From: Flavobacteriales bacterium
GTDB taxonomy: Bacteria; Bacteroidota; Bacteroidia; Flavobacteriales_D; Sanyastnellaceae
Direction: 5' to 3'
Length of the DNA stretch: 54,197 bases
Assembly (NCBI GenBank): GCA_027491215.1
Contig: JAIXWP010000074.1
Coordinates: 1 to 54,197 of the forward strand
Below the pieces are notes generated by a model. That model was given only the letters and a program-made list of their open reading frames with translations, made no database searches and was not told the DNA's origin. Numbering within the stretch: position 1 is the first letter of the stretch; each line of letters starts with the position of its first letter. Positions 1-54,197 of the stretch are shown here, piece after piece. Made by a program: the position numbers and the translations under genes.

Positions 1-2
1 AT

Positions 3-170
3 TCAAAAGGGAATAAAATTCAATCCTTCCGATACTTTTTTGGAATTGACACTTCGGAAAAATACATCAACTATCCCATAAGAGTTATGCTATTTGGTGT
101 GGATCATGATGGATCGACGTTATGTGACGCTAAGAATACAATTCTTGAAAGAAATATTCCTCCTCGGTAA
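3..170 (+). CDS. C-terminal fragment of unknown protein (gene begins before the window)
   Basis: An open frame runs without a stop from base 3 to a TAA at 168-170, giving 55 residues that end in ILERNIPPR. It carries no motif I recognise. The other two forward frames hit stops early (TAA at 14-16 and at 79-81), so this is the only frame that could carry a gene tail into the window. It is followed by 60 bases and then a membrane protein gene in the same direction. That it is really coding is an inference from frame openness and plausible composition only. Confidence 0.45.
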   Translation, partial: SKGNKIQSFRYFFGIDTSEKYINYPIRVMLFGVDHDGSTLCDAKNTILERNIPPR

Positions 171-230
171 GTATTAAAAATATCAATGTAAAATTCGGTT
201 TGATACTAAATCATTCTGAATATTGCATTG

Positions 231-887
231 ATGATTATAGAGTCAATATCTGGTATTATTCACATGGGTTCGGAAGGGTTAGCCTTGCTTTGTACTGGCA
301 TAGCTTATTTCCTTTCCAAAAATAAAGCGATTGGATTTATTGGACTCTTTCTTCTCGTTGGCTTCACTGTAGATATGCTGACTCATTTCTTACCAGAACA
401 AACCATTTCGACACGTTTAAACCTCATGTTCTATTGTTTGTTCGAGGCCTATTTTTTTCTATTCTATTTATCAATACCACTGGCCCTCACAAAAAAATTC
501 AAGATCATTGCATCAATAGTAATTGCCGCTTGGTGGATCTACACTTCCTTCTTTATTTTATACAAACCTGCCATCAATCACGGTTATCATCCCTATTTTG
601 ACATGCTATATGAAGGAGGTGGAGCGGTGCTTGCTGCCTTATCTCTTTTAAAACTAACACAACGGGACAAAGAAGAAGTGGACCAGTTTTATTTCTGGTC
701 TCTCATTATTCTCTTCTATTACTCATTCTGCATTTTCTACATTCATACGTTCAACGGATTAAAAGCTGTTCAGTCGGTGTGGTATATCTCCAGATACATC
801 GATGCCTTGGCGTTATTGTCTTATTGTGTCCTGGCCGTTTTTACTGTGATTAGAAAAAGACAACAAAGTCAAAACGAGTTTGCCTAA
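231..887 (+). CDS. hypothetical multi-pass membrane protein
   Basis: This 218-residue protein has about six or seven strongly hydrophobic segments separated by short charged loops, ending in a basic tail (RKRQQSQ). That is typical of an integral inner-membrane protein. I do not recognise a named family; the compact seven-helix look resembles sensor regions of signalling proteins, but no kinase or cyclase domain follows. The start is the ATG at 231, since the only in-frame alternative close upstream is a TTG one codon earlier (228). A strong terminator hairpin 38 bases past the stop suggests it ends its transcription unit. Confidence 0.7.
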   Translation: MIIESISGIIHMGSEGLALLCTGIAYFLSKNKAIGFIGLFLLVGFTVDMLTHFLPEQTISTRLNLMFYCLFEAYFFLFYLSIPLALTKKFKIIASIVIAAWWIYTSFFILYKPAINHGYHPYFDMLYEGGGAVLAALSLLKLTQRDKEEVDQFYFWSLIILFYYSFCIFYIHTFNGLKAVQSVWYISRYIDALALLSYCVLAVFTVIRKRQQSQNEFA

Positions 888-924
888 TTGCACAAAACCG
901 TCCCAATTCTGCACAAAAACACTC

Positions 925-954
925 AAATCCGACCGATGGTCGGATTTTGTTTTT
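925..954 (+). terminator. Rho-independent terminator after the membrane protein gene
   Basis: A perfect 10-bp inverted repeat (AAATCCGACC at 925-934, GGTCGGATTT at 938-947) closes a 3-base loop. It runs into a T-rich tract (945-954, interrupted by one G). It lies 38 bases past the stop at 887, in the right orientation to end transcription of that gene. The A-rich left arm could also let it work in part on the minus strand. Confidence 0.85.
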
Positions 955-984
955 ACAATAAAACCTCCCACAAGATATTTGCCT

Positions 985-1165
985 CAACACTTGATAACTA
1001 ATGTCCTGATAAAGGAATTCTTTGCGGTTTGGAAACATATAAGAGTCCCCGTGATTAAAAATTTTGTGCTGAGTGGGTAACGACCCATTCGACACTCAAC
1101 TAGACTCAATACTTAAAGGACAACTAGGGCGGAGCTTCTGATAACATCAGGGGCTCTTTGCTTTT
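985..1165 (+). ncRNA. candidate structured small RNA in the gap before sucB
   Basis: The 395-base gap 888-1282 has no convincing ORF. Between its two terminators lies a stretch with nested pairing potential. TGTCCT (1002-1007) can pair with AGGACA (1117-1122). GAGTGGGT can pair with ACCCATTC in a hairpin near 1070-1090, and TGAGTG can alternatively pair with CACTCA just downstream, so the two folds compete. The stretch ends in a strong terminator hairpin (1131-1165). A -7-like GATATTTG at 973-980 sits at a plausible distance for a start near 985. It is not a family I recognise. The 5' end is a guess, and it could equally be a 5' leader or attenuator related to sucB. Confidence 0.35.
1131..1165 (+). 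terminator. Rho-independent terminator upstream of sucB
   Basis: GGAGCTTCTGAT (1131-1142) pairs with ATCAGGGGCTCT (1146-1157) across a 3-base AAC loop. This gives a 12-bp stem that includes three G-U pairs. A TTTGCTTTT tract follows immediately. It lies 118 bases before sucB and about 180 bases after the previous terminator, so it should end a separate short transcript, or attenuate a longer one reading towards sucB. Confidence 0.7.
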
Positions 1166-1282
1166 AGGCCTCAACGATTCACTTTATTTATTTAATAAAA
1201 AACATAAATAGGTCAATAAATGTTGTGATTTGCATTGATTTTCGTTGCAGTTTTGCGCGTAGAATCAAAAAAGACGCAGATT

Positions 1283-2542
1283 ATGCCAAAAATTGATATG
1301 AAAGTGCCTAGTCCAGGCGAATCCATCAGCGAAGTTCAAATCGCCACATGGTTAGTAAAAGACGGTGATTACGTGACCAATGGTCAGACGATTGCCGAAG
1401 TAGATTCGGACAAGGCCACCCTTGAATTACCCGCAGAAGCTTCCGGCACCATCACACTGAAGGCGGCCGCAGGTGACACCGTAGCGGTAGGTCAAGTGGT
1501 ATGTATCATCGACACAGATGCTGCGGCTCCAGCAGCGACCGCAGCCGCACCAGCAGCGGCGAAAGCTGAACCTAAAAAAGAAGAGAAACCAGCAGCAGCT
1601 CCTGCGCCCGCAGCGGCTCCTAGCCCATTCCCTGCTTCTTCAAACGCTGCAGGTCACCCATCACCTTCGGCAGCGAAAATGATGGCGGAAAATAATATCT
1701 CAGCTCAACAAGTTTCAGCAACAGGCGTAGGCGGACGCATCACTAAATCAGATGTTGTAGCTGCTATGTCACGCGGATATGATACTGCTTCTGTTCAACA
1801 ATGGGGCGGTTCACGCGAAGAACGTCGTGAAAAAATGACCATGCTTCGCAAAAAGGTAGCAGAGCGTCTTGTATCAGTGAAAAATACTACGGCAATGTTG
1901 ACCACCTTCAATGAGGTCAACATGAAGCCAATCATGGATCTACGTGCTAAATACAAAGATGTATTCAAAGAGAAACATCAAGTAGGTCTTGGATTCATGT
2001 CCTTCTTCACGAAGGCTGTGTGTGAGGCACTTCATCATTTCCCTGCAGTAAATGCTCGCATTGAAGGAACAGAAATCGTTTATAATGATTTCTGTGATGT
2101 GGGAGTAGCAGTAAGCACTCCAAAAGGATTGATGGTTCCAATCATGAGAAACGCTGAAACGTTGTCTTTGGCACAAATTGAAAAAACAATCGGTGATTTA
2201 GCGAAAAAGGCTCGCGAAGGAAAGATCACTGTTGACGATATGACGGGAGGAACGTTCACCATTACCAATGGTGGGGTATTCGGATCAATGTTATCTACTC
2301 CTATCATCAACCCTCCGCAGAGCGCTATTTTGGGAATGCACAACATCGTTGAGCGCCCAGTAGCAGAAAACGGACAAGTAGTTATTAGACCGATTATGTA
2401 TGTAGCATTGAGCTATGACCATAGAATTATTGACGGACGTGAAAGTGTAGGCTTCTTGGTTAAGGTAAAAGACATGTTAGAACACCCAGAAAGACTTTTA
2501 TTCGGCGGAAAAACTGCCGAAGAAATTCTTCTTGGTTTATAA
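1283..2542 (+). CDS. sucB: 2-oxoglutarate dehydrogenase E2 (dihydrolipoyllysine succinyltransferase)
   Basis: E2 core of the 2-oxoglutarate dehydrogenase complex, which transfers succinyl from lipoamide to CoA in the TCA cycle. The 419-residue protein shows the standard order. A lipoyl domain covers residues 1-75, with the lipoylated lysine K44 in DSDKA. A long Ala/Pro-rich linker follows, then a peripheral-subunit-binding domain (about 125-165) and a catalytic domain ending in the HxxxDG motif (H380, D384). The ATG at 1283 is chosen because the lipoyl domain begins there; an upstream in-frame codon at 1235 would add 16 residues of no known use. A weak -7-like CAGTTTTG (1248-1255) lies just upstream. 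The E1 gene is not in the window. A pyruvate or branched-chain E2 is less likely because there is only one lipoyl domain and the motif is DSDKA. Confidence 0.93.
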
Positions 2543-2569
2543 TATTTAAAAGTTCTTTAAATAAAGTAC

Positions 2570-2598
2570 TTGTTATCTGCCAGAGGCTTCTAATTTTG
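2570..2598 (+). promoter_or_regulatory. Bacteroidota-type promoter of the nuo operon
   Basis: TAATTTTG at 2591-2598 is an exact match to the Bacteroidota -7 consensus TAnnTTTG. TTG at 2570-2572 lies 18 bases upstream at the expected -33 position. Transcription would start near 2605, about 26 bases before the nuoA ATG. It sits in the only real gap between sucB and the 14-gene operon, so it likely drives the whole operon. Confidence 0.7.
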
Positions 2599-2630
2599 CG
2601 TCGCTTTAACCAACTAAAGCAAAAAACCGC

Positions 2631-3008
2631 ATGGAAGCAAATCAATCGCACCTTTGGGAATACCTTCCCGTAGTTGTAATGGCCGCAGTGGCACTAGGTT
2701 TTGTAATTACCACTTTGGTAGTTACGCACTTATTGGGACCCAACCGTAAAACGAAAGTGAAAAGTGAAGCTTTCGAATGCGGAATTGAATCGCAAGGAAA
2801 CGCGCGTAGCCCTTTCTCAATTAAGTATTTTCTCGTAGCAATCCTCTTTGTTTTATTCGATGTTGAAGTCATCTTCATGTATCCTTGGGCAGTGAATTTC
2901 CGCGAATTGGGCCTATTTGGTCTATTGGAAATGTTCACATTCATGGGATTGATGGTAGTTGGTCTCGTTTACATCATTCGCAAAGGCGCTTTAAAATGGG
3001 ACGAATAG
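2631..3008 (+). CDS. nuoA: NADH-quinone oxidoreductase subunit A
   Basis: Small membrane subunit of complex I that lies at the junction between the hydrophilic and membrane arms. The 125-residue protein has three hydrophobic helices. The first loop carries the conserved segment KSEAFECGIESQG, containing the cysteine of the quinone-site loop, and the second helix region contains FDVEVIFMYPWA, with its conserved acidic residues. Length and motif order match NuoA. It is the first gene of the nuoA-N operon, 26 bases past the predicted transcription start. Confidence 0.96.
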   Translation: MEANQSHLWEYLPVVVMAAVALGFVITTLVVTHLLGPNRKTKVKSEAFECGIESQGNARSPFSIKYFLVAILFVLFDVEVIFMYPWAVNFRELGLFGLLEMFTFMGLMVVGLVYIIRKGALKWDE

Positions 3009-3062
3009 AACTTCATCAGTAAAATGATGGTTGTTTATATAGTTCAATAAAAGAAAAGAAGC

Positions 3063-3614
3063 ATGGAAAGAAATATTGATATTCACCCAAAACATCAGCC
3101 AGATGGCTTCGAAGGACAAGGTTTCTTCGCTACGTCTTTGGATAAGGCTGTAGGTATGGCTCGTGCCAATTCACTTTGGCCACTTCCTTTCGCAACATCT
3201 TGTTGTGGAATCGAATTCATGGCTACCATGGCATCGCATTATGATTTGGCGCGATTTGGATCAGAGCGTATGAGCTTTTCTCCTCGTCAGGCAGATCTAT
3301 TGATGGTGATGGGAACCATATCTAAAAAGATGGCCCCAATTCTTCGCCAGGTTTATGAGCAAATGGCAGAACCTAAATGGGTTCTTTGCATGGGAGCTTG
3401 TGCATCTAGCGGCGGAATCTTCGATACATACAGTGTTCTTCAAGGAATCGACCGTGTCATTCCAGTAGACGTTTATATCCCAGGTTGTCCTCCAAGACCA
3501 GAACAAGTATTGGACGGTATCTTGAAGATTCAAGAACTCGCTCGCAGCGAAAGCACCCGTCGTCGCGAAAGCCCAGAATACAAAGAAATGCTCGCTTCTT
3601 ACGGCATCGAATAA
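3063..3614 (+). CDS. nuoB: NADH-quinone oxidoreductase subunit B (N2 cluster)
   Basis: Carries the terminal 4Fe-4S cluster N2, which passes electrons to quinone. The ligands are visible: the tandem pair C47-C48 in SCCGIEF, C113 in GACASSGG and C142 in PGCPPRPE. The 183-residue length is normal. The N-terminal stretch, about 25 residues before the conserved region, is variable in the family. It lies 54 bases after nuoA and 14 bases before nuoC in the same operon. Confidence 0.97.
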
Positions 3615-3628
3615 TAATAAGGAAATCC

Positions 3629-4123
3629 ATGAGCGAACTATTAGAACGCATTCAGAATAAACTCAACAATGACCTCAATGGTGTAGTCGTATCCTCACAA
3701 TTGGATTACGACTTTCCTGTTTTTATTGTAGAGAAAGCCAATATTCATCATGTCCTTGAGACATTGAAAAATGATGGTTTCAAATACTTGACTACCATGT
3801 GCGGAATTCACTTTCCCGACAATGCAGGTGGTGAATTTGCTATGATGTATCAATTGCACAGCCTTGAAAGAAATGAGCGCATTCGCGTAAAATGTTTCAT
3901 GTCTGAAAAAGACCTGGACATGCCTACTGCGACTGACCTATGGGCAAGTGCCAATTGGATGGAACGCGAAGCATTTGATTTCTACGGATTCAAGTTCAAA
4001 GGGCATCCAAACCTAAAGCGAATCCTCAACATGGATGAAATGAATTATCATCCATTGAGAAAAGAGTACCCTTTGGAAGATGCATCTCGCCACGACAAAG
4101 AGGATAAATATTTCGGAAGATAA
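3629..4123 (+). CDS. nuoC: NADH-quinone oxidoreductase subunit C (30 kDa type)
   Basis: Peripheral-arm subunit that packs against NuoD near the quinone site. The 164-residue protein ends with the 30-kDa subunit signature: WMEREAFDFYGFKFKGHPNL, then RKEYPLEDASRHDKED. I placed the start at the ATG at 3629 because the open frame upstream only overlaps nuoB in another frame, and MSELLERIQNKL begins a normal NuoC N-terminus. NuoC and NuoD are separate genes here, not fused as in E. coli. Confidence 0.95.
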   Translation: MSELLERIQNKLNNDLNGVVVSSQLDYDFPVFIVEKANIHHVLETLKNDGFKYLTTMCGIHFPDNAGGEFAMMYQLHSLERNERIRVKCFMSEKDLDMPTATDLWASANWMEREAFDFYGFKFKGHPNLKRILNMDEMNYHPLRKEYPLEDASRHDKEDKYFGR

Positions 4124-4146
4124 GTTGGAATAAATAGATTAATACA

Positions 4147-5343
4147 TTGGAAAAAGTAACCACACCCACACCGGAATCTAAGGACTACTCGACCCTCAAT
4201 CTAGGTCCAACCCACCCTGCTACGCACGGTATTTTCCAGAACATCTTGACGATGGATGGAGAAATTATTGTGAAAGCAGAATCCACTATTGGATATATAC
4301 ACCGCGCTTTTGAGAAATTAGCGGAGCGCAGACCATATAATCAAATCACTCCGATTACTGACCGTTTAAATTACTGCTCATCACCTATCAATAATATGGG
4401 ATGGCACATGACGGTTGAAAAATTAATCGGTGCTGAAATTCCAAAGCGCGCACAGTATATGCGTGTTATCATCATGGAACTAGCGCGTATTGCTGATCAC
4501 GTGATTTGCAATACAGTTATCGCTGTAGACTCTGGAGCTCTTTCTGGATTCTTATACATGTTCCAATGGAGAGAAAAAATCTATGAAATTTATGAAGCCA
4601 TTTGCGGCGCTCGTCTCACTACCAACATTGGTCGTGTAGGTGGAATGGAAAGAGATTTTACTCCTGAAATTATTGAGAAAATAAAAGCTTTTGTAAATGA
4701 TTTTCCAAAAGCATTAGACGAATTTGACAGACTCGTAACGCGTAACAGAATCTTCGTTGACCGCACCGTTGGTGCTGGAGCAATCAGTGGCGAAAGAGCA
4801 TTGGAGTACAGCTTCAGTGGACCTAACCTTCGTGCAGCTGGTATCGATTATGATGTTCGTGTAATGAACCCATACTCTTCTTATCAAGACTTTGACTTCA
4901 ACATCCCTGTTGGAACGAGAGGTGATACCTACGACCGTTACATGGTGCGTATGGCTGAGATGAGAGAAAGTTTGAAGATTGTTAAGCAAGCAATAGAAAA
5001 TCTACCGGCTGGTGATTTCCACGCTGATGTTCCAGAGTTTTATCTTCCTGCAAAAGAAGATGTTTACTCTAAAATGGAAGCATTGATCTATCACTTCAAA
5101 ATTGTGATGGGTGAAACCGATGTTCCAAAAGGAGAGGTTTATCACGCTGTGGAAGGTGGAAATGGTGAGTTGGGCTACTACCTCATTAGCGACGGTGGAC
5201 GCACACCATTCCGTTTGCACATGCGCAGACCTTGCTTCATTTTTTACCAAGCATATACAGAAATGATTTCAGGTGGACTTCTTTCAGATGCCATTCTTAC
5301 TATGAGTAGTATGAATGTGATCGCTGGAGAATTAGACGCTTGA
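4147..5343 (+). CDS. nuoD: NADH-quinone oxidoreductase subunit D (49 kDa type), TTG start
   Basis: 49-kDa subunit that forms the quinone-binding cavity together with NuoB. Family landmarks are [12 protein letters not shown] near residues 18-29, [18 protein letters not shown] and the C-terminal segment after [16 protein letters not shown]. Length (398 residues) is normal. The start must be non-ATG: an in-frame TAG at 4135-4137 lies just upstream, and the first in-frame ATG would remove the conserved GPTHPATHG block. TTG at 4147 is the best candidate. No Shine-Dalgarno is visible. The gap to nuoC is 23 bases. Confidence 0.95.
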
Positions 5344-5360
5344 TTTTAAAAATATAAACG

Positions 5361-5888
5361 ATGCAAATCGATCAAAAAAGAGAGATCCGTTTCAGTGATG
5401 AAACAATGGCTACGGTGCAAAAGATCATAAAGCGCTACCCAGAAGGGCGTCAAAAATCTGCATTGATTCCTGTGTTACACATTGCGCAAGCAGAATTCGA
5501 TGGCTGGCTAAGCCCAGCTGTTATGGACTATGTAGCGTCGATTATCGGTATCCAATCTATCGAAGTTTACGAAGTAGCTTCGTTCTATTCGATGTTCAAC
5601 ATGAAACCTGTTGGCAAATGCCTCATCGAAGTTTGTCGCACCAGTTCTTGCTGGTTGATGGGTGCAGAAGATGTTGTAAAACACATCGAGAATAAATTAA
5701 AAATCAAGGATGGTGAAACATCAGCGGATGGTCAATTCACTTTGAAGACCGTGGAGTGTCTTGGTTCATGCGGCACTGCGCCAATGATGCAGGTGGGCGC
5801 TGACTACTATGAGAATCTTACTTTAGAAAAAGTAGATTCACTTCTTGATCAATGGAAAGTAGAAGGTAAACGCAGCAGATATTGCTAA
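5361..5888 (+). CDS. nuoE: NADH-quinone oxidoreductase subunit E (24 kDa type)
   Basis: Carries the 2Fe-2S cluster N1a in the NADH-oxidising module. The four ligands fit the family pattern: C92 and C97 in CRTSSC, and C133 and C137 in CLGSC. The 175-residue protein has the N-terminal helical bundle and C-terminal thioredoxin-like fold of the family. Its presence, with NuoF and NuoG, shows this complex I keeps an NADH-input module, unlike the 11-subunit forms found in some Bacteroidota. It ends 2 bases before nuoF. Confidence 0.96.
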   Translation: MQIDQKREIRFSDETMATVQKIIKRYPEGRQKSALIPVLHIAQAEFDGWLSPAVMDYVASIIGIQSIEVYEVASFYSMFNMKPVGKCLIEVCRTSSCWLMGAEDVVKHIENKLKIKDGETSADGQFTLKTVECLGSCGTAPMMQVGADYYENLTLEKVDSLLDQWKVEGKRSRYC

Positions 5889-5890
5889 TT

Positions 5891-7243
5891 ATGGGAAAGA
5901 AATTATTACTCGAACACATTGATGTACCAGGTATTAATACCCTAAGCGTATATCGTTCAAAAGGCGGTTATACCGCATTGGACAAAGCATTAAAGACAAT
6001 GACACCTGACGCGGTAGTCGAAGAAGTTAAAACTTCTGGTCTACGCGGAAGAGGTGGCGCGGGATTCCCTACAGGAATGAAGTGGAGCTTCCTAGCAAAA
6101 CCAGAAGGTGTGCCTCGCTACGTCGTTTGCAACGCGGACGAATCAGAGCCAGGTACTTTCAAGGATAGATACTTGATGGAAAAAATTCCTCATCTTCTGA
6201 TCGAAGGAATGATCGTATCAGGTTTTGCACTAGGCGCAAAGTCTTCATACATCTATATCCGCGGAGAGTACTTCTATGTAGCACGTATTCTAGAACAAGC
6301 CATTGCCGAGGCATACGAAGCAGGTCTTCTAGGTAAGAATATTCTCAATTCAGGATTCGACCACGATTGCTATGTACAAGTTGGTGCAGGAGCTTATATC
6401 TGTGGAGAAGAAACTGCATTGCTAGAATCACTTGAGGGCAAGCGCGGAAACCCACGTATTAAGCCTCCGTTCCCTGCTGTGGCGGGACTTTATGGCTGTC
6501 CTACAGTTGTAAATAACGTTGAAACCATTGCTGCAGTTGTACCAATCGTAAATATGGGCGGCGCTGCATATGCGGGCATTGGTGTTGGAAAAAGTACTGG
6601 TACAAAATTGATTTCTGCTTCAGGCCACATCAATAAGCCTGGTGTTTATGAAATCGAACTAGGCGTGCCTGTTGAAGAATTTATTTATAGCGATGAATAT
6701 TGCGGAGGTATCAAAGGTGATAGAAAACTTAAAGCAGTTGTTGCTGGTGGTTCTTCTGTTCCAATTCTTCCTGCAGACTTAATATTAAAAACTGCCAATG
6801 GCGAGCCTCGTTTGATGTCTTACGAAAGCCTTGCGGATGGCGGATTTGCTTCAGGCACCATGTTGGGTTCTGGTGGATTCATCGTAATGGATGAAAGCAC
6901 TAGCATCGTAAAAAATCTATACACTTTCACTCGTTTCTATCATCACGAAAGCTGCGGACAATGCAGCCCATGTCGTGAAGGAACCGGATGGATGGAGAAG
7001 ATTCTTCACAAAATCCTTCATGGTCATGGTTCAATTAGCGATGTGGATCTTCTTTGGGACATCCAATCTAAAATTGAAGGAAAAACAATTTGTCCACTTG
7101 GAGATGCTGCTGCATGGCCTGTTGCCAGCGCTATTCGTCACTTCCGTGGAGAATTTGAAGAGTTCGTTAGAAATGGTCACTCGATTAAAGATGTGCGCCA
7201 CTACTATCGTTTGAACGGATTACCAGAACCTGCTTACTCATAA
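5891..7243 (+). CDS. nuoF: NADH-quinone oxidoreductase subunit F (NADH/FMN site)
   Basis: Binds NADH and FMN and carries cluster N3, so it is the electron entry point. The glycine-rich nucleotide motif is GRGGAGFPTG at residues 53-62, followed by NADESEPGTFKDR (81-93) and GAGAYICGEE (165-174). The 4Fe-4S ligands are C355, C358 and C361 in CGQCSPC, plus C401 in ICPLGDA. The ATG at 5891 gives 450 residues; an in-frame TTG three codons upstream would overlap the nuoE stop. Spacing to nuoG is 4 bases. Confidence 0.97.
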   Translation: MGKKLLLEHIDVPGINTLSVYRSKGGYTALDKALKTMTPDAVVEEVKTSGLRGRGGAGFPTGMKWSFLAKPEGVPRYVVCNADESEPGTFKDRYLMEKIPHLLIEGMIVSGFALGAKSSYIYIRGEYFYVARILEQAIAEAYEAGLLGKNILNSGFDHDCYVQVGAGAYICGEETALLESLEGKRGNPRIKPPFPAVAGLYGCPTVVNNVETIAAVVPIVNMGGAAYAGIGVGKSTGTKLISASGHINKPGVYEIELGVPVEEFIYSDEYCGGIKGDRKLKAVVAGGSSVPILPADLILKTANGEPRLMSYESLADGGFASGTMLGSGGFIVMDESTSIVKNLYTFTRFYHHESCGQCSPCREGTGWMEKILHKILHGHGSISDVDLLWDIQSKIEGKTICPLGDAAAWPVASAIRHFRGEFEEFVRNGHSIKDVRHYYRLNGLPEPAYS

Positions 7244-7247
7244 TAAA

Positions 7248-8270
7248 ATGGCAAAAGTTACTATCGACGATGTAACCATTGAAGTTCCAGACGGAACTAC
7301 AATTTTACAAGCAGCAAGAATGATTGGTGGAGATTTAGTACCACCAGCCATGTGCTATTACTCAAAATTGAAAACGAGCGGTGGATATTGCCGCACGTGT
7401 ATCGTGAAGGTAGAACAGGGCTCTGCTAAAGATCCTCGTCCAATGCCTAAGCCTGTGGCTTCTTGCCGTACCACCGTGATGGATGGTATGGTAGTGAGAA
7501 ACATTACTTCACCTGAAGTATTGGAAGCTCGCTCTGGAGTAGTAGAATTCCTATTGATCAATCACCCTCTCGATTGTCCTGTTTGTGACCAAGCAGGAGA
7601 ATGTCACCTTCAGGACCTTGCTTACGAGCACGGTAAAGAAGAAACTCGTTATGAGTTTGAAAGACGTGAGTTCGAACAAATCGATATTGGAGATAAAGTA
7701 CAGCTTCACATGAACCGCTGTATCCTTTGTTACCGTTGTGTGAAAGTTGCTGATCAGCTTACTGATGGCCGTGTTCATGGTGTATTGAACAGAGGAGATG
7801 TTGCAGAAATTTCAACCTACATTCAAAACAGTATCGAGAATGATTTCTCTGGAAACGTAATCGATGTTTGTCCAGTAGGAGCACTAACTGATAAGACATT
7901 CCGCTTTAAAAGCCGCGTTTGGTACACTAAGCCAGTAGACGCACACCGTGATTGTCCGCATTGTACTGGAAAAGTTCGTCTTTGGTACAAAGGCGATGAT
8001 GTACTGCGCGTTACTGCACGTAAAGATAAATATGGTGAAGTTGAAGAATGGATTTGTAACGAATGTCGCTTCGACAAGAAAACTACAAGCGACTGGGTAA
8101 TTGAAGGTCCTTCTAAGGTAGATCGTCACAGTGTTATTTCTGCAAATCATTATGAAAACCTTCGTGTTTTGAAGGCAACAATCGATAGACAGAAAAAAGC
8201 ACTTCCTCATGGCGAAAAAGTTAATCTTGGCCAAGGTGCTCTAGACCCAAATAACATTCACGGAAAATAA
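7248..8270 (+). CDS. nuoG: NADH-quinone oxidoreductase subunit G, short form
   Basis: Fe-S wire of the peripheral arm. At 340 residues it is about half the length of E. coli or Thermus NuoG. It retains the 2Fe-2S ligands (C36, C48, C51, C73), the His-Cys3 cluster (H106, C110, C113, C119) and a 4Fe-4S cluster (C158, C161, C164, C208). It then has two CX2C pairs (C236/C239 and C270/C273). The large molybdopterin-oxidoreductase-like domain is absent. The reading frame ends cleanly and nuoH follows after 17 bases, so this looks like a natural short form rather than a broken gene. I believe short NuoG occurs in other Bacteroidota, but could not check. Confidence 0.93.
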   Translation: MAKVTIDDVTIEVPDGTTILQAARMIGGDLVPPAMCYYSKLKTSGGYCRTCIVKVEQGSAKDPRPMPKPVASCRTTVMDGMVVRNITSPEVLEARSGVVEFLLINHPLDCPVCDQAGECHLQDLAYEHGKEETRYEFERREFEQIDIGDKVQLHMNRCILCYRCVKVADQLTDGRVHGVLNRGDVAEISTYIQNSIENDFSGNVIDVCPVGALTDKTFRFKSRVWYTKPVDAHRDCPHCTGKVRLWYKGDDVLRVTARKDKYGEVEEWICNECRFDKKTTSDWVIEGPSKVDRHSVISANHYENLRVLKATIDRQKKALPHGEKVNLGQGALDPNNIHGK

Positions 8271-8287
8271 TATTGTCACACTAAGAA

Positions 8288-9319
8288 ATGGATCCTATTC
8301 TCTTATATAAAATTATTCTCTGTGTAATAGTGTTCGCAGTATCTCTGGGTATTGCAGCTTACATGACATGGGGTGAACGCAAAATTGCAGCTGTACTTCA
8401 AGATCGCGTTGGTCCAGACCGTGCTGGTCCCTTTGGACTTTTTCAGCCACTCGCAGATGGATTGAAAATGTTCATGAAGGAAGAAATGATTCCTGGAGCT
8501 TCAAACAAGTTCCTCTTCATTCTTGCTCCTGGATTCTTCATGTTGACTGCTTGTATGACAAGTGTTGTTATTCCTTGGGGTAGCGGACTTGAGATCAACG
8601 GCACCGTTTATCCAATGCAAATCACCGACATCAATATCGGCCTACTCTATTTACTTGGAGTGGTTTCTATAGGTGTATACGGTATCATGATCGGTGGTTG
8701 GGCGTCTAACAACAAGTACTCGCTGATGGGTGCATTGAGAGCGTCATCACAAATGATATCTTACGAAGTAGCAATGGGACTTGCGCTCATAGCACTTGTA
8801 ATGTGGACAGGCACACTTAGCCTCGGTGAAATTGCGCGTCAGCAAGATGCAGGTTGGGCAAACGTGGTTTATCAACCACTAGGATTTTTGATCTTCTTGA
8901 TTTGTGCTTTCGCTGAAACCAACCGTGCACCATTCGACTTACCAGAAAGTGAATCAGAATTGGTGGGTGGATATCACACAGAGTATAGCTCGATGAAATT
9001 AGGATTCTTCCTATTCGCAGAGTACATCAACATGTTCATTTCATCTGCAGTTCTCGCTACACTTTACTGGGGCGGTTACAACTTCCCATTCCAACACGAG
9101 CTTGGATTGGAAGGCAACACGCTCGCGATTATTCAAACGGTAGTCTTATTTGCAAAAATCCTCATCTTCATATTTATCTTCATGTGGGTTCGTTGGACAC
9201 TTCCACGTTTCCGTTATGACCAATTGATGAATTTGGGTTGGAAAGTATTGTTGCCATTGGCAATTGCAAATATTTTCTTCACAGGAATTGGAATGTACTT
9301 ATTTGGTAAACTAGGATAA
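8288..9319 (+). CDS. nuoH: NADH-quinone oxidoreductase subunit H
   Basis: Membrane subunit at the interface with the peripheral arm; it forms part of the quinone chamber. The 343-residue protein has about eight helices. The conserved loops are GERKIAAVLQDRVGP (from residue 29), FGLFQPLADGLKMF and, between later helices, ETNRAPFDLPESESELVGGY. These are the diagnostic NuoH segments with the family's conserved charged residues. The stop lies 1 base before the nuoI ATG, so the pair is probably translationally coupled. Confidence 0.97.
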   Translation: MDPILLYKIILCVIVFAVSLGIAAYMTWGERKIAAVLQDRVGPDRAGPFGLFQPLADGLKMFMKEEMIPGASNKFLFILAPGFFMLTACMTSVVIPWGSGLEINGTVYPMQITDINIGLLYLLGVVSIGVYGIMIGGWASNNKYSLMGALRASSQMISYEVAMGLALIALVMWTGTLSLGEIARQQDAGWANVVYQPLGFLIFLICAFAETNRAPFDLPESESELVGGYHTEYSSMKLGFFLFAEYINMFISSAVLATLYWGGYNFPFQHELGLEGNTLAIIQTVVLFAKILIFIFIFMWVRWTLPRFRYDQLMNLGWKVLLPLAIANIFFTGIGMYLFGKLG

Positions 9320-9320
9320 T

Positions 9321-9926
9321 ATGCCACTTACAAATCGATCAGAAGTAGTTCAGCCGAGTGAACTTTCATGGAGTGAAAGACTCTACTTGCCTGCGATATT
9401 AAAGGGAATGTTTATCACATTCACCCACTTATTCAAGCGAACACCGACTGTAAAATATCCTGAACAAAAAAGAGATATTGCTCCAGTATATCGTGGACAA
9501 CACGTTTTAAAAAGAGACGACGCTGGTGCTGAAAGATGCACGGCTTGCGGACTCTGTGCAGTAGCATGTCCTGCAGAAGCCATTACTATGGAGTCGGCGG
9601 AAAGAAATAAAGGCGAAGAAAGCCTTTATCGTGAAGAGAAGTATGCGAAGATCTATGAGATCAATATGCTTCGTTGTATATTCTGTGGACTTTGCGAAGA
9701 AGCTTGTCCAAAAGAAGCTATCTTCTTGACAGACCGCATCGTTCCTACCACCTTCAACCGTGGAGAATTCATCTATGGAAAAGATAAATTAGTTGAAACC
9801 TTAGAAGAAAGAATTGATGTTAGCGATCGTCAACGTCCTGAAGTTTTAAAATTCAAAGAGGACAAAAAACACAAGCATAACAAAACTTTCCTCGATAAAA
9901 CTACGACAGCCAAAAGAGGTCACTAA
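9321..9926 (+). CDS. nuoI: NADH-quinone oxidoreductase subunit I
   Basis: Carries clusters N6a and N6b, which relay electrons from NuoG to NuoB. Two complete ferredoxin motifs are present: C73, C76, C79 with C83, and C119, C122, C125 with C129. The N-terminus contains the amphipathic stretch that lies on the membrane surface (KGMFITFTHLFKR). The C-terminus is extended by a lysine-rich tail (KFKEDKKHKHNKTF...), a little longer than in many homologues. Confidence 0.96.
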   Translation: MPLTNRSEVVQPSELSWSERLYLPAILKGMFITFTHLFKRTPTVKYPEQKRDIAPVYRGQHVLKRDDAGAERCTACGLCAVACPAEAITMESAERNKGEESLYREEKYAKIYEINMLRCIFCGLCEEACPKEAIFLTDRIVPTTFNRGEFIYGKDKLVETLEERIDVSDRQRPEVLKFKEDKKHKHNKTFLDKTTTAKRGH

Positions 9927-9953
9927 CCTTTTCCTCACCAAAACACTACAATT

Positions 9954-10457
9954 ATGCTCACCGAATACGCCTTTTGGTTTTTATCATTTCTAGCAGTATT
10001 TAGTGCATTGACAATGGTGGTTACAAAAAACCCCGTTTACAGTGTCCTATCACTTATACTCACTTTCTTCGCAATCGCAGGTCATTACTTTTTGATGAAC
10101 GCTCAATTCCTTGCAGCAGTTCACATCATCGTCTACGCCGGCGCTATCATGGTACTCTTTCTATATGTCATCATGATGCTAAACTTGAACAAGTTTGAAG
10201 ATGAGAAAAAGTCACTATTCATGAATTCACTCAGCGTTATCGCTGGATGTATTCTTGGATTTGTACTTCTAGCTGTTGTGAAAAGAACAGATGAACTAAC
10301 TATTGTAGCCAAAGCATCAAGCGCTGAAGTTGGCCTAGTCGAAAACCTTGGAAATGCTCTTTATAAGGATTACTTACTTCCATTCGAAATGGCAAGTGTG
10401 CTTTTCCTTGCAGCAATGGTCGGAGCTGTTTATTTATCTAAAAAAGAAATGGTATGA
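9954..10457 (+). CDS. nuoJ: NADH-quinone oxidoreductase subunit J
   Basis: Small membrane subunit with five predicted helices (167 residues). The third helix region, [22 protein letters not shown], contains the conserved [10 protein letters not shown] segment that includes the pi-bulge of NuoJ. The stop codon overlaps the nuoK start (ATGATGG around 10454), indicating translational coupling. The 27-base gap before it contains no obvious regulatory site. Confidence 0.95.
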
Positions 10458-10774
10458 TGGAAATATTACCAAACGTAACAATCAACCACTACCTCATGTT
10501 GAGCGTAGCGTTGTTTACCATCGGAGCATTTGGAATTCTATTCCGCAGAAATGCAATCATCATGTTCATGTGTGTAGAGCTTATGCTCAATGCCGTGAAC
10601 CTTACTCTTGTAGCTTTTTCAAAGCTATGGGGTGGAACAGATGCACAAGTTTTCGTATTCTTCATCATGGTAGTTGCCGCTGCAGAAGTCGCTGTTGGCT
10701 TAGCAATCCTAATGATGCTTTATAGAAATATGCACACTACCAGCACTGATGTGCTTGATAAACTAAAATGGTAA
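10454..10774 (+). CDS. nuoK: NADH-quinone oxidoreductase subunit K
   Basis: Three-helix membrane subunit of the proton path, homologous to MrpC. The two membrane glutamates typical of the family are visible, one in [12 protein letters not shown] and one in [12 protein letters not shown]. The length of 106 residues is normal. Two adjacent ATG codons (10454 and 10457) could serve as start. The first gives a 4-base overlap with nuoJ, the commoner arrangement in this operon. Confidence 0.95.
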
Positions 10775-10784
10775 TAGAAATCAC

Positions 10785-12680
10785 ATGGAAAAATTAGTCT
10801 CACTCATTCCTTTATTTCCACTTGTAGGATTTCTATACATTACCTTCTTTGGAAAAGGACTTTCTAAAAACTTGATTGGTGGTATTGGCTCAGGCGCCAT
10901 CTTCCTTTCATTTATTGTCTCTATCGCAGTATTCACTACGCAACTTCACGGAGGTAATCCTACCACTGTTAAGGTACTAGACTGGATCACTGCAGGAACA
11001 TTTGATATCGATATTGCATTCATCGTTGACCCACTAAGCACCATCTATCTTCTATTCATTACTGGTGTTGGTTTCTTGATACATGTCTATTCTATCGGAT
11101 ACATGCACGATGATGAAGGATTCAATCGCTTCATAGCTTACCTCAACTTCTTCGTTTTCTTCATGCTTATCCTTGTGCTAGGAGATAGCTATGTAACGAT
11201 GTTCGTTGGTTGGGAAGGTGTTGGTCTGTGCTCATTCATGTTGATTGGCTTCTGGTACAAGGACATGAAAAACAATGATGCAGCGAAAAAAGCTTTTATC
11301 ATCAACCGTATTGGTGACCTTGGTTTAATCATCGGAATGTGTATCATCTTCTTTCAAACAGGAAGTTTGAAGTATGATGAATTGTACATCTCTGGTTCTG
11401 AAGCGAGCTCACTGCAGGGATGGCACCTTCACGCTGCCGCTATATTCTTGTTCATCGGAGCGATGGGTAAATCTGCGCAGATTCCACTTCACACATGGTT
11501 ACCAGATGCGATGGCGGGTCCTACTCCTGTATCAGCCCTGATCCACGCTGCAACGATGGTTACTGCTGGTATCTATATGGTAGCGCGTAGCTCTGATTTA
11601 TTCAGCGCAAGCGATATCGCATCTGATGTTGTTACCTATGTTGGTATTCTCACTGCAATCCTTGGAGCAACTATAGCGTTAACACAAAACGATATTAAAA
11701 AGGTCCTTGCCTACTCTACCGTCAGCCAACTCGGTTTGATGTTCGTTGCATTGGGTCTAGGTGCTTACAGCATTGCTGTATTCCATGTGATCACTCACGC
11801 ATTCTTCAAAGCGCTTCTATTCTTGGGTTCAGGTTCTGTCATTCATGGAATGGGCGGCGAACAAGACATCCGACGCATGGGTGGATTGAAAAAATATATG
11901 CCTACTACGCATATTACTTTCTTAATCGGAACCATTGCTATTGCTGGTATTCCGCCATTGGCTGGTTTCTTCTCTAAAGACCAAATCATTGCTGTTGCTT
12001 TCGAAAATAATATTTTGATTTTCGTTCTTGCTTCTCTCGTGAGCGCATTGACAGCTTTCTATATGTTTAGATTATACTATCTCACTTTCCACGGAAAATT
12101 CAGAGGCACGCATGATCAAGAACATCATTTGCATGAGTCACCAAAAGTGATGACCATTCCATTGGTTGTGCTTGCTGGCTTAAGCATTGTGGGTGGATTC
12201 ATTGGATTCCCTCACGCAGTGGGACACAGCGTACATTTCCCTCATTGGTTGGATCATTTCTTAGAAAAAACGGTAGTAATGCCTTTCATGGAAGCAGATG
12301 TTGCAACTGAAAGTATCTTGATGATTGTCGCTACTGTTATCGCTCTTGTTAGCACTTACTTCGCTTACAATATGTATAAGAAGAATGAAGAGCTTGCTCT
12401 CGAAGATGACGAGATTGAATCGAGCACTCACTTGACATTGGTGAATAAATACTACATCGATGAGCTTTATGATAAAATCATCAGAAAGCCAGTGGATCAG
12501 CTTAGCGCTTTCATTGGAAAATTCATCGAACCAAATGTGGTGGATGGCTTAGTGAAACAAGTAAGCGCAATTCCACAAGGAATTGGTGCAGCTACTAAGC
12601 TAGTACAAAACGGAAAAATGGTGATGTATATCCTTGCCATGATAATCGGACTTATCGTTCTCCTCATCACATTGATCTAA
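10785..12680 (+). CDS. nuoL: NADH-quinone oxidoreductase subunit L (antiporter-like)
   Basis: Distal proton-pumping subunit of the membrane arm. The 631-residue, roughly 16-helix protein carries the conserved glutamate segment VGWEGVGLCSFMLIGFWY and the lysine segment GKSAQIPLHTWLPDAMAGPT. It also has the long C-terminal extension that includes the lateral amphipathic helix (the charged stretch near residues 520-600). HDQEHHLHESPK is a His-rich loop. The order L-M-N after K is the standard one. Spacing to nuoM is 24 bases. Confidence 0.96.
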   Translation: MEKLVSLIPLFPLVGFLYITFFGKGLSKNLIGGIGSGAIFLSFIVSIAVFTTQLHGGNPTTVKVLDWITAGTFDIDIAFIVDPLSTIYLLFITGVGFLIHVYSIGYMHDDEGFNRFIAYLNFFVFFMLILVLGDSYVTMFVGWEGVGLCSFMLIGFWYKDMKNNDAAKKAFIINRIGDLGLIIGMCIIFFQTGSLKYDELYISGSEASSLQGWHLHAAAIFLFIGAMGKSAQIPLHTWLPDAMAGPTPVSALIHAATMVTAGIYMVARSSDLFSASDIASDVVTYVGILTAILGATIALTQNDIKKVLAYSTVSQLGLMFVALGLGAYSIAVFHVITHAFFKALLFLGSGSVIHGMGGEQDIRRMGGLKKYMPTTHITFLIGTIAIAGIPPLAGFFSKDQIIAVAFENNILIFVLASLVSALTAFYMFRLYYLTFHGKFRGTHDQEHHLHESPKVMTIPLVVLAGLSIVGGFIGFPHAVGHSVHFPHWLDHFLEKTVVMPFMEADVATESILMIVATVIALVSTYFAYNMYKKNEELALEDDEIESSTHLTLVNKYYIDELYDKIIRKPVDQLSAFIGKFIEPNVVDGLVKQVSAIPQGIGAATKLVQNGKMVMYILAMIIGLIVLLITLI

Positions 12681-12704
12681 TTACTAAACCGAACTTATAG
12701 AAGA

Positions 12705-14156
12705 ATGTTAACCATTGCCCTCATAGCCTTACCAATTTTACTGGCAACAGTGATCTTTATTCTCGGCGGGAAAGCTGCTAAGAATATCGCTCTCGGTGGA
12801 TCGCTCGTACAATTGGCATTGACCATTTTCGCTGCGATTCAATTGCACCAAGGTCAGACTGCACTTCTAAACTTCAATCAAGTTTGGATGGGTTCTCTCG
12901 GAATCAACCTTGCTTTTTCTTTGGATGGAATTAGTATCGTGCTTGCTTTGCTTTCAGCGGTTGTTTCACCCCTCATCATTTATTCAACCTTCAATAAGAC
13001 ATTAAAAAACGCTTCTGTTTTTTATGGTCTTATTCTACTCATGTTGGGAAGTATGATGGGAGCGTTTCTAGCTGCTGATGCATTCATCTTTTACATATTC
13101 TACGAAATCGCATTGATTCCAATCTACTTCTTAATCCTCATTTGGGGACAAGGTGAAGATCGTGCTAAAGTGACATTGAAGTTCTTCGTGTACACCATCT
13201 TCGGTAGCTTGTTTATGTTGATTTCATTGTTATACGTTTATCAGCACACAACACCTCGCTCGTTTGCATTTGATGCGATGTACCAAGCGGGTCAAGCACT
13301 TTCAGTAGTAGAACAAGGATTGGTATTCGCTGGAATTTTTATTGCTTTCGCTGTAAAAATGCCTGTGTTCCCTTTCCATACTTGGCAGCCTTCGACCTAC
13401 CAAGCTGCACCGACAGCGGGCACTATGCTTTTGGCTGCAATCATGTTAAAGATGGCCACTTACGGTCTTATTCGTCTTGTTCTTCCTATGGTTCCAGATG
13501 GGCTCACTGAATATGGTTCATGGGCTATTGGACTATCGGTTATTGGAATTGTCTATGGTTCTTTGATGGCGATTGCACAAAAGAACTTCAAACTACTGAT
13601 CGCTTATAGTTCAATCGCACACGTTGGTCTAATCAGTGCCGGTATTCTTAGCGGAAACATCCAAGGCGTGCAGGGAGGACTATTCGAAATGCTTTCTCAC
13701 GGAATTCTTGCTGTGGCAATGTTCTATGTATATGACATGTTTGAATCTCGTCTTGGTCATGACGATATTAATAAAATGGGTGGTGTAAGAGATGGACACG
13801 CAACATTCGCGTTCCTTTACTTCGCACTCGTAATGGGATCTGTAGCACTACCATTCACAAGCGGATTCGTTGGCGAATTCTTATTGTTGATTGGATTGTA
13901 TCAAGCAAATGGTTGGTACGCTCTATTCGGCGGACTTACTGTTGTACTTGGTGCTGTCTACATGTTACGTGCCTTCCAAAAAATGATGTTGGGACCTGCA
14001 TCTGCTGTTACTACAGCTTTCAGTCCTATGACCAAACAAGACAAAATTATTTTGATAGTATTGGTAGCACTTGTGGCTATCCTTGGAGTGTATCCAGATC
14101 CTATCATGAAAATGTCTAACACCGCAGTCGAATCAATCCTCGCAACAATACGCTGA
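12705..14156 (+). CDS. nuoM: NADH-quinone oxidoreductase subunit M (antiporter-like)
   Basis: Second antiporter-like proton-pumping subunit (483 residues, about 14 helices). FYIFYEIALIPIYFLILIWG holds the conserved membrane glutamate, and KMPVFPFHTWQPSTYQAAPT is the family lysine/His-Thr-Trp loop. Its stop overlaps the nuoN start by one base (TGATG at 14154-14158), which suggests coupled translation. Confidence 0.96.
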   Translation: MLTIALIALPILLATVIFILGGKAAKNIALGGSLVQLALTIFAAIQLHQGQTALLNFNQVWMGSLGINLAFSLDGISIVLALLSAVVSPLIIYSTFNKTLKNASVFYGLILLMLGSMMGAFLAADAFIFYIFYEIALIPIYFLILIWGQGEDRAKVTLKFFVYTIFGSLFMLISLLYVYQHTTPRSFAFDAMYQAGQALSVVEQGLVFAGIFIAFAVKMPVFPFHTWQPSTYQAAPTAGTMLLAAIMLKMATYGLIRLVLPMVPDGLTEYGSWAIGLSVIGIVYGSLMAIAQKNFKLLIAYSSIAHVGLISAGILSGNIQGVQGGLFEMLSHGILAVAMFYVYDMFESRLGHDDINKMGGVRDGHATFAFLYFALVMGSVALPFTSGFVGEFLLLIGLYQANGWYALFGGLTVVLGAVYMLRAFQKMMLGPASAVTTAFSPMTKQDKIILIVLVALVAILGVYPDPIMKMSNTAVESILATIR

Positions 14157-15520
14157 TGAAAGAGCTTATCATCACCTCGCTTTTAGGTATATCTATCCTT
14201 GCACTTGACATTGTTAAACTTCGCAAGGCTATACTTCCTGTAATCATTCTTGGTTTACTCGGAACAATTACTTCTTGTATTCTCGATTGGGGACACAATG
14301 AAAATCCTTTCAATAACAACATGTTATTGTTTGATAACTATGCACTAGGTTTCATAGTAATTCTTAGCGCTGTCACACTTGTTTGGTTCCTCATCAGCAC
14401 CGACCATTTCAGCGGCAGTGAATCACGTACCGATTTATATGCGCTTGTTGCTTTCAGCTTTGCTGGGGCAATGATTCTAGCCGCATATACCAACATGGTG
14501 ATGCTCTTCTTAGGGATCGAAATTCTATCTATTCCGATGTATGTGCTTGCAGCCAGCAATAAAAAAGAATTGATTTCGAATGAATCTGGATTTAAGTACT
14601 TCTTCTTAGGAGCACTTGCAAGTTCGATTCTGTTGTTCGGTATTGCCCTTATTTATGGCGCTACAGGAAGCTTTGATTTACCAACCATCGCAACAGCTAT
14701 CACTACCAACGGTTCTGGTACAATTCTAACAGCAGGACTCTTAATGATTATTGTAGGATTTGCATTCAAGGTGAGTATCGCTCCTTTCCACTTCTGGGCT
14801 CCAGATGTTTATCAAGGTGCACCTACTATGGTAACGGCTCTTATGTCGACACTTGTAAAAGGTGCTGCATTTGCAGCAATGTTCAAGTTGTTCGCAACAG
14901 CCTTCGCTCCAACTTTGGACTTCACTCAGACCATATTTGTTGTGATGAGCATCATTACTTTGCTTGCTTCAAACGCTATGGCGTCTATCCAAGCTAATAC
15001 AAAGCGTTTGCTTGCATACTCTAGCGTATCGCATGCAGCTTTTATGCTTGCGGCTGTAATGCTTGCCAACACTATTAGTCCAAGTGTTTTGATGTACTAC
15101 GTACTCGTGTATAGCGTTTCTTCGATTGTCACTTTTGCAACATTATATCATATCTCTAAAGCACAAAACGGTGCGGAAGGTTTTGATGCATTCAAAGGTT
15201 TGGTAAAGCGTAATCCTATTCTCGCGGGAGCTATGACATTGGCTCTTTTGTCAATGGCTGGTATTCCTCCATTGAGCGGCTTTATGGCAAAGTATTTTAT
15301 CATTGGAGCTGTCATTCAAGCTGATCAAATTTGGTTAGCAGTGATCATGATCTTGAGCTCAGCAATTGGTATTTACTACTACTTGAAAATCATCATGGCA
15401 ATGTTTACACCGATTGAAAATGCGGGTAGAATTGTCATCACAGATTTACAACGCATTCTTTTCATCATTCTTTCGATTGCGATGGTTGCGCTATTCTTTG
15501 TAGCTGCTTTCGTAAAATAA
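14156..15520 (+). CDS. nuoN: NADH-quinone oxidoreductase subunit N (antiporter-like)
   Basis: Third antiporter-like subunit and last gene of the operon (454 residues, about 14 helices). Family marks are FLGIEILSIPMYVLAAS with the conserved glutamate, FKVSIAPFHFWAPDVYQGAP and the later lysine-containing helix AMASIQANTKRLLAYSSVSH. Only 8 bases separate its stop from the stop of the convergent lptD gene. I see no terminator hairpin there, so overlapping transcripts from the two strands are likely. Confidence 0.96.
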   Translation: MKELIITSLLGISILALDIVKLRKAILPVIILGLLGTITSCILDWGHNENPFNNNMLLFDNYALGFIVILSAVTLVWFLISTDHFSGSESRTDLYALVAFSFAGAMILAAYTNMVMLFLGIEILSIPMYVLAASNKKELISNESGFKYFFLGALASSILLFGIALIYGATGSFDLPTIATAITTNGSGTILTAGLLMIIVGFAFKVSIAPFHFWAPDVYQGAPTMVTALMSTLVKGAAFAAMFKLFATAFAPTLDFTQTIFVVMSIITLLASNAMASIQANTKRLLAYSSVSHAAFMLAAVMLANTISPSVLMYYVLVYSVSSIVTFATLYHISKAQNGAEGFDAFKGLVKRNPILAGAMTLALLSMAGIPPLSGFMAKYFIIGAVIQADQIWLAVIMILSSAIGIYYYLKIIMAMFTPIENAGRIVITDLQRILFIILSIAMVALFFVAAFVK

Positions 15521-15528
15521 AAGATTGC

Positions 15529-18072
15529 TTAGTAGAGAAGATCTCCGTAGTTACCGCGACGTTGCAACTTCAAATCTTTCAGCAAAGCTGATTTGATATT
15601 GAGTTGAACCATGTAAGATCGGCGCAAGCCGAACGGTACCCATGTTCCCATGAGTTCCCAGCAATGAAGATCTACAGTCACTCCAATGGTGGTAGTGGTT
15701 AGCTTTTTCGTTTCAAATTCGTAACCGCTATCAAAGTTCAATGCTACTTTTTGGAAGAGATTTACATTTCCTCTAAAAGTTGCCGATTGAATTAATTCAC
15801 GTTCGAAAATATCCGATGTAGTATTGAATGTGTGTGCTACACGCAAATTGTAATTCAAAGTCAATGTCCACGGGATGGATAGATCAATCAATCCTGCACG
15901 GTTTTCATTTACAAAATCCTCCTCCTCTTCTGTACGACTGTCCGCTCGATTTGTATTACTTGTTGATTGTCCCCCTTTTAAATCTGTAGACAGAGCCACA
16001 GTCGAACCCTCGCTTCTCAGCCATTGTCCGCCATTTTCCCAAAGAAACTGATTGATGTCTCTTCCATCAGTGTTCACTTCATAAAGCGAGTATGTCGAAC
16101 TATAGGTAATGGTGGTGTTTTTGGCAATAGTGGTAAATGCACTTACACTGAGATTGCTAAAATTCAATGAATCTGCAATCATATTATAGCTAAGGTTTGT
16201 TCTAAAACTTTCAATCAACTTCACCTTCTTATATGCCACTTTCGCAGAGGACTTGTCGCGCACTTTCGCTTCGATATTTTGAGTCATACCGAAATTGATA
16301 TTTCCCTGTTCTTGTGTGTTCGCAGGTACAAATTTCGCCACATCCCAAGGACTATATCCCAGGAAGCTTCCATCGGCACCGTAATATCCAAAACGCTGCG
16401 TTGAAGCATATGGAGTGTAGCTCACACCAATGGTTGGCTGAATCATATGACGGAAGGCCTTGATCTTTGCATCAGGATTCTTCATGATATACGTTCCATA
16501 AACACGGAAATTGAATGAACCGCTCGTATTCCATGTTAGGTTTTGTCTAAAGCCATACAAAGTATCCGCAACCTGAACACCTGAGTTGGATAATGATCGT
16601 TCAAGGTATTTGAATGTCCAAAGCCAATCAGCATTTAAACTAGGATTGAATGTGATTCCTTTGGGTAATTTATAGCTTGTACTTAGACTCGCGTTATATC
16701 TAGCTCCGTTTCTTGAAATACCATTCAAGTAATTCAAGTTATCAAACCTAAAATTTGTTTCACTAGTGCTAACGGTGTTTTCTAACGCGGCACTAGCATT
16801 CAGACCGAGTGGATTTTGATCAAATATTTTCTTAAAAATATTGATCCTCGACATCGTTAACGCCACTGCTGGCAGTGTCACGTTTACTACTCTCGTTTGT
16901 GTATTCTGACTATGATTCGCACTCACTCCCAGCGCAAATGGACTTCCAGACCAAGACTTATTATACTGAATCGATGACTGGAAAGTACTAGATAAGAAGT
17001 CGGTTTGTGAAGAGTTCAGGTTATTGGTGAAGTTTTGACTTGAACCTGCATTTACATTGGCACTGAACCTCGAGTTAGGTCTCGCCTTTGCATCTTGCGA
17101 GTGATTCCATCTCACGTTAAACGTTCTAAGTTCGGAGTCTGTGTTTAACTCTGGGATGCCTTGCTTACTAACTGTTCTACTAATATCGAAGTTACCAGAA
17201 TACTTATAATTCTTCTTGTAATTGGTATTGTTGCGCATTACGGTTGAACCGCGCGTGTAGATATCGAAAAGAAATTTCGTTTCCCATTTCTGATTAATAG
17301 GGATATAATAGCCGAGGTTTTGTAAAAAATATCCTCGCTCATTACCATTTCCATAACCGGGCAAGAGAATGCCATGGGTGGATTCTTTTTTATTTGGGAA
17401 AAAGCCAAAGGGAACCGCTAGTGGGGTAGGTATTTTTCCGAACTTCAAAACAAGCGGACCTGAAACGACCTTTTCATCAGGCACAACAATCGCCTTGGAA
17501 AGATGGAAATAGTAGTGAGGTTTGGGTTTATCACATGTCGTGAATTTTCCTTTTCCGATATTGATCCAGTCGTTGCTTTGTTTTTTCGAAACACCTGCTA
17601 GTAAATACGCCTCGCCCTCCTGAGTTCGGGCGCCATAGCTCATTCCCCGTTTGGTCTTAAAGTTATATGCCAATGAGTCCTCATCGAATTGTGTTTCCTT
17701 ATCCTTAAAGACAGGGCGGCCAATAAGAGTACCGGTGCTATCCGGAATTCCCTTCGCATAGGCCACATATTCTTTAAAAGAGAACTCAATTCGAGCGGCC
17801 TTCACCTCTAAATCGCCATATTTCACATAAGATTCAAGACCATAGAGATAAACTTTCTCTGCTTCCAAATCCATTACAGTACTGTCCTTTCCGAAATAAA
17901 CGACCTCTGCATCGAAGCCAAAATCGTCGGTATCTATAATAGAATCAGGATTGGCAACGTTGTTGGATGTGAGAATCTGCGTGGAGTCGGCTGGCTGCGT
18001 CTGAGAAAGACCCACCAGCGACAAGCTTATCAACACCAATAAGAGGATAAAACCGTATAAGCCGCGCTCCAT
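15529..18072 (-). CDS. lptD: LPS-assembly outer-membrane protein LptD (Bacteroidota type)
   Basis: Predicted outer-membrane translocon that inserts LPS into the outer leaflet. After a signal peptide (hydrophobic FILLLVLISLSLVGL, then SQTQPADS) comes an OstA-like beta-jellyroll region (about residues 60-200, with YLYGLESYVKYGDLEVKAARIE). A long beta-barrel follows, rich in alternating aromatic/polar strands, ending in an aromatic residue (DLLY). The 847-residue start at 18072 is chosen because it begins the signal peptide. An upstream in-frame start at 18165 would overlap the divergent amidase gene and bury the signal. The family is assigned from architecture and recognised segments, not alignment. 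Confidence 0.85.
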   Translation of the reverse strand: MERGLYGFILLLVLISLSLVGLSQTQPADSTQILTSNNVANPDSIIDTDDFGFDAEVVYFGKDSTVMDLEAEKVYLYGLESYVKYGDLEVKAARIEFSFKEYVAYAKGIPDSTGTLIGRPVFKDKETQFDEDSLAYNFKTKRGMSYGARTQEGEAYLLAGVSKKQSNDWINIGKGKFTTCDKPKPHYYFHLSKAIVVPDEKVVSGPLVLKFGKIPTPLAVPFGFFPNKKESTHGILLPGYGNGNERGYFLQNLGYYIPINQKWETKFLFDIYTRGSTVMRNNTNYKKNYKYSGNFDISRTVSKQGIPELNTDSELRTFNVRWNHSQDAKARPNSRFSANVNAGSSQNFTNNLNSSQTDFLSSTFQSSIQYNKSWSGSPFALGVSANHSQNTQTRVVNVTLPAVALTMSRINIFKKIFDQNPLGLNASAALENTVSTSETNFRFDNLNYLNGISRNGARYNASLSTSYKLPKGITFNPSLNADWLWTFKYLERSLSNSGVQVADTLYGFRQNLTWNTSGSFNFRVYGTYIMKNPDAKIKAFRHMIQPTIGVSYTPYASTQRFGYYGADGSFLGYSPWDVAKFVPANTQEQGNINFGMTQNIEAKVRDKSSAKVAYKKVKLIESFRTNLSYNMIADSLNFSNLSVSAFTTIAKNTTITYSSTYSLYEVNTDGRDINQFLWENGGQWLRSEGSTVALSTDLKGGQSTSNTNRADSRTEEEEDFVNENRAGLIDLSIPWTLTLNYNLRVAHTFNTTSDIFERELIQSATFRGNVNLFQKVALNFDSGYEFETKKLTTTTIGVTVDLHCWELMGTWVPFGLRRSYMVQLNIKSALLKDLKLQRRGNYGDLLY

Positions 18073-18088
18073 GCGTGTTATAGAAAAA

Positions 18089-18096
18089 TACTTTTG
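18089..18096 (+). promoter_or_regulatory. -7 box of the amidase-operon promoter
   Basis: TACTTTTG is an exact TAnnTTTG match, 30 bases before the amidase ATG, within the 54-base divergent gap with lptD. No clear TTG is found at the -33 position, so the assignment rests on the -7 box and location only. Confidence 0.4.
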
Positions 18097-18126
18097 TAAT
18101 ATCAGCAGATTATCGGCCCCAAAGCT

Positions 18127-19335
18127 ATGCATAAGGAAGCAACCACACACGAAAAGAGCACGCATTCATCCACAAAACGCAGCAAACGCATCGTTTTGGG
18201 ATTTCTTGCCTTGGCCGCCATTTTTATCGCCGCCACCTCTAGTCCATTGAAAGACAGCAAAAAAACTTTCACTGTGGTCCTCGATGCGGGCCACGGAGGG
18301 AAGGATCCAGGTAACCTCGGCACCGGTCGTTTCAAGACCACTGAGAAAGACATCTCCCTCGCAGTTGTCATGGAACTTGGAAAGTATATCCAACAAAATC
18401 ACCCCGAGGTGGAGATTGTCTACACCCGCAAAACCGACATCTTCCCGACCTTAAACGAACGTGTGGTGATGGCAAATAAGGCCAACGCAGACCTTTTCAT
18501 CTCTGTTCACTGCAATGCGAATGATAACAAAGAGGCTTTTGGATCTGAAACTTTCGTGATGGGACTCCATAAGTCTGAAGAGAGTTTGAAGAACGCTATG
18601 CGTGAAAACGCGTCTATTTATCTAGAAGAAAACTACGAGAAAAATTACGCTGGCTTCGACCCTAAAAACCCTGATACTTATATCGCCCTTAGCCTTCGCG
18701 AAAATATTTTCCTAGATCAAAGTTTAAGCCTGGCAAAAGGAGTCCAAGATCAATTTAGAACGAAAGTTGGCCGCAAAGATCGTGGAGTAAAACAAGCGGG
18801 CTATTACGTAATCTCTTTCACCAATATGCCTTCCGTTCTCGTAGAGCTTGGGTTCTTAACGAATAAAACAGAAGAAGACTATCTTCAAAGTGAAGATGGT
18901 AAAGTGTATATGGCGAGCGCCATCTACCGTGCATTCAGAGATTTTAAAGAAAAATCAGACAAAAAAACAGCCAGTAAAGAAGCTGGAAATACAGAAACAA
19001 CAACTCCCAAATCAGATACAGGAACAGTCACAACATCCAAATCTGAAATTAGCTATACAGAAGTCGCGCAAGGCATCAAGTTCCAAGTACAAATCTTAAC
19101 TTCTTCGAAAGCGATTCCGAAGAAATCATCTGAATTTAAAGGTTTGGACAAAGTTGATGAGTACTTTAGCGGCAAGGTTTATAAATACATGGCGGGCTCA
19201 ACACCTGACTTTCAAGAAGCAAAAGATTTGCAGAAAAAATTGAGAGAAATGGGCTTTAAAGACGCATTTATTGTGGCCTTTAAAAATGGTGAGCGAATGG
19301 ACCTCAATGAGGCCATCCGTCAAACAACGAAGTAA
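18127..19335 (+). CDS. N-acetylmuramoyl-L-alanine amidase (Amidase_3)
   Basis: Zinc hydrolase that cuts the amide between MurNAc and the stem peptide, acting in the periplasm during cell separation. An N-terminal hydrophobic segment (residues 21-37) anchors or exports it. The Amidase_3 domain holds the zinc ligands H56 (LDAGHGGKD), E73 and H128 (SVHCNA), and the catalytic glutamate E240 (VELGF). A Lys/Thr/Ser-rich linker (about 275-315) leads to a C-terminal SPOR-like domain (about 315-395), which probably binds denuded septal glycan (inference). Unlike E. coli AmiA/B, no autoinhibitory helix is obvious. The MCE gene follows after 2 bases. Confidence 0.92.
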   Translation: MHKEATTHEKSTHSSTKRSKRIVLGFLALAAIFIAATSSPLKDSKKTFTVVLDAGHGGKDPGNLGTGRFKTTEKDISLAVVMELGKYIQQNHPEVEIVYTRKTDIFPTLNERVVMANKANADLFISVHCNANDNKEAFGSETFVMGLHKSEESLKNAMRENASIYLEENYEKNYAGFDPKNPDTYIALSLRENIFLDQSLSLAKGVQDQFRTKVGRKDRGVKQAGYYVISFTNMPSVLVELGFLTNKTEEDYLQSEDGKVYMASAIYRAFRDFKEKSDKKTASKEAGNTETTTPKSDTGTVTTSKSEISYTEVAQGIKFQVQILTSSKAIPKKSSEFKGLDKVDEYFSGKVYKYMAGSTPDFQEAKDLQKKLREMGFKDAFIVAFKNGERMDLNEAIRQTTK

Positions 19336-19337
19336 GC

Positions 19338-20366
19338 ATGAAAGTATCTAAAGAGTTTATCATCGGGGTAGTTGTGGTTATCACCATTGCTGTGCTCTAC
19401 ATGGGGGTAAACTATCTAAAAGGTATTAACCTTTTGTCCAAGCAGCTCAAGTACTACGCAGTTTATGACAACGTTGCTGGATTGACTCCATCCAACGCAG
19501 TTATTCTCAATGGATATAAAATTGGTATTGTAAAAAAAGTAGGAATGCACCCTCGTGGTGATGGTAGCCTTATCGTAGAAGTCATCATTAATGACAGCGA
19601 CCTCCAACTACCCTTGGATACGAAACTCGAAATTTTTGATGCAGATTTATTCGGCGGAAAAGCCATTCGCATCGACATGGGCGATAGTACTGTTTATGCT
19701 GCTGATAAAGACACTCTTACCGGAACGATTGCACTAGGCCTCACAGAAAGCATCAAGCAAGAAATTGAGCCTCTAAAAAAGAAAACAAGCGAACTATTTG
19801 CCGGAATTGACTCCGTGATTACGAGTCTCAATTTAGTATTAGGTTCTGCAAATGATAAACAAGGGCTATCAGCGATCTTCGGCAGTTTGAAAAACACCAT
19901 GCAAAACCTTGAAAGTAGTACATCAAAATTTGACCAGCTACTTGCAGACAATACTGGTAAACTTTCAGACATTTTTACAAATGTTGAATCTATCACTGAG
20001 AATCTAAAAAACAACAACGAGACGCTCACCAAAGCCATCACGAACATTGGAACTCTGAGTGATACGCTCGCAAAACTCGAATTGGCAACCACTATCCTCA
20101 GGGTGAATAAAGCACTCGGTAGCTTCGAAGAAGTAATGACCAAAATAAATGAAGGTACAGGGACGGTCGGTCAGCTAGTGAATAATGATTCCCTCCATTC
20201 CGAATTGGTCAATGCATCCCATAGCCTTGACCTTCTGCTCAATGACATGCGTATCCATCCGAAACGATATGTAAGTTTCTCACTCATTGGACGAAAGGAT
20301 AAGACTGAAGTCATCTCCAAAAAAGACCTCGAAACGGTCAAAGATGGAGTGAAAGAAAACAAGTAG
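19338..20366 (+). CDS. MCE/MlaD-family lipid-transport protein
   Basis: Membrane-anchored periplasmic protein of the MCE family, whose members shuttle phospholipids between membranes. One N-terminal helix (residues 7-26) is followed by a single MCE domain (about 35-115), with DNVAGLTPSNAVILNGYKIG and the typical hydrophobic loop region LFGGKAIRIDMG. The rest is a long helical, coiled-coil-like segment (about 130-300). No MlaE permease or MlaF ATPase gene is adjacent in this window. Coupling with the amidase (2-base gap) suggests a shared envelope role. Confidence 0.88.
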   Translation: MKVSKEFIIGVVVVITIAVLYMGVNYLKGINLLSKQLKYYAVYDNVAGLTPSNAVILNGYKIGIVKKVGMHPRGDGSLIVEVIINDSDLQLPLDTKLEIFDADLFGGKAIRIDMGDSTVYAADKDTLTGTIALGLTESIKQEIEPLKKKTSELFAGIDSVITSLNLVLGSANDKQGLSAIFGSLKNTMQNLESSTSKFDQLLADNTGKLSDIFTNVESITENLKNNNETLTKAITNIGTLSDTLAKLELATTILRVNKALGSFEEVMTKINEGTGTVGQLVNNDSLHSELVNASHSLDLLLNDMRIHPKRYVSFSLIGRKDKTEVISKKDLETVKDGVKENK

Positions 20367-20380
20367 TCTTTACGCGAGTT

Positions 20381-20398
20381 TTACGGATAAGTCCGTAA
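20381..20398. repeat. short inverted repeat between mlaD-like and Fe-S genes
   Basis: TTACGGA (20381-20387) and TCCGTAA (20392-20398) form a 7-bp stem with a 4-base loop. No T-run follows, so it is not a good intrinsic terminator. It could be an operator, a processing site or chance. Confidence 0.35.
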
Positions 20399-20422
20399 GT
20401 TTGAATCCATAATTTAAAGCCT

Positions 20423-21736
20423 ATGTTAGCTCAGGTACTTTTTTTAGTGCTCTTGGCAGTTGCCTCCTATTTTGCGTTTAAGCGTTTTCAATTCATCAAA
20501 AGAAATATCAACCTCGGACACGATGTTCAAGTAGGTGGAGATAAATCTGAACGTTGGAAAACAATGTTCCGAGTTGCGCTAGGTCAAGGTAAAATGTTCA
20601 ATCGCCCGATTGCGGCTATCCTTCACTTATTTGTTTATGTTGGCTTTATCATCATCAATATCGAAGTAATAGAAATCCTCATCGATGGATTATTCGGTAC
20701 ACATAGAGTGCTTTCTTTCCTAGGCCCTCTTTACAGCTTTCTCATAGGATCATTTGAAATATTAGCCATACTTGTTCTCGTTGGTGTATTTGCATTTTTA
20801 GCTAGAAGAAATATCCTCAAGCTAAAGCGATTCCACATGCGCGAAATGACCGCTTGGCCAAAGAACGACGCAAACATTATTTTGATCGCAGAGATTTTCA
20901 TCATGAGCGCATTTCTAATTATGAATGCTAGTGATCTCTTGCTTCAAGAAATGAATAGCGATCACTATCACAAAGTTGGCGCATACCCAGTGAGCCAGTT
21001 CATCGCTCCAATGCTGAGCGGCTTATCAGAAGGAAGTCTCATTTTTATCGAACGATTCACATGGTGGTTCCACATCATTGCAATCTTCTGCTTTATCGTT
21101 TATTTGACCTACAGCAAACACTTACACATCATTCTTGCTTTCCCAAATACCTGGTACAGCAAACTCGAACCAGCGGGTACATTCAACAATCTTGAATCTG
21201 TGACTCGCGAAGTAAAATTGATGTTAGACCCAAATGCTGACCCATATGCTGCGGCTCCGGCTACAGAGGGACCACAGAGATTTGGTGCTAAAGATATTTT
21301 CGACTTGAATTGGGTTCATTTGATGAACGCCTATTCCTGCACAGAGTGCGGAAGATGTACATCATCATGTCCTGCGAATCAAACAGGAAAATTACTTTCT
21401 CCAAGAAAAATCATGATGGATACACGCGACCGTATGGAAGAAGTAGGTCGTGCCATGGATGCGAATGGTGGTGAGTGGAAGGAAGATGGCAAATCACTTA
21501 TTAGAGATTATATCACAGAAGAAGAATTATGGGCATGCACCTCCTGCAACGCATGCACAGAATCTTGTCCTGTCAATATAAATCCATTGGAGATTATCGT
21601 CGATTTACGACGCTATCTCATCATGGAAGAATCAAAGTCACCTGATAGCATCACGGTGATGTTTAACAACATCGAAAACAATGGAGCGCCGTGGGCATTT
21701 GCTGCTAGCGATCGCGACAATTGGAGAAACTCTTAA
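20423..21736 (+). CDS. membrane Fe-S oxidoreductase, HdrC-like with di-haem-type membrane domain
   Basis: A 437-residue protein with an N-terminal membrane part of about five helices (residues 1-240). This carries membrane histidines (H68, H217, H233, H235) suitable as haem b ligands, as in nitrate-reductase gamma-like subunits. A soluble C-terminal part holds two 4Fe-4S motifs (C306, C309, C312, C316 and C372, C375, C378, C382). It probably moves electrons between the quinone pool and the HdrB-like protein encoded two genes downstream. Haem binding is inferred. Physiological substrate and direction are unknown. Confidence 0.85.
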   Translation: MLAQVLFLVLLAVASYFAFKRFQFIKRNINLGHDVQVGGDKSERWKTMFRVALGQGKMFNRPIAAILHLFVYVGFIIINIEVIEILIDGLFGTHRVLSFLGPLYSFLIGSFEILAILVLVGVFAFLARRNILKLKRFHMREMTAWPKNDANIILIAEIFIMSAFLIMNASDLLLQEMNSDHYHKVGAYPVSQFIAPMLSGLSEGSLIFIERFTWWFHIIAIFCFIVYLTYSKHLHIILAFPNTWYSKLEPAGTFNNLESVTREVKLMLDPNADPYAAAPATEGPQRFGAKDIFDLNWVHLMNAYSCTECGRCTSSCPANQTGKLLSPRKIMMDTRDRMEEVGRAMDANGGEWKEDGKSLIRDYITEEELWACTSCNACTESCPVNINPLEIIVDLRRYLIMEESKSPDSITVMFNNIENNGAPWAFAASDRDNWRNS

Positions 21737-21741
21737 CATTA

Positions 21742-22167
21742 ATGGCTAACGAAGAATTGTTGCAGGATGCCGAGGAGAACGGCAAAAAAATATCTCCTAT
21801 CCTACCCGCTCACATCAAGAATTTCTTGATTGACATCGACGGCACTGTCGGAGAGGATATCCCTAACGAAGAACCAGAGCGCATGGAAGATGCTGCGGTT
21901 TATCCCGATGCACTTCAAAAATGCAATCAATGGTTCGACGAAGGACATGTCATCTATTTCTTCACATCGCGCACAGAAGCGCATCGTGAAGTGACAGAAA
22001 GATGGCTGAAAAAATGTGGCTTCAAATACCACGGCATTATCTTCGGAAAACCCCGCGGCGGTAATTATCATTGGATCGATAATCACATGGTACGCGCTAC
22101 AAGATTCGAAGGAAAATTTACAGATTTAGTAGAAAAAGAAATGGTGATTCAAGTATTCAAAGAATGA
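21742..22167 (+). CDS. HAD-like hydrolase of unknown substrate
   Basis: A 141-residue protein containing the HAD nucleophile motif FLIDIDGTVGED (D31, D33). A threonine/serine motif II follows (FFTSRTEAHREVTERWL), then a lysine and an acidic end motif region (GKPRGGNYHWIDNH). This is a compact HAD fold with no large cap domain. The ATG at 21742 is used because it follows the preceding stop by 5 bases. It is wedged between two Fe-S protein genes. Homologues may carry the name phosphoheptose isomerase, but nothing in this sequence supports an isomerase fold. Confidence 0.75.
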   Translation: MANEELLQDAEENGKKISPILPAHIKNFLIDIDGTVGEDIPNEEPERMEDAAVYPDALQKCNQWFDEGHVIYFFTSRTEAHREVTERWLKKCGFKYHGIIFGKPRGGNYHWIDNHMVRATRFEGKFTDLVEKEMVIQVFKE

Positions 22168-22191
22168 TTTTGAATCGATAAAAAAAGAGAT

Positions 22192-22986
22192 ATGAGTCAA
22201 GAACTTCAAGTAAAAACAATGGCCGAATGCCTTGCTAATGGCGAGGTACCAGAAGTATTATTTTGGGTGGGCTGCGCAGGAAGCTTTGATGATCGAGCAA
22301 AAAAAATCACCAAAGCCATCGCAAAAATCCTTCAACATTGCCAAGTATCCTTCGCGATATTAGGCGGTGAAGAATCATGCACTGGAGACCCTGCAAAACG
22401 CGCCGGCAACGAATTTCTTTTCCAAATGATGGCGATGCAAAACATCGCTGTTCTCAATGGATATGAAGTAAAAAAAATCGTGACAGGCTGCCCGCATTGT
22501 TTCAATACTTTGAAAAATGAATACCCACAATTAGGTGGCACGTACGAAGTAGTACACCATACTCAACTCATCAATCAGTTGATTTCGGAAGGACGCATCA
22601 CTATCAAAGATGGTGGCGAATTCAAAGGCAAGCGCATCACGTTCCACGACCCATGTTATCTCGGACGCGGAAACAATATTTATGACGCACCACGCGAATT
22701 ACTTTCTACACTCGATGCAGAGTTAGTTGAAATGAAAAGATCAAAAGCAAATGGTCTTTGCTGTGGCGCTGGCGGTGCTCAAATGTTTAAAGAAGCAGAA
22801 CCAGGAAACAAAGAAGTCAATGTTGAAAGAACAGAAGATGCTATTGAGGCAAAGGCTTCAGTCATTGCAACCGGTTGTCCTTTCTGCAACACTATGATGA
22901 CCGATGGTGTAAAGCATTTTGAAAAAGAATCAGAAATGGTAGTTCGCGATATCGCTGAATTAATCGCTAATGCTGCCGATCTATAA
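22192..22986 (+). CDS. HdrB-like CCG-domain Fe-S protein
   Basis: A soluble 264-residue protein with two cysteine-rich CCG domains. The first has C28, C63, C100 and C103; the second has C155, the CC pair C190-C191, C229 and C232. In HdrB such motifs bind noncubane 4Fe-4S clusters that act on heterodisulfides, and related LutA/GlpC-type proteins serve other oxidoreductases. With the upstream membrane protein it likely forms a two-part HdrC/HdrB-like complex. Its electron donor and acceptor cannot be told from sequence. Confidence 0.85.
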   Translation: MSQELQVKTMAECLANGEVPEVLFWVGCAGSFDDRAKKITKAIAKILQHCQVSFAILGGEESCTGDPAKRAGNEFLFQMMAMQNIAVLNGYEVKKIVTGCPHCFNTLKNEYPQLGGTYEVVHHTQLINQLISEGRITIKDGGEFKGKRITFHDPCYLGRGNNIYDAPRELLSTLDAELVEMKRSKANGLCCGAGGAQMFKEAEPGNKEVNVERTEDAIEAKASVIATGCPFCNTMMTDGVKHFEKESEMVVRDIAELIANAADL

Positions 22987-23018
22987 ATCACTCTACTCAA
23001 CAACCAACACTCACTAAT

Positions 23019-23765
23019 ATGAAATTACTTGAAGGAAAAGTTGCTATCATCACCGGTGCTTCTCGTGGAATCGGAAAGGGAATTGCTCAGAAATTTATCG
23101 AGCAAGGCGCAACAGTAGTTTTCACTTATGCTTCATCAGAAGAAAAAGCAAGAGCACTTGAAGCAGAACTTACTGCTCAAGGTGGAATTGCAAAAGGATA
23201 TAAAAGCGATGCTGCAAACTTCGAAGCAGCGCATGCTTTGATCGACGAAGTTGTAAAAGAATTTGGAACCGTAGATATTCTCGTAAACAACGCAGGTATC
23301 ACAAGAGATAATTTGCTCATGCGTATGAGCGAAGAACAATGGGATGAAATCATGACGGTCAATTTGAAATCAGTTTTCAATTTGACAAAGGCTGTTATCA
23401 AACCTATGCTCAAAGCTAAATCAGGCTCTATCATCAACATGAGTTCTGTAGTTGGTGTAAAAGGAAATGCAGGACAAGCAAACTACGCAGCATCTAAGGC
23501 AGGGATCATCGGCTTCACAAAAAGTATTGCCGCTGAACTAGGCTCTAGAAATATTCGTTGCAACGCTATTGCTCCTGGTTTCATCGAAACTGAAATGACT
23601 GGTGCTTTAGATGAGAAAGTAGTGCAACAATGGCGCGACGCTATTCCATTGAAGCGTGGTGGTTCTGCAGAGGATGTAGCAAATGCAACGCTCTTCCTAG
23701 CTTCAAACATGAGTGCCTACGTAACAGGACAAACATTGCATGTGTGCGGCGGAATGCTAATGTAA
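23019..23765 (+). CDS. fabG: 3-oxoacyl-[ACP] reductase
   Basis: NADPH-dependent short-chain dehydrogenase of fatty-acid elongation. The 248-residue protein has the cofactor motif TGASRGIG (12-19), NNAG (90-93), the catalytic triad S143, Y156, K160 and the C-terminal segment APGFIETEMT. These match FabG closely, though other SDR roles are possible because no acyl carrier protein or other fab genes lie nearby. It is 32 bases downstream of the HdrB-like gene. Its stop codon is followed, after one base, by a heptamer-repeat array. Confidence 0.88.
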   Translation: MKLLEGKVAIITGASRGIGKGIAQKFIEQGATVVFTYASSEEKARALEAELTAQGGIAKGYKSDAANFEAAHALIDEVVKEFGTVDILVNNAGITRDNLLMRMSEEQWDEIMTVNLKSVFNLTKAVIKPMLKAKSGSIINMSSVVGVKGNAGQANYAASKAGIIGFTKSIAAELGSRNIRCNAIAPGFIETEMTGALDEKVVQQWRDAIPLKRGGSAEDVANATLFLASNMSAYVTGQTLHVCGGMLM

Positions 23766-23766
23766 C

Positions 23767-23815
23767 TAGTGACTAACGACAAGTGACTAGCGACTAGTAA
23801 CTAGTAACCAAGAAC
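23767..23815. repeat. array of seven 7-bp repeats (TAGYRAC-type)
   Basis: Seven consecutive heptamers fill the gap between the fabG stop (23765) and the next ATG (23820): TAGTGAC, TAACGAC, AAGTGAC, TAGCGAC, TAGTAAC, TAGTAAC, CAAGAAC. The first two are identical, as a 14-base string, to the start of the larger element at 32577. The array is rich in CTAG, usually a scarce tetranucleotide in bacteria. Confidence 0.85.
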
Positions 23816-23819
23816 AAAT

Positions 23820-25907
23820 ATGACCATCATAACAGACGCTCCATCGTGGCTTATTCTTGCCTGCATTCTCATGGGTGCTGTGTATGCTGGTGCACTTTAT
23901 TTTAGAGATCGATTTAATAGAACCTACGGCAGTAGGCTCGCAGGATTATTAGCAGCGATGAGGTTTGGCGTTGTCACCCTCATCGCTTTCTTTCTTTTAA
24001 AACCTCTGATAAAAACTATTCAGAGAGAGGTCGAAAAACCAATCATCATTATTGCTCAAGACAACTCGCAATCGCTTTCATTAGTGAAAGACAGTGCGAT
24101 GTATAAAACAACATATCTTGATCAATTGAAATCTCTGAAAGACGCCTTGGGCGAGGATTATGACGTTCGCTCCTACTCCTTTGGTGATCAAATCAGAGAA
24201 GGACTTGATAGTATTTCATTACAAGAAAAAGAAACTAATTTCTCTGGATTATTAGAAGAAATCAATACAAAATTCGCAGGAAGAAATCTTGGTGCTCTCA
24301 TCATCGGCAGCGATGGTATTTATAACAAAGGCAGCAACCCGATCTACGCTTATAACAAGCTGAATGCGCCGGTATATACAGTGGCTCTAGGAGATACTAC
24401 TGTCAGAAAAGATGCTCTTATCGCAGAGGTAGCCGCAAACAGACTAGCTTACCTCAACAACAAGTTTCCCATCAGCATATCAGTGGAAGGTCGAAAGTGT
24501 GCTGGAGAAACAGTGCAAGTAACGGTTTCTCACAAAGGAAACACGGTGTTTTCACAGCCCGTTACTTTCGATGGCAATAGAAGTTCTAAAACAATCGACC
24601 TTACGCAAGACGCTAAAACAGTAGGTCTTCAGAAATACACCGTAACTATTTCTAACTTGAATGGAGAAATCACATATGCGAATAATCGCAAGGATGTCTT
24701 CATTGAAGTTTTAGATAGCAGACAGAAAGTTTTAATACTCGCTTCTTCTCCTCATCCTGATGTGAATGCAATGCGTGAAGCTATCGCTAGCAATGACGCG
24801 TATTCGATAAGCACAGAGCTTGTAAGTAAATTCAATGGAAATATCAATGATTACAATTTAATTATTTTCCATCAGCTTCCTTCTTCTGGATCTCAAGGAT
24901 TGAATTTGGTTAAAAATGCAATTGATCAAAATATTCCATCCCTTTTCATTTGGGGTGCGAATACAGATTTCAATGCATTCAATACACTTGGTTTAGGTTA
25001 TGCACTTTCGGGATACAGAAATACCAATACGGATATCAATGCGGCGGTAATGGAAGGCTATTCGCTATTCCAAATAGAGAAGATCACCGCCGATTTAATT
25101 GCTACTGCTCCGCCACTTTCTGTACCCTTCGGAGATTTCGAAGTATCACCAGGCGCAAATATTTTCGTTCGCCAACAAGTAGGTCAAATCTCTACAAGCA
25201 AGCCGCTGATTGCATTCAATAAAAAGAATGAGAATAAAATAGGCTTGATCGCAGGAGAAGGTATTTGGAGATGGAGAATCAATGCATTCCGTCAATTCGA
25301 GACACATGATGTATTCAACGGAATGGTATCGAAGATGGTGCAATACCTTGCTTCAAAAGAAGACAAATCACTTTTCAGAGTAAATGGTCCAACAGATTTC
25401 CCCGAAAATATCGCGATCTCATTTGATGCAGAACTATACAACGCATCCTATGAAGCAGTAATTGATAAGGAAATTTCAATGGTGATTAAGAATGAAGAAG
25501 GAAGAGAATTCCCCTACACTTTCTCACCACTGAATGGCCGCTATAAACTCAATGCAGGAAGTCTTCCAGTAGGAAACTACACCTATGTGGCATCTACAGT
25601 GAGTGAAGGCCAAACATTGAAAGAAATTGGAGAATTCAGCGTGAGTCCACTTCAAGCCGAGCTGACCAATACTATTGCCGATCATAAATTACTCGCACAG
25701 TTTGCACGCGAAAATGGCGGCGAGATGGTATATCCAGACGCTGTGAATTCACTGGTAGAAAAAATAAAAGCACGCGAAGAAATTACATCTGTTTCCTACG
25801 AAACAAAGCAGTTGAATGACTTGATTAATTTCCGTTGGTTGCTGTTTTTAATTCTTCTCCTTCTTGGTGGAGAATGGCTCTTGCGCAAACGTGCAGGAAC
25901 ATATTAA
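23820..25907 (+). CDS. membrane-anchored VWA-like protein of unknown function
   Basis: A 695-residue protein with two N-terminal membrane helices (about 10-27 and 42-62), then a large extracytoplasmic region and a final helix with a basic tail (FRWLLFLILLLLGGEWLLRKR). The segment IIIIAQDNSQSLSL, with DxSxS-like spacing, and a later ALIIGSDGIYNKGSN resemble a von Willebrand A-type fold with part of a MIDAS site. A stretch near 300-400 (KVLILASSPHPDV) resembles a glutamine-amidotransferase-like fold. Such proteins occur widely in Bacteroidota with no assigned function. The start follows the heptamer array directly. Confidence 0.75.
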   Translation: MTIITDAPSWLILACILMGAVYAGALYFRDRFNRTYGSRLAGLLAAMRFGVVTLIAFFLLKPLIKTIQREVEKPIIIIAQDNSQSLSLVKDSAMYKTTYLDQLKSLKDALGEDYDVRSYSFGDQIREGLDSISLQEKETNFSGLLEEINTKFAGRNLGALIIGSDGIYNKGSNPIYAYNKLNAPVYTVALGDTTVRKDALIAEVAANRLAYLNNKFPISISVEGRKCAGETVQVTVSHKGNTVFSQPVTFDGNRSSKTIDLTQDAKTVGLQKYTVTISNLNGEITYANNRKDVFIEVLDSRQKVLILASSPHPDVNAMREAIASNDAYSISTELVSKFNGNINDYNLIIFHQLPSSGSQGLNLVKNAIDQNIPSLFIWGANTDFNAFNTLGLGYALSGYRNTNTDINAAVMEGYSLFQIEKITADLIATAPPLSVPFGDFEVSPGANIFVRQQVGQISTSKPLIAFNKKNENKIGLIAGEGIWRWRINAFRQFETHDVFNGMVSKMVQYLASKEDKSLFRVNGPTDFPENIAISFDAELYNASYEAVIDKEISMVIKNEEGREFPYTFSPLNGRYKLNAGSLPVGNYTYVASTVSEGQTLKEIGEFSVSPLQAELTNTIADHKLLAQFARENGGEMVYPDAVNSLVEKIKAREEITSVSYETKQLNDLINFRWLLFLILLLLGGEWLLRKRAGTY

Positions 25908-25928
25908 TCTTTCTTAATTTCATTTCTC

Positions 25929-26792
25929 TTGGTACTTAAAATTGGTGGCGTCCCCGAACATTTCAATCTCCCTTGGCAACTAGCCTTGGAGCAGGGGTTG
26001 TTCTCACAATTCGGACTTCAAGTTGAATGGACCTACTACGCTGGTGGAACAGGAGCGATGACAGCAGCATTGGATCGCGGAGATCTTGACATGGCTGTCT
26101 TACTTACGGAAGGATTTCTTAGCGCTGTCAATAATGGACTTCAAGCAAAAATTGTAAAGACCTATATCGAATCACCACTCGTTTGGGGAATCTATACTGG
26201 TGCAGAAAATGCACTACAAAATTGGGAAGAAAAAGCTGATTTAAAATACGCTGTATCCCGCATGGGAAGCGGATCACATTTAATGGCAATGATCCATGCT
26301 AAGCAGCGATCTTTTGAAATTCTTCCTGAACAATTTCAAATTGTACAAAGCTTACACGGCGGACTCGATGCATTAACGCATCTTGAGAGTGACATTTTCT
26401 ATTGGGAAAAATTCATGACTCGTCCTTTTGTAAAATCAGGACAACTTAGAATGATAGGTGAATTCCAAGCACCGTGGTCTGGATTTTTAATTGTGGCTTC
26501 TAACAATGCCTTGAGAGTAAAAGAAACTCGAATCAAAGCGATGTTGGATAGCATGATTCCAGCGTGCATTGATTTCAAAGAGAATCACACCAGTTTAAGA
26601 CAACTTCGCAATCGTTTTGAAATGACCGAACAGGAAGCCATTTCATGGCTTGATGACACCATTTGGAACAATACTTATGTGATTGACATGCAGAGCCTCG
26701 AAAACGCTCGCACTGCCCTCTCAGCAATTGGAAGTTGTAAACCCGATTTAGATTTAAAAAGTATCCTCGCAGATTGGCTGGTGATCAAATAA
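25929..26792 (+). CDS. substrate-binding-protein-like, no signal peptide, TTG start
   Basis: A 287-residue protein resembling NMT1/SsuA-type binding proteins: a start like LKIGGVPEHFNLPWQLALE, then GGTGAMTAALDRGDLDMAVL and the second-lobe segment VSRMGSGSHLMAM. There is no signal peptide or lipobox, and no ABC permease or ATPase nearby, so it may act as a cytoplasmic ligand-binding protein or enzyme. The start is inferred as TTG at 25929; an in-frame stop at 25905 leaves no ATG upstream, and starting further down would lose the first strand. Its stop abuts, with no base between, the stop of the convergent DUF1801 gene. Confidence 0.75.
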   Translation: MVLKIGGVPEHFNLPWQLALEQGLFSQFGLQVEWTYYAGGTGAMTAALDRGDLDMAVLLTEGFLSAVNNGLQAKIVKTYIESPLVWGIYTGAENALQNWEEKADLKYAVSRMGSGSHLMAMIHAKQRSFEILPEQFQIVQSLHGGLDALTHLESDIFYWEKFMTRPFVKSGQLRMIGEFQAPWSGFLIVASNNALRVKETRIKAMLDSMIPACIDFKENHTSLRQLRNRFEMTEQEAISWLDDTIWNNTYVIDMQSLENARTALSAIGSCKPDLDLKSILADWLVIK

Positions 26793-27158
26793 TCACTTTT
26801 TTAGTTTTCTTTTCTCATCATTTTCTTTCAGCCTAAACTTTGTAATTTTTTTGATTAAAGTTTTAGGTAATTTTTTCTCAAAAGGAAACTGTATAGCACC
26901 TTTAGAATACTTATACCCGCTCAATTCGTTTTCGAAGGCCTTGATTCCGGAGGGAGCAGGATAAAATCCCAAGTGTTTTTTGGCCGCAGCATAATGCACC
27001 AAATTGCCATAGAAATCTAGTGTAGGCATTCCATAATTCATCTTCTCCTCGGCGTCTCCAGCGCATTCTTCTAGTATCACCCGCATTTCTTCTAATCGTT
27101 GCTTAGCCATACCATCATACTTCGAAATATACGCGTCGATTTCTTTAGACTTTTTCAT
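26793..27158 (-). CDS. DUF1801 (YdhG-like) protein
   Basis: A 121-residue basic protein. It has the DUF1801 pattern: an N-terminal helix with YISKYD and a segment AEEKMNYGMPTLDFYGNLVHY. KKHLGFYPAPSGIKAFE follows, then KGAIQFPFEKKLP. Members are small soluble proteins, some described as iron chaperones by similarity to frataxin-like folds; that role is not demonstrable here. The C-terminus is lysine-rich. It lies 15 bases downstream of the TonB receptor gene on the same strand, so it is probably co-transcribed with it. Confidence 0.85.
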   Translation of the reverse strand: MKKSKEIDAYISKYDGMAKQRLEEMRVILEECAGDAEEKMNYGMPTLDFYGNLVHYAAAKKHLGFYPAPSGIKAFENELSGYKYSKGAIQFPFEKKLPKTLIKKITKFRLKENDEKRKLKK

Positions 27159-27173
27159 GTAGTGAGTGATGAA

Positions 27174-29384
27174 CTATGATTTCTTGAATGTCTTTGTATT
27201 TAAACTGAATTTTAAAGTTAGTAAAAAAGATCTTCCATCAGAAGGCCAAACACCTGGACCTGGATATAGCTGTGGACGTTTAGTGAAATAACTTTTATCA
27301 AGAACATTACTAATGTTAGCAGAGATTGAAATTTCGGGAATGATTTGCCACTCTCCATTAATATCCCACAACCCATAAGATGGAACGAGTCCTGCAGCGG
27401 CATTTCTTGTCGGGGTAACAGTATTCAAAGCGTCGGCAAAACTCTCATCTACATAGCTGTACAGCAAACCGAACTTCCATTTATCGCCATAAAATTTCAA
27501 TCCATTTCTGCTCATCCATCGAGGAGTACTTTCCACATAATTACCCGAAACATCGATGTTCTGAAAACCATTGCGAATGGTTGCGTCAACATATTTCGAC
27601 TCCATGAATGATGACGAGGTAAACACTTCCACACCAAATTTTCGAATGATATTCTTCTTGTATTGGAAAAACATCTCTACACCTTTTGTTTCGCTATCGC
27701 CAATATTGGTGCGATAAATCACAAGGTTTCCAACTTCATCCGTAAAAGCCAGACTACCTAATCGATTTTGATAACTCAAATAAAAACCTGATACATCCCA
27801 ACTCAATACGCCTCTCTTTCCTCGAAATCCCAACTCAGCATTGTATCCCTTTGCATCCTCTAAATCTTTATCTACCACTTCTAAAGTTGAACCCGGAATA
27901 ATATCTTTCAATATCACTGGACGGTATGCTTGAGAAGCACCTCCATAAAATTCCATTCCATAATTTAACTGATATTGAAAGCTAACTCCAAATAAAGGAA
28001 ACTGATGTGTGATCGTATTTTTAAATGCCTCTTCATTATAATAAATAGTGCTTCCATCGAAAATACTTTTCCCATTTTCATAACGTGCAGCGAGATTAAA
28101 TGAAAACTTTTCCTTCCAATTAAATCCCTGCTCTACATAAGCAGCAATATTCTGTGTCTTATAGTGGATATCTCTTCCCCATCCCGGCTGAACGAGGGAA
28201 AGATCATAGTCAGATCCAGCAGTACCTCTACCCAACTGTCGTCGATTTAAATCATTGTTCATGTACTGGACTCCCGCAGCGGTAGTGGATTGACAGCCCC
28301 ACAATGAAAATTGCAATAGATATCGAAACTCGTTGGTGAAACTATTAAACGTATCAATATCCACCTGTCGATTTACATAGTCTCCCGTAACTGAAGAAAT
28401 GGTGTCTGGAACGTTTGCGGGGCGGTCAAATAGTACACTGTTTCTGCTTCCAAGAACAGCAGACGAAATAAACTCAACATCTGAATAATGGCCCAATTTC
28501 CAATTCAACTTAAAAGAAGGAACAAAAATTTCTGGACTGTAATAATTTCTGCTTCGAGTCGAAGTAGTTGGGTTGATCGCAAACAAGCTATCTGTGAGGG
28601 CCCCAGGAACTTTTGTTAAGTAATAACTCCTCGTTAACTCTAACTTTAATTTCACTTTCTGATTCACATCATAAAAAAGCGAAAGATTTTGCGCATCAAA
28701 ATTTGATGAAGAATTCGATCGATAACCATCGCTTTCTTTTTGATTTACCCAAAAGAAATATCGAAACTTTCCAGCTTTTCCAGATGCATTAACATGATAA
28801 CTTCGTAATCCAAAAGAACCGACAGATGTGTAGATTTCAGTTGAAAATGGATAGTTGACATCTGGAGCTTTATTCACATAATTAATCATCCCCCCGAATT
28901 GGGCGCCGTATTGCAGCGATCCCGTTCCGCGAACCAGCTCGATACGCTCTACCGCTTCCATGGGAATATTATAATGACTGGCAGGATAGCCATACATATC
29001 AGAGTTGGTGATTACGCCATCCTTTCTAATATTAAACTCCCATCCGCGATGGGCGTCTAATCCGCGCGTTGAAATATTCACTTGATTTCCCGTCCCATCC
29101 ATATCGTAAACGAACAATCCAGGCACCTTTGCGAAAATTTGTCTACCATACTTTGCCGCTAAAGGCAACGGACTTTGATCAAGTTTAATCACTTCGCTTT
29201 TTTTCCCAGAAAAATTATAAGTCCCCTTGTAATCCGGCAACTTATCAAATTTACCAAGAAGAGGAAGTATGATTATTTCCTTTGGAAAATCAGCCTGAAT
29301 AACCGTATCAGATGGTGTTTGAGCTAATGCTGTATGAGATATTAAGATGAATAGCACCTTTAATATCGAACCCCTATGTGGCAT
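27174..29384 (-). CDS. TonB-dependent outer-membrane receptor, FecA-like
   Basis: A 736-residue outer-membrane receptor that takes up a ligand using TonB energy. A signal peptide (LKVLFILISHTALAQ) is followed by a plug domain. The plug carries QIFAKVPGLFVYDMDGTG and the conserved AVERIELVRGTGSLQYGAQ (about 145-165). A 22-strand type barrel follows, ending in FLLTLKFSLN plus a short basic tail. No carboxypeptidase-like N-terminal domain and no SusD partner are present, so it resembles siderophore or ferric-citrate receptors more than SusC. The ligand is unknown; the neighbouring DUF1801 gene gives a weak hint of iron. Confidence 0.88.
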   Translation of the reverse strand: MPHRGSILKVLFILISHTALAQTPSDTVIQADFPKEIIILPLLGKFDKLPDYKGTYNFSGKKSEVIKLDQSPLPLAAKYGRQIFAKVPGLFVYDMDGTGNQVNISTRGLDAHRGWEFNIRKDGVITNSDMYGYPASHYNIPMEAVERIELVRGTGSLQYGAQFGGMINYVNKAPDVNYPFSTEIYTSVGSFGLRSYHVNASGKAGKFRYFFWVNQKESDGYRSNSSSNFDAQNLSLFYDVNQKVKLKLELTRSYYLTKVPGALTDSLFAINPTTSTRSRNYYSPEIFVPSFKLNWKLGHYSDVEFISSAVLGSRNSVLFDRPANVPDTISSVTGDYVNRQVDIDTFNSFTNEFRYLLQFSLWGCQSTTAAGVQYMNNDLNRRQLGRGTAGSDYDLSLVQPGWGRDIHYKTQNIAAYVEQGFNWKEKFSFNLAARYENGKSIFDGSTIYYNEEAFKNTITHQFPLFGVSFQYQLNYGMEFYGGASQAYRPVILKDIIPGSTLEVVDKDLEDAKGYNAELGFRGKRGVLSWDVSGFYLSYQNRLGSLAFTDEVGNLVIYRTNIGDSETKGVEMFFQYKKNIIRKFGVEVFTSSSFMESKYVDATIRNGFQNIDVSGNYVESTPRWMSRNGLKFYGDKWKFGLLYSYVDESFADALNTVTPTRNAAAGLVPSYGLWDINGEWQIIPEISISANISNVLDKSYFTKRPQLYPGPGVWPSDGRSFLLTLKFSLNTKTFKKS

Positions 29385-29405
29385 AAGTTAATACGTTAGT
29401 TACAA

Positions 29406-29413
29406 CAAAGATA
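29406..29413 (-). promoter_or_regulatory. -7 box upstream of the TonB receptor gene
   Basis: On the minus strand this reads TATCTTTG, an exact TAnnTTTG match, 21 bases before the receptor start codon. No TTG is seen at the -33 distance. No Fur-like palindrome is obvious in the 75-base divergent gap. Confidence 0.45.
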
Positions 29414-29459
29414 AAAACTTGATTCCATGAATGTTGTATTTTAGCCCTTTAAAATAATC

Positions 29460-30734
29460 ATGGAATTTCTAATTATACTCATTCTTATACTCCTCAATGG
29501 AGTTTTTTCAATGAGTGAAATAGCGCTTGTTTCAGCTCGAAAAAGCAAACTTGAAAGTGCTGCAAAACGTGGCGATAAAAACGCCAAAATCGCGCTCGAC
29601 ACTGCCAATGCTCCCAATCGATTTTTCTCAACTGTTCAAATAGGAATTACACTCATCGGTATTCTAACGGGGGTATTCTCTGGAGAAAATATGACCAAAG
29701 ATTTATCGGCGTGGTTTGCCTCATGGGAATCACTGACTAAATATGCCGATACGCTTGCTGTACTCGTTATAGTAGTCATCATCACCTTCCTTTCTCTTGT
29801 ACTTGGCGAACTCGTTCCAAAGCGCATTGGACTTACCAATCCTGAGGCGATCTCTAAAGCCGTAGCACGCCCCATGCGAGTGCTAACATTGATTACTTCA
29901 CCATTTGTATGGTCGCTTACTTTCACATCAGATTTTCTCTTGAAATTAATGCGAGTAAAACCGTCATCGGATTCGAAGATTACGGAAGAAGAAATCAAAG
30001 CCATCATTCAAGAAGGAAAAGAAGTTGGCGAAATTGACGAGATCGAACAAGACATCGTAGAGCGTGTATTCAACCTCGGCGACCGTCGGGTATCTTCACT
30101 AATGACTTATCGCAAGGATGTCATTCTAATTGATGCGCACGCGAAAAAAGAAGAAGTGCGCGAAATCGTGAATGATGAAATGCACTCCACTTATCCTGTT
30201 TACGAAGAAGAAACAGATAATTTAATTGGCGTTGTGCAACTCAAAGATTTATTCCGTCACATTGATGATACTAATTTCAAAATCATCAATCACGTTAAAA
30301 CACCCCAGTATATCGCCGAACAATTATCCGCCTATGAAACGCTAACGCATTTCAAAACAAGCGGTGTGCACTTTGGAATTGTCATAGACGAGTTCGGACA
30401 AATGCAGGGAATCGTTACCATGAATGACCTTTTGGAAGCACTAGTCGGAGATCCTTCTGAATTCCATGCCGATGAATACACCTTCACACAAAGAGAAGAT
30501 GGATCGTGGCTAGTAGATGGTCAGTACCCGCTTGCTGATTTCCTTCGCAGATTTGAGATGGAAGAAATGATCTCTGAATTCCCTTTCAATACCATCAGTG
30601 GATTAATTCTACATGAATTAAGATCACTGCCTAAAGAAGGACAGAAATTAGATTGGATGAATTTCAGTATTGAAGTAGTCGATATGGATATGGCCCGAAT
30701 CGACAAGGTATTGGTTCGATCGAAAATTAATTAA
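29460..30734 (+). CDS. CNNM/CorC-type transporter-like membrane protein (hemolysin family)
   Basis: A 424-residue protein with an N-terminal DUF21 domain. This has about four helices (residues 1-190): SEIALVSARKSKLE, then LVLGELVPKRIGL. A CBS pair follows (about 205-330, with MTYRKDVILID and FGIVIDEFGQMQGIVTM), and then a C-terminal CorC_HlyC domain. The family exports Mg2+/Co2+ or other ions. In Bacteroidota a paralogue, GldE, works in gliding and T9SS, and the sequence alone does not tell which branch this is. It is divergent from the TonB receptor gene. Confidence 0.88.
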   Translation: MEFLIILILILLNGVFSMSEIALVSARKSKLESAAKRGDKNAKIALDTANAPNRFFSTVQIGITLIGILTGVFSGENMTKDLSAWFASWESLTKYADTLAVLVIVVIITFLSLVLGELVPKRIGLTNPEAISKAVARPMRVLTLITSPFVWSLTFTSDFLLKLMRVKPSSDSKITEEEIKAIIQEGKEVGEIDEIEQDIVERVFNLGDRRVSSLMTYRKDVILIDAHAKKEEVREIVNDEMHSTYPVYEEETDNLIGVVQLKDLFRHIDDTNFKIINHVKTPQYIAEQLSAYETLTHFKTSGVHFGIVIDEFGQMQGIVTMNDLLEALVGDPSEFHADEYTFTQREDGSWLVDGQYPLADFLRRFEMEEMISEFPFNTISGLILHELRSLPKEGQKLDWMNFSIEVVDMDMARIDKVLVRSKIN

Positions 30735-30758
30735 TTCTAAATTGATTTTAACTACCCT

Positions 30759-31385
30759 ATGATAAAGAAACTCTGGGCAAAGCGCTTCGTGCGCATCCTC
30801 ACCTATTTCCTCGCGGTGTGCATTTTATTATTCGCATTTCGCGGCCCTATTTTACGCAGCATGGGACGATATCTTGTAGCTCAAGATGCTTGGGAACCCA
30901 CGCAATTAGTAGTGGTACTTGGCGGCAATAGTTATGAGCGCGGACTCGCAGCAGTCGATATCGCACAACAACATGCAGAAGTAAAGTTTCTCGCTACGGG
31001 AGGCAATCGCCCGATGCAGATTTTAGCATTGGACACTTCCATGTTTGAAGCAGAACTCACACGACATTGGATGGTAAAAAAGGGTGTTGATCCTTCACGC
31101 ATTGACATCCTCACCAGCGCTACTAGCACTGGTGAAGAAGCCGATGAAGTATTGACTTTTTGTAAAAAACACAATATCTCACACGTAACCATCGTCAGCA
31201 GCACCTATCATCTACGCCGCGTCAAATGGATCTTTCACGATCTTTTTGAAGAAAATGGAATCACTACAAAATATTACGGTGCGAATTCCGAAGGATTTAC
31301 ACCTGACACTTGGTGGCAAAATGAAGAAGGCCTCATCGTCACCAACAATGAATACGTGAAGCTTTTATACTATATGGTCAAATAA
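30759..31385 (+). CDS. YdcF/ElyC-family (DUF218) envelope protein
   Basis: A 208-residue protein with one N-terminal membrane helix (about residues 12-30). A DUF218 domain follows, with VVVLGGNSYERGL, FLATGGN, the SATSTGEEA region and the VTIVSSTYHLRRV segment. E. coli relatives (ElyC, SanA, YdcF) act in envelope integrity by unknown chemistry. It follows the CorC-like gene by 24 bases in the same direction and converges, with 2 bases between stops, on an outer-membrane barrel gene. Confidence 0.85.
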   Translation: MIKKLWAKRFVRILTYFLAVCILLFAFRGPILRSMGRYLVAQDAWEPTQLVVVLGGNSYERGLAAVDIAQQHAEVKFLATGGNRPMQILALDTSMFEAELTRHWMVKKGVDPSRIDILTSATSTGEEADEVLTFCKKHNISHVTIVSSTYHLRRVKWIFHDLFEENGITTKYYGANSEGFTPDTWWQNEEGLIVTNNEYVKLLYYMVK

Positions 31386-31387
31386 GA

Positions 31388-32482
31388 TTAGTCGATGAGA
31401 ATCGATATGGATGCGACGGCATAAACATTATCATTTACATAGTAATCACCACGACGATACTCTTTTCCTTGCGAGCGAAGCCAACGCGTTTCCATGCGGC
31501 ACGCAATGCGTTTGCTTGGTTTAAAATCAAAATTGATAGAAGAACCCTGAGTTACAAAACCATCGTCATCTCTTGATGGCACCACTACTTGGTTTTTATC
31601 CTCATAGTATTCTCCTCTCACTGCCACTGCCCACTTATCCGACATTTGATAGCGCACAATCACCACAGGAGTGTACCACAATTGATAGAATTCGCTGTCT
31701 TTGAATTCTTGTTGTCCACCCACATCAATAGCTGCAGTCAATCCCAAGCGTTCTGTTAATTGAAATTGTCCATAGAGGTTACTGAAATATCTCATGCGAC
31801 GATTCGAATCCGGAAGATCAGATCCTGCATAGGTAGCCCAACCCACAGTTGTCTTCTTCGATGGTGTGTACTTTAAGAGCGTCGAAATGCTTGGTCTATT
31901 GTTGCCAGTAGATTTCACAATGCGCTGCCATCCATTGGTCACCATTGCCATCAATTCCCATTTTTCATTAGGTTGGTGCGTGATCTTTCCTCCAGACATA
32001 TAGTAGGGGCTATACTCCGCCATGAAAGAGCGTGTAAGTGTCCAGTTATCAAATGATACAACCGATTCAAATCCGATGTGCGAATTGAAGATCCCCGCAT
32101 CCAGCCACCACGTATTCTTTTTATTCAAAGCGATTCCGACATTCGCTTCCATCACATTACGAAACAAACTTTCGTCGGGTGTCGTGCTGTAATTTAAAAT
32201 AGGATAGAGTCCTGCTTGTAGCGCTACATTTCCGCGATACTTCGAGTGTTTCAAGTTTGCTTTAAGCATCGCATGATTCAGGCCCATTTCATTATGGCGA
32301 GTATAATTTACGCCTTGATAATAGAGATATCGTTCATCCGGTTGATTAGCAGTGTATGCATAATAAGCCTCAGCAAATGCCGACCATTTGATTGTCGGTT
32401 CACCCGCCCAAGCCGAGTCGATCTGAGCGCTGGAGAAAATCGAAACAAATCCGATAAAGAGAGATAGTATAATTTTTTTCAT
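31388..32482 (-). CDS. outer-membrane beta-barrel protein (BBP2/OmpL-like)
   Basis: A 364-residue protein with a signal peptide (MKKIILSLFIGFVSIFSSAQ) and a body of alternating amphipathic strands. It includes FAEAYYAYTANQPDERYLYY near the mature N-terminus and GGKITHQPNEKWELMAMVTN in the middle. This matches the putative beta-barrel porin type 2 seen often in Bacteroidota. The C-terminus (VYAVASISILID) lacks the classical final phenylalanine. Function beyond an outer-membrane channel-like barrel is unknown. Confidence 0.8.
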   Translation of the reverse strand: MKKIILSLFIGFVSIFSSAQIDSAWAGEPTIKWSAFAEAYYAYTANQPDERYLYYQGVNYTRHNEMGLNHAMLKANLKHSKYRGNVALQAGLYPILNYSTTPDESLFRNVMEANVGIALNKKNTWWLDAGIFNSHIGFESVVSFDNWTLTRSFMAEYSPYYMSGGKITHQPNEKWELMAMVTNGWQRIVKSTGNNRPSISTLLKYTPSKKTTVGWATYAGSDLPDSNRRMRYFSNLYGQFQLTERLGLTAAIDVGGQQEFKDSEFYQLWYTPVVIVRYQMSDKWAVAVRGEYYEDKNQVVVPSRDDDGFVTQGSSINFDFKPSKRIACRMETRWLRSQGKEYRRGDYYVNDNVYAVASISILID

Positions 32483-32521
32483 AAAAAGTTTAAATTTTAG
32501 TCATTCACAACATTGACCGCA

Positions 32522-32529
32522 CAAAACTA
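32522..32529 (-). promoter_or_regulatory. -7 box upstream of the outer-membrane barrel gene
   Basis: On the minus strand this reads TAGTTTTG, an exact TAnnTTTG match, 39 bases before the start codon. The nearest upstream TTG is 24 bases away, slightly beyond the usual spacing, so the -33 part is weak. Confidence 0.5.
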
Positions 32530-32576
32530 ACAAAGCTCCCACAGCCGAATACACAATTACGAAATAATCGAAAACA

Positions 32577-32830
32577 TAGTGACTAACGACTAGATACTAA
32601 CTACTAGTTTAGTTACTAACTACGAGATACGAGTGACTAGAGTAGCGACTAGCGAGATAGTTTTACAGTTATCTATCAAGGACTATCTGTCTACACCTCT
32701 AGTATCTACTCTAGTCACTAGTCGTTAGTATCTAGTAACTAAGTTTGTCACTAGTCGTTAGTAACTAGTAACTGAGCTAGTCGTTAGTATCTAGTAACTA
32801 AGTTTGTCATTTGTCATTTGTCATTTGTCA
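32577..32830. repeat. large heptamer-repeat element with two inverted arms
   Basis: The 390-base gap between the barrel gene and the TPR gene is mostly this element. The left arm (32577-32660) is a run of TANNNAC-type heptamers (TAGTGAC, TAACGAC, TAGATAC, TAACTAC and others) broken by two 5-base units. The right arm (32683-32809) is the same vocabulary inverted (GTCACTA, GTCGTTA, GTATCTA, GTAACTA), again broken by 5-base units. A short non-repeat centre (32661-32682) is bordered by AGATAG and CTATCT. The right arm contains a perfect 33-base direct repeat (32718-32750 and 32777-32809, offset 59). About a dozen CTAG tetranucleotides lie in 254 bases. It then runs into a TTTGTCA array. Confidence 0.85.
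32803..32830 (+). repeat. four tandem copies of TTTGTCA
   Basis: Four perfect heptamers at 32803, 32810, 32817 and 32824. They form the promoter-proximal edge of the larger repeat element. Each copy begins with TTTG, the -33 consensus of Bacteroidota promoters. Confidence 0.95.
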
Positions 32831-32848
32831 CTGAATGTAGTATCTTTG
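32817..32848 (+). promoter_or_regulatory. promoter of the TPR gene, -33 box inside a heptamer repeat
   Basis: TATCTTTG at 32841-32848 is an exact -7 consensus, and TTTG at 32817-32820 lies 20 bases upstream. The -33 box is the third TTTGTCA copy. The predicted start near 32855 leaves a leader of about 18 bases before the ATG at 32873. Confidence 0.65.
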
Positions 32849-32872
32849 AATACCTGAACACTTTTGGTGCTT

Positions 32873-34273
32873 ATGAATGAAGAAGACCGCGACCAGCATA
32901 ATGCTGAAGAACTGGTGAATCGGTACGAAAAGATGGTGGCGAACGATGAATCGTATTACTTCGATATTGAAGAATTCGAAGGAATAGTAGATTTCTATTG
33001 TGATAACAACAAATTCAGCCAAGCCCTCACTGCGATTACCTACGCCTACACGTTATTCCCTGAGAATACCTCTATGATGCTGCGCGAAAGTCAGATCTTG
33101 GCAGGCATGGGTCGACTTACAAAAGCACTCGCTCGTTTAAAAATATTGGAAAAATTCGAACCCCAAAATCAAGAGGTCATCCTCACCATGGGTTCAATCT
33201 ATAGTCAGCTTCGCGAACACAAACAAGCCATTGACCTATTCAAGCGTGCACTCGAAATGGGTGGTGATGAGATGGAAGAGGAAATTTACCTCGAAATCGC
33301 GTTGGAGTACGAAAACATGGACCGCTTTGACAAAGCCATCGAAACACTCCAAGAAGCGCTCACCAAAACTCCAGATAACGAGACTCTTCTTTACGAACTC
33401 GCTTATTGCTTCGAAACCGCAGACCGCACGGCGGAATGCATCGAATATTATTTGGCCTTTATCGAGACACACCCTTTCAGCTTCCCTGCTTGGTATAACC
33501 TCGGAAATGCCTATCAAAAATTAGAACAACTGGAAGAATCCATTGAAGCATACGATTACTGTATCGCGATTCAAGGAGATTTCGCTCCAGCATATTATAA
33601 CAAGGCCCACGCATTATTTAAAATGGATAAGTATGCGGAAGCCATCGCTGTATTTGAAGAAACGTATGCTTACGAACCCCCACAAGCGCCCATCTACTGT
33701 CACATTGGTGAGTGCTTTGAAAAGATGGAAGAGTTTGATAAAGCACTTTTTTATTACAGAAAATCAATTCAAAACGATGAATACTATGCCGATGCCTATT
33801 TGGGTATTGGTATGGTGATGGATCTTCAAGGCAAAACCCCTGAGGCCATTTCTTACATCGAACGTGCGATCGAATTGGAACCTGAAAATCCAGACTACCA
33901 TTTGTTCTTGGTAGAAGTATTGAAAAAAGTTGGACACCTCGCTGAAGCAGAGGCCATCACCGAAACCCTCGTGGTGCGCTTCCCTGACAACGAAGATGTC
34001 TGGCTCGATCACAGTGATTTATTCTTCGTACAAAAAAACTATAACCAAGCAATTGCCGTCATCAATGAAGGATGGCAAAAGAATCCGCAAAGTTCGGTAT
34101 TGGGTTATCGCAAAATAGCGTACCTCCTAGCCTCAGAGAAAAAGGAAGACGCATACGATTTAATGTTACGTATGCACCTCAATGATCCCGCAGGCATGGA
34201 AGAATTGGTAGAGTATTACCCCGCCATCAAAGACGACCTCTTTTATGCGGATTTGATGAGAAATAAACAGTAA
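32873..34273 (+). CDS. TPR-repeat protein
   Basis: A 466-residue soluble protein built of about ten consecutive tetratricopeptide repeats, with typical A-W/Y-L-G-N-A-Y spacing (for example FPAWYNLGNAYQKLEQ and PIYCHIGECFEKMEEFDKAL). It has a strongly acidic composition and no signal peptide or membrane segment. Such proteins are protein-protein scaffolds; the partner is unknown. ATG at 32873 is chosen over in-frame TTG/GTG codons 6-9 bases upstream, because the promoter and acidic N-terminus (MNEEDRDQ) fit. The gene sits directly downstream of the heptamer element. Confidence 0.88.
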   Translation: MNEEDRDQHNAEELVNRYEKMVANDESYYFDIEEFEGIVDFYCDNNKFSQALTAITYAYTLFPENTSMMLRESQILAGMGRLTKALARLKILEKFEPQNQEVILTMGSIYSQLREHKQAIDLFKRALEMGGDEMEEEIYLEIALEYENMDRFDKAIETLQEALTKTPDNETLLYELAYCFETADRTAECIEYYLAFIETHPFSFPAWYNLGNAYQKLEQLEESIEAYDYCIAIQGDFAPAYYNKAHALFKMDKYAEAIAVFEETYAYEPPQAPIYCHIGECFEKMEEFDKALFYYRKSIQNDEYYADAYLGIGMVMDLQGKTPEAISYIERAIELEPENPDYHLFLVEVLKKVGHLAEAEAITETLVVRFPDNEDVWLDHSDLFFVQKNYNQAIAVINEGWQKNPQSSVLGYRKIAYLLASEKKEDAYDLMLRMHLNDPAGMEELVEYYPAIKDDLFYADLMRNKQ

Positions 34274-34284
34274 TACATTCTCCT

Positions 34285-34307
34285 TATCTTTGCCCTCCTC
34301 AAGGAGG
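34285..34307 (+). promoter_or_regulatory. -7 box plus small palindrome upstream of comA-like gene
   Basis: TATCTTTG at 34285-34292 matches the -7 consensus exactly. Right after it, CCTCC (34294-34298) and GGAGG (34303-34307) form a 5-bp stem with a TCAA loop that would sit at the very 5' end of the transcript. GGAGG is 27 bases from the ATG, too far to be a Shine-Dalgarno. No -33 TTG is seen at the right distance. Confidence 0.45.
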
Positions 34308-34334
34308 AATTAACTTTAATTCACCCGTTACTAC

Positions 34335-35120
34335 ATGAACTTTAATCTTAATCACCTACCAGAACGCACCAAAAAAACTCGCAATGCGGGAATTACTATG
34401 GTGATGGACAAAGGCATCAGCATCCGCCAAGCGGAAGACCTTATTGAGACATCTGGTGAATTTGTCGACCTCGTTAAACTTGGTTTCGGAACTTCAGCCT
34501 TCGCTAAAAACGTGAAGGACAAAGTAGCGCTTTACAAGAAAAACGATATGGATGTGTACGTTGGAGGAACGCTTTTCGAAGCATTCTACGTGCGCAATCA
34601 AATGGACGAATACGAACGCTACATCAATAAATTAGGCATCACTACCCTCGAGGTTTCTGATGGAAGTATGGCTATTCCTCACGATGATAAATGTGAGCTT
34701 ATCGCTAAGTACGCGAAAAACTATAAGGTACTTTCAGAAGTAGGTTCGAAAGAAGAAGGGATTTTAATCTCACCTTCTAAATGGATCAAAATGATGAGTA
34801 CCGAACTTCAAGCTGGAAGCTGGAAAGTAATCGCTGAAGCGCGCGAAAGTGGTACCGTAGGTATCTACCGCCCAAATGGTCAAGCACACGTTGTATTGAT
34901 CAACAAAATCCTTCAAAAAGTAAAAGCAGAAGACATTCTTTGGGAAGCCCCAAAGAAGGCTCAGCAAGTATATTTTATCAACCATCTCGGACACAATGTA
35001 AACCTTGGAAACATCGCAGAAAATGAAGTGATTCCATTGGAATGTTTGCGCATCGGATTGAGAGGAGACACCTTCTTCAATTATTTGCCTGAAAACATTG
35101 TAGCCAAAATGAAAGGGTAA
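34335..35120 (+). CDS. phosphosulfolactate synthase-like protein (ComA family)
   Basis: A 261-residue TIM-barrel protein of the ComA family. ComA joins phosphoenolpyruvate and sulfite to give (2R)-phospho-3-sulfolactate, the first step of coenzyme M synthesis in archaea. Family-like segments are TMVMDKGISIRQAEDLI, DLVKLGFGTS, VYVGGTLFEAF, GITTLEVSDGS, VLSEVGSKE and CLRIGLRGDTFF. Bacteria with no coenzyme M carry homologues; in Bacteroidota the sulfolactate could feed sulfonate or sulfonolipid metabolism, which is inference only. The stop is 1 base before the rhodanese gene. Confidence 0.85.
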   Translation: MNFNLNHLPERTKKTRNAGITMVMDKGISIRQAEDLIETSGEFVDLVKLGFGTSAFAKNVKDKVALYKKNDMDVYVGGTLFEAFYVRNQMDEYERYINKLGITTLEVSDGSMAIPHDDKCELIAKYAKNYKVLSEVGSKEEGILISPSKWIKMMSTELQAGSWKVIAEARESGTVGIYRPNGQAHVVLINKILQKVKAEDILWEAPKKAQQVYFINHLGHNVNLGNIAENEVIPLECLRIGLRGDTFFNYLPENIVAKMKG

Positions 35121-35121
35121 C

Positions 35122-35445
35122 ATGATCAAAGAAATCACAGCTTCTCAATTAAAAAGCTGGCAAGACCAAAACACTTCTTTTCAATTAATAGATATTAGAG
35201 AAGAAGAAGAAATCGCAGTAGGCACCATTGGTGGCATCTCGATCCCTATGGATCAAATCATCAAACGCCGAAACGAACTGCGTCAAGACATTCCTGTTGT
35301 AATTCATTGCAACTCAGGAAAGCGCAGCAGAGCTGTGGTTTACACACTCGTTACCAAGTACGAAATGAACAATATTTACAGCCTGTGCGGAGGAATTCAA
35401 TCCTACGCACAGGAGGTAAATCCTCAAGTGCTTCACGCATATTAA
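35122..35445 (+). CDS. single-domain rhodanese-like protein
   Basis: A 107-residue protein with the rhodanese fold pattern: LIDIREEEEIAVGTIGG (about 22-38), then the active loop VVIHCNSGKRSRA with catalytic C63. Rhodaneses carry sulfur as a persulfide and pass it to acceptors such as cyanide, sulfite or thiols. It is coupled to the comA-like gene (1-base gap). Since ComA consumes sulfite, a role in handling reduced sulfur for that pathway is plausible but unproven. Confidence 0.92.
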   Translation: MIKEITASQLKSWQDQNTSFQLIDIREEEEIAVGTIGGISIPMDQIIKRRNELRQDIPVVIHCNSGKRSRAVVYTLVTKYEMNNIYSLCGGIQSYAQEVNPQVLHAY

Positions 35446-35460
35446 TATCCTCAACCCAAC

Positions 35461-36114
35461 ATGGAAATCCTTCAATCCATCATCGATTTCACTTTGCATA
35501 TCGATGAGAAACTTCAATATTTTATTTCGGAATACGGCACACTAACCTATGCTATTTTATTCCTCATTGTATTTGTAGAAACTGGATTGATTGTGATGCC
35601 ATTGCTTCCTGGCGATTCGTTGCTTTTTGCAGCTGGTGCGCTTGCCGCAGCGCCAGGTTCTGACCTCAAGATTTACATCATTATTCCCCTCCTTATTCTC
35701 GCAGCATTATGTGGGGATAACGTCAATTATTTCATTGGCAAATTCTTTAGTGCACAAATAAAAAAGCGAGAACGCATTTTATTTTTCAAGAAAAAATACA
35801 TCGAAGACACCGAAGCTTTTTATGAAAAGCATGGCGGCAAAACGGTGATCATGGCGCGCTTCGTTCCGATTGTTCGCACCATTGCGCCATTTGTTGCAGG
35901 CGCTAGTAATATGGACTACAGAAAGTACATCACATTCTGCATCGCAGGCGCAGTGCTGTGGGTAGTAGGTTTATCGATGCTAGGATACGCATTCGGTAAT
36001 CTAGAAATTGTAAAAAATAATTTCGAGATTGTTATTCTAAGCATCATTGCAATAAGTGTATTGCCAATCATCGTTGGATTCATTCGTTCGAAACTTTCTA
36101 AGAAAACAGCATGA
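35461..36114 (+). CDS. DedA-family membrane protein
   Basis: A 217-residue inner-membrane protein with the DedA/SNARE-associated (VTT) domain. It shows FVETGLIVMPLLPGDSLLF near residues 38-56, then GDNVNYFIGK and the conserved ARFVPIVRTIAPFVAGASNM. Members act as lipid scramblases or transporters, for example in undecaprenyl-phosphate recycling. The substrate here is not determinable. Its stop overlaps the aroE start by 4 bases. Confidence 0.93.
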   Translation: MEILQSIIDFTLHIDEKLQYFISEYGTLTYAILFLIVFVETGLIVMPLLPGDSLLFAAGALAAAPGSDLKIYIIIPLLILAALCGDNVNYFIGKFFSAQIKKRERILFFKKKYIEDTEAFYEKHGGKTVIMARFVPIVRTIAPFVAGASNMDYRKYITFCIAGAVLWVVGLSMLGYAFGNLEIVKNNFEIVILSIIAISVLPIIVGFIRSKLSKKTA

Positions 36115-36848
36115 AGCTATTCGGTCTTGTAGGCCATCCACTCACGCATTCTTTTTCGGCGAAATATTTCTCAGAAAAATTCCAAGAACTCGGTCTCTCC
36201 GACTACGAATACCGCAATTTCGATATACCAGACATTTCTCTGATCAGAGAAATTTGCGAAGCGCATCCTGAATTAAAAGGATTCAACGTAACGATTCCTT
36301 ATAAAGAATCCATTATTCCTTTTCTTGACGGAATCGATCCAGAGGCTCAATTGATTGGGGCGGTCAATTGTGTGCATATCAATGATGACAGACAACTCAT
36401 CGGATATAATACCGACTCCTACGGTTTCTATCATAGCATCAAACCATTTTTAGAAAATAAAAATGAACGTGCACTTATACTAGGCACGGGCGGCAGCTCT
36501 AAGGCAGTGGCGTATGTCCTGAAAAAATTAGGCATCAAAGTTTTCTATGCATCTCGAAATCCTTCAGCAACGAACCATGTTGCCTACAGCGAAATCAACG
36601 CAGAGACTATTGGCTACTTTCCCCTAATCATTAATTGCACTCCTTTGGGAACATTTCCTAATATCAATGAATGTCCAGACATTCCTTACGAAGGATTAAA
36701 CGCTTCCCACTTTCTTTACGATCTCACCTATAATCCAAGCGAATCTCTTTTTTTACAAAAAGGAAAAGAAAAAGGCGCCCTCACCAGCAATGGCCTACTC
36801 ATGCTGCAACTTCAGGCAGAAAAGAGTTGGAAAATTTGGCACCAATAG
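36111..36848 (+). CDS. aroE: shikimate dehydrogenase
   Basis: NADPH-dependent reduction of 3-dehydroshikimate to shikimate in aromatic amino-acid synthesis. The 245-residue protein has the substrate-binding serines in THSFSAKYF (S14, S16), catalytic K65 in TIPYKES, N86 in AVNC and D102 in NTDSYG. The nucleotide motif is LGTGGSSKAV. Its C-terminus keeps the NGLLMLQLQA helix. It starts by a 4-base overlap with the dedA-type gene. Its TAG stop is the first three bases of a palindrome. Confidence 0.93.
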   Translation: MKLFGLVGHPLTHSFSAKYFSEKFQELGLSDYEYRNFDIPDISLIREICEAHPELKGFNVTIPYKESIIPFLDGIDPEAQLIGAVNCVHINDDRQLIGYNTDSYGFYHSIKPFLENKNERALILGTGGSSKAVAYVLKKLGIKVFYASRNPSATNHVAYSEINAETIGYFPLIINCTPLGTFPNINECPDIPYEGLNASHFLYDLTYNPSESLFLQKGKEKGALTSNGLLMLQLQAEKSWKIWHQ

Positions 36849-36873
36849 TCGTTTTCGCCCGACGAAACGACTA
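36846..36873. repeat. palindrome overlapping the aroE stop codon
   Basis: TAGTCGTTT (36846-36854) and AAACGACTA (36865-36873) form a perfect 9-bp stem around a 10-base loop. It is followed by A-rich rather than T-rich sequence. This makes it a poor plus-strand intrinsic terminator and more like a protein-binding or RNA-processing palindrome. Confidence 0.6.
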
Positions 36874-36889
36874 AAAAAGCCGACAAAAA

Positions 36890-36920
36890 TTTGTTTTTAG
36901 TCGATAAATGTGTATTTTTG
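36890..36920 (+). promoter_or_regulatory. textbook Bacteroidota promoter of the haloperoxidase gene
   Basis: TTTG at 36890-36893, exactly 19 bases, then TATTTTTG at 36913-36920. This is a perfect fit to the TTTG-N19-TAnnTTTG consensus. The predicted start near 36927 leaves a leader of about 19 bases before the ATG at 36946. Confidence 0.8.
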
Positions 36921-36927
36921 CTCGACT
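36899..36927. promoter_or_regulatory. candidate operator flanking the haloperoxidase -7 box
   Basis: AGTCGA (36899-36904) and TCGACT (36922-36927) are perfect inverted half-sites enclosing the -7 box. Their AGTCG core also appears in the palindrome at the aroE stop. A regulator bound here would block the promoter; this is inference from position and symmetry. Confidence 0.35.
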
Positions 36928-36945
36928 AACACAAACTTTTGATCG

Positions 36946-38496
36946 ATGAGAAAATTTTACACCTTGATTTTAGGTGCGATGATGGCAACGCCATTAATGG
37001 CCCAAAACAATGTTAACACGTATCCCGCAGATGTGGCGAATGACTACGTAGATCTGCTTCTTGACATGGTGCCAACCACGCCAGGTTTCACACCTCCAGT
37101 CGCATCTCGCTCTTTCGGATACATCGGCCTTTCCCTCTATGAGTCTTTACAACCAGGCATTCCAAACAAAGGAAGCTTGAGTGGTTTCGCAAATGAGTTG
37201 AGTAATCTACCAGAAGCTGACGCTAACACGAATTATCATTGGCCAACAGTAGCAAACAACGCATTGGCTACTATCATTGATAGCCTTTATTACAATACTC
37301 CACAAACAAACAAGGATCTTCTTCATGGACTTCGCGATACTTATAACGCAGCGTATGCTTCAGAAGAAAATTATGATGAATCAGTTGCATACGGCGTGGC
37401 TGTAGCAAATGCGATCTTCGAATACTCATCAGTAGATGGTGGTCATCATTGTCAAGTGGCCAATTTCCCAGCATCATACATCCCACCAGTGGGCGACGGA
37501 CTTTGGGAACCTTTGGTAGTTAATGGAACAGAGCAAAAAGCTCTTCAACCTTATTGGGGAAATAACAGAGCCTTTGCTACAGTCAATGAAGATGATGCAA
37601 TCATGCCCATTGAATTCCTTCCGGAGTTTTCTACCGATGAAGCTTCATCTTGGCACTTAGCACAAGACGAAGTTTACAATGTTGGCTTGAACCTCACTTC
37701 AGAGCAATCTACCATTGCGAATTGGTGGGCAGATGGCAGCGGTACTATTACCCCTCCAGGTCACTCGATGAGCATGGCTCGTAGCCTACTCATCCAAGAA
37801 AATGCTAACCTAGAAAAAGCTGCAATAACCTTTGGTATGCTTGGCCTATCACTTTCTGATGCTTTTATGGTATGCTGGAAAACGAAGTTTATATACAACA
37901 CAGAGCGCCCAGTCACCTACATCCAAGAGCAAATTGATGCAGCTTGGTCTCCTTTAATTAGCACTCCTCCTTTCCCAGAATTTCCATCAGGTCACTCATC
38001 ACAAAGTGGTGCAATGGGCACAGTATTGACTTACCTCTTCGGTGAAAATGTAAGTTTTACAGATGAAACATGGACCAACACTTGGGGACCAGCGCGCACA
38101 TTCAATAGCATTTGGGAAGCGGCAGAAGAAGCTGCTGTGTCACGCTTATATGGCGGTATTCACCCAGCTTACGGAAATCAAGGCGGACTTTCTTTAGGTA
38201 CGGATATCGGAAATAATATCATTGATCTTTTCGAAGAAGCTTCAGTAGTTGTAAGTACAGAAGAACTTGCTGCTAACACCATCACTGTATATCCGAACCC
38301 AGCGAAGGACGTGCTTTTCATAGCAGATCAAAAACCTGCACAAATGATTCGCCTCTTCAACACACAAGGTCAACTTGCAATGCAACAGACCAACACCAAC
38401 AGGTTGAACATTGCTGAGCTTCAAACAGGGGTTTACATTGTAGAAATTACCACCGCTGACAACAGCGTCATGCACAAGCAAATCATTAAGAATTAA
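36946..38496 (+). CDS. vanadium-dependent haloperoxidase-type PAP2 protein with T9SS sorting domain
   Basis: A secreted 516-residue protein. A signal peptide (LILGAMMATPLMAQ) leads to an all-helical body with the complete vanadate/phosphate-binding signature. K314 with six residues before R321-P322 gives Kx6RP. PSGH ends at H350. S399-R400 with five residues before H406 gives SRx5H. These residues are shared by vanadium haloperoxidases and acid phosphatases, so halogenation versus phosphatase activity is not settled. The length and spacing favour the bacterial haloperoxidase-like group. Residues about 434-516 form a type A T9SS sorting domain (ITVYPNPAKDVLFI, then TGVYIVEITT, ending KQIIKN), so it should cross the outer membrane and be surface-attached or released. 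Confidence 0.88.
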   Translation: MRKFYTLILGAMMATPLMAQNNVNTYPADVANDYVDLLLDMVPTTPGFTPPVASRSFGYIGLSLYESLQPGIPNKGSLSGFANELSNLPEADANTNYHWPTVANNALATIIDSLYYNTPQTNKDLLHGLRDTYNAAYASEENYDESVAYGVAVANAIFEYSSVDGGHHCQVANFPASYIPPVGDGLWEPLVVNGTEQKALQPYWGNNRAFATVNEDDAIMPIEFLPEFSTDEASSWHLAQDEVYNVGLNLTSEQSTIANWWADGSGTITPPGHSMSMARSLLIQENANLEKAAITFGMLGLSLSDAFMVCWKTKFIYNTERPVTYIQEQIDAAWSPLISTPPFPEFPSGHSSQSGAMGTVLTYLFGENVSFTDETWTNTWGPARTFNSIWEAAEEAAVSRLYGGIHPAYGNQGGLSLGTDIGNNIIDLFEEASVVVSTEELAANTITVYPNPAKDVLFIADQKPAQMIRLFNTQGQLAMQQTNTNRLNIAELQTGVYIVEITTADNSVMHKQIIKN

Positions 38497-38514
38497 TGAC
38501 TAATTTCGCGGTCT

Positions 38515-39354
38515 ATGGGCAACCACCGCGTAGTCATTGAACCACATACCACCGATAAAAACTATTGGAAGGACCTTTGGAAATTCCGAGAGCTCTTTTA
38601 TTTCCTTGCTTGGCGCGACTTGCTCGTTCGATATAAGCAAACTGCAATAGGTGTATTGTGGAGTATCATCCGACCATTGCTCACACTTTCAGTGATGGCG
38701 TTCATTGGATGGTTATTTGAATCAAATATTCCAGAGGGCACGCCGCGACTATTATTGGTCGCGGCGGCTACTCTTCCTTGGACCTTCTTCTCCACGGCAT
38801 TCAGCGAAAGCGCTAACAGTCTTATCGCGAATTCCAACCTTCTTACAAAAGTGTACTTCCCTAGAATGATTGTGCCGGCGAGCACCATCATTGTTTGTCT
38901 GGTTGACTTTCTCATCTCCTTTGCAATCCTCATTGTATTGATGGTGGTGTACCAATACACTCCATCGATTAACATGTTGATGTTGCCACTCTTCTTGCTC
39001 CTCGCATTGATCACGGCACTAGGCAGCGGACTATACATCGCCGCACTGAATGTTAAGTACCGCGACTTTCGATACATCGTTCCATTCATTGTACAATTCG
39101 GACTTTACATTTCGCCGATTGCGTTTAGCAGCCAAGACATTTATCAAAGCGAACGTATCCCAGAAATCATCAAATGGATTTATTCCATGAATCCGATGGT
39201 CGCAGTGATTGACGGATTCCGTTGGTCGATACTCGGCACCAATGATCTTTACTTACCAGGATTTTTCATCTCATCAGCCATATCCCTTTTCTTACTGTTC
39301 TTCGGAATATATTATTTCCGAAAAACTGAAAAGTCATTTGCTGATGTGATATAA
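38515..39354 (+). CDS. wzm: polysaccharide ABC exporter, permease (Wzm type)
   Basis: A 279-residue ABC-2 type permease with about six helices. The start region WKFRELFYFLAWRDLLVRYK is the typical amphipathic interface helix of TagG/Wzm proteins, followed by KQTAIGVLWSIIRPLLT. It exports undecaprenyl-linked O-antigen or a similar glycan together with the ATPase encoded 8 bases downstream. A near-consensus TAATTTCG lies in the 18-base gap upstream, but a separate promoter is not certain. First gene of the polysaccharide cluster. Confidence 0.92.
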   Translation: MGNHRVVIEPHTTDKNYWKDLWKFRELFYFLAWRDLLVRYKQTAIGVLWSIIRPLLTLSVMAFIGWLFESNIPEGTPRLLLVAAATLPWTFFSTAFSESANSLIANSNLLTKVYFPRMIVPASTIIVCLVDFLISFAILIVLMVVYQYTPSINMLMLPLFLLLALITALGSGLYIAALNVKYRDFRYIVPFIVQFGLYISPIAFSSQDIYQSERIPEIIKWIYSMNPMVAVIDGFRWSILGTNDLYLPGFFISSAISLFLLFFGIYYFRKTEKSFADVI

Positions 39355-39362
39355 ATAGAATT

Positions 39363-40619
39363 ATGAGCAAACCCATCATCACCGTCGAACACCTCACTAA
39401 GAGTTATGTGCTGCGCCATCAGCAGCAAGAGCGCTATGTGGCGTTGCGTGATGTGCTTGCCAATAAAGCGAAGTCTTTATTCAAAGGTGGAACTTCAACT
39501 CAAAGCACGAAAGAAGAATTTCTCGCACTAAATGATTTGAGTTTTCAGATCAACGAAGGCGATCGTGTTGGAATCATCGGACGCAATGGTGCTGGAAAAA
39601 GCACATTGCTCAAAGTACTCAGCCGCATTATCACACCTACAAAAGGAAAGATCACGATTGACGGTCGAATGGCCAGCTTACTTGAAGTAGGAACAGGTTT
39701 TCACCCAGAGTTAACGGGGCGTGAAAATATTTTCTTGAATGGCTCCATTCTCGGAATGAGCAAAAAAGAAATTCAAGCAAAGTTTGATGAGATTGTTGCA
39801 TTCTCTGAAGTAGAACGTTTTCTTGACACTCCTGTGAAGCGCTATTCATCGGGGATGTACGTGCGTTTGGCATTTTCAGTAGCAGCCCATCTCGAACCAG
39901 AAATTCTCATTGTGGATGAAGTACTCGCAGTAGGCGATGCTGCATTCCAAAGAAAATGTTTGGGAAAAATGAGAGACGTGGCTGGTCAAGGCCGCACCGT
40001 TCTCTTTGTGAGTCACAACATGGCCGCCATTCAGAACTTATGCAACACAGGATTGTATCTGAAAAAAGGACAATTACTCGCGAGTGGTAACAGTAATGAT
40101 ATCATTCACGAATATTTGAAAGACGCTGCCGAAGCGCACTCTATTGATCTTGTTGATCGCAAAGAACGCCAAGGAAATGGAGTCCTTCGATTTACAAAAG
40201 TTTTTCTACGTGATGCCCAAGGCACCACAGTTCAAGCATTGCAAAGCGGAAGCGAAGGTAGTATTTGTATTTCTTTCGAAAACCGCAGTGGTGGGGCATT
40301 ACAGAACTTTGTCTTCTCATTTGGAATTGATGATGAATACGGCAATCGCATCACTTTTCTCAATAATGAATTGACCAATCAAGTGTTCAATCAGGTTCAT
40401 CAGAAAGAAGGAGAAATTCAAATTCACTTGCCGAAAGTTTCTTTGCAAGGCGGACATTATTCCTTCACTTTATTCTCAAGCGTACAAAGCGAAATCGCAG
40501 ACTATATTATCGATGCAGGTAGTTTCAGTGTAGAAGATGGCGACTTTTTCGAAACAGGTAAAATCGCGCCGAGTGGGCAAGGTAATTTTTACATGCCGCA
40601 TCAATTTGAATTGAAATAA
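39363..40619 (+). CDS. wzt: polysaccharide ABC exporter, ATPase with Wzt C-terminal domain
   Basis: A 418-residue ATPase. The nucleotide domain has Walker A GRNGAGKS (73-80), signature SSGM (162-165), Walker B VDE (D185, E186) and switch histidine H218. Residues about 270-415 form a beta-sandwich like the Wzt carbohydrate-binding domain, which in E. coli O8/O9a recognises the modified non-reducing end of the finished chain. That suggests export of a chain with a terminal modification, and methyltransferase-like genes lie next door. One base separates it from the next gene. Confidence 0.93.
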   Translation: MSKPIITVEHLTKSYVLRHQQQERYVALRDVLANKAKSLFKGGTSTQSTKEEFLALNDLSFQINEGDRVGIIGRNGAGKSTLLKVLSRIITPTKGKITIDGRMASLLEVGTGFHPELTGRENIFLNGSILGMSKKEIQAKFDEIVAFSEVERFLDTPVKRYSSGMYVRLAFSVAAHLEPEILIVDEVLAVGDAAFQRKCLGKMRDVAGQGRTVLFVSHNMAAIQNLCNTGLYLKKGQLLASGNSNDIIHEYLKDAAEAHSIDLVDRKERQGNGVLRFTKVFLRDAQGTTVQALQSGSEGSICISFENRSGGALQNFVFSFGIDDEYGNRITFLNNELTNQVFNQVHQKEGEIQIHLPKVSLQGGHYSFTLFSSVQSEIADYIIDAGSFSVEDGDFFETGKIAPSGQGNFYMPHQFELK

Positions 40620-40620
40620 T

Positions 40621-41331
40621 ATGCTTCAAAAAGCACTCACTCTTTATCGAGAAATTAGACGACACAAGTCTTTGACCCCTGATTCCAGCGAATCATGGAA
40701 GTATTATTCTCGTTGGAAAAAAACATTGGTAGAAGGAAAATCTAGTCTCGATTTTGGACTGCCATGGTTCACGTTCCAAGCCATTGATTACATCGATCAA
40801 CACCTTCCAGAGGGTGCACGTGTATTCGAATTTGGCGGCGGTGGATCGACTGTTTTTTTTCAGAAAAAAAAATGTCATGTCTATACGGTAGAGCACCACA
40901 AAGAATGGTTTGAAAACATTTCAAAATCATTTCAATCTTCTACTCCAGCATGGAATGGTTTTCTGATTGAAGCCGAACAAGGAGACGTTGTAGCTCATCC
41001 AGAAATTGGCAATCCTCTGCACTATACGTCTGATGACGAAGGCTATAAAAACCAAAATTTCAAAGCATACGCTACTAAAATTGACACATTCGAAAATGAA
41101 TATTTCGATCTAGTTTTAGTCGACGGGCGCTCACGCCCATCTTGCGTTTATCATAGCATTGCGAAGATTAAGAAAGGTGGATTTCTAGTAATTGATAATA
41201 GCGAAAGGGAATATTACAATGCTTATTTCAATACACACTTCGCTTCTCAATTTGAAAAAGTTTTAGATGTATTTGGACCAGTTCCATACATCACTTGGTT
41301 TCACAAAACCACCATTTACCGAAAGAAATGA
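40621..41331 (+). CDS. SAM methyltransferase-like protein
   Basis: A 236-residue protein with a Rossmann-type class I methyltransferase look. A glycine-rich motif I (VFEFGGGGSTVFF, about 62-74) is followed by motif II (VYTVEHHKEWFENI) and a later DLVLVDGRSRPS and GGFLVIDN. It probably modifies a sugar or a chain end. An alternative is a non-catalytic relative, because the substrate part is not recognisable. Its TGA overlaps the next start by 4 bases. Confidence 0.7.
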   Translation: MLQKALTLYREIRRHKSLTPDSSESWKYYSRWKKTLVEGKSSLDFGLPWFTFQAIDYIDQHLPEGARVFEFGGGGSTVFFQKKKCHVYTVEHHKEWFENISKSFQSSTPAWNGFLIEAEQGDVVAHPEIGNPLHYTSDDEGYKNQNFKAYATKIDTFENEYFDLVLVDGRSRPSCVYHSIAKIKKGGFLVIDNSEREYYNAYFNTHFASQFEKVLDVFGPVPYITWFHKTTIYRKK

Positions 41332-43028
41332 GTGCCCCACTCCTACTCTTCGTTTACAATAGACCCTATCATACATTGAAGATGATAGAGGCTATTTCAC
41401 GCAACGAAGGATGGGAAAAGACAGATGTCTATGTATTCTGTGATGCACCTAAAGAGAACGCAACCGAAACACAGCTGCTCCGTGTAAAGCAAGTACGAGA
41501 CATTGTGCAAAACATTGCAGGATGCAGAGACTTGCACATCACCTTTCAGGAAGAAAACAAAGGACTCTATACCTCCATCATCAATGGAGTGAGCGGAATA
41601 TTACAACGCCACAAGCGTGCAATAATTCTCGAGGATGATTTAGTCACCGCTCCGAATTTCTTGTCGTTTATGAACGCTGCTTTAGAAAAATATGAGCAGC
41701 AAAAAAATGTGCATTGTATTTCAGGATATACCTACCCTATACCTCATGATTCAAATGAAGCCTTCTTCATCAAAGGGGCCGACTGCTGGGGCTGGGCTAC
41801 ATGGATAGACCGTTGGGAAAAGATTCAGACGAATCCTTCTATTCTCAAAAAGGAACTGCAAGAAAAACAATTAGAAAACACATTCAACTTTGGTGGAAGC
41901 TATCCCTACATGCAAATGTTGGAAGATAGAATTGCTGGAAAAAATCAGTCATGGGCCATATTGTGGTACGCCAGTGCATTGATTCAAAAAGGACTTTGTC
42001 TATATCCTGCGCAATCACTTGTTGCCAATATTGGAAATGATGGATCGGGCACACATAATGTGGCTTCAAGCACTGCCTTTGATACCAACGTGAAAGATGC
42101 AAAATCGTATAACCTTCCTGATGCCATTGTGGAGTCAGAGGTTTATCGAAAAAGATTCATTTCATTTTTCAAAAAAACACAACGTAAACCATCGTTGCTC
42201 AAAAGAGCCATCGGTGCTTTAAAGCGCAGAGTGCGATATTATTTTTCTAAAGTAAAAAATAGAATAGCTCCTCCGAAAAAAGAATACGGTTGGTTCGGTG
42301 ATTATGCCACTTGGCAGGAAGCCAGCGCAGAATGCGGAGGCTACGACCAAGAGATCATCCTTGAAACAGTCAAAGATGCACTTTTAAAAGTGAAATATGG
42401 CGTAGCAAAATACGAGCGTGATTCTGTTCTGTTTGATGAAATAAAAATCTGCGAGACCTTATTGTATAATTTACAAAAAGTAGCAGATCAACACCACGGA
42501 CAACTACATGTTATTGACTTTGGAGGTTCGTTGGGGAGCACTTATTTTCAAAACAGAGAATACTTAAAAAACATTACTACTTGTCATTGGAGCATCGTTG
42601 AACAGCCCAATTACGTAGCCGCAGGGAAAGACTACCTAGCATCAGACGAACTTCATTTTTACAATTCAATCAAGGAAGCGCAGCAAGAGCACGCTCATGA
42701 TGTATTGATTCTTTCGAGCGTTTTACAATACTTGCCCAACCCATACGATTGGATGTTGGAAATGAAACAGTTTGATTTCGAAACCATCATCATCGATCGT
42801 ACGGCTTTTGTAAAACGAGAAAAAGATCGCATCACGAAACAGATTGTTCCACCATCCATTTACGAAGCAAGCTATCCAGCTTGGTATTTTAATGAAGAGA
42901 AATTCATTGAATTCTGGAGTGATAAATACACCATAGAAGATACATTTGACAGCGGTTTCGACCCATCTGAGTTTATCGACAACGAGTGGACTTATCGCAA
43001 TGGCTTTATTTTGAAGAGAAAAAAATGA
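41328..43028 (+). CDS. fusion: glycosyltransferase (GT-A) + LIC12133-type methyltransferase
   Basis: A 566-residue two-domain protein. Residues 1 to about 250 look like a GT-A sugar transferase: APLLLFVYNRPYHTLKMIEA, AIILEDDLVTAPNFL with an EDD metal motif, and GADCWGWATWIDRWEK. A basic linker (about 280-315) precedes residues about 319-566, which resemble putative methyltransferases of the LIC12133 type (YGWFGDYATWQEA, IDFGGSLGSTYFQ, VLILSSVLQYLPNP). The ATG at 41328 is used because it gives the 4-base overlap seen throughout this cluster and starts the first strand. Fusion of adding and modifying activities is unusual enough to note. Confidence 0.78.
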   Translation: MSAPLLLFVYNRPYHTLKMIEAISRNEGWEKTDVYVFCDAPKENATETQLLRVKQVRDIVQNIAGCRDLHITFQEENKGLYTSIINGVSGILQRHKRAIILEDDLVTAPNFLSFMNAALEKYEQQKNVHCISGYTYPIPHDSNEAFFIKGADCWGWATWIDRWEKIQTNPSILKKELQEKQLENTFNFGGSYPYMQMLEDRIAGKNQSWAILWYASALIQKGLCLYPAQSLVANIGNDGSGTHNVASSTAFDTNVKDAKSYNLPDAIVESEVYRKRFISFFKKTQRKPSLLKRAIGALKRRVRYYFSKVKNRIAPPKKEYGWFGDYATWQEASAECGGYDQEIILETVKDALLKVKYGVAKYERDSVLFDEIKICETLLYNLQKVADQHHGQLHVIDFGGSLGSTYFQNREYLKNITTCHWSIVEQPNYVAAGKDYLASDELHFYNSIKEAQQEHAHDVLILSSVLQYLPNPYDWMLEMKQFDFETIIIDRTAFVKREKDRITKQIVPPSIYEASYPAWYFNEEKFIEFWSDKYTIEDTFDSGFDPSEFIDNEWTYRNGFILKRKK

Positions 43029-44077
43029 CATTAAATTTTTGCACCCTTTTTAACTCGAGTTACCTCAGTCGTGGATTGGTGATGTATCAATCTTTAGAAA
43101 GGCATTGCAAAGATTTTCATTTGTATATCTATGCCTTCGATGATAAATCATTCGAAGTATTGCGCAAGCTAAATCTCAAGCATGCGACCATTGTAAGCCT
43201 GAAAGAATTTGAAAGCCCTGAATTGCTTGCTGTCAAGAAAGATCGTTCGGCAGCCGAGTATTGCTGGACATGCAGCGCTTCGACGATTCACTACTCAATT
43301 ACTCAGTTCAATCTCAGTAACTGTACTTACATCGATGCAGACATGCTTTTCTATAGCGATCCACGTGTGCTATTCGAAGAAATGGGTCATAACTCAGCCT
43401 TGATCACCGCACATCGATACACCGCAAAGTATGATCAATCCGCTATCTCAGGAAGATACTGCGTGCAATTCGTTACCTTCAAAAATGATGAAGCAGGAAT
43501 GAAAGTCCTCGAATGGTGGCGTCAGTCTTGCCTTGATTGGTGCTATGCACGAGTTGAGGATGGAAAATTCGGTGACCAGAAATACCTCGATGAATTCCAA
43601 CCACGATTTGGAAATGTTCATGAGCTACAGCACCTCGGTGGAGGTCTTGCTCCCTGGAATATTCAACAATATACTTTTGGAAAAAATGGCCAAGAGCTCA
43701 TCGGCACCGAAAGCGCAACTGGCAAGACATTCCAGCCAGTATTCTTCCATTTCCACGGATTGAAATTCTTCGAAAACAACATCTTAAGTCTTACCGGAGA
43801 ATACTATGAGATTGCTCCCGAAATCATTGAGAAATTCTACAAGCCTTACGTTGCCCTTCTTAACCAAGCTAAGCAAGAAGTATTGGCTGTGGACAGCAGT
43901 TTCAACCCTCATGGTTCTGCCGGTATTTCTCCTTATCCGCCCTTAAATTTCATCACCATTATTCGCTTCTATCTAAGCGGAGTAAAGAGATCATTGAAAA
44001 ACGTATTAGGCACGGGTTTGCGCGACCGTATCGCCCGCCATTACTATTTCTACAACGATAACGATTTTCATGCTTAA
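43025..44077 (+). CDS. GT-A glycosyltransferase-like protein
   Basis: A 350-residue protein starting with NFCTLFNSSYLSRGLVMYQS, a pattern of GT8-like nucleotide-sugar transferases. A DxD metal motif follows (TYIDADMLFYSDP), then the acceptor-side region GDQKYLDEF and the LGGGLAPWN segment. Donor and acceptor are unknown. The ATG at 43025 overlaps the previous stop by 4 bases; a longer open frame upstream is not used. The basic C-terminus (RFYLSGVKRSLKNVL) could hold the protein at the membrane. Confidence 0.78.
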   Translation: MTLNFCTLFNSSYLSRGLVMYQSLERHCKDFHLYIYAFDDKSFEVLRKLNLKHATIVSLKEFESPELLAVKKDRSAAEYCWTCSASTIHYSITQFNLSNCTYIDADMLFYSDPRVLFEEMGHNSALITAHRYTAKYDQSAISGRYCVQFVTFKNDEAGMKVLEWWRQSCLDWCYARVEDGKFGDQKYLDEFQPRFGNVHELQHLGGGLAPWNIQQYTFGKNGQELIGTESATGKTFQPVFFHFHGLKFFENNILSLTGEYYEIAPEIIEKFYKPYVALLNQAKQEVLAVDSSFNPHGSAGISPYPPLNFITIIRFYLSGVKRSLKNVLGTGLRDRIARHYYFYNDNDFHA

Positions 44078-44082
44078 CTTTG
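44075..44082 (+). promoter_or_regulatory. possible internal -7 box before fdtA
   Basis: TAACTTTG matches the -7 consensus exactly and lies 15 bases before the fdtA ATG, overlapping the stop codon of the previous gene. No -33 TTG is present at the right distance, so an internal promoter is only possible. Confidence 0.35.
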
Positions 44083-44097
44083 GGCTGAATACAAGTT

Positions 44098-44460
44098 ATG
44101 GCCCATCTTATCGATCTAAAAACCTTTACTGACGCGCGCGGAAATTTGACCGTGGTTGAAAAGGTATTACCCTTTGATATCAAGCGTGTTTTTTACATCT
44201 ACGGAGTAGATGATTCCAAGCGCGGAGGACATCGTCATCACAAGACGATTCAGGCGGCGGTTTGTATTCAAGGTGCCTGCACCATTTATAACAACGACAA
44301 CAAAAGTGAAACGGATTGGAGATTGGATCAACCCAATAAATGCCTCATTCTTGAACCTCAAGATTGGCATACCATGTTTGACTTCACACCAGACGCCATT
44401 TTGATGGTATTTGCGAGTGAAGAGTTTGATCCAGCAGATTATATTCATGAACCCTACTAA
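44098..44460 (+). CDS. fdtA: dTDP-4-oxo-6-deoxyglucose 3,4-ketoisomerase (FdtA/QdtA-type cupin)
   Basis: A 120-residue cupin. It matches sugar 3,4-ketoisomerases, which move the keto group of dTDP-4-keto-6-deoxyglucose from C4 to C3. Landmarks are LIDLKTFTDARGNLTVVE at the start, KRGGHRHHKTIQA with the probable catalytic histidines H45 and H47, and LILEPQDWHTM. Galacto (FdtA, towards Fuc3N) and gluco (QdtA, towards Qui3N) products cannot be told apart by eye, so the symbol is tentative. It is paired with an aminotransferase gene 3 bases downstream. Confidence 0.88.
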   Translation: MAHLIDLKTFTDARGNLTVVEKVLPFDIKRVFYIYGVDDSKRGGHRHHKTIQAAVCIQGACTIYNNDNKSETDWRLDQPNKCLILEPQDWHTMFDFTPDAILMVFASEEFDPADYIHEPY

Positions 44461-44463
44461 GGC

Positions 44464-45549
44464 ATGATAGAATACGAGAATATTGGAAAAGTAAACGCCC
44501 CTTTCGCTGCGGAATATGCCACCGCATTTCAAGAAGTGATGGATAGCGGTTGGTATATCCTGGGAAATAAAGTCAAGCAATTCGAATCTGAATTCGCTGC
44601 ATACTGCGGCACCAAGCATTCTATTGGACTTGCGAATGGACTTGATGCATTGATCCTTGCATTAAAAGCATACGATTTCAAACCAGGCGACGAAGTAATA
44701 GTACCCAGCAATACTTACATCGCAACAATACTCGCAATCGTTCACAACGGATTGAAACCAATTCTCGTTGAGCCAGACATTACCACCTACAACATAGACC
44801 CCAAGCGCATTTCAGAAAAAATCACCTCACGCTCAAAAGCGATTTTGGTGGTTCACTTATATGGAAAAATGTGTGCGATGGATGAAATCATGAGCCTTGC
44901 TGATAGCAATGGATTGATAGTCATTGAAGATTGCGCGCAAGCACATGGTGCGCACCTCAACGGAAAGAAAGCCGGTAATTGGGGACATTACGGCGCATTC
45001 AGTTTTTATCCAACAAAAAATTTAGGCGCACTTGCTGATGCAGGAGCAGCTACTACCAATGATGATGCGCTTGCACTTAAAATGAGCACGCTTCGCAATT
45101 ATGGAAGTCAAAAAAAATATTATAACGAAGTAGTAGGATACAATTCTCGATTGGATGAAGTGCAGGCAGCATTCTTGAGCATCAAACTCAGAAGACTCGA
45201 TGATATCAATGCGCACAAACGTTCATTGGCGAAAATGTATCTTGATCAGTTGAATGATCAGTTCATCAAACCAATCGTGCAAGAAGGATATTTCGATGTG
45301 TATCACATCTTCAATATTCGTCATCCCAAGCGAGATGAATTACGTGATTATTTATTAAGCAAAGACATCAAAACGGATATTCATTATCCTGTTGCACCGA
45401 TTGATCAACAAGCAATGAAAGGGATTCTGGATGGACAAGACAGTGAAATTGCAAGAGAGATTCACGCTACAACTTTGAGTTTGCCCATTTCTTTTTTCCA
45501 TAAAAAAGAAGAAATTCAAACCGTCATTGATGCACTCAACGCCTTTTAA
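44464..45549 (+). CDS. fdtB: dTDP-3-amino-3,6-dideoxyhexose transaminase (FdtB/QdtB type)
   Basis: A 361-residue PLP enzyme of the DegT/DnrJ/EryC1/StrS family that aminates the 3-keto sugar made by FdtA. The PLP-lysine is K185 in [25 protein letters not shown] gives the aspartate that contacts the pyridine nitrogen. [15 protein letters not shown] is the phosphate-binding part. Pairing with FdtA makes Fuc3N or Qui3N the likely product. The N-acetyltransferase (FdtC/QdtC) and the rmlA/rmlB genes are not in this window. Confidence 0.9.
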
Positions 45550-45551
45550 AA

Positions 45552-46319
45552 ATGGCTAGTTTATCCATCATCACTATTAATTACAATGATCTTGAAGGAT
45601 TGAAAAAAACCACGCAAAGTGTTTTTTCTCAAACATTCAAAGACATCGAGTACATCGTAATTGATGGTGGATCTTCCGATGGAAGTGCTGAATATATTCA
45701 GCAACACTTGGATCGTTTTTATTATAGTATTTCAGAGAAAGACAAAGGCATCTTTAATGCTCAAAACAAAGGTTTAGCGCAGGCTACCAGCGACTATTGT
45801 TTGTTCTTAAACTCTGGAGATTGTCTTGCAAATGACAATGCAATTGCAGAAGTCATGTCACAAAATTTAGAGGCCGACCTCATACTTTGCAACATGGGAT
45901 TTGTATATGATGATGGCGTACAAATCAGAAAGCAATCGAAAAATATTGATTTCAAATTATTCTCCACATCATCGATATGGCATCCTGCAACGCTTATCAA
46001 ACGCAGTGTATTTGAGCTTACGGGACCATACAATGAATCTTTTAGAATTACAGCAGACTATGATTTTTTCCTCAAAGCCATTTGGAAATATCATGCAAGC
46101 TATCAGCGTTTGGATGTAGTATTATCAAACTTCGATACCACGGGAGTCAGCTCAAATCCGGAGCATGCACAAAAGCATCAAGACGAGCGTATGCGTGTTC
46201 AAGCGCAGTATTTCACCGATGAAGAATTAAATGAGTCATTGGAAATTCAGGCAAGAGAAAAGTCACTCTTGACCAAAGTCGTTCGAAAAATCAAACGAAT
46301 ATTTATTCCCAACGCATGA
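45552..46319 (+). CDS. family 2 glycosyltransferase
   Basis: A 255-residue GT2 protein with the GT-A start SLSIITINYNDLEGLKKT, the VIDGGSSDGSAEYI nucleotide region and a metal-site motif CLFLNSGD. A conserved HPATLIKRSVF and a DYDFFLKA segment follow. It probably adds one sugar to the growing lipid-linked glycan at the cytoplasmic face. A basic C-terminal tail (KVVRKIKRIF) may bind the membrane. The stop overlaps the next start by 4 bases. Confidence 0.88.
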   Translation: MASLSIITINYNDLEGLKKTTQSVFSQTFKDIEYIVIDGGSSDGSAEYIQQHLDRFYYSISEKDKGIFNAQNKGLAQATSDYCLFLNSGDCLANDNAIAEVMSQNLEADLILCNMGFVYDDGVQIRKQSKNIDFKLFSTSSIWHPATLIKRSVFELTGPYNESFRITADYDFFLKAIWKYHASYQRLDVVLSNFDTTGVSSNPEHAQKHQDERMRVQAQYFTDEELNESLEIQAREKSLLTKVVRKIKRIFIPNA

Positions 46320-47242
46320 TGAGTGCCGAAGGAAAAATATCTGTGATTGTGCCGAACTATAATTACGCGCACTACTTGCCGGAGCTCCTTGCGTGTCTTC
46401 AACAACAGAGCTACCCTAATTGGGAATGTATCATCGTAGATGATGGCAGCTCAGACAACAGCATTGAGTTGATCGAATCTGCTATAAAAGATGATTCGCG
46501 TATTATCCTCATCCAACAAGAGAACGCTGGTCCAGCTGCGGCCCGCGCCAATGGCATACAAAGAGCATCTGGAGACTATATCCAACTCATAGATGCGGAT
46601 GATTATATATCAAAAGAAAAATTCGAAAGAGCATTGAATATTTTCAATGAGCAGTCCACGATAGACATTGTCTATTCAGACTATCGATTCGTGGATGTGC
46701 CATTCACCAAAGAATGGAAAGAAGATTTCAGAAAAAATAAAGTCGGTTCTCAACCTTTTATAGATTTTCTATCGCGATGGGAATTAGACCTTATGATCCC
46801 CATACATGCTTTTCTTTTTAGAAAAAGTTGTTTTGATCGTTGGGGCAGTATGGACCCTCAATTTCAAACTCACGAAGACTGGGACCTACATCTCAATTTT
46901 TCATTGAACGGTGCTCGATATCACTATGACGATCATGTGGGCGCTTATTATCGCATTCATGGCAGCAGTTCTTCAAGAACAGATCTAACCAAGAATCGAC
47001 GCGACATTGCATTGGTCCTAGCGAAGTACTTATCATTGGTACGAAATGATTTTGAAAAAAGAATTTGGCGCGAGCGTTATTTTCAAGCAATAGCCTCATT
47101 CATCATTGATGCTCGAGTGCGTAAACAAATCAACTGGCAACGAGTGATGGATCATCCTATCCCGCGCAGTTTAAAACGCGCTGCTGTTTGGAGCAGTCCC
47201 CTATATTTGATTCCTAAGATATTCGGCAAACTTGCAAGGTGA
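46316..47242 (+). CDS. family 2 glycosyltransferase
   Basis: A 308-residue GT2 protein: ISVIVPNYNYAHYLPELLAC, then IIVDDGSSDNSIELI, a DxD-type motif IQLIDADDYIS and the ED motif in THEDWDLHLNF. Two ATG codons in a row at 46316 make the first residue uncertain by one. It overlaps both neighbours by 4 bases. The donor sugar is unknown. Confidence 0.9.
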   Translation: MMSAEGKISVIVPNYNYAHYLPELLACLQQQSYPNWECIIVDDGSSDNSIELIESAIKDDSRIILIQQENAGPAAARANGIQRASGDYIQLIDADDYISKEKFERALNIFNEQSTIDIVYSDYRFVDVPFTKEWKEDFRKNKVGSQPFIDFLSRWELDLMIPIHAFLFRKSCFDRWGSMDPQFQTHEDWDLHLNFSLNGARYHYDDHVGAYYRIHGSSSSRTDLTKNRRDIALVLAKYLSLVRNDFEKRIWRERYFQAIASFIIDARVRKQINWQRVMDHPIPRSLKRAAVWSSPLYLIPKIFGKLAR

Positions 47243-48162
47243 AAGAAAGCATCGACATATCGATTGTTATTGTCAACTACAATGTGAAAGACCTTGTACT
47301 GGCTTGTCTTAAGAGCATTTATGCTCTTACCAATCCCGCGTTGCGTTTAGAAATTTTTGTGGTAGACAACGATTCTAAAGATGGCAGCAAGACTGCCATT
47401 CCCGAAGCATTTCCTCAGATTCATTTTATAGATAATAATTTCAACGCAGGATTCCCTGCAGCGAATAACCAAGCATTCAAACTAGCCCAAGGCCGATATA
47501 TCTTCATGTTGAATCCGGATACGGAATTGAAAGATGATAGCATCGGTAAGTTATATCAATACCTTGAAGCACATACTCAAGTAGACATGTGTGCGCCAAA
47601 ACTCTTGAATAGTGATTTATCCTTTCAGCAAAGTGTGTGGCGCTTTCCGACATTGACTTCGATCTTTTTAGAAATGCACTACCTGCATGCACTCAATGGA
47701 AAGAAAGATTACCGTGATCAAAATTTTCAAGAATCATTTAGTGCAGAAAGCGTTTCAGGTGCAGCAATATTCTTCCGAAGAGAACTACTTGAATCAGTAG
47801 GTTACCTGGATGAAAAAATGTTTTGGATTGAGGATATTGATTTCTGTTATCGCGCAGTGAAAGCTGGAAATACGTTGATGTATCTGCCTGAAGCAACAGT
47901 TGTTCATCACATCGGACAAAGTGCTAAGAAGAATTACAACATCTCTATTTCAAATCAAATTTGGAATAAAATAAAATTCTTTAGAAAACACTACTCTGCG
48001 GGCGCTACCTTCTTAGTGAAATGCATGAGTGCATATCATGTTGTCATTAAATTTGTGATGTTCAGTTTGATGTCACCGTTTTCCGTGATCTATCAGCGCA
48101 AGGCGAGCGCTTATGTTTACACATTCAAGCGAGTATTCAATCCACCTGATGGCATTCAATGA
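47239..48162 (+). CDS. family 2 glycosyltransferase, rhamnosyltransferase-like, GTG start
   Basis: A 307-residue GT2 protein of the WbbL/RfbF-like type: DISIVIVNYNVKDLVLACLK, VVDNDSKDGS, FNAGFPAANNQAF, FMLNPDTELK and EDIDFCYRAVKAG. Such proteins often use dTDP-rhamnose, which is inference here. It begins with GTG at 47239, giving a GTGA overlap with the previous stop. The C-terminus has a hydrophobic, probably membrane-associated region. Confidence 0.88.
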   Translation: MKESIDISIVIVNYNVKDLVLACLKSIYALTNPALRLEIFVVDNDSKDGSKTAIPEAFPQIHFIDNNFNAGFPAANNQAFKLAQGRYIFMLNPDTELKDDSIGKLYQYLEAHTQVDMCAPKLLNSDLSFQQSVWRFPTLTSIFLEMHYLHALNGKKDYRDQNFQESFSAESVSGAAIFFRRELLESVGYLDEKMFWIEDIDFCYRAVKAGNTLMYLPEATVVHHIGQSAKKNYNISISNQIWNKIKFFRKHYSAGATFLVKCMSAYHVVIKFVMFSLMSPFSVIYQRKASAYVYTFKRVFNPPDGIQ

Positions 48163-49124
48163 GCAATTCAAAAAAAATACTCATCACCGGTGGTACTGGA
48201 TTCATTGGCCAGCACTTGATTGCATTGTGGAAGAAGCAGCACACACTCTACGTTCTTTCGAGAAAAAAGAACATTACAATAGACGGCGTTGAAATATTGA
48301 ATGGCGATCTCAGCTCCATTCATCAACACAAAGAAATTCTCGCAGAAATAGATTTTGTGATCAACATAGCAGGAGATAAAAAGAACGTCGCTCTAATGCA
48401 AGCCACGAATGTCGAGGGATTGCGACACTTGCTTGAAGCGATATCTGAATTTCCAACCAAAGTACTTCACGTTTCCAGCGCAGGTATCTATGGCATCGAA
48501 CAGCAAGAGCACGATGAAATCACAGAAGAAACGATTTGCCTTCCTAACAACACCTACGAGAAAAGTAAATTCGAGGCAGAAATTATACTGAAAGCTTGGG
48601 GAGACCGTCATGCTGATCGCTACATCGCTATTCGACCTTCAAATGTATTTGGACCATTGGATCCATCCAATAAACTATTGACGCTCTGTAAAGCGCTTCA
48701 GTCGGGCAAATTCTTTTTTATTGATAAAGGTGCATTGGTCAATTATGTAAGTGTGACCCAAGTCGTACATGCCATTGATCAGTTGATAAAGACCAATCGT
48801 TTTGAAAACAACTTCTTCAATGTGAATGCACCAATGACGATTGCCCATTTCATTGAACTTCTTAGAACACATTTGGGTAATACCCCAGAACCCAAGACCA
48901 TTCCAGCATTCCTTAAGCCTTTGGTGTTTATCGCTGCCAAGTTTTTCGACCTCATGCCAAAGCGATTACAGTTTTTCAATTCTGGAAAGTACCGTGAACT
49001 CACGTCTCACAAGTACTATAACGTACAAAAACTGGAGCGTTTCATTTCATTCGAGCATACCAAAGACCTCGAGACGGGTATTGAAAACCATATCGAAAAC
49101 TTCAAGAAACAAGGGCTTCTATAG
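48159..49124 (+). CDS. NAD-dependent sugar epimerase/dehydratase-like SDR
   Basis: A 321-residue extended SDR with the cofactor motif ITGGTGFIGQHL (9-20). It has a VSSAGIYGIE substrate/Ser region, the YxxxK pair in TYEKSKFEAE and IRPSNVFGPLDPSNK. Such enzymes convert nucleotide sugars or undecaprenyl-linked sugars. The exact reaction is unclear because the substrate pocket is not recognisable. It starts in a 4-base overlap and is the last gene of the tightly coupled run. Confidence 0.85.
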   Translation: MSNSKKILITGGTGFIGQHLIALWKKQHTLYVLSRKKNITIDGVEILNGDLSSIHQHKEILAEIDFVINIAGDKKNVALMQATNVEGLRHLLEAISEFPTKVLHVSSAGIYGIEQQEHDEITEETICLPNNTYEKSKFEAEIILKAWGDRHADRYIAIRPSNVFGPLDPSNKLLTLCKALQSGKFFFIDKGALVNYVSVTQVVHAIDQLIKTNRFENNFFNVNAPMTIAHFIELLRTHLGNTPEPKTIPAFLKPLVFIAAKFFDLMPKRLQFFNSGKYRELTSHKYYNVQKLERFISFEHTKDLETGIENHIENFKKQGLL

Positions 49125-49147
49125 CCTTAAAAAACGAGCTTATTGAG

Positions 49148-49155
49148 TAAATTTG
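49148..49155 (+). promoter_or_regulatory. -7 box before the second glycosyltransferase run
   Basis: TAAATTTG matches the -7 consensus exactly, 22 bases before the next ATG, in the only 50-base gap between 44098 and 51491. No -33 TTG is seen. It may start a separate transcript for the two GT4 genes and the mannosidase. Confidence 0.45.
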
Positions 49156-49177
49156 AGCCTTAAATCCAATCGCTCCG

Positions 49178-50254
49178 ATGACGATATTGCTTTTAGGTGA
49201 AAATGGTAGTGTGCATATCCAGAAGTGGATCCGTGCTTTAGCGGACCGACCTGGCATTAAGATGCATGTGATTACCTACGAGCGCGGAGTGATGTATGAT
49301 GATGTTACTTATCATTTTCTAAAACCTGTCACTAATACAAAACTCGATTATGTACTCAACGCCTCTCGCGTGAAAGCCATCATTCGAATAGTGAAGCCGG
49401 ATTTAGTGCATGCGCATTACGCAACGAGTTATGGTTTTATGGCAGCCCAGAGCAATTTCCATCCTTTGATCATCACAGGGTGGGGTGCAGATATTTTCGA
49501 CAGCCCAAGACAATGGGTAATGCGCCAGATGCTGCAATATAGCTTTCGCAAAGCGGATGGGCTATCCGTGCTATCTCGCATCACTCGAGAGGAAATGAAA
49601 AAATATACCGACAAGGAAGTTCGATTGATTCCTTTCGGAGTAGCTACGGAAAAATTTAATGAGTGCGACCGCACCAACCGAACGATCGTTCGGGTTGGAA
49701 CAGTAAGAACACTGACCGAAAAATACGGCATCGAATATTTGATTCGCGCATTTTCAATTTTAAGAAAGAAATACCAACACATCCATCTCGACATTGTTGG
49801 AGACGGCCCCCAGCGTGGCTTTCTTGAATCGCTTGCAAAAGAATTAGCTGTTTCTGATCACATAACCTTTCATGGCTATGTGAATCAAAATAGTGATTTC
49901 GAGAAATACAAATCGCTGCTCGATAGCTTCGATATCTTCACCATTCTTTCGATCATTGATTCGGAAACATTTGGTGTTGCCTCTGTCGAAGCTTCTGCAT
50001 GTGGCTTGCCCGTAGTAGCAACGAAGGTCGGTGGATTACCTGAAGTAGTAAGCGATCATCACACAGGATTGTTGGTTCCTCCAAAAGATCCGGAAGCAAC
50101 AGCCGCAGCATTAGAAAAATTAATTGTCGATGAAGCATTGAGACACCGCATGGGGCGTGAGGGACGTGAATACGTGCTCGCAAACTATGATTGGAAAAAG
50201 AATGTCGATCAAATGATAGAGTTCTATCGCTCACTAATTTCGAAGCAATCATGA
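49178..50254 (+). CDS. family 4 glycosyltransferase
   Basis: A 358-residue GT-B enzyme of family GT4. The N-terminal domain has TILLLGENGSVHIQKWIRAL, VHAHYATSYGFMAA and WGADIFDSP. The C-terminal domain has the IVGDGPQRGFLESL nucleotide loop and the retaining E-x7-E signature SETFGVASVEASACGLPVVA. It probably adds a sugar with retention of configuration to the lipid-linked chain. The stop overlaps the next start by 4 bases. Confidence 0.92.
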   Translation: MTILLLGENGSVHIQKWIRALADRPGIKMHVITYERGVMYDDVTYHFLKPVTNTKLDYVLNASRVKAIIRIVKPDLVHAHYATSYGFMAAQSNFHPLIITGWGADIFDSPRQWVMRQMLQYSFRKADGLSVLSRITREEMKKYTDKEVRLIPFGVATEKFNECDRTNRTIVRVGTVRTLTEKYGIEYLIRAFSILRKKYQHIHLDIVGDGPQRGFLESLAKELAVSDHITFHGYVNQNSDFEKYKSLLDSFDIFTILSIIDSETFGVASVEASACGLPVVATKVGGLPEVVSDHHTGLLVPPKDPEATAAALEKLIVDEALRHRMGREGREYVLANYDWKKNVDQMIEFYRSLISKQS

Positions 50255-51483
50255 GAATCGTCATTCTAAGTCAATACTTCCCACCCGAGGTTGGTGCGCC
50301 ACAGAATAGGCTTTACGAGCTCGCTGTCCGTTTACAGGAACGCGGCGCAGAAGTGACTATTCTCACCGCGATGCCCAACTATCCGCAGATGGTAGTGCAT
50401 GAGCAATACAAAGGGAAGTTCTTTGTATCCGAGGAGATGAATGGATTGAAGGTGCTCCGCTCATGGATCTATGCCTCTACTTCAAAGGGAATATTGAAAA
50501 GACTTCTCAATTATTATTCGTTTGTATTTAGCTCGTTTTGGATTGGATTATTCAAACTGCCAAAACATGATTTTCTATTAGTAGAAAGTCCTCCTCTATT
50601 TCTTGGAAAAACAGCTTTTGCTTTAACCAGATTAAGAGGCTCGAAAATGATTTTCAATGTCAGCGATCTTTGGCCTGAAAGTGCAGAGAAACTTGGCATT
50701 GTAACGAATAAATCATTTCTAAAAGCCGCAACAATTCTCGAAGAGTTTTTATATAGAAAGTCCTTTTTAATCACTGGACAAACACAAGGAATTTGCAAAG
50801 ACATTCAAACCCGCTTTCCGAAGAAAGATCTCTTTTGGTTGCCCAATGGTGTAGACATGAACTACTACTCCATCGATCAAGTAGAGAGTCATTGGAGAAA
50901 AGAAAATGGTCTTAATGATGATGATTTCTTACTTCTTTATGCAGGTATAATCGGCCACGCGCAAGGTTTAGAAGTAATTCTTCATGCAGCATCACAAATT
51001 CAATCTCATTCGAAAATTAAATTCTTGTTGCTTGGAAGCGGTCCAGAACGCGACAAACTGATGGCATTGAAAGAAGAACTTCGTCTTACCAATGTCCATT
51101 TTTTAGATGCAGTGGGTAAAAAAGAAATGCCCCCGATTGTGAAAGCAGCGGATGTTGCAGTTATTCCACTCAAGAAACTCGACCTTTTCTTAGGAGCGAT
51201 TCCATCCAAGATATTTGAAAATTTAGCAATGAAAAAGCCCATTCTTCTTGGGGTTTTAGGAGAAGCAAAAGAATTATTTATTGATAACGGAAAAGCTGGT
51301 CTGGCTTTTGAACCCGAGAATGCAGAAGATCTAGCACAAAAGACGCTACAACTTTTTCAAAACAGAAATGAATGCGCTCAGCTCGGTGAAAACGGATATC
51401 AATATGTTAAAGATAATTTTACCCGCGATCTCATTGCCCAGCGCTTCTGGGAAAAGCTACAAACCATCCACTCCACGAAGTAA
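50251..51483 (+). CDS. family 4 glycosyltransferase (WbuB/WcaI-like)
   Basis: A 410-residue GT-B enzyme. Its N-terminus RIVILSQYFPPEVGAPQNRL, with AMPNYPQMVVH, is typical of WbuB/WcaI-like transferases acting on lipid-linked glycans. LLLGSGPERDKLMAL and PSKIFENLAMKKPIL form the C-terminal donor site. The ATG at 50251 gives the 4-base overlap with the previous gene; the longer frame back to 50191 is not used. The beta-mannosidase gene follows after 7 bases. Confidence 0.9.
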   Translation: MRIVILSQYFPPEVGAPQNRLYELAVRLQERGAEVTILTAMPNYPQMVVHEQYKGKFFVSEEMNGLKVLRSWIYASTSKGILKRLLNYYSFVFSSFWIGLFKLPKHDFLLVESPPLFLGKTAFALTRLRGSKMIFNVSDLWPESAEKLGIVTNKSFLKAATILEEFLYRKSFLITGQTQGICKDIQTRFPKKDLFWLPNGVDMNYYSIDQVESHWRKENGLNDDDFLLLYAGIIGHAQGLEVILHAASQIQSHSKIKFLLLGSGPERDKLMALKEELRLTNVHFLDAVGKKEMPPIVKAADVAVIPLKKLDLFLGAIPSKIFENLAMKKPILLGVLGEAKELFIDNGKAGLAFEPENAEDLAQKTLQLFQNRNECAQLGENGYQYVKDNFTRDLIAQRFWEKLQTIHSTK

Positions 51484-51490
51484 TAATCAT

Positions 51491-53875
51491 ATGATTCGAC
51501 TGACCATCGTTTTTCTTGTGACATTGTTTTCATTGAATATCTACGCTCAAATGAATCCATCTAACCAGTACACTACTCCCCAACCATACTTAGAATGGAT
51601 GTTCGAAAAGGAGCCTGGTTCTTGGAACCTTGCAAAAGTTCCTGGGTGCATTCATACCGATCTAGAAAATCTCGGGATGATTGAAAACCCACTGATTGGA
51701 ATCAATGAAAGCCTTTGTCAATGGATCGGAGAGCGTGATTGGAACTATTCTACTTATGATTTCACTGTGCCAGATGAAATATTTAATTCCAATGTCATCA
51801 GACTTAAATTCCATCAACTAGACACTTATGCAACAGTGTTTCTCAACGATCAAAAATTATTTGTTGCTGACAATGCTTTCCGAGCTTACGAGGTAGATGT
51901 AAAACCATTTCTCAAAAAAGAAAAGAATACCATGCGTGTGGAGTTTAAATCTCCCATCACCATAGGCAAACAAAAAATTCAAGAACTAGGATATCCTATT
52001 CCCGGCGCTGATATGCGCGCAGTAACGCGTAAACCACAGTACCATTATGGTTGGGACTGGGGCCCGAAACTGGTAACAATGGGAATCACGGGGCCGATAG
52101 AATGGATAGCATACAACGAAGCGAACATCACAGATTTTTACATCCATCAAAAATTTATTTCTCAAGAAAAAGCAGAGATCGAAGCGCGCACCTCCATTCA
52201 CAGCACCGTCGAAGGATTTATAACACTCACAATTCGACATACCAATCAACTAGAACCAAACATTGTCAGTTTAAAACTATCAAAAGGCATCAATGAATTT
52301 ATCATTCCGCTAAGCATCGACAATCCAAAACTATGGTGGTGCAATGACCTTGGCGAACAATTCCTTTATGACTTCAGCCTAGAAGCATCTATAGACGAAA
52401 AGAAAGTGGCTGAAAAGCGTATCAAAACAGGCTTGCGCAGCATTCGCTTGGTGACAGAAAAAGATGATGTGGGAGAAACATTTTACTTCGAATTAAACGG
52501 CAGACCAGTGTTTGCAAAAGGAGCCAATTATATTCCTATTACCATGCTTCCTGGTGTTGCAACTCGAACAGATTATACCAATCTGCTATCACAATGTCAA
52601 AGCAGCCATTTCAATATGCTACGTGTATGGGGCGGTGGCTATTATGAAACAGAAGATTTCTACGAATTATGTGACAGCCTTGGAATCATGGTATGGCAAG
52701 ACTTTATGTTTGCTTGCAGCATGTATCCGGGAAATGCTGCCTTTCTGCAAAACGTACAATTAGAAGCAGACTATCAAACCAAGCGATTACGCAATCACCC
52801 ATGCATCGCGTTATGGTGTGGCAATAATGAAAACGCCGAAGGCTGGGAGCGTTGGGGTTGGCAGATGGGGTTAAGCGATAAAGACAAAGGAAAATTAAAC
52901 AAAGCATACACTGATGTATTCAATGAAATACTTCCTAATACCGTACTAAAAAACCATCCACAAATCAACTATTGGGAAAGTAGTCCACGATTCGGAAGAG
53001 GCGATAAGCGTAGCATCACAGAAGGCGACTCGCACTACTGGGGATTATGGCATGACGAAGAACCTTTCGAAATATTAAACGAGCGTGTGCCAAGATTCAT
53101 GAGTGAATACGGTATGCAGAGCTATCCCAATCTCAATGTGCTTGAGGAAATTATTACCACCAATTCATTCGATATAAATGACCCAGGAATGGTCCTTCAC
53201 CAAAAACATCCACGTGGAAATAAATTGATGAATGACTACATGAAGCGTTGGTTTGATGTAGACCAATTATTAAAAAATAATCAATCCGATTCGACATTTT
53301 ATAATTCAGATTTCGCATTCTACGCGCAGTTAACACAGTCGGTGCAAGCCGAAGGAATATTAATGGGAATCGAGGCTCACCGTAGAAACATGCCCTATTG
53401 CATGGGAACATTGTTCTGGCAGCTAAATGATGTGTGGCCTGCCCTATCCTGGAGCGCTATTGATTATAAATATCAACCCAAAGTATTGATGTATGCACTT
53501 CAAGATGCATACGCACCCATTCTTATCAGTCCGATTTTAGAAAATGATTTCTTAAACATCCATTATATCAATGATGGCATTGAGGAGAATCCACTAGTTA
53601 AAATCGAAATCTTTATTTCGAATGAAAATGGAGAAATCATTTTCGATGAAATTGTAGAGCATTTTCCGCTGACCAATAACTGTATTTTCTTCAGTAAAAA
53701 AATCCAAGAAGTCATAGGCTCGAAATCTCCTGAGAACCTTCTCATCACAGTAAATATGAGCACCCTGGATGGTGAGTTATTTAGAACAAGATCGAAAAAA
53801 TTAGTTGGAAAAAGCAGCCAAGGACTTCGCCTAATTATCTCAGAATACGACGGCGGAGTTTATATTGGTCGATGA
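51491..53875 (+). CDS. secreted GH2 beta-mannosidase
   Basis: A 794-residue glycoside hydrolase family 2 enzyme that removes terminal beta-mannose. A signal peptide (TIVFLVTLFSLNIYAQ) precedes a jelly-roll sugar-binding domain with FHQLDTYATVFLND and PQYHYGWDWGPKLV. An Ig-like domain and the TIM barrel follow. The barrel holds the acid/base glutamate E447 in CGNNENAEGW and the nucleophile E539 in MSEYGMQSYPN. A shortened C-terminal beta-sandwich ends the protein. The ATG at 51491 starts the signal peptide; the frame upstream overlaps the GT4 gene. It may trim or recycle a mannose-containing glycan, or digest dietary mannan; context favours neither firmly. Confidence 0.93.
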   Translation: MIRLTIVFLVTLFSLNIYAQMNPSNQYTTPQPYLEWMFEKEPGSWNLAKVPGCIHTDLENLGMIENPLIGINESLCQWIGERDWNYSTYDFTVPDEIFNSNVIRLKFHQLDTYATVFLNDQKLFVADNAFRAYEVDVKPFLKKEKNTMRVEFKSPITIGKQKIQELGYPIPGADMRAVTRKPQYHYGWDWGPKLVTMGITGPIEWIAYNEANITDFYIHQKFISQEKAEIEARTSIHSTVEGFITLTIRHTNQLEPNIVSLKLSKGINEFIIPLSIDNPKLWWCNDLGEQFLYDFSLEASIDEKKVAEKRIKTGLRSIRLVTEKDDVGETFYFELNGRPVFAKGANYIPITMLPGVATRTDYTNLLSQCQSSHFNMLRVWGGGYYETEDFYELCDSLGIMVWQDFMFACSMYPGNAAFLQNVQLEADYQTKRLRNHPCIALWCGNNENAEGWERWGWQMGLSDKDKGKLNKAYTDVFNEILPNTVLKNHPQINYWESSPRFGRGDKRSITEGDSHYWGLWHDEEPFEILNERVPRFMSEYGMQSYPNLNVLEEIITTNSFDINDPGMVLHQKHPRGNKLMNDYMKRWFDVDQLLKNNQSDSTFYNSDFAFYAQLTQSVQAEGILMGIEAHRRNMPYCMGTLFWQLNDVWPALSWSAIDYKYQPKVLMYALQDAYAPILISPILENDFLNIHYINDGIEENPLVKIEIFISNENGEIIFDEIVEHFPLTNNCIFFSKKIQEVIGSKSPENLLITVNMSTLDGELFRTRSKKLVGKSSQGLRLIISEYDGGVYIGR

Positions 53876-53900
53876 CAGAAATCTCGATTCCGCTGCGCTT

Positions 53901-53977
53901 ATTCGAAATTCGAGATTCGAGATTCGGGATTCGGGATTAGGGATTCGGGATTCGGAATTCGGGATTCGGAATTCGAA
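53901..53977. repeat. eleven tandem 7-bp units (ATTCGRR type)
   Basis: Eleven uninterrupted heptamers: ATTCGAA, ATTCGAG twice, ATTCGGG twice, ATTAGGG, ATTCGGG, ATTCGGA, ATTCGGG, ATTCGGA, ATTCGAA. All have the form ATTNGRR, with N being C in every unit but one. A decayed unit (ATGCGGC) follows. Confidence 0.95.
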
Positions 53978-53993
53978 ATGCGGCTCTCCACGG

Positions 53994-54070
53994 ATTGGGC
54001 CAGTCCCTCGCTATAGATTTAAAAATATTCGCTTAGCTCATATTTTAAATCTAACGCTCGGGAACCCATT
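53994..54070. repeat. long imperfect hairpin at the core of the terminal element
   Basis: AGATTTAAAAATAT (54015-54028) pairs with ATATTTTAAATCT (54040-54052) with one bulged A and an 11-base loop. The pairing resumes outside through TCCC/GGGA (54004-54007 with 54060-54063) and GGG/CCC (53997-53999 with 54065-54067). No T-run follows, so it is not a simple terminator. Confidence 0.7.
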
Positions 54071-54197
54071 GCGCCTCATAAGAATGCAAAAAAGTCAAAA
54101 AAGTGGCGAGCGGTGCGGTCTAGGAGATTTCGAATTGAGAATTGAGAATTCCGAATAAGCGAAGCGGAATTCCGAATTAGCGAAGCGACATCGAGAA

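Follow-up and report, generated by a model that had tools for sequence, protein, structure and literature searches.

Inverted heptamer arms at IVP genes and a putative IVP-less copy of such an element in a Flavobacteriales genome

Introduction

Among described systems, the intervening sequences (IVS) of rRNA genes come closest to the element reported here, since they place inverted arms around a gene for an S23 or 23S rRNA-intervening sequence protein (IVP; PF05635). In Coxiella burnetii, three GACAGAT heptamers and one GACAGAA precede the S23p gene, and a stem of 28 bp is described (PMC4990558). The available part of that paper notes the heptamers for Coxiella and draws no general link from them. 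PF05635 is the most common Pfam in the data set of PMC10053308, the accessible text of which describes it as Avd-like.

Dispersed heptamers are also known from several bacterial groups. The words GGGAATC in Xanthomonas and GGGGATT in Nostoc are dispersed, mostly intergenic, prefer runs of four units and lie near the end of the upstream gene, and inverted pairs of GGGAATC number 70 and 75 in two Xanthomonas genomes (PMC4692102). The four units are tied there to G-quadruplexes, and the portion of the paper available to us mentions neither XCC0516 nor intervening sequences. Heptamers of the word TAACTGA occur in Beggiatoaceae, cyanobacteria and five Bacteroidetes, again as intergenic arrays, whose patchy occurrence was taken as a sign of transfer; unlike the arms described below, they are direct repeats of one word and lie mostly before start codons (PMC4679880, as far as accessible). 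The same partial text draws no link to IVP.

Among open-licence papers, we found no report that connects IVP genes with inverted heptamer arms. Such a connection joins two open puzzles, the function of the IVP/S23 four-helix-bundle family and the origin of dispersed intergenic heptamer repeats. Here we describe a block of inverted heptamers that, on balance, is probably a copy, without IVP, of a palindromic element resembling intervening sequences, one that would sit at gene 3′ ends, form an RNA hairpin and spread with the help of IVP; our confidence in this reading is modest.

Architecture of the element

The window, that is, the whole stretch of 54,197 nucleotides analysed, contains the element at 32577-32830. 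A sequence scan shows two inverted arms of TAGTNNN heptamers facing each other across a 62-nt core, followed by a TTTGTCA array at the right edge. Parsed into units, the left arm is read on the minus strand and comprises an outer block of four TAGTNNN heptamers (32579-32606) and an inner block of four (32612-32639; TAGTCAC, TCGTATC, TCGTAGT and TAGTAAC), with pentamers at 32607-32611 and 32640-32644. The right arm, on the plus strand, is preceded by the pentamer TACTC (32707-32711) and consists of a first block of four heptamers (32712-32739; TAGTCAC, TAGTCGT, TAGTATC and TAGTAAC), a second block of four (32745-32772) bounded by pentamers at 32740-32744 and 32773-32777, and a third block of three (32778-32798). 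With its two blocks of four, the left arm follows the plan of the right on the opposite strand. The last 28 bases of the element (32803-32830, plus strand) are four TTTGTCA heptamers, a word that also forms the arms of other IVP genes in this genome (L175, L176 and L177). Comparison of seven genome copies defines a conserved core of 80 nt, ACTAGAGTA...TACTCTAGT (32636-32715). The stretch between its conserved edges measures 62 nt (32645-32706) and not the 22 bases that the initial annotation had given for the centre of its opposed arms.

The self-match of the element peaks most strongly at 33 bases (0.534) and again at 7 bases (0.506). The former corresponds to a repeat unit of 33 bp, composed of four heptamers and a pentamer (4 × 7 + 5), while the latter exceeds the maximum of 0.372 reached in 1000 dinucleotide shuffles. 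The initially annotated parse into heptamer words with opposed arms is therefore real. The 5-base spacers noted with it are also present and are more regular than described, as pentamers mostly come after each four heptamers.

CTAG occurs 12 times in the 254-bp element, in line with the earlier count of about twelve, against 85 times in the remaining 53,943 bp of the window and a mean of 4.9 (maximum 10) in 1000 dinucleotide shuffles of the element. The rarity attributed to this tetramer is only mild in the window, where 15 of 256 tetramers are rarer and the 85 occurrences outside the element compare with 113 expected from trinucleotides. We regard the CTAG sites as a by-product of one arm word, in which C precedes TAGT; other words at IVP genes, for example TAATTCG and TTTGTCA, contain no CTAG.

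The word composition is a local one. Across the whole window, TAGT/ACTA pairs spaced by 7 are found only here, at 23765-23811 and once at 14337. The stretch at 23765-23811 is a second, short TAGT-heptamer array, which touches the stop codon of the ORF that precedes it (23019-23765). A CRISPR array consists of identical repeats of at least 23 nt with unique spacers, and the repeat structure of the element rules out such an array. ARAGORN found no tRNA in the window. Heptamers of another type, ATTCGGG, form an array at 53901-53983 (score 101), followed at 54127-54187 by AATTGAG/ATTCCGAA repeats at the contig end.

Folding of the arms and core

As RNA, the element strand folds with -89.3 kcal/mol (z -5.6), and as DNA with a z of -4.65; in both cases none of 200 shuffles was equally stable. 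Inverted termini able to form a long stem are a feature shared with rRNA IVS, seen here in the folding of the window element and in the perfect 36-bp arms of a Nostoc element described below. In the window element, the complementarity of the arms is 71% over 75 nt. The seven cores have an invariant skeleton in common, and no covariation was found at their variable positions, with 71.4% of cells paired compared with 78.6% in shuffles. As the variable positions do not covary, this skeleton seems to be kept as sequence rather than as helix. The cruciform proposed for the arms is thus borne out in that they can fold, but the incomplete complementarity and the lack of covariation in the core argue that a perfect cruciform is not what is conserved.

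Copies in the genome and in relatives

The genome that contains the window (G000) comprises 3.17 Mb in 150 contigs and is 99.95% complete. The pattern TAGTNNNTAGTNNNTAGT has 45 matches in it, against 0 for the reversed control. The core, 79-80 nt long, is present at seven places, including the window, and is absent from all 113 other genomes of the family searched. A covariance model of the core recovers the same seven places and has no match in six other genomes. The heptamer pattern TAGTNNNTAGTNNNTAGT has at least one match in 29 of 60 relatives, where the matches are mostly few and consist of other words. Two genomes of the same genus have 121 and 314 matches, partly in long arrays at contig ends; in one of them (G002), positions 1-390 of contig C1 (L111) belong to a long TAGTCAC/TAGTCGT satellite of contig ends. 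A blastn search of the element against plasmids gave no match.

At the element loci of G000, there are 40 runs of at least three TAGT-type heptamers, a count in which one array at a contig start (L042) is entered on both strands. Exactly four units are found in 29 runs, three in 7, five in 2, and six and seven in 1 each. At ~7200-7520 of its contig (C39), L042 also shows AACCAAT/AACCAAG heptamers interspersed with a recurring palindromic unit, TCCCTCGATACGCTCGC..GCGAGCACTCGGGAACC, which belongs to another repeat family.

The preference for four units is shared with the Xanthomonas and Nostoc heptamers, as are dispersal, a mostly intergenic position and, for Xanthomonas, inverted pairs; unlike those words, as far as the available text describes them (PMC4692102), TAGTNNN has no G-tract. 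G-quadruplex heptamer repeats are ruled out for the present element on this ground. The four-unit preference is seen here in words unable to form G-quadruplexes, which therefore cannot be its general cause.

The element fits the definition of long simple sequence repeats (STRR), being made of tandem heptamers that are intergenic and dispersed, and its four-unit inverted blocks exceed that definition. As plain tandem repeats, the arrays would have grown by replication slippage, and IVP genes would have landed in or beside them. Long one-word arrays in G002 are consistent with slippage, as is a proposal, cited in the accessible part of PMC4679880, that traces the unit length of 7 nt to polymerase contact. 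In the seven full cores, however, every one of the 14 arms has exactly four units and a pentamer at the inner edge, which slippage would not maintain, and we consider this origin unlikely.

Position relative to genes

The window copy lies between a gene for a beta-barrel porin (PF07642, BBP2; 31388-32482, minus strand) and one for a tetratricopeptide-repeat (TPR) protein (32864-34273, plus strand), both of which read away from it. Mechanically called ORFs place 9 of the 22 TAGT places in the genome between convergent genes, 6 between codirectional and only 2, the window copy being one, between divergent genes, with 5 at contig ends; two L053 elements in this count have the same neighbours. Given the divergent genes, the window copy need not be part of any transcript. 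The stop codon lies inside the element or touches it at 18 of the 27 gene ends that face elements (left 10/15, right 8/12), a number that is partly built in, because TAGTNNN units spaced by 7 provide TAG in all three frames. On the opposite strand, the arms provide TAG or TAA wherever ACTA precedes G or A.

In both same-genus relatives, we found no clean empty site corresponding to the window copy. Upstream of the TPR gene, both have no TAGT array and, by eye, the end of another, codirectional frame. Because both relatives differ from G000 in the DNA preceding the TPR gene, and a divergent porin gene stands here, the block possibly marks a point of rearrangement.

The placement at gene 3′ ends, as counted above, and a core skeleton conserved without covariation would both suit a fixed, non-mobile site for host regulation, either a binding array or a bidirectional 3′-end hairpin. 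Such a site would not be expected to lack its core in both same-genus relatives, nor to be missing at the same place in both, as is the element on contig C22 described below, and no common theme was noticed among the neighbouring genes. We judge a regulatory site to be quite unlikely. Many intergenic imperfect palindromes at gene 3′ ends would also fit REP/BIME sequences, which are moved by a Y1 (RAYT) transposase. Profile searches of 24 genomes for Y1 and RVT_1 matched in 9 and 5 genomes, respectively; neither G000, in spite of its near-complete assembly, nor G002 has a Y1_Tnp (PF01797) match, making REP/BIME palindromes extremely improbable.

An IVP gene at a TAGT element

On contig C22 (L041), a 114-aa ORF lies after a full TAGT element and before a TAGT half-arm. 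The ORF is a member of PF05635 (E 5.3e-25), the IVP family. A TAGT-armed IVP gene is also found on contig C19 of G002. The loop of the window copy, unlike these kin, contains no IVP gene, and IVP-less TAGT copies outnumber the IVP-bearing one. Its arms are nevertheless of the type seen on either side of IVP genes.

Modelled with a mean pLDDT of 96, the C22 IVP is predicted to form four helices; it is closest in structure to the S23 proteins 2RLD (Z 19.4) and 2GSC (Z 17.1). Its predicted four-helix fold is also that of Avd from diversity-generating retroelements (Z 13.5-14.2), which lies only about 1 Z unit above the best generic helical bundle (12.9 and below). In Foldseek, the matches to Avd have E values of 0.26 and up, and the identity is ~10%. 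Unlike Avd, this IVP is encoded in a genome without an RVT_1 (PF00078) reverse transcriptase. No RVT_1 match was obtained in G000 or G002, and a diversity-generating retroelement is ruled out on this basis.

The likeness to rRNA IVS, inverted arms round an S23/IVP gene (PMC4990558, in its available part), is accompanied by clear differences. The present elements lie between protein genes, occur in many copies, most of which lack IVP, and every IVP-bearing element has a word of its own. Neither the window nor six element loci gave an Rfam match, to rRNA or otherwise, and the neighbours are protein genes. Because the element is found outside rRNA and, in the window copy, is without an IVP gene, we describe it as intervening-sequence-like rather than as an rRNA intervening sequence.

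Over ~110 bases, the last part of contig C22 matches contig C115 exactly, as judged by eye; the composite element on C115 has no IVP gene, and the overlap reflects either an assembly branch or two strains. The IVP genes on contigs C137 and C68 both lie at contig ends, and their compared parts are identical; G000 may thus have six IVP genes rather than seven.

Inverted arms at IVP genes across the order

PF05635 is present in at least 94 of 150 genomes of the order. We sampled 121 distinct IVP genes from 119 loci, 59 from a profile search and 60 drawn among the matches listed, so that the sample is short of weak IVP genes. Among arrays no more than 300 bp away, those of period 7 lie upstream of 25 genes and downstream of 30, on both sides of 15, which gives 40 of 121 genes in total; the other 81 have no such array nearby, which counts against the intervening-sequence-like reading. 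Period-8 arrays at the same distance number 10 upstream and 12 downstream (7 on both sides), those of period 6 number 2 and 1, and those of period 11 number 1 and 1. No arrays of periods 5, 9 or 10 were found within 300 bp of the 121 genes, and at 1.1-1.4 kb period-7 arrays fall to 2 and 2. Some IVP genes (L121, L156, L192, L196, L207, L210, L212 and L213) have arrays of period 8 and not of period 7.

Where arrays occur on both sides, their words are, by eye, as a rule reverse complements, and the word varies between elements. By the same inspection, L192 and L128 also show mixed orientations, and L207 and L213 are direct. Ignoring period, an inverted score of at least 14 was reached at 64 of 115 IVP genes, compared with 5 of 690 swapped pairs and none of 105 far flanks; direct-orientation matches at score 14 were seen at 16 of the 115. 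Within the same stretches of DNA, inverted arms accompany 34 of 68 IVP genes and 15 of 425 other genes (p 4e-22), while any period-7 array accompanies 16 of 68 and 30 of 425, respectively (p 1e-4). Solo arrays are therefore common beside other genes, as slippage would have it, and it is the inverted pair that is the mark of IVP genes. This specificity of inverted arm pairs stands against slippage.

Among 18 IVP pairs at 78-98% identity, dN/dS was computable for 14 and was at most 0.14 in all of them (dN 0.016-0.104, dS 0.155-1.95), dS being saturated in the other four; the pairs are not independent. All 14 ratios show that IVP is under purifying selection. Within the genus, elements that have a word in common also have the most similar IVP: the TAGT-armed proteins of two species are 71% identical, and those with the TGACAA word 78-79% between C97 and its kin, compared with 14-57% for IVP genes with other words or none. 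In a Mantel test over 40 word-bearing genes, the similarity of words showed no significant relation to that of the IVP sequences (p 0.15). An apparent rise of shared 7-mers with IVP identity was discarded, as it is confounded by related loci.

Proposed mode of persistence and spread

IVP is a candidate for the protein that would read the 7-base modules, its gene lying beside or between such arms. If the window block is indeed an IVP-less intervening-sequence-like copy, elements of this kind would be transcribed, often forming the last part of the transcript of an adjacent gene. The arms would then pair into a long RNA hairpin, a possible substrate for RNase III, whose cleavage of rRNA intervening sequences has been reported. 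Insertion at a gene end would be tolerated because the arms hold stop codons in every frame. Binding of IVP to the arms, or to their RNA, would allow IVP-bearing and IVP-less copies alike to persist and spread. Counting against this reading are the solo arrays beside 30 of 425 non-IVP genes, the lack of covariation in the core, the non-significant relation between word and IVP, the divergent setting of the window copy, and the absence of a target duplication at both empty sites described below. Together, IVP and its own arms form a directly testable pair.

Plasmids, other phyla and empty sites

A tblastn search located IVP in 25 plasmid records, of which we analysed 19 loci (14 cyanobacterial, 2 from Candidatus Chlorohelix, and 1 each from Bernardetia, Treponema and Monoglobus). 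For 17 of these 19 genes, arrays of period 7 are found at a distance of up to 300 bp, in 10 cases on both sides, and the arrays fall to 2 and 2 at 800-1100 bp; no other period from 5 to 11 was seen at them. An inverted score of at least 16 was reached at 15 of the 19, a value for which swapped pairs are no clean control, since several Nostoc elements have words in common. The Monoglobus gene has neither a period-7 array nor an inverted score of 16, and the arms in the L241 plasmid match perfectly in inverted orientation over 40 bp and contain no heptamers.

In Nostoc sp. C052, the arms form a perfect inverted repeat of 36 bp that includes four TAATTCG units, and the IVP element folds as RNA with a z of -8.5. 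Plasmid pC052_A has this element at a position occupied by ~0.2 kb of different sequence in two further plasmids of the strain and in plasmids from two other strains; in pC052_A, the stop codon of the upstream gene now lies within an arm. Arms and IVP gene are present or absent together, which is not what slippage would predict. The C22 site offers a similar comparison. In both same-genus relatives it consists, by eye, of a gene that we take to be LuxE-like, a hairpin and a convergent response-regulator-like frame, with no element. In G000, the element lies between the end of the LuxE-like gene and the hairpin, and the response-regulator-like frame ends in an arm.

Dispersed copies with inverted ends and a near-constant core length, in which those without IVP outnumber the IVP-bearing TAGT copy, would also be expected of a MITE, whose terminal inverted repeats are moved by a DDE transposase encoded elsewhere. 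Target duplication is absent at both sites compared, C22 and Nostoc sp. C052, and the gene with such arms encodes IVP rather than a transposase; we hold a MITE to be very unlikely.

Taken beyond the intervening-sequence-like copy in the window, the association can be put in a wider form, to which we give less than even weight and which we advance tentatively. IVP genes with inverted heptamer or octamer arms may form one cross-phylum class of minimal mobile elements without a transposase or reverse transcriptase of their own, in which the Avd-like protein would drive copying by reading the arms. The heptamer repeats dispersed in cyanobacteria, Xanthomonas, Beggiatoaceae and Bacteroidota would then be its arms, solo copies and relics, and IVP-type arms may account for the source of many unexplained 7-base repeats. 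The arms also suggest that IVP genes in restriction, methylase and cas clusters may be armed insertions and not working parts.

Several of the plasmid IVP genes lie inside or beside clusters of defence type. The order cas2-IVP-cas1 is found in L243 and L247, and the IVP gene adjoins cas1 in L251. It lies between hsdS and hsdR in L248 and between DUF1156 and Swt1 genes in L245 and L250. In L236, L238 and L249 it adjoins DNA methylase genes, and in L244 and L252 it is located by XisI or XisH genes.
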